Below are positions 1 to 35,203 of a DNA stretch of 35,203 bases, piece by piece. The DNA is from a virus. Both the position numbers and the translations under genes were made by a program. The stretch spans positions 1-35,203 of IMG/VR virus record IMGVR_UViG_3300045941_000192; one strand, given 5' to 3'. The notes under the pieces were generated by a model. It did no database searches. It worked only from the letters and a program-made list of their open reading frames with translations, and was not told the origin of the DNA. Within the stretch, counting starts at the first letter, position 1. Every line of letters starts with the position of its first letter.

Positions 1-101
1 GCCGCACGCGCGAACCTCCGGAGTGGTTCCGGGGCTCGGGCGCGCCAGCGATTTTGATCCCCCTCCCCCCCCGATCGAACGCGTGCCAACATGATCGCTC
101 G
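1..101. repeat. Terminal direct repeat (circular closure), left copy
   Basis: The first 101 bases are identical to the last 101 (35103-35203). This is what an assembler leaves when a circular or circularly permuted molecule closes on itself, giving a unit genome of about 35,102 bp. It could also be a real terminal redundancy. The repeat lies in the roughly 190-bp non-coding gap between the packaging HNH gene and the small terminase gene, where a cos or pac site would be expected. Confidence 0.9.
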
Positions 102-110
102 CGCAAATCT

Positions 111-488
111 TCACCGGCGCACCGAGTACGTGATTGCCTTCGCCGCGTTGCAGCCGCGACACAGCGACTGAAAGTTCGCCGGGTCGAGCCGCTCGCCGCC
201 CTCACGGAGCGCGACGATGTGGTCGGTGACGGCCGCCCGCCGACGCTCTCCGCGTTGCGCGCAGCGGGAGTGCTCGGTGTGCAGGCGGCCGTCTCCCCGC
301 TGCCCGCACCAGGGGAACCGGCGCAGCCACGCCCGTGACACCCTGGCCCAGACCACATCGTAGCCACGCGCCGCGGCGGTCCCGCGCGCCAGGTCCTGCC
401 GGCGCTGGCACCGACGGCACGGGCCTGGACCGGACGTCAGCCGGCCACAGTGTGGGGTGGGGCACGTCCGCTGCGGGGCGCTGGGCAC
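111..488 (-). CDS. Packaging-associated HNH endonuclease
   Basis: A 125-aa HNH nuclease. It has an N-terminal pair of Cys motifs (CPTPHC and CRRC), a central ARGYDVVWARVSRAWL segment typical of phage HNH proteins, and then the His-Asn-His core: TDHIVAL, and ANFQSLCRGCNAAK with its zinc CxxC. In HK97-like phages an HNH protein next to the terminase genes is needed for cleavage at cos. After circularisation this gene lies just upstream of small terminase and is read in the same direction. The start is a GTG directly after the stop of the upstream gene (TGA|GTG). Confidence 0.85.
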   Translation of the reverse strand: MPSAPQRTCPTPHCGRLTSGPGPCRRCQRRQDLARGTAAARGYDVVWARVSRAWLRRFPWCGQRGDGRLHTEHSRCAQRGERRRAAVTDHIVALREGGERLDPANFQSLCRGCNAAKAITYSVRR

Positions 489-824
489 TCAGGCGTCCTC
501 CCGACCTTCCTCGACTCCAGGCTTCAGTACCGCCGCGATGCGGTGGAGCAGTGGCACCTTGCCCCAGCCGCCCAGGTCGCGCCCCGTTTGGTCGATCAGT
601 ACCAGGCGGTCGGCCTTCTCACCAGCGCCGTTGACCATCAAGTCATCGACGATCTTCTGTGCGAGCCTGTAGGCCATCGTCGCCGACACGTCGTCGGCGT
701 CTTCAGGAAACAGGACCTTCTTCGCCTGAATGCACTCGGGACAGAAGATAACGCCGCGAATCACCGAGTCGTCCGGGAGTTCGGAACTGACCGACTTGCC
801 GCAGAACGAACAGCAATACCGCAT
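489..824 (-). CDS. Zinc-finger protein with duplicated DLGGWGK domain
   Basis: A 111-aa protein of unknown function. The N-terminus is a four-Cys zinc finger (CCSFCGK ... FCPEC). The C-terminal half contains LAQKIVDDL, ADRLVL and GRDLGGWGKVPLLHR, which closely matches the 70-aa protein encoded at 12744-12956 on the other strand, so this genome holds two copies of the domain. The ATG overlaps the upstream stop as TGATG, indicating translational coupling in the late part of the leftward operon. I chose the internal Met because of that overlap. Confidence 0.75.
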   Translation of the reverse strand: MRYCCSFCGKSVSSELPDDSVIRGVIFCPECIQAKKVLFPEDADDVSATMAYRLAQKIVDDLMVNGAGEKADRLVLIDQTGRDLGGWGKVPLLHRIAAVLKPGVEEGREDA

Positions 825-1024
825 CAGTGAATCCGGGCGGATGCGCCGCAGGTGCGGCACTGCACCCGCGGGTTCAGCTGGCCGCAGTACGGACAGCGCG
901 GTGTGAGGATGAGGAACATCCGTTCAGCGTCACCGACATGCGTGACCTCCACGACACGGAGAGAGGCGCCGACCTCGAGCTCGAGGGCTCGGACCGTGGT
1001 GGCCGTGACACGCGCGGCCTTCAC
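824..1024 (-). CDS. Small zinc-ribbon protein
   Basis: A 66-aa protein. The C-terminal zinc ribbon has two CxxC pairs (CPYCGQLNP and CRTCGAS), after a beta-rich stretch with the segment GASLRVVEVTHVGDAERMF. The GTG start overlaps the upstream stop (GTGA) and has GAAGG about 7 nt before it, so it is preferred over an ATG at 1045. Function unknown; small four-Cys proteins are common in phage accessory operons. Confidence 0.65.
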   Translation of the reverse strand: MKAARVTATTVRALELEVGASLRVVEVTHVGDAERMFLILTPRCPYCGQLNPRVQCRTCGASARIH

Positions 1025-1239
1025 GGCTGCACCTTCAACCGGCATCCCTGATCGAGCACGAGGCAGCGGTTGTTCGGCCAGACCTTCTGCAGCTGGTCGC
1101 GAAGGATCGCCCGTGCCTGCAGCGTCAGCCGCTCGTCGCACTCGACGATGATCACTGAGGCCGGCGTCACGTCCGCGCGGCTGATCCGCGCCACGGCCGG
1201 TAGCGCGGTCAGCGCCTGGATCGCTTCCCGGCGGGTCAT
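1021..1239 (-). CDS. Small conserved phage protein, unknown function
   Basis: A 72-aa protein. The N-terminus MTRREAIQALTALPAVARI looks superficially like a twin-arginine signal. The rest (SVIIVECDERLTLQARAIL ... NNRCLVLDQG) is a compact alpha/beta unit of a type seen in tailed-phage accessory regions. The ATG overlaps the upstream stop (TGATG); a GTG one codon earlier is an alternative. Whether the twin arginines are functional cannot be judged from sequence. Unknown function. Confidence 0.65.
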   Translation of the reverse strand: MTRREAIQALTALPAVARISRADVTPASVIIVECDERLTLQARAILRDQLQKVWPNNRCLVLDQGCRLKVQP

Positions 1240-1394
1240 CACAGCAGCCCGAAGAACCGCGCCAGGTAGAGGACCAGCGCGATGATGATGACCACCCGGA
1301 TGATCGTTTTCATCGGCGCCGGCATCGGGAGGTACGTCTCGACCAGATACCAGAGCAGACCGATGATGATCAGCGTGATGATGAGCGTGATCAT
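1239..1394 (-). CDS. Two-TM small membrane protein (Thivi_2564-like)
   Basis: A 51-aa protein made almost entirely of two hydrophobic segments (residues about 1-18 and 27-50) separated by a short loop around YLPMPAPMK. This matches the pattern of the Thivi_2564-type small membrane proteins. The start is set by a very strong ribosome-binding site (GGAGGCAAGA before ATG). With the neighbouring one-TM protein it is a possible lysis-related membrane protein, but nothing in the sequence proves a holin role. Confidence 0.65.
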   Translation of the reverse strand: MITLIITLIIIGLLWYLVETYLPMPAPMKTIIRVVIIIALVLYLARFFGLL

Positions 1395-1449
1395 TCTTGC
1401 CTCCTGCTCCCGCTCCTCGAACGTCAACGCGAAGGACTCCTCCTCCGTG

Positions 1450-1599
1450 TCAAGGACGCCGCTCCTCGTCCCACCAATCCGGCTTGGGCCGCAGCCGATC
1501 CTCGTCGTCGCGCAGCGACGCCCCGGCGCTCATGACGGCGTAGAGCACGAGGCCGAACACTGTCACGATGCCGATCGAGACGGCCACGAGCCAGGTCAT
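1450..1599 (-). CDS. Small single-TM protein
   Basis: A 49-aa protein with one N-terminal transmembrane helix (about residues 3-24, WLVAVSIGIVTVFGLVLYAV) and a charged C-terminal tail ending DWWDEERRP. It overlaps the upstream gene by ATGA. The location next to another tiny membrane protein and the topology would fit a holin or antiholin, but no family is recognised. Confidence 0.55.
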   Translation of the reverse strand: MTWLVAVSIGIVTVFGLVLYAVMSAGASLRDDEDRLRPKPDWWDEERRP

Positions 1600-1850
1600 G
1601 GCGTGAACCGCCGGCGCTTCCCGCAGCGGCACCAGTCGCCGACCTGGGCGCCCGGCGGCCACACGTGCGTCGTCCCGGCATCACCGCTCGGGTCGCAGAC
1701 CCTCGGCGCGGCGGGGACACTCCGCTCGGTGTCGGCTGACACCGACGTGTGGTCAGCAGGCCGCCGCTCGAGATACGGCGTGAGGTCGGGGCGATTCAGC
1801 GCGGCCCGCTGCGCGGCGCGCTGCCGCACGCGGCGGCGAATGAAGACCAT
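1596..1850 (-). CDS. Small protein with GAQVGDWCxCGKRRRFTP motif (copy A)
   Basis: An 84-aa protein with a basic N-terminus (MVFIRRRVRQRAAQRAA), a variable linker and a conserved C-terminus with GDAGTTHVWPPGAQVGDWCR and then CGKRRRFTP. The C-terminal motif recurs in the protein at 32460-32705, which is read in the opposite direction 31 kb away. DNA identity over about 50 nt there is around 46/50 by eye. The ATG overlaps the upstream stop (TGATG). Unknown function; the paired Cys residues and basic tail suggest a small zinc-binding or nucleic-acid-binding protein. Confidence 0.7.
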   Translation of the reverse strand: MVFIRRRVRQRAAQRAALNRPDLTPYLERRPADHTSVSADTERSVPAAPRVCDPSGDAGTTHVWPPGAQVGDWCRCGKRRRFTP

Positions 1851-2113
1851 CAGCCTGCCTCCCGACAACGACCTGGGTACACCGGCGCCAACCGGGCGCG
1901 CTGCTCGACATACGTCGGCTGCCAGTGTTCGGCCAACGGGTACTGCCCAAAGCCGGCAATGATCTCGACGCCGCACTCGACGCATTCCCAGAGATCAGCG
2001 TCCCAGAGTTTGTAGGGCGAGCCATCCTCGAGTAGCTCTTCGACGGTGACACTGTTCTGCCTCGGCCGCATGAATCGGCCACAGCCGCACAGGTAATTCG
2101 AGGCGGTCGGCAT
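1850..2113 (-). CDS. Zinc-ribbon phage protein
   Basis: An 87-aa protein with a CxC pair near the N-terminus (LCGCGRFMRP) and a second pair ECVECGVEI, spaced as a zinc ribbon around the segment VEELLEDGSPYKLWDADLW. The C-terminal part (AEHWQPTYVEQRA) is hydrophilic. It is coupled at both ends by TGATG overlaps. Similar zinc-ribbon proteins are frequent in temperate phage accessory regions, but I know no assigned function. Confidence 0.65.
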   Translation of the reverse strand: MPTASNYLCGCGRFMRPRQNSVTVEELLEDGSPYKLWDADLWECVECGVEIIAGFGQYPLAEHWQPTYVEQRARLAPVYPGRCREAG

Positions 2114-2301
2114 CAGCGATACCTCGCGAGCAGGTCATGTGCCGCCTGCCGCAGTTTCGTCGCCACGGCCCGGATCGTCTCCCGGTCCTCGGCCTCGAGC
2201 CGCAGTTCGTAGTCGTTGGCCACCCAGTCGAGCGTCTCGGCGCGCGACACCAGCACGGCGTGCCGGCGCTCCCAGGATTCGAGCGGCTCGAGAGTGGTCA
2301 T
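2113..2301 (-). CDS. Small helical protein, unknown
   Basis: A 62-aa, mainly alpha-helical, charged protein (RAETLDWVANDYELRLEAED, then TIRAVATKLRQAAHDLLARYR). The start ATG has little spacing from the preceding gene's stop at 2306, and its stop overlaps the downstream start as TGATG. No recognisable family. The helical repeats could mediate oligomerisation. Confidence 0.55.
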   Translation of the reverse strand: MTTLEPLESWERRHAVLVSRAETLDWVANDYELRLEAEDRETIRAVATKLRQAAHDLLARYR

Positions 2302-2305
2302 CGCG

Positions 2306-2941
2306 TTACTTCGGCTCCACGTCGAAGGTTTCCCAGGCGCCGGCGCTCTCGCGATCGGCCGCGACCGAGTAGGCCTCGTCATCGAGGGCGACCACATACC
2401 GCCCGCGCCAGGTGCGCAGCGCGATGCGCGACGGGAACCCGCTGCTACTGCCGCTATTGGCTTGCAGCGCCGCCACGTCGGCCTGCAATTGCGCCACGAC
2501 CGCTTGCAGATCGGAAAACGCGCCCGCGGTCGGCACGGTCACGAGATCCCCGCTGGGGTCAGGACCTGGCGCCGGCGCGTCGTTGTAGGGCACGACCCAC
2601 TCGCTGATGCTGCGAATATCTTTCTCGCTCCAGGCTGGTCCGGGCGGCGTGCGCGCCCCGCCTTCGGGGGGCGGCGCGCCTTCGGCATTGGCGATCATGT
2701 CGACGACTTGACCGCTCCCGTTGCCGAGGTCATATAACCAGACATCCGCCGCCCGGTTCTCGACCTGGGCCCCGCCGGTCTTGATCAGCAGCCCCCAGCG
2801 CGGATCCTGCCGGCGGATCTGCACGCAGCCATCGTTGCAGGCCCAAAACGAATTCGCCCGCGTCTCCTCCTCATCGCCGACGATGCGCAGGCGTGGCCCG
2901 ACCACGTCGCAGACGAACTGGTACTCGTTGGGAACGCTCAT
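2306..2941 (-). CDS. Coiled-coil protein with C-terminal fascin-like domain
   Basis: A 211-aa protein. Residues about 1-130 form an uncharacterised N-terminal domain (VVGPRLRIVGDEEET, KTGGAQVENRAADVW). A proline-rich linker leads into a short coiled coil (FSDLQAVVAQLQADVAALQA). The last 45 residues (IALRTWRGRYVVALDD ... WETFDVEP) have the repeat signature of fascin/beta-trefoil domains, which bind carbohydrate or other ligands. The trimeric-looking coiled coil and lectin-like end resemble a virion decoration or fibre tip, but the gene is far from the tail operon. ATG chosen at MSVPNEYQF, preceded by GAGGCGAGC. Confidence 0.65.
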   Translation of the reverse strand: MSVPNEYQFVCDVVGPRLRIVGDEEETRANSFWACNDGCVQIRRQDPRWGLLIKTGGAQVENRAADVWLYDLGNGSGQVVDMIANAEGAPPPEGGARTPPGPAWSEKDIRSISEWVVPYNDAPAPGPDPSGDLVTVPTAGAFSDLQAVVAQLQADVAALQANSGSSSGFPSRIALRTWRGRYVVALDDEAYSVAADRESAGAWETFDVEPK

Positions 2942-3168
2942 GCTCGCCTCCTCGCGGTTTGAAGAAAGCCCGACTCCTGCACGAACTCTGCAAGCTCCCG
3001 GCGCCCGGGCACATTCCGCATCGCGCGATCCAGCGGGACGCACGCCGTGCAGACGGTGCGCTCGCGATTAGCCCACCCGCAACCCATCGCACACGGCTCC
3101 CAGTCCGTGCACCGGCACCACCGGCAGCGCCCCGGCGTCTGCGTCAGGTAGATCGCATAGGACTTCAT
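2938..3168 (-). CDS. Zinc-binding phage protein (CRWCxCTDxxPC type)
   Basis: A 76-aa protein with a dense cysteine cluster, GRCRWCRCTDWEPCAMGCGW followed by TVCTAC. This cluster is a familiar zinc-binding module in small phage and prophage proteins. The C-terminal helix (GRRELAEFVQESGFLQTARRR) is basic. The start ATG is preceded by GAGGAGATCTTC. The stop overlaps the start of the next gene. Function not established. Confidence 0.65.
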   Translation of the reverse strand: MKSYAIYLTQTPGRCRWCRCTDWEPCAMGCGWANRERTVCTACVPLDRAMRNVPGRRELAEFVQESGFLQTARRRA

Positions 3169-3273
3169 GAAGATCTCCTCGCGCCCATGGACGTCAGGCC
3201 CTCGCCGCCACTCCACACGCATTCGAAGTCGTCCGCGGGTGGTGGACTGTACCGCTGAATCCGTGCGCACAGG

Positions 3274-3711
3274 TCAAGGCGCCTCCTTCGCCGGCGTGCC
3301 GGTCAGGGCGATACGCCGCGAGGCGGTCGCGCCCGTGCTGGTGAGCACGCCGGCGTCCTCGAGTGGCGCCACGGTGGCGCGAAGTCGGTGCCGGCTGATG
3401 TTCAGTCTCTCGGCCAGGTCGGCGGGTGACATCGGTCCTCTGGCAAGTGCGGTACGGATGGCGTTGAATGTGGCCTCGTGTCCGTTGCTGGTCGCCGCCG
3501 GCATCGGGTGACGGCCGCGGCGGCCAAGCGCACGCGGCAGATGAAACAACTCGCGCATCGTCGCGATCGCCTCGTCCAGCTTGGCGAGCCGCGCGGACAG
3601 ATGCACGCGCTCGGCCTCCAGCTCGGCGATCGCTTGTCCGATGTGATTGCGAGGGGAAGTCGGCATCAGCTTTGCGCCTGCCTGCCTGCCTGCCTGCCTG
3701 CGTCTCTTCAT
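3274..3711 (-). CDS. Winged-helix regulator with tetranucleotide repeat at its start
   Basis: A 145-aa protein. Residues about 15-50 form a coiled coil (IAELEAERVHLSARLAKLDE). Residues about 80-140 form a winged helix-turn-helix (FNAIRTALARGPMSPADLAE, then LNISRHRLRATVAPLEDAGV). The first 16 codons (MKRRRQAGRQAGAKLM) are encoded by six tandem CCTG/CAGG units at 3677-3700, so gain or loss of a unit would shift the frame. A second possible start, MPTSPRNHI at 3666, lies after the repeat and would escape that. The upstream site GTGAGGCC favours the 3711 start. Probably a transcription regulator; target unknown. Confidence 0.65.
   Translation of the reverse strand: MKRRRQAGRQAGAKLMPTSPRNHIGQAIAELEAERVHLSARLAKLDEAIATMRELFHLPRALGRRGRHPMPAATSNGHEATFNAIRTALARGPMSPADLAERLNISRHRLRATVAPLEDAGVLTSTGATASRRIALTGTPAKEAP
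3677..3700. repeat. Tetranucleotide repeat (CCTG)6
   Basis: Six perfect tandem copies of CCTG (read CAGG on the coding strand) inside the 5' end of the winged-helix gene, encoding an alternating RQAG pattern. Tetranucleotide tracts near gene starts are classic slipped-strand phase-variation elements. Here the tract would also vary the spacing of AGG Shine-Dalgarno-like elements before the alternative ATG at 3666. Confidence 0.9.
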
Positions 3712-3740
3712 GGCCTCACACCGCCTTTCGGTGGATGCGC

Positions 3741-4019
3741 CTAATTCTTCTGCGCATAGCTGCGATGTAACGCGATCACGGTCTGTACGACGGCGCGCAA
3801 TGTCTCGACGTGGTAGTGCTCCAGATCCGCGAGCATGAAGCCGCGCAGGCGCTGCGCCGGCGTCACGATGCACACGCCGCCGCACGCCAGGCAGATCACC
3901 AGATCCCCCGGCACCGGCGACCCGAGCGCCGCGCTCGCCTGCACCGTACCCGTGCAGTCGCACAGCGGGCACGGCATCGACGACAACGGGATCGCGCGGG
4001 CGGGATCGGACAGGCTCAC
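3741..4019 (-). CDS. Small zinc-finger protein, unknown
   Basis: A 92-aa protein with two CxxC pairs (MPCPLCDCTGTV and VICLACGGVC) in the arrangement of a DnaJ-type or treble-clef zinc finger. A C-terminal helix (LADLEHYHVETLRAVVQTVI) follows. The GTG start overlaps the upstream stop (GTGA). An internal ATG at MPCPLCD (3977) is the alternative. It lies next to replication genes, so a role in early DNA transactions is possible but unproven. Confidence 0.6.
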   Translation of the reverse strand: MSLSDPARAIPLSSMPCPLCDCTGTVQASAALGSPVPGDLVICLACGGVCIVTPAQRLRGFMLADLEHYHVETLRAVVQTVIALHRSYAQKN

Positions 4020-4402
4020 GGCCGCGGTCCCCACCGTTTCACCAACGCGGCTTCGACGGCTGAGAGCACGGCGCTCAGTTCCTCAGGCCTTGGGTACGCA
4101 CGGCGCTCTCGAGTAATGCGGCATTTGATGCGCTCTTTCCACTCGGCATCGTCGATGCTGCGCTCCTGCTCGAGGATGTGCCGAGCGATGGCGCACAGTG
4201 CTGCGAACGTGAGCCGGTTTCGGGTCTGCATTCGTCCGTTTGCGAAGCCCGTCGCGCGCAGCGCGGCGGTGATACCACTGACGTACGGATCACCCAGAAG
4301 ATCGAAGAGGCTTGTTGCCTGTACGTACGCCGTACCCGGATTGGGAGATTGGGAGAGACGCGCGCGCGCGCGCGTCTCCCGCTGTACGCGCGTACACCTC
4401 AC
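4016..4402 (-). CDS. Hypothetical protein downstream of O-like replication gene
   Basis: A 128-aa protein not recognised. The first 20 residues (TRVQRETRARARLSQS) are encoded across the GAGA(CG)8TCTC palindrome at 4355-4378. The rest is helical, with SLFDLLGDPYVSGITAALRA and AALCAIARHILEQERSIDDA. The GTG start overlaps the stop of the O-like gene (GTGA). By position, directly after a replication initiator, a helicase-loader-type role is conceivable, but no motif supports it. The true start could lie downstream of the palindrome. Confidence 0.5.
   Translation of the reverse strand: MRCTRVQRETRARARLSQSPNPGTAYVQATSLFDLLGDPYVSGITAALRATGFANGRMQTRNRLTFAALCAIARHILEQERSIDDAEWKERIKCRITRERRAYPRPEELSAVLSAVEAALVKRWGPRP
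4355..4378. other. Perfect palindrome GAGA(CG)8TCTC with neighbouring palindromes
   Basis: A 24-nt perfect palindrome built on eight CG dinucleotides. A second perfect palindrome, TGTACGCGCGTACA, lies at 4383-4396, with further GTACGTAC elements at about 4320-4330. The cluster sits at the junction between the O-like gene and the next gene. In lambdoid phages the origin lies within or beside the O gene, so this is a candidate replication origin or cruciform/Z-DNA-forming control element. Confidence 0.6.
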
Positions 4403-4770
4403 GTACGCCCTCCGTTCCGCGCGGCGCGATAGGCCGCCACCCGCGCCTGTTCAGCTCGCCGCTTCTCCTTGATGGCACGAGCCTTATCGTTGAAATCGTG
4501 GAAGTCATGGATGCGGTACCCGCCCTTCACGCGATGCCACAACTTGACCCGGCGATCCGAAAGCGAATTCGCCAACGCTTCGCCTCGCGAACTGATCGCG
4601 GATCCGGTCACGAACTTGTGCGTGATGTACCCGTCGGTCAGAAAATGGCGGCTGTGGCCGAGCGCCGCGACGTAGAGCGCGAGCACCTCCGCGAGCCCGG
4701 TTTCGCCCCCGACGATCTCGGCCGCGCGCAGCAGCTTCGGGTGCGTCGCAATCGTGTCGACGAGCTTCAC
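4399..4770 (-). CDS. Phage replication protein, O/DnaD-like N-terminal domain
   Basis: A 123-aa protein. It resembles the N-terminal helix-turn-helix domain of phage replication initiators: LLRAAEIVGGETGLAEVLAL, then TDGYITHKFV, and finally the characteristic VKGGYRIHDFHDFNDKAR before a basic tail (KEKRRAEQARVAAYRAAR). In these families the wHTH recognises the origin and the C-terminus recruits host helicase. Here the C-terminus is short. The GTG start is preceded by GAGGACGTCCC. No DNA polymerase or helicase is seen, so host enzymes are presumably used. Confidence 0.6.
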   Translation of the reverse strand: MKLVDTIATHPKLLRAAEIVGGETGLAEVLALYVAALGHSRHFLTDGYITHKFVTGSAISSRGEALANSLSDRRVKLWHRVKGGYRIHDFHDFNDKARAIKEKRRAEQARVAAYRAARNGGRT

Positions 4771-4779
4771 GGGACGTCC

Positions 4780-5043
4780 TCATTCGCCGGTATCTGCCAC
4801 CTCTCGCCCGTTGCCGCCCGCAGCGCCGTCGTGCAGCCGAAACGCCCCCGATCGGGCGCGCGTGCTCGGCGCGCTCGAGAGCAGGATCTCGACACAATGC
4901 AGGACGCGCGTGCGCGCGGCATCGTCGGGGAGTTCGAGCAGGATCCCCATCGTCACGACGTACGCCCGCATTTCCGGATCGTCGAGGGCGCGGGTGATCG
5001 CGTCGCCTTCGTTCCGGTCCTTCACCTGGATGCTGACTTTCAT
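4780..5043 (-). CDS. Hypothetical early protein
   Basis: An 87-aa protein beginning MKVSIQVKDRNEGDAITRAL, with a beta-strand/helix start and an acidic middle (LDDPEMRAYVVTMGILLELP). A helix with one Cys follows (RTRVLHCVEILL) and then a glycine-rich tail. ATGA overlap with the upstream Sak4-like gene shows translational coupling. It is unrecognised; location suggests a recombination or replication accessory role. A long overlapping reading frame at 4780-5706 shares its 3' end but is not a gene. Confidence 0.65.
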   Translation of the reverse strand: MKVSIQVKDRNEGDAITRALDDPEMRAYVVTMGILLELPDDAARTRVLHCVEILLSSAPSTRARSGAFRLHDGAAGGNGREVADTGE

Positions 5044-6005
5044 CGGGTCACCTCTTCCTCTTTCGTCTTGCGGCCGCTGAATTTCGAGAGCCGCGCATCG
5101 TACGCGGCCCGCAGGGCGGCGAGTTGCTTGGGCGACAGGCCGTCCGCCGCGGTCTTTAAGCGGTTGCCCACCAGTCGGAGCTCGGTCTTCGTCCGCGCCG
5201 CGAGCATCTGACGCAACCAGTCCTGCTCGGCGTCCGACGCGGACGGCGAGGGCGCGGAGCCGCCGCGCGCCCAGGCGGCAAGCTGGACCCCGGAGGCCTC
5301 GGTGATCGGGACATCGAGCGCGAAAAGCCCGCGATGCTGCTGCTGCAGCTTGATCGGCAGCGGGACGCCCGGCCGATCCGGTAAAAGCAGGAAGGACGCG
5401 GTCAACTCGTAGGGGAGATTCTTCTCGGCGATCGGGATCCAGCCATGCAGCCCCGTCAGCGACTGCTTCTCGCGGATCTCCATCTTGCCGCCCTCGCCGC
5501 GGACCATCTCGATCTTCGGCTCGGCGCGGAAGCAGAGGATCAAATGCGCGCGCACTTGGAGCAGCCGCTGCACCATCTGCTTGTGCGCCATCTTGGGCTT
5601 GATCCAGCTGGCCATCTTGACGGCCTCGCGCCGCTTCGCATCGGTGCCGGCCATCCGATCGAGCTCGGCCTCTTGCCAGTCGAGGATCCCACCGTCGCCC
5701 GCCCATTCGTGGCTCATGCTGTCGACGACGATCACGGGATATTTCGCAGCGTCGGCCGCGGCGATCGCGTCGGCGTAGCGCTCCGGCGTGAACGGCGGCG
5801 TGAGATCGCCGTGGTCGAAGCGGAACTGATCGGCGTAGTGCTTGGCGCGGCCAGCTTCGGTGTCGATGACGGCGAACGGCCGATCGCCGGCGATCCCTTT
5901 CGCGAGCCGCATGGCCGTGAAGGTCTTGCCGCCGCCGCTCGGGCCCGAGAGCCCAATCAGGAGTCCGACGTTCTCGCGCGTTGCGGGACGGAAGGTGAAG
6001 GCCAT
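5040..6005 (-). CDS. Sak4-like RecA-fold ATPase (recombination)
   Basis: A 321-aa AAA/RecA-fold ATPase. Walker A is GPSGGGKT at residues 21-28. A Walker B-like strand (PVIVVDSMSHEW) lies near residue 90. The segment after it (AHKQMVQRLLQVRAHLILCF) matches phage Sak4-type nucleotide-binding proteins, which act as single-strand annealing or RecA-like recombinases. It sits three to four genes downstream of a RecE-like exonuclease, forming a typical exonuclease/annealase module. The ATG at MAFTFRPATREN overlaps the upstream stop (TGATG), so the longer 6038 start is rejected. Confidence 0.8.
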   Translation of the reverse strand: MAFTFRPATRENVGLLIGLSGPSGGGKTFTAMRLAKGIAGDRPFAVIDTEAGRAKHYADQFRFDHGDLTPPFTPERYADAIAAADAAKYPVIVVDSMSHEWAGDGGILDWQEAELDRMAGTDAKRREAVKMASWIKPKMAHKQMVQRLLQVRAHLILCFRAEPKIEMVRGEGGKMEIREKQSLTGLHGWIPIAEKNLPYELTASFLLLPDRPGVPLPIKLQQQHRGLFALDVPITEASGVQLAAWARGGSAPSPSASDAEQDWLRQMLAARTKTELRLVGNRLKTAADGLSPKQLAALRAAYDARLSKFSGRKTKEEEVTR

Positions 6006-6211
6006 CACTTGTCCCTGGCGGATCGTTCCTGCTTCCATTGGATCAAGGCCTCGAGCGCGTCCTCTGGCGAGACCTCGCCAACCGCGCCGGCTAAGGCATC
6101 GGCGGTGGCGGCGGTCTCAGCGTTGTCGATGTGTGGCGCCGCCAGTTCTCGAAACCGGATCCTGGCGCCCGCATACATGCCTCGCATGAGGGTGATGTAG
6201 TCGTTCGTCAT
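6005..6211 (-). CDS. Small early protein, unknown
   Basis: A 68-aa helical protein (MTNDYITLMRGMYAGARIRF, then ALAGAVGEVSPEDALEALIQ). It is coupled by short overlaps to genes on both sides between the exonuclease and the Sak4-like ATPase. No known family. The conserved-operon position suggests an accessory role in recombination. Confidence 0.6.
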   Translation of the reverse strand: MTNDYITLMRGMYAGARIRFRELAAPHIDNAETAATADALAGAVGEVSPEDALEALIQWKQERSARDK

Positions 6212-6423
6212 GACTCGTCGGCGACGAAGAACCGACGCCGGGGCTCCAAGAGTTCGGCCTCAATGGCGCTGCACTCGTCCTCGACCGCGCGCTGGATCGC
6301 CTCAGCCGCGCGCTGGACGTACTCCAGGCGCTGGGCCTCCGTCACATGGACATCCGCATCCGCGACGATATCCTCGACGAAATCCGCCGCCAGGTCGTAG
6401 ACGTTCGGATCGACGGGACTCAT
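6208..6423 (-). CDS. Small acidic helical protein
   Basis: A 71-aa acidic protein (VYDLAADFVEDIVADADVHV, QRLEYVQRAAEAIQRAVEDE). The start ATG at MSPVDPNV is preceded by GAGGACTTCC and overlaps the upstream DUF3850 gene's stop. Acidity and size would fit a DNA mimic or an adaptor, but nothing more specific can be said. Confidence 0.6.
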   Translation of the reverse strand: MSPVDPNVYDLAADFVEDIVADADVHVTEAQRLEYVQRAAEAIQRAVEDECSAIEAELLEPRRRFFVADES

Positions 6424-6689
6424 GGAAGGAAGTCCTCCTCGGTTTCTCGCAACCGAATACTCATCACCACATAGCCCTCGCCCAGCCCTGGCCATGCGCC
6501 CGCCAGGAGATACGGCACGTCGACCACGCACGCGCGGCCCGTGTAGTCCTCACGCGTCGGATTCCACTCGCGAAGCCACAGTTGATCGCCCGCTCGATAT
6601 CCGCGATCGTCCTGGCGAATCTCAAACGTCTTCTCGCCGGTGATGACGTGCGCGTAGAAATCAGGCCAGCTTTTCAACTCGTGCTTCAT
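6420..6689 (-). CDS. DUF3850 (ASCH/PUA-like) protein
   Basis: An 89-aa protein that fits the DUF3850 family: start MKHELKSWPDFYAHVITGEK, then TFEIRQDDRGYRAGDQLWLR, and the end strand GYVVMSIRL. These proteins have the ASCH/PUA beta-barrel fold associated with RNA or modified-base binding and are common in phage early operons. Start chosen at MKHELK by family alignment and ATGA overlap with the upstream gene. Confidence 0.85.
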   Translation of the reverse strand: MKHELKSWPDFYAHVITGEKTFEIRQDDRGYRAGDQLWLREWNPTREDYTGRACVVDVPYLLAGAWPGLGEGYVVMSIRLRETEEDFLP

Positions 6690-6889
6690 GACGCCTCTCG
6701 CATCTTGCGCGTCGGCTGTTTGGTGTCGAAGTCCAGCGCCACAACGACGCCCGACTCTTGCAGGTGTATCCGGTTGTACAGGTCCGCCACGCTCCGCATC
6801 CAAAACAGCGCCAAGCGCCCGTCCAGATTGGCTAATCGCTTCCGGTAGTACAGGCCATAGACGCGACGGACGGACTGGCGTGGAGCCAT
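6686..6889 (-). CDS. Small early protein, unknown
   Basis: A 67-aa basic protein (RQSVRRVYGLYYRKRLANLD, then ALFWMRSVADLYNRIHLQES). It is coupled to the RecE-like exonuclease by a TAATG overlap and to the DUF3850 gene by ATGA. No family recognised. Confidence 0.6.
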   Translation of the reverse strand: MAPRQSVRRVYGLYYRKRLANLDGRLALFWMRSVADLYNRIHLQESGVVVALDFDTKQPTRKMREAS

Positions 6890-7764
6890 TACGAGGCCTC
6901 CCGCATCTCGCGCTCGAGCCAGCGCGCCTCTTCCCACGGGGGCAGGCCGGCATAGGCGGTCTGCCGCGGATACCCCGGCCAGGTGTTCGACGCCAGGCAG
7001 GATCGCCAGACGTCGAGCGCGTACAGGACCTTCTTCTCCGCGAGCAGCAGCGCGTCGGGGCCGAGACTGATCACCGAGAGCGCATACGGCGGGAAGGTCT
7101 CCTGGACCGCGTAGCGAAACGGCGCGTCCTGCTCGGTCAGCGCGGCGACGGCGCGCCGATACCAGGCCGCCTGGAGATCGGCGCCACGGTCAAACATCGC
7201 GCGCGACCAGGCTTCCGGGTTCGCGCTGCCCGACGTCGTCTTGTAGTCGTCAATCGCGACGCCGGCGCTCGAGTGCCGCAGCCAGTCGAGCCGTGCCCGA
7301 CACCAGAGCCCGTCCTCCTGCCAGATGACGGTCTGCTCTGGCTTGCCGCCGGTGAACATCCACCGGCCACCGTCGGCATGCTGGTCGAGCTGCGCGCGCG
7401 CGGCGACGACCATCGCCTGGACGTCGACCCAGCGCGCCGCGAGGATCGGCAGCTGGCCGGCGGCGTAGGCAGCGTCGCGGGCTTCCTGCGCGGCCTTCGT
7501 CCGAAAGTCTTTGGCGTCAACGATCGCGATCCGGTCGGCACTGCCCTCGAGCAGCAGCGCGTGCGCGATCGTCCCGAGATCGAACTCCTCGCGCTTCTCG
7601 TCGACGGCGTCCGGGTTCAGCCGCGGATGCGCCTGACGCGCGTGCGCCGGCGACGCGTGACAGAGTAAGTTCGCGATCGAGCAGGAGAGCGAGGGCTCGG
7701 GACACGGATCGGCGTGATACGCCGCAGCCGGAAGGTCGTAGATGCCGGGGGCGTCAATCGTCAT
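6889..7764 (-). CDS. RecE-like PD-(D/E)XK exonuclease (DUF3799)
   Basis: A 291-aa nuclease of the exodeoxyribonuclease VIII / DUF3799 type. It has the family start GIYDLPAAAYHADPCPEPSL, the motif GTIAHALLLEG with its His, and the catalytic core RARLDWL ... GVAIDDYKTT (Asp and Asp-x-Lys). After this come QAAWYRRAV, the C-terminal Gln/Tyr motif. It resects dsDNA ends from 5' to 3' to feed the annealing protein encoded downstream. First gene of the recombination module; ATG preceded by a moderate ribosome-binding site. Confidence 0.85.
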   Translation of the reverse strand: MTIDAPGIYDLPAAAYHADPCPEPSLSCSIANLLCHASPAHARQAHPRLNPDAVDEKREEFDLGTIAHALLLEGSADRIAIVDAKDFRTKAAQEARDAAYAAGQLPILAARWVDVQAMVVAARAQLDQHADGGRWMFTGGKPEQTVIWQEDGLWCRARLDWLRHSSAGVAIDDYKTTSGSANPEAWSRAMFDRGADLQAAWYRRAVAALTEQDAPFRYAVQETFPPYALSVISLGPDALLLAEKKVLYALDVWRSCLASNTWPGYPRQTAYAGLPPWEEARWLEREMREAS

Positions 7765-7789
7765 GCGTCAACCCTTCGTCGGTGTTTGT

Positions 7790-8962
7790 TCATCGCGGCC
7801 ATTCATGGATCGGCTGCATCCCTGGCGCGCGACCATCCTGTGAGCCAAAAAGGTTGTGCTTGAGATACACGCGACAGCCAGCCGCGCGGGCCTGCTGATA
7901 CAGATCCGTGACCCATTCGAAGGGCGGGGCAAACGGTTCGGCCTGTTGTGACCCCGTCGACGCGCCGATTACCACCCAGTCGAACATCACGAGCGAGGAA
8001 AACTTCAAGGGCTCGAGCAGCGGTTCGCAACTGAGCCAGCGAACGCCAGCCTTGACGCCGGCGAAACTCTTCTCCGCCACGGCCACGCGGTGCTGTCGAT
8101 CCACCGTGGTTCCGGCCCAGACGTTGTCGGGCCAATCAATCTGCGCGAGCCGATCAGGAAACTTGGTGAGGCAGAGGTACTCCCATTGCGGGGTCTCACG
8201 AATCTGCTCAAAAACGGCAGTGATCCATTCCTGCGGCACCCACTTACCAAAGAGGTCGGCCATTGAACACGTGAAGACGCGCCGCCAGGCGGGATCATCG
8301 GTCGCGTCCTTCGGGAGCTTTGTATGGAGAGGAGCCGTCAACCGTTCCGGCAGAAACGTTGGCGCAAACTTCTGCGGATAGAGCCGCTCCGCGATGTCCC
8401 GGGCGTAGCAGTACTCGCAGTTGTGCAGACAGCCGGTTACCGGATTCCACGACCAGCGCGCCCAGCCGATGTTGTCGTTGACCTGATTGAACGTCGGGTG
8501 TGTCTGCGCGGGTTTCGCGCTGGCGGGTTTCTCGATCGGGATGTCAGCAGGCAGTCTCCGGAGGATCTTTTTCCGGACCACCGTGCCTGCGGCCACCAGA
8601 CGGCGCACTTCCGTGGCATGCACGGCCATCTGCCGACATTCGTGAATTACGCGGTCGGTCAGACCGTTTGTAATCCTACCCGGGGTAGGATTATCTTTCG
8701 GCCAGGGACGACCGCGCTGCGGCACCCCCAGTAGCTCGCCAATCAACAGCTCCGTCAATCGCTGCTCACCCGCAATCGCTTTCTTCGCGGCTTTGTCATC
8801 CAGATATTTCTGAATCGCGTCCAGCTGTTTTTTCAGCTCATACGCTGCCGCCTGGTCACGACGGTTCTGACAGTGCTGCCGTACCAGTTGCACCTGCTGC
8901 ACGATCACGGGAATCTCCGCGAGCTTGATCCGCTTCGCGTCAGGCAACACAAGCGCCGTCAT
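7790..8962 (-). CDS. Gp37/Gp68 (DUF5131) radical-SAM-like three-Cys protein, fused N-terminal helical domain
   Basis: A 390-aa protein. Residues about 160-390 match the phage Gp37/Gp68 family: NIGWARWSWNPVTGC, the three-Cys motif C178-x3-C182-x2-C185 (the CX3CX2C of radical SAM enzymes), then YARDIAERLYPQKF, MADLFGKWVP and WAGTTVD. Residues 1-150 are a separate helical domain (QNRRDQAAAYELKKQLDAIQ and GEQRLTELLIGELLGV) of the type found in ParB-like or phage regulatory proteins. The ATG at 8962 has GAGGAAGCC before it. Function unknown. It lies beside a TcmP-like partner and probably modifies a nucleic acid or protein. Confidence 0.8.
   Translation of the reverse strand: MTALVLPDAKRIKLAEIPVIVQQVQLVRQHCQNRRDQAAAYELKKQLDAIQKYLDDKAAKKAIAGEQRLTELLIGELLGVPQRGRPWPKDNPTPGRITNGLTDRVIHECRQMAVHATEVRRLVAAGTVVRKKILRRLPADIPIEKPASAKPAQTHPTFNQVNDNIGWARWSWNPVTGCLHNCEYCYARDIAERLYPQKFAPTFLPERLTAPLHTKLPKDATDDPAWRRVFTCSMADLFGKWVPQEWITAVFEQIRETPQWEYLCLTKFPDRLAQIDWPDNVWAGTTVDRQHRVAVAEKSFAGVKAGVRWLSCEPLLEPLKFSSLVMFDWVVIGASTGSQQAEPFAPPFEWVTDLYQQARAAGCRVYLKHNLFGSQDGRAPGMQPIHEWPR
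8671..8693. other. 23-nt perfect inverted repeat inside the Gp37/Gp68 gene
   Basis: Arms TAATCCTACCC and GGGTAGGATTA are perfectly complementary around a single central G, inside the coding sequence at the NPTPGR residues of the N-terminal domain. Eleven-base perfect arms are unlikely by chance at one given place. It could be a protein-binding site or an RNA hairpin. Confidence 0.8.
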
Positions 8963-9249
8963 GGCTTCCTCTCGATGCGGCAGTGGCACGCGTGACAAAT
9001 GGCCTCGAGATGCGACGGGACGTCGAATGTGCCCCACGGCGGGTACGCCACGTGATGCACTTCGGTCGCCACCGCGCCGCAGTGCCGACAGCGGCCCCCG
9101 TCGCGCTCCCACGCAACGGCCCGAACGGCCAGAAAAACGGGATGCCGGAGGTACTCTTCATAGGTCGAATAGAAGTGTCGGGTGAGCGGTACTCGCCGCA
9201 GGTTCGACTTTGGCAAGGATGGCCTGGGCACGAGCGGATCGACTGTCAT
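8959..9249 (-). CDS. HNH endonuclease between TcmP-like and Gp37/Gp68 genes
   Basis: A 96-aa HNH protein. The zinc pair C54-x2-C57 (CRHCG), the EVHHV motif with H65/H66, and the second zinc pair in LEAICHACHCRIE give the HNH fold. The Asn position of the usual NLxxLC motif is His here. The reading frame overlaps the last about 92 bp of the TcmP-like gene. The only ATG (MTVDPLVP) lies inside that gene, preceded by GGGG. The stop overlaps the Gp37/Gp68 start by 4 bp. It may be part of the same functional unit or an independent nuclease. Confidence 0.75.
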   Translation of the reverse strand: MTVDPLVPRPSLPKSNLRRVPLTRHFYSTYEEYLRHPVFLAVRAVAWERDGGRCRHCGAVATEVHHVAYPPWGTFDVPSHLEAICHACHCRIERKP

Positions 9250-9946
9250 AGAACCCCAGTTGCGAATAGCCGATGGTGTCGGTCTGTATCGTGCGACCCA
9301 CGAACTGCATCCATGACGAGCCGGCGATTTGACACACATCCGTCCACATCCACGACGGACGGCTGAACAGAGCCGAAAACTCTGACGGCCAATGCACTCG
9401 ATCACGTCCCCAGGCATGGCCGGTCTCGAGTCGCAAGGTGCGGATATTCAGATTCATGATCACGTCGAAGCGCCGATACTCCGCACAGAACATCCGCAGC
9501 GCATCCCACGGAACACCTTTGGAATAGCCGTTCGGATCGATCAGGATCGACCCCATCGCGTACTGCGGTCTGTGTTCCCGCTTACGAATGAATGCCGACA
9601 CGACGGGGAGTAATTCCGCGTTGTCCGCTTCGAACACCGATAGACGGTCCTTCGGGGTCGCGAGAATCTCAGGGCACGTCGTCAGCGCCGCGATGCAAGA
9701 CGGGTCCTTGTCGATGAAAAATGCGTACATGTTGTCGCGACGTTCGCGCGCGACCGCATTGAGAAAATTCACCGGACTCCCAGGGACACCAGCCTCCGTG
9801 TTGTAGCCACTCCCCGCATTGAGATCGATGTGGTAGTACGGATAGGTCCTCACATTGCGCGCTTTTGAGATTCGCAGGCTCTGGACAAGGATCGCGGCGA
9901 AGCGTTCTTCCTTGAACCACGTGTAACCGCTTTGCCCCTGCATCAC
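9158..9946 (-). CDS. tcmP: Three-Cys-motif partner protein TcmP-like
   Basis: A 262-aa protein. The start (YTWFKEERFAAILVQSLR) and the glycine-rich loop YYHIDLNAGSGYN resemble the SAM-binding-like motif of TcmP proteins, the regular genomic partners of Gp37/Gp68 three-Cys proteins. Later motifs are AFFIDKDPSCI, GSILIDPNGYSKGVPWDALR and FDVIMNLNIR, as in a Rossmann methyltransferase-like fold. The partner is encoded one gene downstream, which supports the assignment. It is coupled to the upstream gene by ATGA. Biochemical role unknown. Confidence 0.7.
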   Translation of the reverse strand: MMQGQSGYTWFKEERFAAILVQSLRISKARNVRTYPYYHIDLNAGSGYNTEAGVPGSPVNFLNAVARERRDNMYAFFIDKDPSCIAALTTCPEILATPKDRLSVFEADNAELLPVVSAFIRKREHRPQYAMGSILIDPNGYSKGVPWDALRMFCAEYRRFDVIMNLNIRTLRLETGHAWGRDRVHWPSEFSALFSRPSWMWTDVCQIAGSSWMQFVGRTIQTDTIGYSQLGFYDSRSARAQAILAKVEPAASTAHPTLLFDL

Positions 9947-10209
9947 GCAGCGACCTCCAGGTTATCGAGCACGGAGTACGGGTTCTCGCGATGCCAGGTC
10001 GCGCGGACGCGGGCCGGCGTGCCCTCGAGGTCGAGCGCGTCTTGGTAGAGCGTGGCTTCGCTCGTCACGAGCACGACGCACGGGCACAAGGGTCCGCGTC
10101 GGCGGTAGATGTGCGGCACGTCATGGGCGGCCAGGTGGATCTCGAACCACGCGCCGCGGGATCCGGTGCAGTAGTAGGTCTGCACGACCAGGAGCGCCGG
10201 GGTCGTCAT
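9943..10209 (-). CDS. Hypothetical early protein
   Basis: An 88-aa protein (MTTPALLVVQTYYCTGSRGA, PLCPCVVLVTSEATLYQDAL), likely beta-rich, with three cysteines. It is the third gene of the early leftward operon, immediately before the TcmP-like gene, with ATGA overlap. No family recognised. It could belong to the TcmP cluster. Confidence 0.6.
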   Translation of the reverse strand: MTTPALLVVQTYYCTGSRGAWFEIHLAAHDVPHIYRRRGPLCPCVVLVTSEATLYQDALDLEGTPARVRATWHRENPYSVLDNLEVAA

Positions 10210-10437
10210 TCACGCCCCCCGGCGCAAGGAAGCGAACGAGCGCGGTTGCCCCCATTCGCCGCGTAGGTAGCGATCGATCAGATCGGCGCGGTAGCGCACG
10301 CGTCGCCCCAGGCGCGGCCGAAGCTCCTCAAGGAATGGCAGCTTGCCCTGCGCTTTCAACGCTGTGAAGGTCCGCTGCGGCATCTGCAGTTTCTCGAGCA
10401 CTTCGGGCACGGTGTAGCAGCGCACGTCGGCGGTCAT
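10210..10437 (-). CDS. Excisionase-family HTH_17 DNA-binding protein
   Basis: A 75-aa MerR-like winged helix of the excisionase family: YTVPEVLEKLQMPQRTFTAL, then KLPFLEELRPRLGRRVRYRA and DLIDRYLRGEW. Position directly after the Cro-like gene in the early operon and the presence of an integrase make it the best candidate for the directionality factor (Xis). A role as an early regulator is the alternative. The ATG overlaps the upstream stop. Confidence 0.75.
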   Translation of the reverse strand: MTADVRCYTVPEVLEKLQMPQRTFTALKAQGKLPFLEELRPRLGRRVRYRADLIDRYLRGEWGQPRSFASLRRGA

Positions 10438-10673
10438 GCGGCTAGCCGCTTGCGGCGTGGTGTCGGCCGTCGCGGATCGGGGCCGAACCGTAACGACAGC
10501 GGATCCACATCGAGCGCGGCGGCCAACGCCATCACGGTGGTGAAGGCCGGTCGCGCCTGCGGTTGGCTTTCGAGCTTGCTGATGGTGTTTTGCGCGATGC
10601 CGCTGGTCCGCTCGAGGGCTTCCTGCGTCATTTCCAATTGTTCGCGCCGGGTTCTGAGGTAGACGGGCTTCAT
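10434..10673 (-). CDS. Cro-like XRE-family regulator
   Basis: A 79-aa helix-turn-helix protein: REQLEMTQEALERTSGIAQN, TISKLESQPQARP, then VMALAAALDVDPLSL, with a basic tail. It is the first gene of the leftward early operon, divergent from the repressor at 10802, the typical position of Cro. It is transcribed from the promoter with TTGACA at 10705-10710. Its ATG lies shortly after that promoter, with only a weak Shine-Dalgarno (GTGGG). Confidence 0.85.
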   Translation of the reverse strand: MKPVYLRTRREQLEMTQEALERTSGIAQNTISKLESQPQARPAFTTVMALAAALDVDPLSLRFGPDPRRPTPRRKRLAA

Positions 10674-10679
10674 GGCCCA

Positions 10680-10710
10680 CTAGTACTTCCCTATGGGGAT
10701 ATCGTGTCAA
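10680..10710 (-). promoter_or_regulatory. Leftward early promoter (PL/PR-like)
   Basis: On the minus strand a consensus -35 box TTGACA lies at 10710-10705. A weak -10 (GTACTA or TACTAG, spacing 18-19) follows at about 10686-10680. The spacer contains the operator CCCCATAGGGA, so a repressor bound there would block RNA polymerase. It drives the cro-like gene and, by position, the early operon. Confidence 0.6.
10688..10703. promoter_or_regulatory. Operator O1 (imperfect dyad with GGGATA half-site)
   Basis: Imperfect dyad TCCC-N4-GGGATA lying between the -35 and -10 boxes of the leftward promoter. It shares the GGGATAT half-site with the perfect dyad at 10776-10791 and with the two sites at 14076-14087 and 14107-14118. 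Confidence 0.6.
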
Positions 10711-10775
10711 GCATCTGAAAATTTGCGCCAGAATTGCCGTTTTGCCGCCGTGCTGTCGTTATCTTGTCGCAAGTC

Positions 10776-10791
10776 TATCCCTAATGGGATA
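10776..10791. promoter_or_regulatory. Operator O2 (perfect dyad TATCCC-N4-GGGATA)
   Basis: Perfect inverted repeat with 6-base arms just upstream of the repressor start at 10802. It is placed to regulate the rightward lysogeny operon, probably by the repressor itself. A clear rightward -10/-35 pair could not be assigned; TATGCT at 10790-10795 is a possible -10 element but has no well-spaced -35. Confidence 0.65.
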
Positions 10792-10801
10792 TGCTGGCGG
10801 C

Positions 10802-11278
10802 ATGCATTGGGACCTGATTCGTCGCCACTACGCGGCACGACTGGCCACGGCGCAGCGCCAGGGGGTGACGCAACAGGCCGTCGCCACCGCCGGGCAGTTG
10901 TCGGGGCAGAACGCGATCTCGAAGTTGCTGGCGAATCACAACCTGGGCCCGTCGGTAGAGACCTTTGTGAAAGCTGTGACTGGTCTCGGCCTCGACGTCT
11001 CCGCGTTCTTCGCCGAGATCGAACAGTGCGGGAGGAGACATGCCGATTCACCACATGATCCACGCGATCCGCTGGAACACCTCCACGCGGCGCTCATCGG
11101 GACGCGCTTCGAGATCCTCGAGCAGCGACTCGTGCTTACCGAACTGCTCGACCGCCTCGATCGACTCGATCGAACTCTGGCAAACGTGGCGGCGGATCGG
11201 GGATCTGATGGACGCGCTGATTCGGCAACGGCCGCGAGTGGCCCGCCTGATCATCCGCGAGCTCGAGGCGCTGCTTGA
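10802..11278 (+). CDS. CI-like repressor, XRE-type N-terminal domain
   Basis: A 158-aa protein. The N-terminal 75 residues form an HTH domain: RRHYAARLATAQRQGVTQQA, then ISKLLANHNLGPSVETFVKA and LGLDVSAFFAEIE. A helical region follows (FEILEQRLVLTELLDRLDRL) that could dimerise. The start at MHWDLIRRHYA is preceded by GCTGGCGGC and an operator dyad. It is divergent from the cro-like gene, first gene of the integrase operon, and clearly homologous to the second regulator at 13704-14054. Probable lysogeny repressor; it lacks a LexA-type autoprotease domain, so induction must use another route. Confidence 0.75.
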   Translation: MHWDLIRRHYAARLATAQRQGVTQQAVATAGQLSGQNAISKLLANHNLGPSVETFVKAVTGLGLDVSAFFAEIEQCGRRHADSPHDPRDPLEHLHAALIGTRFEILEQRLVLTELLDRLDRLDRTLANVAADRGSDGRADSATAASGPPDHPRARGAA

Positions 11279-11336
11279 TCGTCTGGACCGCCGGGCGCAG
11301 CTGCGCGCCACACGGATGGGAGATCTGACCGAATGA
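11208..11336 (+). CDS. Small ORF coupling repressor and integrase
   Basis: A 42-aa basic helical peptide (MDALIRQRPRVARLIIRELE, then DRLDRRAQLRATRMGDLTE). The ATG follows GGGGATCTG inside the end of the repressor gene, and its stop overlaps the integrase start as ATGA. The coupling at the 3' end is the main support. It may only serve to reinitiate ribosomes for the integrase. Confidence 0.45.
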   Translation: MDALIRQRPRVARLIIRELEALLDRLDRRAQLRATRMGDLTE

Positions 11337-12478
11337 TGAGACTCGAAGAAGGCGCGCGCCTCAGGCGCGACGGCAAGGCCCCCTACATCCAGGCGTATGT
11401 GCGCGTGCGCCCCGGCCCGCAGGGCGTTAAGTTCACGCGCTTCCCCCTCACCTCGACGCGTGTGGAGCGGGACGCCTGGCGCGAGAAAATGATCCGGCAA
11501 TTCGGCGATCGGCCGCTGATGGCCGGATCGTTCGCCGCTAAGGTCGAAGAGTATCTGGCGCAGAACCAATCGAAGAAGACCATCGCGCAGGCCGCGCAGC
11601 ACCTTGGCTTGTGGATGGACATGCTCGGGCGAGACCGCGACCCGCTGACGATTACCACCGATGAGATCAACCAGGTGATCGATCGCTGGCTGACGGAAGC
11701 TGACGTGCTGGCGCCGACGCAACGGGGCCGCCGTCCCGCCGCCCGCGGGTACGCCGCCGGGACGGTGCGCAAGCGGCGGATGTGGCTGCGGCAGTTCTTC
11801 GTCTTCCTGATCGGCGATGGCGGGCCCGTCCAGAAGGCCGAGAACCCGAGAGAACCAAAACCCGGGCCGCGGGGAATCGACATGCTGGTCTGCGAGCGCG
11901 CGATCGCGGCGATGCCGAAGTACCAGTCCACGAAGAAGGGCGCCACGCCGGTGCTCTCGCTCGCGCCGATTCGGGCGCGCGTGCTGTTGCACACTGGCTT
12001 GCCGCCACAGGTGCTGATGGCGGTTCGGCCCGAGCATCTGGACTTCGAGGCTGGGACGCTCTACGTCGCGGGCCGCGAGAAAGGCGCGGGCCTCGAAGAA
12101 CGGACGCTGTCGCTGATGCCGGACGCGGTCTCCGCCTTTCGCGAGTTTCACGCCGCCGGCGCCTATGGACCGTTTTCGGGATCATCGCTGGGCCGGGCGT
12201 TGAAGGCCGGCTTCACACGCAGCGGCTATCTGCGCCAGCTGCGCCTCTATGACGTCCGGCATTCGTTCCTGACCTTCGTCTATCGGGTGACCCGCGACCT
12301 GGCGACCGTCGGGCGGCTCGGGCTGCACGCCGAGGGCTCGACCGTCCCGGCGCGGTATGCGCTCGGGGCGAACCAAGAGGTCGACGAAGCGGCCGTTGCG
12401 GCGATGAGCCAGGTGTTGGCGCAGAAGCGCAAGGGCGTGCTGAAGGCCGCGCCCGGCGCCAAGGGGAGAGGCCGGTGA
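11333..12478 (+). CDS. int: Tyrosine recombinase (phage integrase)
   Basis: A 381-aa integrase. It has an N-terminal arm-binding-like part (YIQAYVRVRPGPQGVKFTRF), a SAM-like core-binding domain (residues about 65-165) and the C-terminal catalytic domain. The catalytic domain shows KGAG beta-hairpin Lys, YDVRHSFLTF (box II with Arg, Tyr in place of the first His), LGLHAEGSTVPARYALG with the nucleophile Tyr. The box I motif reads HTGLPPQVLMAV, so the usual Arg I (TGLR) is Pro. attP lies about 0.9 kb downstream. The ATG overlaps the upstream small ORF (ATGA). Confidence 0.88.
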   Translation: MMRLEEGARLRRDGKAPYIQAYVRVRPGPQGVKFTRFPLTSTRVERDAWREKMIRQFGDRPLMAGSFAAKVEEYLAQNQSKKTIAQAAQHLGLWMDMLGRDRDPLTITTDEINQVIDRWLTEADVLAPTQRGRRPAARGYAAGTVRKRRMWLRQFFVFLIGDGGPVQKAENPREPKPGPRGIDMLVCERAIAAMPKYQSTKKGATPVLSLAPIRARVLLHTGLPPQVLMAVRPEHLDFEAGTLYVAGREKGAGLEERTLSLMPDAVSAFREFHAAGAYGPFSGSSLGRALKAGFTRSGYLRQLRLYDVRHSFLTFVYRVTRDLATVGRLGLHAEGSTVPARYALGANQEVDEAAVAAMSQVLAQKRKGVLKAAPGAKGRGR

Positions 12479-12747
12479 GTAAGGACAACACGAATCGATC
12501 CGACAGCTTTACGTGTCCGCAATGTGGTCGCACGTCCGCGAATCCAAACGACGCCCGCGAGGGCTACTGCGGGGCCTGTCATCAATGGACCGGCGCACGG
12601 TACGGTGTCGTGTCCGAGCATAACTTTCATGGCGGGTTCGGCTGGACGATCATCGATCGCGAGCACAGGACGACGACAGCCGGCTGGTTTGCGGATCGGG
12701 TCGCCGCAGAACGGACGGCCGACACGTTGAATGGATCCGACAAATGA
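12475..12747 (+). CDS. Zinc-ribbon protein, lysogeny operon
   Basis: A 90-aa protein with two CxxC pairs (FTCPQCGRTSANP and GYCGACHQWTG). After them comes a beta-rich part (GGFGWTIIDREHRTTTAGWF) and a helix (DRVAAERTADTLNG). The GTG start overlaps the integrase stop (GTGA). Unknown function; it is co-transcribed with the integrase, so it may be expressed in the lysogen. Confidence 0.65.
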   Translation: MSKDNTNRSDSFTCPQCGRTSANPNDAREGYCGACHQWTGARYGVVSEHNFHGGFGWTIIDREHRTTTAGWFADRVAAERTADTLNGSDK

Positions 12748-12956
12748 AAACGACAACCGCCAACAAGTTGGCACAAACGATCGTCGACGATCTCTATACC
12801 AACGGCCAGGGCGACGAGGCCGACCGGCTGGTGTTGATGTCGAAGGCGGGACAAGACCTCGGTGGGTGGGGCAAGCTGCCGCTCTACCACCGTCTGGCTC
12901 AATTGTTAGAGCGTTGGAATCCCGACACCTGCGGAGGATCGCAGTCCAATGAGTAA
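12744..12956 (+). CDS. Small protein with DLGGWGK domain (second copy)
   Basis: A 70-aa protein (NKLAQTIVDDLYTNGQGDEA, then DRLVLMSKAGQDLGGWGKLP and LYHRLAQLLERW). It aligns along most of its length with the C-terminal half of the zinc-finger protein at 489-824, which is in the late operon on the opposite strand. Its ATG overlaps the upstream stop (ATGA). One domain in both the lysogeny operon and the lytic operon suggests related but separately regulated versions of one function. Confidence 0.7.
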   Translation: MKTTTANKLAQTIVDDLYTNGQGDEADRLVLMSKAGQDLGGWGKLPLYHRLAQLLERWNPDTCGGSQSNE

Positions 12957-13359
12957 GCAACTGCTGGTGCTCGAAGAGGTGCTCGCGATGCTCGAGACGA
13001 TCGGCGCCTCGAAGCAGACGCGCGAGAACTTTCGGCGCCAGGCCGAAGGCGTCCTGGCGAAGCGACCCGGCCGCGGCCACGACGAAGTGACCGTCTCGAG
13101 CGGCTATGGTCGCAGTACGCACCGCGGCTTCGTCGAGCTCACGCTTGACGAGGTACGGACACAGATGGAGTCGGCCAAGGCCCGCGAGATCGGGCTGATG
13201 CTGATTCAGGCGGCCGAAGCCGCGGAGTCCGACGAGATCTTTCTCAAGCTACTGACCGACAAGATTGGTCTCGATCTCGATGACTATGCGCGCGGCGCGT
13301 TTCTACTCGACCTGCGCGAGCTCCGGCAGGGGACACGCGACATCTCTCGGCCGCAGTGA
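12949..13359 (+). CDS. Hypothetical protein, end of integrase operon
   Basis: A 136-aa helical protein: MSKQLLVLEEVLAMLETIGA, then RENFRRQAEGVLAKRPGRGH, KAREIGLMLIQAAEAAESDE and ARGAFLLDLRELRQG. It overlaps the preceding gene by 8 bp with GGAGGATCGCAGTCC before its ATG, a good ribosome-binding site. No family recognised. Last gene before attP. Confidence 0.65.
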   Translation: MSKQLLVLEEVLAMLETIGASKQTRENFRRQAEGVLAKRPGRGHDEVTVSSGYGRSTHRGFVELTLDEVRTQMESAKAREIGLMLIQAAEAAESDEIFLKLLTDKIGLDLDDYARGAFLLDLRELRQGTRDISRPQ

Positions 13360-13377
13360 TCCCCGCGAGGACCGATA

Positions 13378-13401
13378 AAGTTGCCAGAAAAAGTTGCCAG
13401 G
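13378..13401. promoter_or_regulatory. attP left arm: two integrase arm-type sites
   Basis: Two direct copies of AAGTTGCCAG (13378-13387 and 13391-13400), 13 bp apart, on the integrase side of the tRNA-like core. Together with three copies on the other side they have the layout of integrase arm-binding sites. Confidence 0.75.
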
Positions 13402-13451
13402 AATCGCTAACTCCTAGAGCCCTAACGAAAATCCCCCCCGTGCATTTTGCC

Positions 13452-13492
13452 CTTTCAAGGCCAAAACACGGGTTCGAATCCCGTTGGGGACG
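13452..13492 (+). other. attP: attP core: 3' half of a tRNA-Glu(UUC) gene
   Basis: The segment contains a Glu-type anticodon loop CTTTCAA, a complete T arm (ACGGG / TTCGAAT / CCCGT at 13468-13484) and the 3' acceptor strand TGGGGAC plus discriminator G (13485-13492). No 5' half of the tRNA is present, so it is not a tRNA gene. It is the fragment that restores the host gene after integration. It lies between two clusters of arm sites. The exact crossover region would have to be read from a lysogen. Confidence 0.85.
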
Positions 13493-13609
13493 AATCCCAA
13501 AACCCCGAAGAAATCAATAAAAACAGGCCTGAATTGCGCGATCCGAGGCGGCGGCCCCGGATCCGCGTCATGGCGGTCAATGGCAGTAAAAGGCCCTTAA
13601 TGGGGTCAA

Positions 13610-13642
13610 AAGTTGCCAGGAAGTTGCCAGAAAAGTTGCCAG
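13610..13642. promoter_or_regulatory. attP right arm: three integrase arm-type sites
   Basis: Three direct copies of AAGTTGCCAG at 13610-13619, 13621-13630 and 13633-13642, spaced 11-12 bp apart, close to one helical turn. They are in the same orientation as the left-arm pair and about 120 bp beyond the tRNA core. The rest of the 13360-13703 gap holds no gene that I can support. Confidence 0.75.
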
Positions 13643-13703
13643 GACTTTCGCCTACTACGCGCGGTCGCTCACCAGCGAGGGTGGAGAGCAGTTCTTTGAG
13701 GGG

Positions 13704-14054
13704 TTACCTGCGCCGGTGTCGCGGCTGCGACTGGAGAGCCTGGATCTCCGCGAGGATGGCCCGACCGATCGCGAGGGCGCGCTGATCGTGCGCCGATAGC
13801 CGATGGTTGGATCGCGCGCGCCCCGCGGCCTCTTCCCCGCGCTCCATCGATCCAAAGAACTCGGAGAGTGACAGCCCGAGTGCATCCACAGCCCGGAGAA
13901 GCGTCTCTACCCTCGGGCCCTCTCTAGAATTCTTGAGCATCCTAGAGAAAGTATTCTGCTTGGGACCCCCGGCATCAGCGACCGCGTCCTGCGTGAGGTT
14001 TGACTGTTCGAGCAGGCGTCTATAGTGCTCGCGAACGTGCAGCCATGTCGTCAA
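13704..14054 (-). CDS. Second XRE-type repressor, paralogue of the 10802 repressor
   Basis: A 116-aa HTH protein: REHYRRLLEQSNLTQDAVAD, then QNTFSRMLKNSREGPRVETL and LRAVDALGLSLSEFFGSMER. This domain aligns with the repressor at 10802-11278 over about 70 residues. The likely start is TTG at 14054, only about 9 nt after a good -10 box TATACT (minus strand, 14069-14064). The transcript is therefore probably leaderless or nearly so, as for lambda cI from PRM. It is divergent from the moron genes. It may control them, or maintain lysogeny with the first repressor. Confidence 0.75.
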   Translation of the reverse strand: MTTWLHVREHYRRLLEQSNLTQDAVADAGGPKQNTFSRMLKNSREGPRVETLLRAVDALGLSLSEFFGSMERGEEAAGRARSNHRLSAHDQRALAIGRAILAEIQALQSQPRHRRR

Positions 14055-14063
14055 TCTGGCCCG

Positions 14064-14069
14064 AGTATA
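14064..14069 (-). promoter_or_regulatory. -10 element of the second repressor promoter
   Basis: TATACT on the minus strand, about 9 nt before the TTG start. The operator-like GGGATATCGCCG lies directly upstream in the expected spacer, and the -35 region is weak. A weak -35 with an operator in the spacer suggests autoregulation. Confidence 0.5.
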
Positions 14070-14075
14070 GCGGTC

Positions 14076-14118
14076 GGGATATCGCCGGAACCCGTTAAGA
14101 CCTAAAGGGATATCGCCG
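14076..14118. promoter_or_regulatory. Two operator repeats GGGATATCGCCG
   Basis: Identical 12-mers at 14076-14087 and 14107-14118, centred 31 bp apart (about three helical turns), in the divergent region between the second repressor and the moron operon. The GGGATAT core also occurs in both operators at 10688-10791. A further AAAGGAT direct repeat lies at about 14146-14165. Confidence 0.65.
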
Positions 14119-14192
14119 AATCGGCCAAGCGCGGTAATATGCTCGAAAGGATAACCTTTAAAGGATGGTTGAGACTGCTTTAGGATCGGGTG

Positions 14193-14315
14193 ATGGGCAA
14201 CTACCAGCGCCGATCAGATCGTGCGCGAGAATGGTGCGGGAGATTCAGGGCAGCCGACGATCATGACCCTCGCGCCGATGACTCTCACGCGGGGCTCGAA
14301 AGGTTCGAACCATGA
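14193..14315 (+). CDS. Small ORF preceding the zinc-binding moron
   Basis: A 40-aa ORF starting MGNYQRRSDRAREWCGRF and ending GLERFEP, rich in Arg and Asp. The ATG follows TTAGGATCGGGTG, and the stop overlaps the next gene's start (ATGA), the arrangement seen throughout this genome. Could be a real peptide or a leader. Confidence 0.45.
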   Translation: MGNYQRRSDRAREWCGRFRAADDHDPRADDSHAGLERFEP

Positions 14316-14737
14316 TGGCCGATCGGTTGCACGTTGGCGATCGCGTCCGGCTGTCGTTCGCTGGCGGCTCGAGAGCCGATGGCGCCGTTCGTGTGGCATC
14401 GCTGAACGGTCGATCGATCATCGTCACGTGTGATGACCGCATGATCGGCGGCTTTGTTGGTGGCGTGCCGCTGTCATTGACCGATGCCGGTTGGCAATTG
14501 CTGACCGGCGAATCCATCGGCGTCGAACGGATCGCCGGCGCCGGCCTGCCGGCTCGCTGCCTGTTTTGCGACGCCGTCCTGGAAGGCGAACGGATGCAAC
14601 ACCAACCAGATTGCGACGTCTTCGACATGCTCGCGCGCGCGGTCGGCCAGTGTGTGTGTCGGACCTGCGACCATCCTGCCGGCGCGCATGTCGGCGGATC
14701 GTGCCTAGTCTGCGGCCGCGCGTCTTGCTGGTCTTGA
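14312..14737 (+). CDS. SH3-like / zinc-binding protein (moron)
   Basis: A 141-aa protein. The N-terminal 70 residues look like a small beta barrel (LHVGDRVRLSFAGGSRADGA and SIIVTCDDRMIGGFVGG). The C-terminal half holds three Cys groups (ARCLFCDAVL, CVCRTCDHPAGAHVGG and CLVCGRASCW). The CDHPAGAHVGGxCxVCG pattern is a recurring zinc motif in small phage and bacterial proteins. Not recognised functionally. ATGA-coupled to a 40-aa ORF upstream. Confidence 0.65.
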   Translation: MMADRLHVGDRVRLSFAGGSRADGAVRVASLNGRSIIVTCDDRMIGGFVGGVPLSLTDAGWQLLTGESIGVERIAGAGLPARCLFCDAVLEGERMQHQPDCDVFDMLARAVGQCVCRTCDHPAGAHVGGSCLVCGRASCWS

Positions 14738-14821
14738 ACGATGTGCGCGCGGTGAAGGGTGCACCGAAGAATTCTGTTTCCTGTCAGAACTCTGTCCTGT
14801 GTCAGACCGCCTGTCTCCCCC

Positions 14822-14903
14822 CAGCCAAACGTCTCGCCGGCGCTCTCGCTTAACTCATTGACCTCGCTTCAGACTGAGGTGTCAGCCGAATTGCAGTGCA
14901 ACG
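14822..14903. repeat. Duplicated intergenic block, copy 1
   Basis: This begins with CAGCCAAACGTCTCGCCGG (14822-14840), then TAACTCATTGAC (14851-14862) and TTGCAGTGCAACG (14891-14903). The same elements with the same spacing (within 1 nt) recur at 15524-15605. It precedes the OB-fold gene by about 15 nt and contains a small ACCTC/GAGGT hairpin. It probably carries the promoter or 5' UTR of the moron. Confidence 0.75.
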
Positions 14904-14916
14904 CTGACGATCAACG

Positions 14917-15375
14917 ATGAAGAAACTAGTAGTAGGGATTTTCTGGATCATCGGCGTGGCGGTCGCTGGCGCTGGCCTCGTGGCCCTCATGGGCCTCGCC
15001 GGACCACCCGCCGAGTCGTCGGAGACGGTCGCGCCTGCGAGGACGGCATTGCCCACGGCTATCGGAGTGACGGCGCGGCAGATCCTCCTCGCCTATGAGG
15101 CCAACGAGATTGCCGCGGATCAGATGTACAAAGGGCAACTGGTGGCCGTGACGGGACAGGTGGGAAACGTCGGGAAAGACATTCGCAATCGTCCGTACAT
15201 CACTTTGGTGGGCACCGACACCACCGCTGAATGGCGGCAGGTGCAGTGTTTCTTGACCGATGACGCCGTGTATCGGGCGATGGGATTGAGCAAAGGGGCT
15301 TACGTCACCGTTCAGGGCACGGTCGATGGCCTGATGATGAATGTCCTGCTCCGTCGGTGTGAGGTGATCCGATGA
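14917..15375 (+). CDS. Exported OB-fold (tRNA_anti-like) protein
   Basis: A 152-aa protein. The N-terminal hydrophobic anchor or signal (residues about 3-27, LVVGIFWIIGVAVAGAGLVAL) is followed by an OB-fold of the tRNA_anti-like type: RQILLAYEANEIAADQMYKG, QLVAVTGQVGNVGKDI, QCFLTDDAVYRAMGLSKG and YVTVQGTVDGLMMNVLLRRC. Such proteins sit in the envelope in bacteria. In a prophage it would be a lysogenic-conversion gene, for example acting on the cell surface or in superinfection exclusion. Direct evidence for that is lacking. Confidence 0.75.
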   Translation: MKKLVVGIFWIIGVAVAGAGLVALMGLAGPPAESSETVAPARTALPTAIGVTARQILLAYEANEIAADQMYKGQLVAVTGQVGNVGKDIRNRPYITLVGTDTTAEWRQVQCFLTDDAVYRAMGLSKGAYVTVQGTVDGLMMNVLLRRCEVIR

Positions 15376-15473
15376 CGGGGTCATACGCGCACAGCCGCGT
15401 CGAGAAGTGGCTCAAGACCAACCGCCCGAAGCTCCTGGCGATCAAGATTATCGAGACGCTCGCCGGTTTGTAA
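15372..15473 (+). CDS. Small coupled ORF after OB-fold gene
   Basis: A 33-aa basic, helical peptide (MTGSYAHSRVEKWLKTNRPK, then LLAIKIIETLAGL). Its ATG overlaps the stop of the OB-fold gene (ATGA). Composition is that of an amphipathic helix. Too short to assign, but the coupling suggests it is translated. Confidence 0.4.
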   Translation: MTGSYAHSRVEKWLKTNRPKLLAIKIIETLAGL

Positions 15474-15523
15474 CTCGGTTCAGCAGCAGAATTATCTCCC
15501 GCGGCAGCACGCTTCTCTTCCCA

Positions 15524-15605
15524 CAGCCAAACGTCTCGCCGGGTGGGCAGCTAACTCGTTGACTGCTCGGTTTGACCAGGTGGTCCGCAGATTTGCAGTG
15601 CCACG
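15524..15605. repeat. Duplicated intergenic block, copy 2
   Basis: The same 19-nt element CAGCCAAACGTCTCGCCGG (15524-15542) is followed by TAACTCGTTGAC (15552-15563) and TTGCAGTGCCACG (15593-15605). It matches the block upstream of 14917 and includes a GACC/GGTC hairpin at the equivalent place. It precedes the secreted-protein unit. A 32-codon ORF (15625-15723) runs from here into the ATG at 15720 with ATGA overlap. Confidence 0.75.
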
Positions 15606-15719
15606 TCAGCAAGGACGAATCTCGATGATCCCGACTCCTTCGATGCCCAGAGCGGCCGCGAGGTCGGAGCCTATCCGAGAAGAGTGCCGGGACAGACCGG
15701 CCGAAACGGAGACGAACGA

Positions 15720-16205
15720 ATGAAGAAGACGGTATGGGTCGTGTTGCTGGCGTTGCTGCCCTCGGTGGCTGGCGCCCAGACGGGGACGGTGACTGCGCCC
15801 CGGGCGCCGCAGGAGGTGACGTCGGTCGCCCCGGTGGAACAGCGCCGGAGTCAGAAGTTGATGGTGATTGGCGGACTGGCGGCCGGCACGGCGGGCGCGC
15901 TGCTCCTCGCCACATTGGACTACCCAGCGGACGCCGGCGAGACGTTCACCTATAACCACCAGCAGTACTGCGTCGACAGCGGCCCCAACCACTACAACGT
16001 GGACGAAGGTGGGTGCTGGGGCGGCGGGCGACCGATTCCCACGTCGGCGCGGCCGTACTTCTACGCGGCGGCGGCGGCGGGCGTCGGGCTGTTCGCGGTT
16101 GGCTTCCAAAAGGTCAAGGTGCGCCCGATGGTCAGCCGGCGGGTCGCTGGTGCGCAGGCGACCATCTCGTGGGGCGGCAATGCTGGACGACAGGAGACCC
16201 AATGA
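15720..16205 (+). CDS. Secreted/envelope protein (moron)
   Basis: A 161-aa protein with a clear Sec signal peptide (MKKTVWVVLLALLPSVAGAQ, cleavage after about residue 20). Two hydrophobic segments follow (about residues 47-65 KLMVIGGLAAGTAGALLLAT, and 117-135). Between them lies a Cys-containing, Tyr/Asn-rich loop (TFTYNHQQYCVDSGPNHYNV, then EGGCWGGG). No family recognised. Probably located in the envelope of the lysogen. Coupled by ATGA to the next membrane protein. Confidence 0.65.
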   Translation: MKKTVWVVLLALLPSVAGAQTGTVTAPRAPQEVTSVAPVEQRRSQKLMVIGGLAAGTAGALLLATLDYPADAGETFTYNHQQYCVDSGPNHYNVDEGGCWGGGRPIPTSARPYFYAAAAAGVGLFAVGFQKVKVRPMVSRRVAGAQATISWGGNAGRQETQ

Positions 16206-16453
16206 CGACTGACCATTCGTACGCAGACATCCTGAAGCCCTCCATCCCTCACCCGGCACGGAAGACGGGCGCCGCCAGGTTCTTTTGGAGCGTCTCCCTG
16301 CTAACGTCGCTGCTCGGCGGCCTGTTCGGATTCGTCGGGATGCTGGCCGCCAATGGGGCCCCGCAGGAGGCAGCCGCGGCCGCGATCGGCTGCCTGATCG
16401 TGATCGCGCCCTATGTGCTGGCACGAGCGGTCGACGAACTCACCCGGACGTAG
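16202..16453 (+). CDS. Two-TM membrane protein (moron partner)
   Basis: An 83-aa protein with two transmembrane helices (about residues 27-49 FFWSVSLLTSLLGGLFGFVG, and 56-75 EAAAAAIGCLIVIAPYVLA). It is translationally coupled to the secreted protein upstream by ATGA. Likely an inner-membrane protein in a two-gene envelope unit; superinfection exclusion is a reasonable but untested idea. Confidence 0.65.
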   Translation: MTTDHSYADILKPSIPHPARKTGAARFFWSVSLLTSLLGGLFGFVGMLAANGAPQEAAAAAIGCLIVIAPYVLARAVDELTRT

Positions 16454-16742
16454 ACCCGGCCCGTCGCGCGTCAGTCGTCGAGGAACGACCGCCAGATCGC
16501 ACGTGCGGCTGGACGTCGCGAGAGCGACGGCTTCTCAGCGGCGTCCGCCCGCTTCGACCGGCGTAGCGTGGACCCTGACCGAGGTCTCCTAACCGCGCCG
16601 GCACTTGCACCGGAGGCGAGCTGACCATGGCGAGCAGGGTGCTGGCGAGCCCCACAACGGCTGGGGCTCCACCCTGGCGCCGTGTCCCCCATTTGGTAGC
16701 AGCCAATTGGGCCGATCTTGTGTCGAAATATCACGGAGCGTG

Positions 16743-17021
16743 ATGACGCCTGATCCGACACGACCGGCCGCCGAGATTCTCGCAGTGGAGCTCGCGTTCT
16801 TCGAACAGCAGCGCGCGCAGCTGCTGAAGGACCACCGCGGCAAGTTCGCCCTCATTCGGGGCTCTGAACTCATCGGCACCTTTGATACCGACGAGACCGC
16901 GTACGTGGAAGGGGTGAAGCGATTCGGGCGAACACCGTTTCTGATCCGTCGCATCGAGGATGAGGACCCGACCGCGCAGTTTCCGGCCCTGACGTACGGG
17001 CTCCTACGTGCCCATTCATAA
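16743..17021 (+). CDS. DUF5678-type protein, partner of retropepsin-like gene
   Basis: A 92-aa protein. Its core LLKDHRGKFALIRGSELIG, then FDTDETAYVEGVKRFGRTPF and LIRRIEDED, fits DUF5678, a small alpha/beta domain. It is followed with a 14-bp overlap by an aspartyl protease-like gene, a pairing I recall from bacterial genomes. ATG follows CACGGAGCGTG. Upstream (16454-16742, 289 bp) I see no gene, only a small inverted repeat around GTCGCGAGAGCGAC. Function unknown. Confidence 0.7.
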   Translation: MTPDPTRPAAEILAVELAFFEQQRAQLLKDHRGKFALIRGSELIGTFDTDETAYVEGVKRFGRTPFLIRRIEDEDPTAQFPALTYGLLRAHS

Positions 17022-17475
17022 TCAACTCGCGCTGGATCCACAGCATCGGATCGATCCGCGCCACCTGCTCCTGATCGGCTGTACGTTGGGCGTCGAAGTG
17101 CACGTCCATCCCGTGCTCGCGCAACACCTGCAGCAGGTGGACCCCACCGCACCAGGGCCGACCCCAATCGTGGGTCGTGCGCTGATTGACACCGGCGCCA
17201 CGTTCACCGCCATTGATTTAGCCGCCGCGACACAACTCCAGTTGATTCCGGTGGACACCATCCAGAGCGGCACCGCAGGAGGGCAGCGCGTCTGCCCACG
17301 CTTTCCGGCCCGTTTGGTGTTTCCCGGCACTCCGATACCTGGGATCGATTTTCCCCGCATCGTCGGCGTCGATCTCACGGGACAGGGATTTATCGCCCTG
17401 TTAGGACGCGACTTTCTCGCCCGCTGCCTGTTCACGTACAACGGTCCGCTCGGGCTCTTCACGCTCAGTTTCTGA
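17008..17475 (+). CDS. Retropepsin-like aspartyl protease
   Basis: A 155-aa protein with the two landmarks of retroviral-type aspartic proteases. They are the catalytic motif ALIDTGATFTAID (DTGA, about residues 58-70) and the C-terminal hydrophobic-hydrophobic-Gly motif IALLGRDFL. There is only one DTG, so the active enzyme would be a homodimer. The flap region lies around GGQRVCPRFPARLVF. GTG start inside the end of the DUF5678 gene. Unusual in a phage moron position; the target is unknown, possibly the DUF5678 partner or a host protein. Confidence 0.8.
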   Translation: MPIHNQLALDPQHRIDPRHLLLIGCTLGVEVHVHPVLAQHLQQVDPTAPGPTPIVGRALIDTGATFTAIDLAAATQLQLIPVDTIQSGTAGGQRVCPRFPARLVFPGTPIPGIDFPRIVGVDLTGQGFIALLGRDFLARCLFTYNGPLGLFTLSF

Positions 17476-17511
17476 CAGCTCACGACGGAGGCGTCCCTGG
17501 TGCAAGCCGCC

Positions 17512-17886
17512 CTACCGATCCGGAGGCCGCGGCGGTGGTGGGGGCGGTGGCAGTGGCTTCGGGAGTGGAGGCCAGCCTCGGTCAGGCTCGGCGAGAGTCG
17601 GCGAGAGTCGGTCTCGATCGTCAGGTCGTAGATCGTCCCGCCGGCGCCGCAACGGCTCGCCAGGATGATGCAGCGTGGAACCGAGATAGGTCGCAAGCGC
17701 GCCGGCGATCGCGCCGCCGATGGCGCTCATGAATTGCGCCGCCTGTTCGGTCACCGGCCGCGTGGTGACGGTGACGGCGGCAAAGAGGATCGCGCCGGCC
17801 CAGCCCAGCGCCAGGCCGCACGCGAGCACGAACGCGGATCGGCCCGCCCAGTCACGCGCGCCTGGTCGCGGGCGGAAGTCGGTCAT
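17512..17886 (-). CDS. Holin-like membrane protein
   Basis: A 124-aa protein with two transmembrane segments (about residues 16-38 SAFVLACGLALGWAGAILFA, and 50-68 QFMSAIGGAIAGALATYLG). A basic loop and a proline-rich C-terminal tail (PLPKPLPPPPPPPRPP) follow. It is the last gene of the late operon, after the tail receptor gene, where holins often lie, and has a strong ribosome-binding site (GAGGAGACGGCG). No endolysin accompanies it, so holin is only a positional guess. Confidence 0.5.
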   Translation of the reverse strand: MTDFRPRPGARDWAGRSAFVLACGLALGWAGAILFAAVTVTTRPVTEQAAQFMSAIGGAIAGALATYLGSTLHHPGEPLRRRRDDLRPDDRDRLSPTLAEPDRGWPPLPKPLPPPPPPPRPPDR

Positions 17887-17987
17887 CGCCGTCTCCTCGA
17901 GTCAGACCCTTCACCCGAGCCCGGACTGACGTCTGGTCCCGAATCATCAACGCCAGCTCGCCGGCAGGTCTGTTTCAAACGCGCGGC

Positions 17988-20900
17988 CTACAATTTCAGC
18001 ACGAGGACGGTCTGATTGTTGATGAACGCGGTACTGCTGTGGGCGACATGGCTCACCGGCCACTCGAAGTAGGTGCCTTTGTCGATCGCGTCGGCCGTCG
18101 TCACAAACTCGGCCACGATCGTGTGGTCGTTCTCATCCTGAATCACGATCGACACGCCGGTCTTGGTCGCGAGCCCGCGCCAGTAATCCACGCCGTCGCG
18201 CCCGACATATCGGAGCCAGATCTTCGTGACCGCCGTGTACGGGTGCGCCGCGTTGAGCCGCACTTGGTTACCGGTCGGCGGCTCGGTCAGCGTGTCGCTG
18301 AAGGTGTAGGGATAGATGGCGACATGCCGGCGGCGGGCGAACGGTTCCCAGCTCGTGCCGTTACTGCGCTCGACCTCGAGCCGTTCATCGGTCACGCAGT
18401 AGAGCGTCCCGGCCGTGACCGCTGTCGCCGCCGGCTGCGCGGCGCGCGTCCCGCGCCGGATGATTTGATCCACGTCGGCCAGGAGCAGGTAGTCGGCGAG
18501 GGCGCTCCCCGGCGCAGCTTGGGTCGCCCCGGTCCCGAGCGTGCGTAAGCTGCCGGTCGCCGCGGCCGCATCGACCGCCAGCGGATCGCTGCCGCCCGGT
18601 TCATGCGTCCCGTGGTGCGCGGCCACGCCCGTGTACGCTTGCCACGCCGTGCCGGTGCTCCGCTCTTGGACGTTTTCGTCCGTGACGAAATAGAGCGTCC
18701 CGGCGGGGACGGCGGTCGCGGCGGGCTGCGCCGCCCGCGTGCCGCGCTGATGCACGTCGTCGAGGTCCGCGCGGAGGACGTAGTTCGCGAGCGCCGATCC
18801 GGGCGCGGCCTGCCGCGCGCCGGTGCCCAACGTGCGGAGGCTGCCGATGACGGGATCGTTATCCACGAACAGCGGATCGCTGCCGCCGGGTTCGTGCGTC
18901 AAGTGGTGCGCCGTGCCGGCAGTACCGCCGCCGCCCCCGGTCGTCACCACCGCGCCGCCGCTGCCGCCTTGCGACCACTGCGTGTAGACATCCCGCCAGG
19001 ACCCTTGGAACGTCGTCGCTTCCTGCAGGGTCACCCGTCGGGACAACTTGGAATCGAGGTTGTCGTGGGTCTCGATTTCCGTGATCAGGAACTGCGCATT
19101 GAGATCGCGACGCGCGATGACGATCGTCTGCGACTGGCCGACCGCGAGACCCTTGCCGCGCGTTTCGTAGGTGACGAGCCGGCGCTGCTCGACATACTTC
19201 GCGAGCGCGTTATCCGCGACGGCTTGCGCCTGCGCCAACGTCAGCGCGGTCTCATCGCGGATCAAGACCTCGTGAATGCCGCGCGCCGTCTGCTCGGCGG
19301 CATCGTCGGCGTAGAGGATGATCGGATAGTTGGCGCGATACCGGATCGTGACCTCGGTCCCAGCGGGCAGGACGCCCAGGTTGCGCGTGATCGTCTTCGC
19401 GATCGGATTGAAGTACCAGTCCGCGGTCCCCGGCGTATCGGACAGCGTTTCATTGTGCGGCCCGGTAGGCAGTGTCGGCGCACCGCTTTTCTCGATGTCG
19501 TGATCGTCGTCATCGTAGTACACCCACTCGCCGTAGATATTCACATCGAGCCAGGTGCCGGTACCGTGGCGACCGTAGATGACGTAGCCTTGCGCGCCGG
19601 TCACCGGGTACCAATCGAGGCGGATCTTGTTGACGCTATCTGGTGAGGCTTGGCCATTGCTGACCGTGATCGTCCCCGTCTTCGCGGACTCGCCGCCGCC
19701 GTTCCACGCGCTGACCGCGTAGGTGTAGGTCGAGCTGCCGGGGGTGCCTTCGACGCGCACATCGAACCCGGTCGGCACAGCCGGCGGCGTGCCCACCGTG
19801 TTGACCGACACGACGCCGTAATGATTCAGGAAGGGATACCGCAGCGTAAACGTCGCGCTCACGCCGTCGCTGACAAACAGATCGTCCACGTCCTGGGGCG
19901 CGTCGGGCCCGCAGATCGCGATGATGCGGTTGGCGTACTCCGTGCCGAGCGGGTTGACCACGATGTCGCCGATCACCCGCCGGTCGCCGTCCACGATGTT
20001 GAAGGGCGCGACCTCCGATCCCGGCAGCCACATCCGGAGGACCTTGTTATAGTCGATTTCCCAGACGTATTGCGTCGCCGCGGTCAGTTCATCCAAGAGG
20101 TCGGACAGCTTCCGGTACTGCCAGGAGAACGGCTGCACGAGTGGTCCGTCTACTTGCGCGGCCGAGAGGGTGACGCCGAACGGCGTGAGATACGGGAGCA
20201 GTAGCTCGAGGACCGCCTTGAGCGTCATCGCCGCGGTCGAGGCTAAGCTGATCACATAGCGGCGATCGGGATAGACATTGAAATCGGTGGCGTTGATCTG
20301 GAAGGAGAGGTCGCGCTGCTGAAGAATCGCCGACTCCACGGCATCATCGATCACCCCGCCAAAGATGCGCACGCCATCCTCGGTGATCGTCACTTCGTCG
20401 GCAAGCTGCGGGCGCCACGAGGCGTCGAGGATGTCGAGCGTGCCGCTACACCGATCACGGCCGTTCATGGTGGCGCTGATCCGCAAGGTCCCGAGGCGGA
20501 CCACCCGTTCAATTCCCGCAATGGTTACGCTGACGCCTTCGGCCGGTTCTGGCGGGACTGCGACAGGTTTGAAGGCCGCAATCGAGACCGCGGCCCCCTG
20601 ACTCCCGCCACCGTACGTCCAGGTGGCATTGATGGCAGCCGCGGTCGGCTGAATCTTCCAGGCGGAATGATGCGAGCGCTGTCCGCTCCCGCTCGGGTCT
20701 TTGAGAAAGACGGATTCGACGAGTCCAGCATCGACGGTGGCGCTGGTCCCGTTGCCGTACGCGAAGCCGGACACGATGAAGGTGCCGTTGACGGTCGGCG
20801 CAATCGCGCCGCTCGCCAGGGTCCCGCTATGCAATGCGGTCTGGGTGCCGTTTTCGCCGTCGAATGGGCTGATCAAATCGAAACCGGCAAGGGCATAGAT

Positions 20901-21812
20901 CACCGATGACGGCCAGGAATTGGCCGTACTCGTCACGCTGAAGGTGTGATTCGTGCCGACGAGGGCATTCTTCGCGTAGTAGAACTGATGCGGCGCGCCG
21001 CCCGAATGGCGGGTCAGGGCAATCCACGTATTGCCCTTCGAATCGCTAATCGTCGGCGCGTTGACGGACGAGCCCCAGCCCAGATCCGCAATGAGCAGAG
21101 TCGCGCCGGTCGTATCGACGCCGGTACTGGTTTCGCCCCGACTCGTACTCCCCCAGAACGTGGTCGCGATCGCGACCAGGGGCGCCGGCAGAATCGTGTA
21201 ACAGGCGGTACAGCCGGCGCGCGTATCGGCGCCCGTCCACGTCCAGCCGGGGTTCCGCGTGGTCGCGGCGGTCTGGAGTTCGTCGCTGGCCGCGACGCCG
21301 AGGGCCTGACCCGCCACCTGCAGTGACGAATCCACCAACGCCATGGGCGACGACGCGGTGGGCAACACGCCCGCATTCCACGCCAGGCCCGATGTCACCA
21401 ACGCGGGCGCCGAGAGTGGTGTGACGGCGCCGGTCGAGAGCGATGTGCCCGACGTGACGGTCGCGTCCGCTTGAACTTGGCGCGTGAGCGTTTCGCCGCC
21501 GTACGCCCGGACCACGAAGGCGGAAAAATGATTCGTCCCGGCGACGGTAATGGTATGACCGGACCCTACCCCTGCCTGACCATATGAGTAGAACTTTTGG
21601 GTGGCCAAATTGGCGACCGCCCGCCGCGCCAGGGGTGTCCAGATATTCGACTTGTTGTCGGTGACGGTGGGCAGGGCGCCATTGGTGCCGATGTAGTACG
21701 CGACGGTGACTTCGATGAGTGTCGCACCGGTCGAATTGAAGGCCGGTGAGGTCGCGCCGGTACTGGCGCCGGTATAGCGCGCCTTGGTAGTCGCGAGAAC
21801 GGTGACTGCCAT
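17988..21812 (-). CDS. Baseplate hub / receptor-binding tail protein
   Basis: A 1274-aa mosaic. Residues about 1-205 and 207-412 are two copies of a beta-sandwich domain (GATLIEVTVAYYIGTNGALP versus GATLLIADLGWGSSVNAPT). Residues about 420-630 look like a siphovirus hub/Tal domain (ISATMNGRDRCSGTLDILDA, then EVTITEDGVRIFGGVIDDAV). Residues about 677-765 are fibronectin-III-like. Two tandem units of about 96 aa each begin HHLTHEPGGSDP and HHGTHEPGGSDP (about 968 and 1064). A unique end follows. It lies directly after the tape measure gene, so it should form the tail tip and contact the host. Decorating domains placed before the hub domain are unusual. Confidence 0.75.
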   Translation of the reverse strand: MAVTVLATTKARYTGASTGATSPAFNSTGATLIEVTVAYYIGTNGALPTVTDNKSNIWTPLARRAVANLATQKFYSYGQAGVGSGHTITVAGTNHFSAFVVRAYGGETLTRQVQADATVTSGTSLSTGAVTPLSAPALVTSGLAWNAGVLPTASSPMALVDSSLQVAGQALGVAASDELQTAATTRNPGWTWTGADTRAGCTACYTILPAPLVAIATTFWGSTSRGETSTGVDTTGATLLIADLGWGSSVNAPTISDSKGNTWIALTRHSGGAPHQFYYAKNALVGTNHTFSVTSTANSWPSSVIYALAGFDLISPFDGENGTQTALHSGTLASGAIAPTVNGTFIVSGFAYGNGTSATVDAGLVESVFLKDPSGSGQRSHHSAWKIQPTAAAINATWTYGGGSQGAAVSIAAFKPVAVPPEPAEGVSVTIAGIERVVRLGTLRISATMNGRDRCSGTLDILDASWRPQLADEVTITEDGVRIFGGVIDDAVESAILQQRDLSFQINATDFNVYPDRRYVISLASTAAMTLKAVLELLLPYLTPFGVTLSAAQVDGPLVQPFSWQYRKLSDLLDELTAATQYVWEIDYNKVLRMWLPGSEVAPFNIVDGDRRVIGDIVVNPLGTEYANRIIAICGPDAPQDVDDLFVSDGVSATFTLRYPFLNHYGVVSVNTVGTPPAVPTGFDVRVEGTPGSSTYTYAVSAWNGGGESAKTGTITVSNGQASPDSVNKIRLDWYPVTGAQGYVIYGRHGTGTWLDVNIYGEWVYYDDDDHDIEKSGAPTLPTGPHNETLSDTPGTADWYFNPIAKTITRNLGVLPAGTEVTIRYRANYPIILYADDAAEQTARGIHEVLIRDETALTLAQAQAVADNALAKYVEQRRLVTYETRGKGLAVGQSQTIVIARRDLNAQFLITEIETHDNLDSKLSRRVTLQEATTFQGSWRDVYTQWSQGGSGGAVVTTGGGGGTAGTAHHLTHEPGGSDPLFVDNDPVIGSLRTLGTGARQAAPGSALANYVLRADLDDVHQRGTRAAQPAATAVPAGTLYFVTDENVQERSTGTAWQAYTGVAAHHGTHEPGGSDPLAVDAAAATGSLRTLGTGATQAAPGSALADYLLLADVDQIIRRGTRAAQPAATAVTAGTLYCVTDERLEVERSNGTSWEPFARRRHVAIYPYTFSDTLTEPPTGNQVRLNAAHPYTAVTKIWLRYVGRDGVDYWRGLATKTGVSIVIQDENDHTIVAEFVTTADAIDKGTYFEWPVSHVAHSSTAFINNQTVLVLKL

Positions 21813-24389
21813 CTATGCCAGTCCGTAGCGTTTCACCACGCCGGGAATGTGCGGCACGGTGACCTCGGCGAGCGTTCGGCCATCGACGCTGATCACTGCC
21901 GTGCCGCCGCCGCCTTCACTGGTGGCCGGCGCCGTGAGGCCGGCCGCGGTCGGTGCCGGCAGGACGGCCGGCATCGGCAGCGATCGGATGTTGTCCGCGA
22001 CCGACTGCAGGAAGGCCGTCACCTGGTCGCTCCATTTCCGCCATTCCTCGACGTTCGCCTGGATCTTCGGCGCGAGTTCGTCGAGCGCCTGCGCCGCTTC
22101 GGTCGCCGTCTCGATCGTCGCCTGCGCTTCTTCCTCGGTCGCCTCCCCGGCATCGCGCGCCGCTTCCTCGTGCCGGCGGATCGCGTCCTCCACCTCGGCG
22201 ATGTTCCGTGCGGCCTGCTCGGGATTGTTTTGGCCGGTCCCCTGCGTCAGCTTGATCCAGAGCTGTTCGCCGGTCTCGCCCATCTCCAGCAATTTCGCGT
22301 GGAGGGCATCGAACCCGCCCCAGGACTCCGCGAATTTCTCGACCGCGTCCCGGCCCTTGTTGTTGTCGAACGCGTTCCAGATCGCCTTGATGCCCTGCAC
22401 GGCCATCATCGCCGCGCTGATGACGCCGGTAATCCCGGAGGCGAGGCTCGTCAGACCGGCGAGCGACTGGCCCTGCTTGAACGCGCCGACGGCGTCCTTG
22501 ATGCCGCCGAAGGACTCTTTGATGCCCTTCGTCGCATTCAGCATCGTGTTCAGGCCGCCGGCCACGGCGCCGAACGCCCCTGGCGCGACGGACGCCAGCG
22601 TCCCCAGCGCGCTGGAGAGTTGCGCGAGGTTGACCTGCGCGAGCTGGAGCGCCGGATCCCACTGGAGCATCCGATGGCCGAAGTCCTGGGCCTCCTTGCC
22701 GGCCGCGTTGATGCCCGGCGGCGTGAGTTTCAGCCAGCGCCCGAAGTCCTGCATCGGCACGTCGAGGGCCTTGAGCGCACCGCCGAAGTCCTGCACCGTC
22801 TCGATGGTCGGATTGACCATCGCATTCCACGAGAGCGTGGCGTCGAGCAGGTCCGTCATCGCCTGCGGTGCCGTCTCGCCGATCTCCCGATAGGCGCGGA
22901 TGCCGGCGGTCAGGGCTTCGATCGTGCGCGTCGTGGATTCGGCGCCGAGTTTATTGACGTTCTCGACGGAGCCGATCGCGGTGACATAGTCGCGGGCCAG
23001 GGCGCGCGCCGACCCGCCGAACAGGTCAGCCGTGAGCTGGCGCATCTTCTCGGCGTGCTGCTCGGCCGCACGTTCGCGGTCCTTCCGGGCGACGTCTTCT
23101 TCCTTCCAGCCGGCGATCGTCTCGGCCACAACCTGCTTCGACCGTGCGAGCTGGTCGGCCGCGGACGTATCCGGCCTCGCGCCGAAGGAGGGCGGCGGCG
23201 TTTTCAGTTGCTCGTTGATCTGGCGGTGCAGCGCCGCGGCTTCGTTCGCTTTCTGGTAGTAGTCGTTGAGTTCGTCGAGTGCGTTCTTCAACGCGGGTGG
23301 CAGGAACGCGAGACCGGCGAACTCCTTCCAGGTATCGATCCACTCGTTCAGCGCATCATCGCCGCCGCGGATCAGCGTCGTCAGATCGCGCAGGACGCCG
23401 ACGACGGTCGGGTTGTCAACGATCAGTTTGCCGACGGCCTCCTTCAGGTTGTCCCATTCGTTGGCGAGCTGCGCGACCTTCCCCGCATAGGTCTCCGTCG
23501 CGGCCGCGGCCTGGCCCCCGAACTTGTCCGCGACCTCGTCGAGCACGTAGGCGACGCCTTCGGTCTTGAGACGGGCCTCGTCGAGTTTGATGCCGTATTC
23601 ACCAAGCGCCCCGGCATTGCCGGCGAAGGCCTTCGCAACGGCCTTCGTCGCGGCTTCGAGATCCACCCCGAGGCCGGCGGCCAGATCCGTTGCGGCCGTC
23701 AGCGCCTTCTCCATCTCGTGCGGCGCCACGCCGCCGACCTGAATCAGGAGCGCTTCCATCTCCGAGATCAGGTCATCGCTGTAGGTGGTCGTCTCCTGAA
23801 ACTGACCGGCGAGATCGTTGAGCGCGGCGATCGTCTCCGGAGCCGCGAGGCCCATCGAGCGGAGCGCCGCGGTCATCTTCTTCTCGGCAGCTTCCGCCGA
23901 CAGGAACGACTCGACGCTGCCTTTGAGGAAATCCACCAGCCCGCCGAGCGCGGCCTGCACGCCGCCGATGACGGCCTGCGCGCTGATGAAGCCCGCCGCC
24001 GTCCCGGCGATCGACGAGCCGAGGTCGGAGAACCATTTCGTGAGCGCCGGCTGCTCGACCTGTTTCGTCGCGTCGGCGAGGTCGGTCATCGCTTTCGGCG
24101 CTTCCTTGCCGAGGAGTTTGTATTTCTCGATCGCTTGCGTGACCTGCGCGTTGACGGCGCGCATTTCCTTCTCGGTCAGGACGGCCGCGCCGCCGGCCTC
24201 CTCGACGGCGCGCGTCACGAGCTGCGCATCCTGAATCAGTTTCTGGCCGGTGAAGGACGTCGCCATGCGCTGCAGCGAGGCCTGGACCTTGCTGCTGTTG
24301 ACTTCCAGCGTGTCGAGCGAGACGCGCGCCTTCGCGACCGCCGTCTCGAACGACGTGAAGTCCGCGACGAACTTCCCGGTCACCGCCAC
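21813..24389 (-). CDS. Tape measure protein
   Basis: An 858-aa protein. Helical N-terminus (FVADFTSFETAVAKARVSLD), then a tail-tape-measure-type region with ALRSMGLAAPETIAALNDLA, VAKAFAGNAGALGEYGIKLD and hydrophobic segments (FGAVAGGLNTMLN, GLTSLASGITGVISAAMMAV). At roughly 1.5 angstrom per residue this suggests a tail of about 130 nm. GTG start five nt after the frameshifted chaperone stop; its stop directly abuts the hub gene's start. Confidence 0.9.
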   Translation of the reverse strand: MAVTGKFVADFTSFETAVAKARVSLDTLEVNSSKVQASLQRMATSFTGQKLIQDAQLVTRAVEEAGGAAVLTEKEMRAVNAQVTQAIEKYKLLGKEAPKAMTDLADATKQVEQPALTKWFSDLGSSIAGTAAGFISAQAVIGGVQAALGGLVDFLKGSVESFLSAEAAEKKMTAALRSMGLAAPETIAALNDLAGQFQETTTYSDDLISEMEALLIQVGGVAPHEMEKALTAATDLAAGLGVDLEAATKAVAKAFAGNAGALGEYGIKLDEARLKTEGVAYVLDEVADKFGGQAAAATETYAGKVAQLANEWDNLKEAVGKLIVDNPTVVGVLRDLTTLIRGGDDALNEWIDTWKEFAGLAFLPPALKNALDELNDYYQKANEAAALHRQINEQLKTPPPSFGARPDTSAADQLARSKQVVAETIAGWKEEDVARKDRERAAEQHAEKMRQLTADLFGGSARALARDYVTAIGSVENVNKLGAESTTRTIEALTAGIRAYREIGETAPQAMTDLLDATLSWNAMVNPTIETVQDFGGALKALDVPMQDFGRWLKLTPPGINAAGKEAQDFGHRMLQWDPALQLAQVNLAQLSSALGTLASVAPGAFGAVAGGLNTMLNATKGIKESFGGIKDAVGAFKQGQSLAGLTSLASGITGVISAAMMAVQGIKAIWNAFDNNKGRDAVEKFAESWGGFDALHAKLLEMGETGEQLWIKLTQGTGQNNPEQAARNIAEVEDAIRRHEEAARDAGEATEEEAQATIETATEAAQALDELAPKIQANVEEWRKWSDQVTAFLQSVADNIRSLPMPAVLPAPTAAGLTAPATSEGGGGTAVISVDGRTLAEVTVPHIPGVVKRYGLA

Positions 24390-24393
24390 GCGC

Positions 24394-24908
24394 TTACTCC
24401 TCCTGCGTCAGCTGCTCAATCAGGATTTCGTAGACGTCGGCATCGAGCTCGGCGACCCACTCGTATCGCCAGCCGAAGTGCTTGGCGATGGCGAGGTCGC
24501 TGGCGACTTGGTCTCGCCATCGGCCGCTTTTTTTTCGGCGGCTCGCAGGGCGCGCATGGCGTCATCGTGCTCGTCGATCACGCGGCAGATTTCATTGCAG
24601 TCTTCCGGCTCGAGCATCCCGAGGACGCTGATCATCTGCTCGTCGGTGAGGCCTTTGATGCTGACCGGATTCCCGTCCGGGTCCCGGACCGACCAGTCCA
24701 ACAGATAGGTCGCGGCCTGGACGAGCGGCGCATTGATCACGTCCACTTCCTCGACCTCCTTGCCGTCGAGCGTGCGGACCCGTTTCAGCGAACCCTTCAT
24801 CACGCTCCGCTGGTCGCCGGCCGTGAGGTGATCTTTGACGACGATCCAGTTCCCGCGGGAGATGTTGATCGTGGTTTTGGTCGGACGGCGGATCGGGGAC
24901 GTCGGCAC
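24394..24908 (-). CDS. Tail assembly chaperone, -1 frameshift product (GT-like)
   Basis: At the A8 run (24528-24535) the zero-frame codons are GAA AAA AAA. Slipping back one base at A-AAA-AAA continues in frame -1 with SGRWRDQVASDLAIAKHFGW, then EWVAELDADVYEILIEQLTQ, ending at TAA 24394-24396. This gives a 171-aa fusion sharing residues 1-127 with the short product. The extension looks like a typical tail-chaperone T domain that recruits the tape measure. It has no start codon of its own. Confidence 0.85.
24420..24908 (-). CDS. Tail assembly chaperone, unshifted product (G-like)
   Basis: A 162-aa protein whose GTG start is fixed by AAGGAGGCCCG just upstream; an ATG at 24977 lies inside the previous gene. 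It has a chaperone-like region (LTDEQMISVLGMLEPEDCNE, ICRVIDEHDDAMRALRAAEK) followed by a Ser/Thr/Pro-rich tail that looks non-conserved, as expected when the functional extension lies in another frame. It lies immediately before the tape measure gene, the standard place for the lambda G/GT pair. Confidence 0.85.
   Translation of the reverse strand: MPTSPIRRPTKTTINISRGNWIVVKDHLTAGDQRSVMKGSLKRVRTLDGKEVEEVDVINAPLVQAATYLLDWSVRDPDGNPVSIKGLTDEQMISVLGMLEPEDCNEICRVIDEHDDAMRALRAAEKKAADGETKSPATSPSPSTSAGDTSGSPSSMPTSTKS
24528..24535 (-). promoter_or_regulatory. Programmed -1 frameshift slippery site (A8)
   Basis: Eight consecutive A residues on the coding strand in frame GAA AAA AAA GCG, forming the heptamer A-AAA-AAA. 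It connects the two tail chaperone products. GC-rich sequence (GCGGCC) directly follows and could stall ribosomes. Confidence 0.85.
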
Positions 24909-24918
24909 CGGGCCTCCT

Positions 24919-25347
24919 TCAGCGCACGAGCCGCAAGCCTTGGAGCTGTGCGGTGTGGTCAATGGTTTCGGGCACAATCGGTGGCCCGAGGACCACCGTG
25001 CAGAACGGGTCGACGACGGACAGGGACACGATCGGCCAGTACCAGGCCGCCGGCTTCGCTCGGCCGTCCCGGTCCTTGCCGAGGAACGGCGCGACGAAGA
25101 CGAGCGGCTGCTGGCGGATCGTCAGCGGGTTGATGTGCGACAGGGCCCCGCGCATCGACCACACGCGCTGACCGTTCTCCGGACGGCTGCGAAGAATCGT
25201 GAACCGGTGCACATCGCAGGCGGGGTAGTCGTGCCAGGTGATCCGTCCGTGGACGCCGGTCAGCGTCGAGTCGAGGACGGACGGGCGCACGGCCGGCGCG
25301 CCGCCGATGACGATCCCGCCGTTTAAGGCGCCGGCGCGCGGGTCCAT
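24919..25347 (-). CDS. Tail-region protein, unknown
   Basis: A 142-aa protein between the major tail protein and the chaperone: PRAGALNGGIVIGGAPAVRP, GVHGRITWHDYPACDVHRFT, then KPAAWYWPIVSLSVVDPFCT. It is beta-rich. It overlaps the end of the major tail gene by 25 bp and ends at the Shine-Dalgarno of the chaperone gene. Not recognised. Likely a structural or assembly protein by position. Confidence 0.65.
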   Translation of the reverse strand: MDPRAGALNGGIVIGGAPAVRPSVLDSTLTGVHGRITWHDYPACDVHRFTILRSRPENGQRVWSMRGALSHINPLTIRQQPLVFVAPFLGKDRDGRAKPAAWYWPIVSLSVVDPFCTVVLGPPIVPETIDHTAQLQGLRLVR

Positions 25348-25972
25348 GCTCCGGCCGCCGCGAAGGATCCGCCGATCGTGACGGCGCCACCCGAGTCGAC
25401 GTCGAGATTGGCGTCAATGAACGCCATGCCGCTGAAGAAGTACGTGCTATCCAGTGACGACGGCACGAGTTTCAGGAACGCCGCCTGATCGCCCATCGCT
25501 ACGTCGAAGATCTCGACGTTCGGGGCATCCCAGAATCCGCCCAGACTCCCGCTGATGTCCGGCAACCCCTGTACGTCACGCTGTTACTTGCTAACCATCG
25601 GTGTCGATGGCGGGTGGTCATTTCTGCCACCTCTCACGGTTCCTGTTCCCGTGAGGTCGGACTATCGCATCATCCCGAAGGATGCCGACTCGCTTAGTCT
25701 CTCAGGCCGCTTGCGCTTGCCCCTTGTTCCCATCGCAGGGTTCAAGTCCATCAGAGTCAGTTCGCAGCGACATGTCTCCATGCCGTGCCCCCGTCTTACC
25801 GTCTTGAGGATTTGTTGGTGTCGCCGAACGCGGTCACGTCCGCGCGGTCGCGCTTCAAATCGAGCGACCACTTGTTCATGGACGCGACGAGCACCGGAAC
25901 CGGCGGGGCCGGCTCGGCCGGCGGATCGTCATCCATCAGGATCTCTCCGTAGCTACCATGTCTGCGCGCCAT
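25323..25972 (-). CDS. Major tail protein, split by a group I intron
   Basis: Two exons. Exon 1 (25972 to about 25807) encodes MARRHGSYGEILMDDDPPAE ... WSLDLKRDRADVTAFGDTNK and runs into a stop in the intron. Exon 2 (25576-25323) continues VQGLPDISGSLGGFWDAPNV. Joined as ...AACAAATCCT|ACGTACAGG they read GDTNKSYVQGLPDISG, the typical core of siphovirus tail-tube proteins, and total 420 nt (139 aa plus stop). ATG preceded by AAAGGACACATC. Position between the tail completion genes and the chaperone fits. Without splicing only a 57-aa fragment would be made. Confidence 0.82.
25577..25806 (-). ncRNA. Group I intron (about 230 nt, ORF-less)
   Basis: On the minus strand the helices of a group I ribozyme can be drawn by eye. 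P2 is CAUG-GAGA-CAUG. P3 is GACUC (25758-25754) with GAGUC (25691-25687). P4 is CUUG with CAAG, joined by A-rich J4/5 to P5 CCC/GGG. P6 has a GCAA loop. P7 is AGACUA (25700-25695) with UAGUCC (25664-25659). P8 is CAUCC-UUCG-GGAUG. P9 has CUCACGG/CCGUGAG, with a further CCAUCG/CGAUGG hairpin. The 5' exon ends in U, the intron ends in G, and UCCU can pair with a G run as P1. A 5' site three nt earlier (25809) also keeps frame. Confidence 0.85.
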
Positions 25973-25987
25973 GATGTGTCCTTTCGT

Positions 25988-26449
25988 TCAACCGAGCGGC
26001 GTGGGTGAGAGCGGCTGCACCGTCACCTGATAGCGTCCCCCGCGCTGCAGCCAGCGCACGTCATTGATGGTGTCGACATACGTGCGCCGGACCCGCCCCC
26101 GGCGCAGGATCGCCAGACACGCGAACCCCTCGATCACCGGCAAGGCCTCCCCGTGGAGTAACTGGTGAATCCGCGCGGCGGCGGCGCGGAGCGCACTCTG
26201 ACCGCTCGTATCGAGGACCCACGCCTTGGCTTCATACGTCAACGTCTCGATCTCCTCCCCGGACGCCGCATCGAAGAGGTACTGGTCTGACGCGTCGATG
26301 AGCGACACGGTTACGAAGGCTTGCGCGTTCCCGGCCGCGACGTCCCAATACACGCCATCCGGCATCAACGCCGCGAGGGCGGGATCACCACTCAGTCGCT
26401 GGACGATCGCCTCGTCGACGGCGCTGCTGTCCGGGAGTGACGTGCTCAT
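25988..26449 (-). CDS. Tail completion/terminator protein (DUF3168-like)
   Basis: A 153-aa protein matching the DUF3168 / gp17-like tail terminator pattern: DEAIVQRLSGDPALAALMPD, then QAFVTVSLIDASDQYLF, LTYEAKAWVL, ARIHQLLHGEALPVIEGFAC and the end GRYQVTVQPL. It caps the tail tube at the head-tail junction. Overlaps the upstream HK97-gp10-like gene by ATGA. Confidence 0.8.
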   Translation of the reverse strand: MSTSLPDSSAVDEAIVQRLSGDPALAALMPDGVYWDVAAGNAQAFVTVSLIDASDQYLFDAASGEEIETLTYEAKAWVLDTSGQSALRAAAARIHQLLHGEALPVIEGFACLAILRRGRVRRTYVDTINDVRWLQRGGRYQVTVQPLSPTPLG

Positions 26450-26898
26450 GCGGACTCGACGACCTCGAGCTGCACGCCGGCTGTCCGCATGATGGCGACG
26501 ATCTCCTCGTACATCCGGGCACGCTCCTGCATGTTCGTCGGCACCGCCACCGGCGCGCCGTAGCGGGTCGGCGTCATCGTTCCCGTGCGGTGGCCCGTGT
26601 TCGTGACGCGGTTCCCCGTGCCGAACTCCCAGAGGTGCGCATGTTTCGCGCGGCTGCGCACCGTCGCGACCATGCCGAACGTCGAGTGCTCTTCGACGAC
26701 GTCGACGCCGGCCCGCAGCCGCAGGCCGCCGGTCTTCTTCCGCCGGCCGGAGACGGGATAGGCCGCCTGCGTCCGGGCGCTCGCGGCATAGGCGCGCTGC
26801 CGCACGGTGCCACCGGCCCGATCGGCCAGCTCCCGCGGGAGCTCCCGCATCGCCGCCTTCAGTTCGTCGAGGCCCGTCCACTGCACGCCGCTCGTCAT
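26446..26898 (-). CDS. HK97 gp10-like tail completion protein
   Basis: A 150-aa protein with GLDELKAAMRELPRELADRA, RTQAAYPVSGRRKKTGGLRL, and the family hallmark KHAHLWEFGTGNRVTNTGHR, then RARMYEEIVAIMRTAG. HK97 gp10-like proteins act at the head-tail interface. ATGA overlaps on both sides. Confidence 0.85.
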   Translation of the reverse strand: MTSGVQWTGLDELKAAMRELPRELADRAGGTVRQRAYAASARTQAAYPVSGRRKKTGGLRLRAGVDVVEEHSTFGMVATVRSRAKHAHLWEFGTGNRVTNTGHRTGTMTPTRYGAPVAVPTNMQERARMYEEIVAIMRTAGVQLEVVESA

Positions 26899-27254
26899 CG
26901 CGTCGTCTCCGCGACCAGCATCACGCTCTCACTGCTCCGCTCGCCGCGCGACACGACGCCGGTCACGCGGAACGTCCGGGTGCCGAGCCGCAGCCGCGCT
27001 TCCGTCGACAGCCCCGGATGATAGGGACCGCTGACGATATGCGTGACGGCGGAGATCACGGTGCCGTCCGGGACGAGCCGCTGCACGTCCTGTCCGGTGA
27101 TCGGCGTGATCTCCACGAAGAGCGTCGGGGGATCCAGCGGGCGCCAGTCTTCGAGATAGCCGCCTTCGCCGTCCGGGACCGGCGGGCCAAGCGTCTCGGC
27201 CACGACCAGGTGCGGCCGCTTCGCGATCGACGTGAACGGCGCAATGAGTCCCAT
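26895..27254 (-). CDS. Head-tail joining protein (SPP1 gp16-like)
   Basis: A 119-aa beta-barrel protein: PDGEGGYLEDWRPLDPPTLF, VEITPITGQDVQRLV, ISAVTHIVSGPYHPGLSTEA, then RTFRVTGVVSRGE. This is the pattern of phage head-tail adaptor/stopper proteins. It lies between the connector and the HK97-gp10-like gene, as usual. Confidence 0.85.
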   Translation of the reverse strand: MGLIAPFTSIAKRPHLVVAETLGPPVPDGEGGYLEDWRPLDPPTLFVEITPITGQDVQRLVPDGTVISAVTHIVSGPYHPGLSTEARLRLGTRTFRVTGVVSRGERSSESVMLVAETTR

Positions 27255-27255
27255 G

Positions 27256-27858
27256 TCACGGAATCCAGATCAGGCGATAGGACCCGATCGCGTCTTCGTA
27301 CCCCATCGGGACGACATTCATGCTGTCGGTGCCGGCGAGGTCGCGGCCGAGCGTCGCGAAGTGCGCCGTCAGCAAGCCGACGGCCTGGAACAGCAGCGGC
27401 TCCTTCGTGCGCAGGTCTGCAGGATCGATCCACCCCACGACGCAGCGCGCGACGCCCGTCGTGGCGCCACCGAGGGATTCGACCCAGTGCGGGTTGCCGG
27501 TCACCGTCCACGCGCCCGATCGCCAGGTCGGCGCCGAGGTCGGCTCGATCGGCGTCACGCTGTCGATCGACTGCAGGGGCAGCGCCTGACACGGCAGCGC
27601 GATCAACCCGTCGCCGATCGTCGTGAAGTACACGTCCCGGGTCTGCGTCAGCAGCGCCAGGCCGGTATCGCGCTCGACCTGGCCGCGCGCCGCGGCAATG
27701 TGATCGCGCATCAACTGGTCCCGCGGATCGGGCGGGTCCGTCGTCGCCCAGGACAGGCCGGCGCGCAGCTTCCCCTCCTCGAGGGTGAGCGGCTCCTGCG
27801 CCGGCGGCGTCACCAGCACCGAGAACGACTTGAGCGGCGATTGCCAGGGAGCAATCAT
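27256..27858 (-). CDS. Head-tail connector (gp6-like)
   Basis: A 200-aa protein: PLTLEEGKLRAGLSWATTDP, then QLMRDHIAAARGQVERDTGL, LLTQTRDVYFT and QALPLQSIDSVT, ending GYEDAIGSYRLIWIP. This is the helical adaptor typical of HK97 gp6-type connectors that bind the portal. Start at MIAPWQSPLK with ATGA overlap with the upstream gene. Confidence 0.85.
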   Translation of the reverse strand: MIAPWQSPLKSFSVLVTPPAQEPLTLEEGKLRAGLSWATTDPPDPRDQLMRDHIAAARGQVERDTGLALLTQTRDVYFTTIGDGLIALPCQALPLQSIDSVTPIEPTSAPTWRSGAWTVTGNPHWVESLGGATTGVARCVVGWIDPADLRTKEPLLFQAVGLLTAHFATLGRDLAGTDSMNVVPMGYEDAIGSYRLIWIP

Positions 27859-28160
27859 CGGTGCGAGTGGGAATGCGGCGGCAGCGTCCGCGGCGGCTTC
27901 GGATGCTTGCCGCGATAGGTCTTGGTCGTGAACGTCTCCACGACCATGGGCTGCGGCACCGGTCCCGGCGTCGCCGGCGGCAGGCTCGGGGGACGCTCCA
28001 CCGGTACGACCACCAGCGTACCGGCCGGCAACGTCTGGCCTTGCGCCGCCAGCTGCTGCGCGAGGCGCCGCGCGACCGACTCCGGCGTGCACGCCGTGTA
28101 CGGCGTGTCATCCACCGGGCACGGGGGCGGCGTCTCCAGATACCAGCTGCCACAGCCCAT
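27855..28160 (-). CDS. Small proline-rich protein between capsid and connector
   Basis: A 101-aa protein with three Cys near the N-terminus (MGCGSWYLETPPPCPVDDTP and YTACTPESV), a helix (ARRLAQQLAAQGQTL), a proline-rich region and a histidine-rich end (LPPHSHSHR). A strong ribosome-binding site (GGAGGGAGACGAC) precedes ATG. No family recognised; perhaps a minor head protein. Confidence 0.65.
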   Translation of the reverse strand: MGCGSWYLETPPPCPVDDTPYTACTPESVARRLAQQLAAQGQTLPAGTLVVVPVERPPSLPPATPGPVPQPMVVETFTTKTYRGKHPKPPRTLPPHSHSHR

Positions 28161-28177
28161 GTCGTCTCCCTCCGTGG

Positions 28178-29410
28178 TTACGCCGGCACGCCGAGGCCGG
28201 TCACTTCGCCGAACGCGGCGGGTCGGTAGACAGCAAGCGCTAATCTTTCCTCCGCCCTGATAGCCACCAAATTCTTAATGAAAAAATCCACGTGGCTGTT
28301 GGACGCCTCGACGCGGATGCCGCCCTTCCGGAAGACCTGCGCGCCCTGGTTGAACGCCCCGACCATGGCGACCGTCGCCGCCTGGACGGGCGTCACGGCC
28401 ACCGACAGCCCCCACAGGGTCGGGGTCTGAATCGAGGCGAATGGGCCGCCGGTCAGGTACTCGCCGGTCGTCGTCTTCATGAGCGCCGTCGTCGCCCAAT
28501 CGGCCGGGTTCATGGCGATCCCGCTCGGCATCAGGAACGAGGCCGAGAAGATCGCCATGATCTGCCGGAAGATCGCGTCGGCATTGTTTTCGGCCGCGCC
28601 GCGCACGACATCGGCCGCCAGGCCGCTGCGGTTCTTCAGCCCGAGGATGTGCGGGGCGACACCGCTGCCATTGAGGAGCTCGTCTTCCTCGGCGATCTCG
28701 ACGCCGAGCCGCAGGCGCGCGTCGATGTAGGACCGAATCTGCGCCACGTCCTCGAGCATCTCCTCGGTCACCGGCAACCAGTGCGCGATCTTGCGCACCG
28801 GGTCGGTCACCGCGGCGAAGGTCAGGGTCGACTCCGGCTTCACCCCGCCCTCGGCGACCGCCGCGGCCGCGTTGGTGAAGAGCGTCTCCTGCATGTAGGC
28901 GATCGCGTTGCTGTCGGTCGTGCCCTGCGCGAACAGATCCGCGACCACCAGGCGCCGCGTGGGCGTCGGCAGAATGCCCGGGATGTACTGCGGCAGGACC
29001 AGCGCGCCACCCGAGGCGGGATCCTCGGTCAGCGTCGCCGCGAGAAACAGCTCCACGCTCGGCGATCGCCAGGCCGACTGCGAGCGGTGGCCGCCCCGCT
29101 TGAAGAAGTCGTAGGCCTCGGAGCTCACGAACTGCTCGCCGAGCGACTTCAGGACGCGCGGCGCCGGCTTGGAGAGCGCGCCGGTCGTCAGCTGCGCGAG
29201 CTGCTCGTTGATCGCCTCGGTGCCCTTCTGGCGCGCGATCTTGTCCTTCATCGCGAGCCCGTCGCTGGTGATCGCCTGGATGGCCGCCTTCTCCTCGTCG
29301 GTCATCTCGCGGTCTTCCTCCTCCGCGAGCTTCGCCGTTTTCGCGAGCAGCGCGAGGCCCTCCTGTTTCTTCGCTTCGAGGTCGCGCTCCAATTTCGCCA
29401 GATTCAACAT
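28178..29410 (-). CDS. HK97-type major capsid protein
   Basis: A 410-aa protein. The N-terminal ~115 residues are a coiled-coil delta/scaffold-like domain (LAKLERDLEAKKQEGLALLA, MTDEEKAAIQAITSDGLAMK). After this comes the HK97 fold: GGALVLPQYIPGILPTPTRR, AVAEGGVKPESTLTFAAVTD, KIAHWLPVTEEMLEDVAQIR, and IAEEDELLNG. Processing by the S49 protease encoded upstream probably removes the N-terminal domain. Start at MLNLAKLE, preceded by TAGGAGTACGACG. Confidence 0.92.
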   Translation of the reverse strand: MLNLAKLERDLEAKKQEGLALLAKTAKLAEEEDREMTDEEKAAIQAITSDGLAMKDKIARQKGTEAINEQLAQLTTGALSKPAPRVLKSLGEQFVSSEAYDFFKRGGHRSQSAWRSPSVELFLAATLTEDPASGGALVLPQYIPGILPTPTRRLVVADLFAQGTTDSNAIAYMQETLFTNAAAAVAEGGVKPESTLTFAAVTDPVRKIAHWLPVTEEMLEDVAQIRSYIDARLRLGVEIAEEDELLNGSGVAPHILGLKNRSGLAADVVRGAAENNADAIFRQIMAIFSASFLMPSGIAMNPADWATTALMKTTTGEYLTGGPFASIQTPTLWGLSVAVTPVQAATVAMVGAFNQGAQVFRKGGIRVEASNSHVDFFIKNLVAIRAEERLALAVYRPAAFGEVTGLGVPA

Positions 29411-29420
29411 CGTCGTACTC

Positions 29421-30422
29421 CTAGAGCCCGAGGGCATAGAGCGCGCGCTCAGCCTCGCGGCGCGCCCTCAGCCGATCGGTCCCGGTGGCCGTCGACGGCT
29501 CCTGCGGGGGATCGGGGGACGGCGCTGGCGCGGCGGCGATCGCGCGCGTGGGAAGTGCGGGACTGGCCGACGCCGGCGTCAGCAGGCGCGCGAGCGTCTG
29601 GTCGAGGGTGCCAATCTCGTCGACCATACCAAGGGCGAGCGCCTCGTCGGCGTTGACAACGGCGCCCTCGCCAAAGCCGTTGCGCACGGCGTCCGCCGAC
29701 ACGCGTCGGCCGGACGCGACGTCGTCAACGAAGTGCCCGTAATGGAAATTGACCTGCGCGGTCAGGCGGGCGCGCGCGGTGTCGCTGAGCGGTTCGGCCT
29801 CGTTGCCATCGGTCTTGTACTTGCCGGCCGAGACGAACGTGAGTTTGATGCCCTCCTGCTCGAGCGCCACCGACAGATCCTCGTGAATCGTGAACACGCC
29901 AATCGATCCGAGACAGGCCGAGGGCGCCGCGATGACCTTGGTCGCGCACGACCCGACCCAGTAGGCGGCCGAGCAGCACTGGAAGTTGACGCACGCGATG
30001 ACCGGTTTCGCCGCGCGGGCTTTCAGCACCTGGTGCGCGAACTCGGAGGCACCGAGGACCGATCCGCCCGGCGAATCGATATCGAGCAGGATCGTCTGCA
30101 CATCCGGGTTGAGGACGGCGGCCTCGAGGGCATGACCGGCCACGTCGAACGTCGTGCCGCCGCTGAAGTTCGACAACGCGTTCATGCGCGGCGCGATGCA
30201 GCCGTGAATCGGGAGCACCGCCAGGCCGCGATCGATGAAGGGATCCGGATCGTCGCGCCGCTCGAGCTCGTCGTCGTCGAAGTCGAATGCGAGGGGGTCG
30301 CCCTTCAGACGGCGCCCGAGGACGCGCGCCACGACGGCGAGCATGGGGCGTGTGATGGCCCACGGCTCCAAGGCCAGCGCGAGCACGCGATCGATGGCGT
30401 GGGCGCGTTTTTTCGATGCCAT
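29421..30422 (-). CDS. S49-family (SppA-like) capsid maturation protease
   Basis: A 333-aa serine protease with TILLDIDSPGGSVLGASEFA, the nucleophile Ser151 in FQCCSAAYWVGSCATKV, LGSIGVFTIHEDLS, and a Lys in SAGKYKTDGNEAEPLSD (residues 201 or 203) as general base. Between portal and capsid genes it acts as the prohead protease. ATG one nt before the portal stop region. Confidence 0.88.
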   Translation of the reverse strand: MASKKRAHAIDRVLALALEPWAITRPMLAVVARVLGRRLKGDPLAFDFDDDELERRDDPDPFIDRGLAVLPIHGCIAPRMNALSNFSGGTTFDVAGHALEAAVLNPDVQTILLDIDSPGGSVLGASEFAHQVLKARAAKPVIACVNFQCCSAAYWVGSCATKVIAAPSACLGSIGVFTIHEDLSVALEQEGIKLTFVSAGKYKTDGNEAEPLSDTARARLTAQVNFHYGHFVDDVASGRRVSADAVRNGFGEGAVVNADEALALGMVDEIGTLDQTLARLLTPASASPALPTRAIAAAPAPSPDPPQEPSTATGTDRLRARREAERALYALGL

Positions 30423-30423
30423 A

Positions 30424-31941
30424 TCAGACCGCCTCCTCCAACAGCGCGAACGGATTACCGCCGGCAGCGAGCTGCTCAGCGGTGTCGGCGTTGACTGAGA
30501 CCGCGATCGCCTCGGCCTCGCGCATGGCGACCTCCCGACTGAGACCGGCGTCGCGCAGGGTCGCGGCGAGGTCATGCGTGAGTTCACGGTCCCACCGCTC
30601 GCGATCGAAGGCGCCGGCGCGGTCCTCGGGTAGAACTTTCCGCAGGCGCGCCGCTTGGCGGCGCCAGGTCTCCTGAATCACTGGACCCGTGATGCCGCCA
30701 CCGATCGCGGCGGCGCCGGCGTCGGCTGGCAGCGACGGCGGCGTCGGCGTGGTGGTCATGTTTAACGGTTGCGCGACGCGATCGGCGCCCGGGTCGTTCT
30801 TGATGGACGGCAGGTTGAGCCGCGCGCGGCCTTCGTTCAGGGTGACGACCGGCCGCCCGACCAGCGTCTGCATCGCCGCGGCCTGCTCTTCAAACGAGCC
30901 GCGCAGCTTCTGGTCGATGTTGAACTCGGTATAGATGCCGTCCTGGTCGTCGCACTCGGGCAGCAACTGCCGTTCGAACTCCTCCTGCAGCATGGTCAGC
31001 CACGGACCCAAACAGTCCTGATAGAGGTTCTTGTGTTGCTCCCTGATGTTCGAGAACGTCGCATGGTCGAGGATCCCGACCATGGGCAGCGGCACGTGAT
31101 ACGAGCGGGCCACTTCCACATCGGTCAGTTTGCGGGCCTCGGTAAACTGCGACTCCCGCGGCGAGTAGGACGTGTTGGTGAACGTCATCCCGTCCTCGAG
31201 GACGGCGACGCTGCCCACATTCGCCGGACCCGCATATCGCAACTGCCACTGCTCGCGGAAGGCCGACTTCTGCTCCGGCGTCCACTTGGGCGCGCCGGCC
31301 GGCCGTGTGATCACGCCCTCCACGCGAGAGCTGTTCGCGTAGTAGGCGCGCCGGTACAGCGTCGCGTTGGCCTCCTCGGCGAGGATCTGCCGCAAGGTTT
31401 CGATCGGCGACAGCCCCATCAGCGGGTTGTCCGGGTCGTAGCCGTTGAAGTGCACGACGTCACGTGGCTTCAACTCGACGACGTTGCCATCCGGCAGCGT
31501 CCACCAGAACACCGACGGCAGGAGCCAGCCATCGACGGTGACCGTCTCGGGCGGCAGCCGCACGAACCACAGGCGCGTCGGGTCGCCGCGGAGCTTCAAC
31601 CAGTAACCGTTGAAGAACACCCCCATGTCGTTCATGAGGTTCTCGACCATGCGGTAGTGCGTCATCGCCGGGTTCGGCTTCGCGATCCAGGTCGCGAGCT
31701 CGTGGTCGATGAGGTAGACGCGATCGATGTCCGACACGCGCCGAAAGACGTGCAGCCCGAGGTCCGCCACGTTGCGCGCCAGGAACGACACGACGGTGCG
31801 GACGCTCGGCTGCGTCCGGTAGATCGCCGCATAGGTCGCGCCGCACGGCACGTCGAGCCCCGATCGACTCGGCCCGATCGCCGGCGCGGCCGGCGACCGC
31901 TCCACCGAGCGCAGGGTGCCGCGGGACTGGACAATCGGCAT
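30424..31941 (-). CDS. Portal protein
   Basis: A 505-aa HK97-type portal: YRTQPSVRTVVSFLARNVAD, ATWIAKPNPAMTHYRMVENL, VVHFNGYDPDNPLMGLSPIE, then VARSYHVPLPMVGILDHATF and SNIREQHKNLYQDCLGPWL. The portal forms the dodecameric channel for DNA packaging. Start at MPIVQSRG, where ATG overlaps the upstream stop (TGATG). The longer frame to 32055 is rejected. Confidence 0.9.
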   Translation of the reverse strand: MPIVQSRGTLRSVERSPAAPAIGPSRSGLDVPCGATYAAIYRTQPSVRTVVSFLARNVADLGLHVFRRVSDIDRVYLIDHELATWIAKPNPAMTHYRMVENLMNDMGVFFNGYWLKLRGDPTRLWFVRLPPETVTVDGWLLPSVFWWTLPDGNVVELKPRDVVHFNGYDPDNPLMGLSPIETLRQILAEEANATLYRRAYYANSSRVEGVITRPAGAPKWTPEQKSAFREQWQLRYAGPANVGSVAVLEDGMTFTNTSYSPRESQFTEARKLTDVEVARSYHVPLPMVGILDHATFSNIREQHKNLYQDCLGPWLTMLQEEFERQLLPECDDQDGIYTEFNIDQKLRGSFEEQAAAMQTLVGRPVVTLNEGRARLNLPSIKNDPGADRVAQPLNMTTTPTPPSLPADAGAAAIGGGITGPVIQETWRRQAARLRKVLPEDRAGAFDRERWDRELTHDLAATLRDAGLSREVAMREAEAIAVSVNADTAEQLAAGGNPFALLEEAV

Positions 31942-32171
31942 CAGGGCACCACCTGGATGAAGGCGACGTTGTCGCGCGGCACGAGCACCTCCCCATCGAT
32001 CGGCTGCGCGTCGCCGTGTGCCGGCACGATCGCGGCCTCGCGTAACTGCAACCACGGCCCGCGACCGGACCAGAGCACGCCGCGGAGCGCCTCGTCAGTC
32101 GGTTCCTTCAGGTTGACAATCACGACCCGGAGAAGCGCCGGCGGCCGCCACCACATCAGCCACGCGAACAT
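31941..32171 (-). CDS. Small conserved phage protein upstream of portal
   Basis: A 76-aa protein: MFAWLMWWRPPALLRVVIVN, EALRGVLWSGRGPWLQLREA, then DGEVLVPRDNVAFIQVVP. It has the strand pattern of a small beta-barrel conserved next to portal genes in some siphophages. TGATG overlap with the portal. Upstream (32172-32244) is a short gap with a CAACGGTTGAGCCG dyad-like element. Function unknown. Confidence 0.65.
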   Translation of the reverse strand: MFAWLMWWRPPALLRVVIVNLKEPTDEALRGVLWSGRGPWLQLREAAIVPAHGDAQPIDGEVLVPRDNVAFIQVVP

Positions 32172-32244
32172 GGGAGACGTTGGTCACGGTGCCACGGCTC
32201 AACCGTTGGGCGTGATTTTTTAGTACGAAATTGTCCGAAGGCGG

Positions 32245-32439
32245 TCAGTCGTCCGCGGCGTCATCTGACTCGCGCCAGGCGCGCCGGAGCACTTCCGAGA
32301 CCGACACATCGCCGGCGGTGGCGCGTTGACAGACGCGATCGTAAGCACGCGACGGCAAGCGAATGGAAACGGTGACGGACGGGCCGGGATCGGTCCGGTC
32401 GAGGGGAGGGCGCCCGGGTCTACGTGCGGCGTCGGGCAT
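32245..32439 (-). CDS. Ribbon-helix-helix DNA-binding protein
   Basis: A 64-aa protein with a ribbon-helix-helix signature: beta strand SVTVSIRLPSRAYDRVCQRA followed by DVSVSEVLRRAWRES. Such proteins are small repressors. It lies between terminase and portal, beside the oppositely oriented gene at 32460, and may control that gene or local late transcription. A GRPP motif near the N-terminus may add minor-groove contacts. Confidence 0.7.
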   Translation of the reverse strand: MPDAARRPGRPPLDRTDPGPSVTVSIRLPSRAYDRVCQRATAGDVSVSEVLRRAWRESDDAADD

Positions 32440-32459
32440 CGCGGCCCATATTATGCGCC

Positions 32460-32705
32460 ATGCGCAACATCCGCCACCGCGTGCGCGATCGCCAGGCCGC
32501 GATCGCCGCCAGCCGCCGCGCGCAACTCTCCCGCGCCCCGGACACCGCGCCGTTGGTTCCCACGCCGCCCACTGCGGCCGCCCCAGCGCCGCCGCGGTGC
32601 GATCGCAGCGGCGACGTGGGCTCGACCCATTACTTCCGTGAGGGCGCGCAGGTTGGCGACTGGTGCCTCTGCGGCAAGCGCCGGCGGTTCACGCCGTTCG
32701 CATGA
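32460..32705 (+). CDS. Small protein with GAQVGDWCxCGKRRRFTP motif (copy B)
   Basis: An 81-aa protein, MRNIRHRVRDRQAAIAASRR then a Pro/Ala linker and GDVGSTHYFREGAQVGDWCL, CGKRRRFTPFA. It is the only plus-strand gene inside the late region and is homologous to the protein at 1596-1850, with near-identical DNA over the last ~50 codon positions of the motif. It is divergent from the ribbon-helix-helix gene. It may be an independently transcribed insertion. 32706-32848 holds nothing I can recognise. Confidence 0.7.
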   Translation: MRNIRHRVRDRQAAIAASRRAQLSRAPDTAPLVPTPPTAAAPAPPRCDRSGDVGSTHYFREGAQVGDWCLCGKRRRFTPFA

Positions 32706-32848
32706 GCAGTAGGATCGGCCTCGGCCACGCACACGCGTCGTGCAACCGGCGCGCAGTCTCAGGTTCAATACCTGCCATCGCTTAACCCGCGGTTGCCACG
32801 CGGCGCACGCGAGAGGGTGCAGAGGTCAGCTCAGACGTGCGTGGCCAC

Positions 32849-34513
32849 TCAGGCCACCACCAAGTCCGGATCGTCGGCGCCGACTTCCTCACCGGCGAGG
32901 CCGGCCAGTTTGCGCGCGATGATCGCCGCGACGATCGGGTCGATCCGTCCGCGGCTCCGCTTCTTGGTCGGGAAGATGTTGTCCTTGTTGTCGGTGACGA
33001 CGCGCGCATTCGACGCGCACCACCGCATCAGCGGGCTGTCGCCGGCGTCCACCAACGCGTCGAGTACGTCAGCCTCGAACTCTTTCGATGGCTGCGACAT
33101 CTGCGAGATATTCTGCGGCACCTCGACCACCGGGCACCCGTCGTCCTGGAGATCCTTGACGAGGTTGCCGGCGTTCCAGGGATCGACGCCGACCCCCTGC
33201 ACGTCGAACAGCCCACGCGCCTCGCCCACGATGGCCCGCACCTCGTCCTGGTCGATCCGGTTCCCAGGGTTAGTCCGCAGCCACCCGGCCTGCACCCACA
33301 ACTGATACGGCGCCCGATCGCGCAGGGCGCGCGCCTCGAGCGTCTCCTCGGGCGTCAGCACCCAGGAGACGAGCCGCCAGGTCCGACGCATCTCGGTCGG
33401 CGGGAACGCCGCCACAACCGCCGTCAGGTCGATCTTGGAGCTCATATCAATCCCGAGCCAGCACGCCTGGCTGCGGAGCTCCTCGAGCGACCACTTACGC
33501 TGCCCGTCACGCCAGCCCTCCATCGACAACCAGGGCGTCTCGGCGTTGACCCACAGGTTGAGGCGCTTCTGTTTGAACGCCGCGGCCGCGGGCGGCATGT
33601 GCCGCGCCTTCGCGGCGAGCGCGCGCATGTCGGCCGCCTTGACGGACACGCCGTAGTTCGGGTTCGCCTTGCGCCAGGTCCGTTCGTCGAACGGATCGTC
33701 GCCCTCATCGGCGTGCGCGATGAACGCGAAGAAGGTCTCATCGACGAGCACGCGCTCGAGGATCTTGACGGCGTAGTCATGCTGCACGCCGCACGGGCTG
33801 AACGGGTCGGCGCCGGCCGTGGTGATCTGAAAGTTCACCGGCTGCTCACGGGCCCCGGTCGCGGTTTCCATCACGTCGATGAGGCCGCGCGTCTTGTGCG
33901 CGTGGAACTCGTCCACGATCACCAGGTTCGGGTTGAGGCCGTCGGTCGAGTCCTTATCGGCGCCGAGCGGTTCCAGCTTCGAGGCGGTCGACGGGCGATG
34001 GAGGTTCGCCGCCAGTGGCACGATGCGGGAGCGCAGCCCGCTGCGGAGCACCAGTTCTTTGGCGTTCTCCCACACGATGCGGGCCTGCGCCCGTTTGGTC
34101 GCTATGCAGTACCCCTCCGAGCCCTCCTCCCCGTCGAAGAACGTCACGTAGAGCGCGACGATGGACGCGGTCAGGCTCTTGCCGTTCTTCCGAGGGATCT
34201 CCTCGTAATAGGTCCTGATGCGCCGCAGCCCGGTCCTGATGTGGCTCCACGCAAACAGCGACCCGAGACAAAACTTCTGATGCGGTTGCAGGACGATCGG
34301 CTGTCCCGCCCACTCGCCCTTGTAGTGCTTCAGTCGTGCCGCGAAGCGGAAAAACCGGTCAGCCTCGGCCGGGACGAAGCGATAGGGAAATCCGCGCGTG
34401 CCTTCCCGCCGGCGATCGCGTAGGTGCCGTTCGCACGCCAGGCGGTGATAGCGCCCGGCCGCCACGCGGCCCGCGAGGACCGCGCGCGCGTAGGCATCCA
34501 CCGCGTGCGGCAT
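32849..34513 (-). CDS. terL: Terminase large subunit
   Basis: A 554-aa HK97-type terminase. The ATPase has Walker A RKNGKS (residues 108-113) and Walker B LVIVDEFHAH (Asp201-Glu202). The C-terminal RNase H-like nuclease has Asp in LGIDMSSKIDLTAV, VGVDPWNAG, and RIDPIVAAIIARK. It pumps DNA into the prohead and cuts it with help from the HNH protein. Start at MPHAVDAYARA, just after the small terminase stop. Confidence 0.93.
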   Translation of the reverse strand: MPHAVDAYARAVLAGRVAAGRYHRLACERHLRDRRREGTRGFPYRFVPAEADRFFRFAARLKHYKGEWAGQPIVLQPHQKFCLGSLFAWSHIRTGLRRIRTYYEEIPRKNGKSLTASIVALYVTFFDGEEGSEGYCIATKRAQARIVWENAKELVLRSGLRSRIVPLAANLHRPSTASKLEPLGADKDSTDGLNPNLVIVDEFHAHKTRGLIDVMETATGAREQPVNFQITTAGADPFSPCGVQHDYAVKILERVLVDETFFAFIAHADEGDDPFDERTWRKANPNYGVSVKAADMRALAAKARHMPPAAAAFKQKRLNLWVNAETPWLSMEGWRDGQRKWSLEELRSQACWLGIDMSSKIDLTAVVAAFPPTEMRRTWRLVSWVLTPEETLEARALRDRAPYQLWVQAGWLRTNPGNRIDQDEVRAIVGEARGLFDVQGVGVDPWNAGNLVKDLQDDGCPVVEVPQNISQMSQPSKEFEADVLDALVDAGDSPLMRWCASNARVVTDNKDNIFPTKKRSRGRIDPIVAAIIARKLAGLAGEEVGADDPDLVVA

Positions 34514-34519
34514 AGCGGG

Positions 34520-35023
34520 TCAGTGTGGGCGCCGCGGCCTCGGCTCGTCGAATTCGCTGAACTCGTCCACGACGCCAGGCGCGGCGCCGGGTGTCGCCGG
34601 CGTGACGCGCGTGCGGCTCGAGGGCGTGAGTCCGAGCTCGGCCCAGAGTTGGCGGCAGTTGGCGATCGCGCGCGTGAGGATGGAGAGGTACGGGTTCGGA
34701 ATCGGATAGCCGCTCGGCGCCGCGATGATCATCCCGAGCTGCCTCACCTTCCCGATCGCTTCGAGATAACGCGACCACTCGAGACAGAGCGCGATGAGCG
34801 AAGCGCGGTCCGCGTCGGTCACGAGCCGCACCTTGGTGAGCATGGGTGCGAGCCGCCGCCACTCCTCACCCGCCAGCGGATCCTCGAGGAGCTCCGCGGG
34901 CACGTCACCGGTGAAGGCGTCCAGTGAGGTCGGCGGCGTGACTTCCGCAGCCGGGAGCGGCCGCTTGCCCGGATTGCCTTCGAGCCGGCGTTGAGCGGTG
35001 GGTTTTGGTTTCCGGCCGCGCAT
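34520..35023 (-). CDS. terS: Terminase small subunit
   Basis: A 167-aa protein with the P27-like small terminase start MRGRKPKPTAQRRLEGNPGK, then LAGEEWRRLAPMLTKVRLVT, DADRASLIALCLEWSRYLEA and the helix ILTRAIANCRQLWAELGLTP. It recognises the packaging site, likely in the gap between it and the HNH gene. ATG preceded by GGAGAGACGCCT; the ORF to 35074 is an upstream extension I do not accept. Confidence 0.88.
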   Translation of the reverse strand: MRGRKPKPTAQRRLEGNPGKRPLPAAEVTPPTSLDAFTGDVPAELLEDPLAGEEWRRLAPMLTKVRLVTDADRASLIALCLEWSRYLEAIGKVRQLGMIIAAPSGYPIPNPYLSILTRAIANCRQLWAELGLTPSSRTRVTPATPGAAPGVVDEFSEFDEPRPRRPH

Positions 35024-35102
35024 AGGCGTCTCTCCGTGCCAGTGTTCCAGCGTCTGCGGTGAAACCTGACACAATCTTCAGGCCCCCGGTGCCAATTTCG
35101 CG

Positions 35103-35203
35103 GCCGCACGCGCGAACCTCCGGAGTGGTTCCGGGGCTCGGGCGCGCCAGCGATTTTGATCCCCCTCCCCCCCCGATCGAACGCGTGCCAACATGATCGC
35201 TCG
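35103..35203. repeat. Terminal direct repeat (circular closure), right copy
   Basis: Exact copy of bases 1-101. Together with 35024-35102 it forms the intergenic region upstream of the small terminase gene. It contains a long C tract (C5-T-C8) and a GC-rich inverted segment around CCTCCGGAGTGGTTCCGG. A cos or packaging site is plausible here by position, but I cannot identify the cut site. Confidence 0.9.

Follow-up and report, generated by a model that had tools for sequence, protein, structure and literature searches.

Sequence analysis of a phage cassette that joins an HNH nuclease gene to the TcmP-DUF5131 pair

On the minus strand of the IMG/VR virus record IMGVR_UViG_3300045941_000192 (35,203 nucleotides, analysed over its whole length and referred to here as the window), we found a cassette of three coupled genes, encoding TcmP, an HNH nuclease and a DUF5131 (Gp37/Gp68) protein, which from its sequence appears to be a new phage variant of a known candidate pair, modular and armed with a nuclease. 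TcmP-DUF5131 pairs are widespread, and the literature searched gives no function for DUF5131, TcmP or the related candidate system PDC-M41. The HNH version would offer a direct readout, namely DNA cleavage that depends on two SAM-using proteins, which would open the pair to simple restriction assays. Should the mark be on DNA, phage modification-and-cleavage systems would also gain radical-SAM chemistry.

Our best explanation, held tentatively and at somewhat less than an even chance, is a phage DNA modification-plus-cleavage cassette with exchangeable specificity, in which the TcmP-DUF5131 pair is armed with a nuclease. TcmP would bind SAM in an RlmJ-type pocket and recognise or methylate a base; an exchangeable N-terminal module would bring DUF5131 to DNA for radical-SAM chemistry on the base or on the methyl group; and the HNH protein, physically tied to TcmP (separate in the window, fused in relatives), would cut unmarked DNA, such that the phage or lysogen may protect its own DNA and exclude other DNA. 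The computation itself shows the radical-SAM fold, the RlmJ-like SAM fold and its catalytic Asp, the HNH histidines, the linkage, fusion and co-divergence of the HNH, and the replacement of TcmP and the N-terminal module. What we infer in this scheme is DNA rather than RNA as the substrate, the order of the reactions, the logic of protection versus cleavage, and the role in exclusion. A restriction-modification-like system, in which a novel mark made by the methyltransferase-fold and radical-SAM pair is read by a dedicated HNH, with methyltransferase and DNA-binding module acting as exchangeable specificity cassettes, appears possible but rather doubtful. The rivals weighed below are, in falling order of probability, self-protection, RNA modification, repair and hitchhiking.

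The cassette and its three proteins

The window holds terminase, portal, protease, major head and tape-measure genes together with an integrase, and looks like the genome of a temperate tailed phage. Adjoining the tape-measure gene is a 1274-aa ORF (17988-21812, minus strand) with no PHROG match at E 0.001. The minus-strand order around the cassette is Xre-type regulator, excisionase-like HTH gene, P88, TcmP, HNH, DUF5131, exonuclease VIII, ASCH/DUF3850 gene and AAA gene; the cassette lies within the early operon, adjoining exonuclease VIII and a recombination-type AAA gene. The excisionase-like HTH_17 regulator (10210..10437, minus; PF12728, E 2.8e-6; phrog_66), at the head of the same operon, is given for context only. 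All three proteins named in the original prediction were found on this strand by profile matches, and the translational coupling that it proposed is seen throughout, with overlapping starts and stops: one nucleotide between the P88 stop and the TcmP start (TGATG), 92 nt between TcmP and HNH, and a shared ATGA between the HNH stop and the DUF5131 start.

The 88-aa protein encoded upstream of TcmP and coupled to it (P88; 9943..10209, minus; likewise context only) had been proposed as part of the system, which was not borne out. A related phage (L225) carries a 53% homologue of P88, and neither TcmP, HNH nor DUF5131 was detected in it. P88 was rejected as a cassette member on these grounds, and is a phage backbone gene. 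Because L225 has this homologue but no detected cassette protein, it seems that a cargo slot houses the cassette.

TcmP (9158..9943, minus) has 261 aa from its probable start at ATG 9943, GTG 9946 being also possible. It matches TIGR04474 with an E-value of 8e-14 and 52.2 bits, just below the curated cut-off of 53, and its AlphaFold (AF2) model, with a pLDDT of 90.9, has a SAM-dependent methyltransferase fold whose best PDB match is RlmJ, the 23S rRNA A2030 N6-methyltransferase (Z 16.2, versus 14.0 for the next family). RlmJ-family proteins were also on top in the sequence-profile search, and motif IV DP, AGxG and GSP are common to both. However, motif IV reads DPNG in the window instead of DPPY (Asp in 48/48 sequences, Pro in 41/48), and the long insert of RlmJ after motif I is missing; because DPPY is DPNG, TcmP is RlmJ-like, not RlmJ. 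Numbering from the GTG, K12 and D137 are conserved in all 48 sequences and D41 in 46 of them. D137 aligns with RlmJ D164, which together with K18 is essential for methyl transfer (PMC3814359), and K12, invariant and located in helix 1, is presumed from its position to be the counterpart of K18. The sequences in the TcmP alignment A2 diverge too far for pattern scanning.

The putative HNH endonuclease (8959..9249, minus), of the 4-Cys zinc-ribbon type, overlaps the 3' end of TcmP and matches PHROG HNH families with an E-value of about 3e-6. The description of an HNH nested between TcmP and DUF5131 was right about its presence and overlap. The 152-aa ORF of the program-made list begins inside TcmP, and the likely start, ATG 9249, gives 96 aa. 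The conserved domain begins near residue 27, and a nearer GTG or TTG start is possible. Profile comparison with the PDB retrieved the HNH domains of Cas5-HNH from type I-E Cascade (E 1e-9) and of IscB (4e-7); unlike in those systems, no guide-RNA machinery was seen here, and in relatives the HNH is joined to TcmP. Among 39 sequences, H65, H66 and H89 are present in 39 and the four cysteines in 38-39. Because the conserved middle Asn (Asn80 in 36/39 relatives) is His80 in the window, we are less confident that this copy is active. A PADLOC scan with the HNH and TcmP of the window gave no match.

The DUF5131 protein (7790..8962, minus; PF07505, E 5.6e-43) begins at ATG 8962, overlapping the HNH stop, and has 390 aa, as comparison with its homologue in L004 indicates; the 440-aa reading of the original prediction, which was correct in the family and the CX3CX2C motif, begins at a GTG within the HNH gene. 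The motif, C178-LHN-C182-EY-C185 (8408..8431, minus), is invariant in 65/65 aligned relatives, together with W167, N173, S233, D236, K267, E313 and K368. In the AF2 model (mean pLDDT 84.7, core >90), the top fold matches of the core are radical-SAM enzymes with Z scores of 9-14, led by spore photoproduct lyase, which acts on DNA (Z 13.8 over 203 residues, 3.2 Å, 12% identity), RlmN, which acts on RNA (Z 11.6), and viperin (Z 11.3). The designed helical protein 9k7w, at Z 11.6, matches the N-terminal helices and was not counted among the real matches. Foldseek E-values for this model were weak (best 3.4e-3), and sequence profiles compared with the PDB gave no meaningful match, only the fold search giving one. 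The model thus did not bring the refutation that a missing Fe-S/SAM pocket would have meant for the original prediction: it is a radical-SAM barrel, and none of its three cluster cysteines varies among the relatives. Membership of the radical SAM superfamily is supported by the model; the fold by itself does not tell the type of reaction.

Both models bear on the substrate. In an RNA-directed system, TcmP and DUF5131 would modify rRNA or tRNA by RlmJ- and RlmN-like chemistry, and the HNH would be a coupled effector. In its favour, the closest fold to TcmP is an RNA enzyme and RlmN is the second real match of DUF5131, two points that, like the lack of DPPY in TcmP and the His80 of the HNH, count against our best explanation; depositors also name some mycobacteriophage DUF5131 genes RNA methyltransferase. 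However, spore photoproduct lyase outscores RlmN, the nearest profile matches of the HNH cut DNA, and relatives of DUF5131 carry fused ParB_N and HTH modules; we regard an RNA target as quite unlikely.

Association of the HNH gene with the pair

Scanning from the HNH gave 38 distinct homologues that scored 70 bits or more; 38 out of 38 were found beside TcmP and 35 beside DUF5131, the remaining three being at contig ends, an exclusivity that refers to this HNH clade only, as the search patterns were derived from cassette HNHs. Weaker HNH hits, IscB among them, sit outside the cassette. In bacterial genomes, the triple of HNH, TcmP and DUF5131 occurred in 3/3 HNH loci, and the sole HNH match at ≥60% among 72,556 plasmids was also within a triple.

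The scan from DUF5131 kept the 80 closest of 491 hits, in which distant DUF5131 proteins are unrepresented, and found TcmP in 55 of the 56 loci with enough upstream sequence and the HNH in 16 of them. At 55/56 loci among these best 80 of 491 hits, the arrangement of DUF5131 with TcmP is beyond chance; in the distant DUF5131 set L012-L018, no TcmP was seen. We used 16/56 as the frequency of the HNH, since the fraction of about half among all loci is biased by the HNH-led scan. The neighbourhood survey proposed at the outset thus did not refute the original prediction: at 16/56, the nuclease is not missing from nearly all homologous loci, and it is not incidental. In the same set (best 80 of 491), 40/56 loci lack the HNH, and 39/56 have the TcmP-DUF5131 pair without it; most loci being HNH-less, the pair must therefore do something without the nuclease, which weighs against our best explanation. 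This HNH clade was never found without the pair and the pair was often found without the nuclease, an asymmetry that would fit a system like restriction-modification.

Could the HNH be a selfish homing endonuclease that settled beside TcmP and DUF5131? Small HNH genes are frequently mobile, and the presence of this one requires at least 16 changes on the DUF5131 tree, five of them forced by strong branches, compared with 27 in shuffles; that is, it has been gained or lost, yet it is clustered on the tree. A homing endonuclease would be expected at a fixed site and to be independent of its neighbours, whereas this HNH is confined to the cassette and yet appears in three gene orders (30/3/2). 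It forms a single open frame with TcmP in three viral loci (L038:4068-5237, L059:3978-5216 and L062:2-481, the last truncated at the contig start). Its distances correlate with those of DUF5131 (r=0.65; null sd 0.07; 0/2000 permutations as high), dN is well below dS in the pairs computed, and starts and stops overlap. We consider hitchhiking very improbable, and the least probable of the explanations weighed.

Module exchange and the N-terminal domain of DUF5131

Pairwise comparison of cassettes shows that the HNH and the radical core can be conserved while TcmP and the N-terminal domain of DUF5131 are replaced, a pattern that is new here. First, between L034 and L038, DNA homology within the cassette is limited to the HNH (77%) and the radical core (81%), TcmP and the N-terminal domain being different. 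Second, L083 and L084 have the N-terminal domain and the core in common but not TcmP, and L031 and L045 are homologous from the HNH onward but not in TcmP, which is precisely replaced in both cases. Third, the window and L005 have cores that are 83% identical, whereas the HNH is 56% and TcmP 25% identical, and the N-terminal domains are unrelated. At the DNA level, the modules neighbouring the swapped TcmP are 77-81% identical in the pairs L083/L084, L031/L045 and L034/L038. Among the 154 pairs with core similarity ≥0.75, which are not independent of each other, 83 share both TcmP and the N-terminal domain, 52 share neither, 15 only the N-terminal domain and four only TcmP. Phage mosaicism could explain some of this exchange; however, the exchanged parts are separated by the conserved HNH, so that one recombination would not yield the pattern.

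These replacements also bear on a role in DNA repair, in which DUF5131 would reverse a base lesion in the manner of spore photoproduct lyase, with TcmP aiding recognition and the HNH nicking beside the lesion. The fold ranking speaks for it, the lyase being ahead of RlmN (Z 13.8 versus 11.6), but identity is merely 12%, the swapping of TcmP and N-terminal module points to targets that change rather than a fixed lesion, and the bacterial pairs are catalogued as defence candidates. Repair is thus improbable in our judgement, and modification plus cleavage of DNA remains the explanation that we prefer.

The exchanged N-terminal domain of the window's DUF5131 is helical (aa 1-154; 8501..8962, minus), and relatives have ParB_N, HTH or other helical modules at this site. 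The original prediction had called it ParB-like. For the window itself this was rejected: searches of Pfam and PHROGs, and tblastn against phages and plasmids, gave no match, and BLASTP against the N-terminus of L116 gave an E-value of only 0.99. A domain with no detectable DNA-binding homology counts against our best explanation. The idea survives in related DUF5131 proteins, several of which carry a genuine ParB_N at that position (Pfam E 1e-9 to 6e-12), others having HTH_38 or unassigned helical modules. In annotated phages, adenine-specific methyltransferases and DNA modification methylases have N-termini that match the ParB_N of L085; because the relatives' ParB_N is common to phage DNA methyltransferases, DNA is favoured, by association, as the substrate.

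Known systems and the bacterial pairs

Among the closest described systems are PADLOC phage-defence candidates. Window DUF5131 matches PDC-M41B (1.3e-40) and PDC-M30B (1.8e-38), with the same two-gene adjacency, and bacterial pair regions, which lack this HNH, match both subunits, PDC-M41A/B and PDC-M30A/B. In contrast, TcmP of the window matches neither A model, the HNH is added, DUF5131 has an N-terminal extension, and the cassette is phage-borne rather than chromosomal. Of 100 P. aeruginosa strains, 32 were reported to carry PDC-M30, and 68.8% of these carriers were phage-resistant, which is a correlation only (PMC10855318); our literature search found no antiphage proof for PDC-M30 or PDC-M41. 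Similarly, the pair resembles the three-Cys-motif partner TcmP (TIGR04474) and radical SAM mobile pair A (TIGR04471), DUF5131 matching the latter with an E-value of 1.2e-25, but the window proteins fall below both curated cut-offs and the HNH is outside these models. Spore photoproduct lyase shares the radical-SAM barrel, whereas DUF5131 has in addition a TcmP partner and an N-terminal domain.

The occurrence of the pair in bacteria matters for self-protection, or anti-restriction, in which hypermodification by TcmP and DUF5131 would shield phage DNA from host nucleases, and the HNH, where present, would be a processing or recombination nickase. The early-operon position beside exonuclease VIII and the AAA gene, the frequency of the pair without HNH (39/56, best 80 of 491) and the ParB_N module common to phage DNA methyltransferases all speak for it. 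Yet the pair is also found in bacterial chromosomes, where phage self-protection has no obvious benefit, and an HNH that is tied to this pair and forms one frame with TcmP in some loci exceeds what a generic processing nuclease would need; self-protection is thus unlikely, albeit the strongest of the rivals. The role in nucleic-acid modification and cleavage first proposed agrees with the folds and with the TcmP-HNH fusions, as well as with the ParB_N modules and the restriction-modification-like asymmetry, and it is to be amended by leaving out P88 and ParB homology in the window.

DUF5131 was present in 36/296 sampled genomes of one bacterial phylum, most of the full-length loci retrieved having TcmP nearby. 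Fourteen bacterial DUF5131 regions match 160 PADLOC families versus eight in control regions, a count dominated by the pair's own and overlapping type I MTase models and with controls from few genomes; a defence-island context is thus suggestive only. In an expression table for S. meliloti that is arranged by putative transcription unit, the entry directly after the defence gene hna is a TcmP gene (PMC12445080).

Other phage and bacterial loci add the following observations. In Gordonia phage Easley (2776-4916), DUF5131 and TcmP lie in opposite orientation between the integrase and the immunity repressor, a lysogeny-cargo position. In Mycobacterium phage prophiGD53-3 (2036-5388), a DNA methylase gene precedes DUF5131, and a further HNH endonuclease gene lies two genes on; because this locus has a DNA methylase and no detected TcmP, DUF5131 may take other methyltransferase partners. 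Lastly, in the bacterial regions L195-L208, five proteins have weak matches to Pfam GP88 (best 6.9e-7), and HMUDK_hel, Nmad2 and MazG_C, which are domains associated with nucleotide modification, occur once each.
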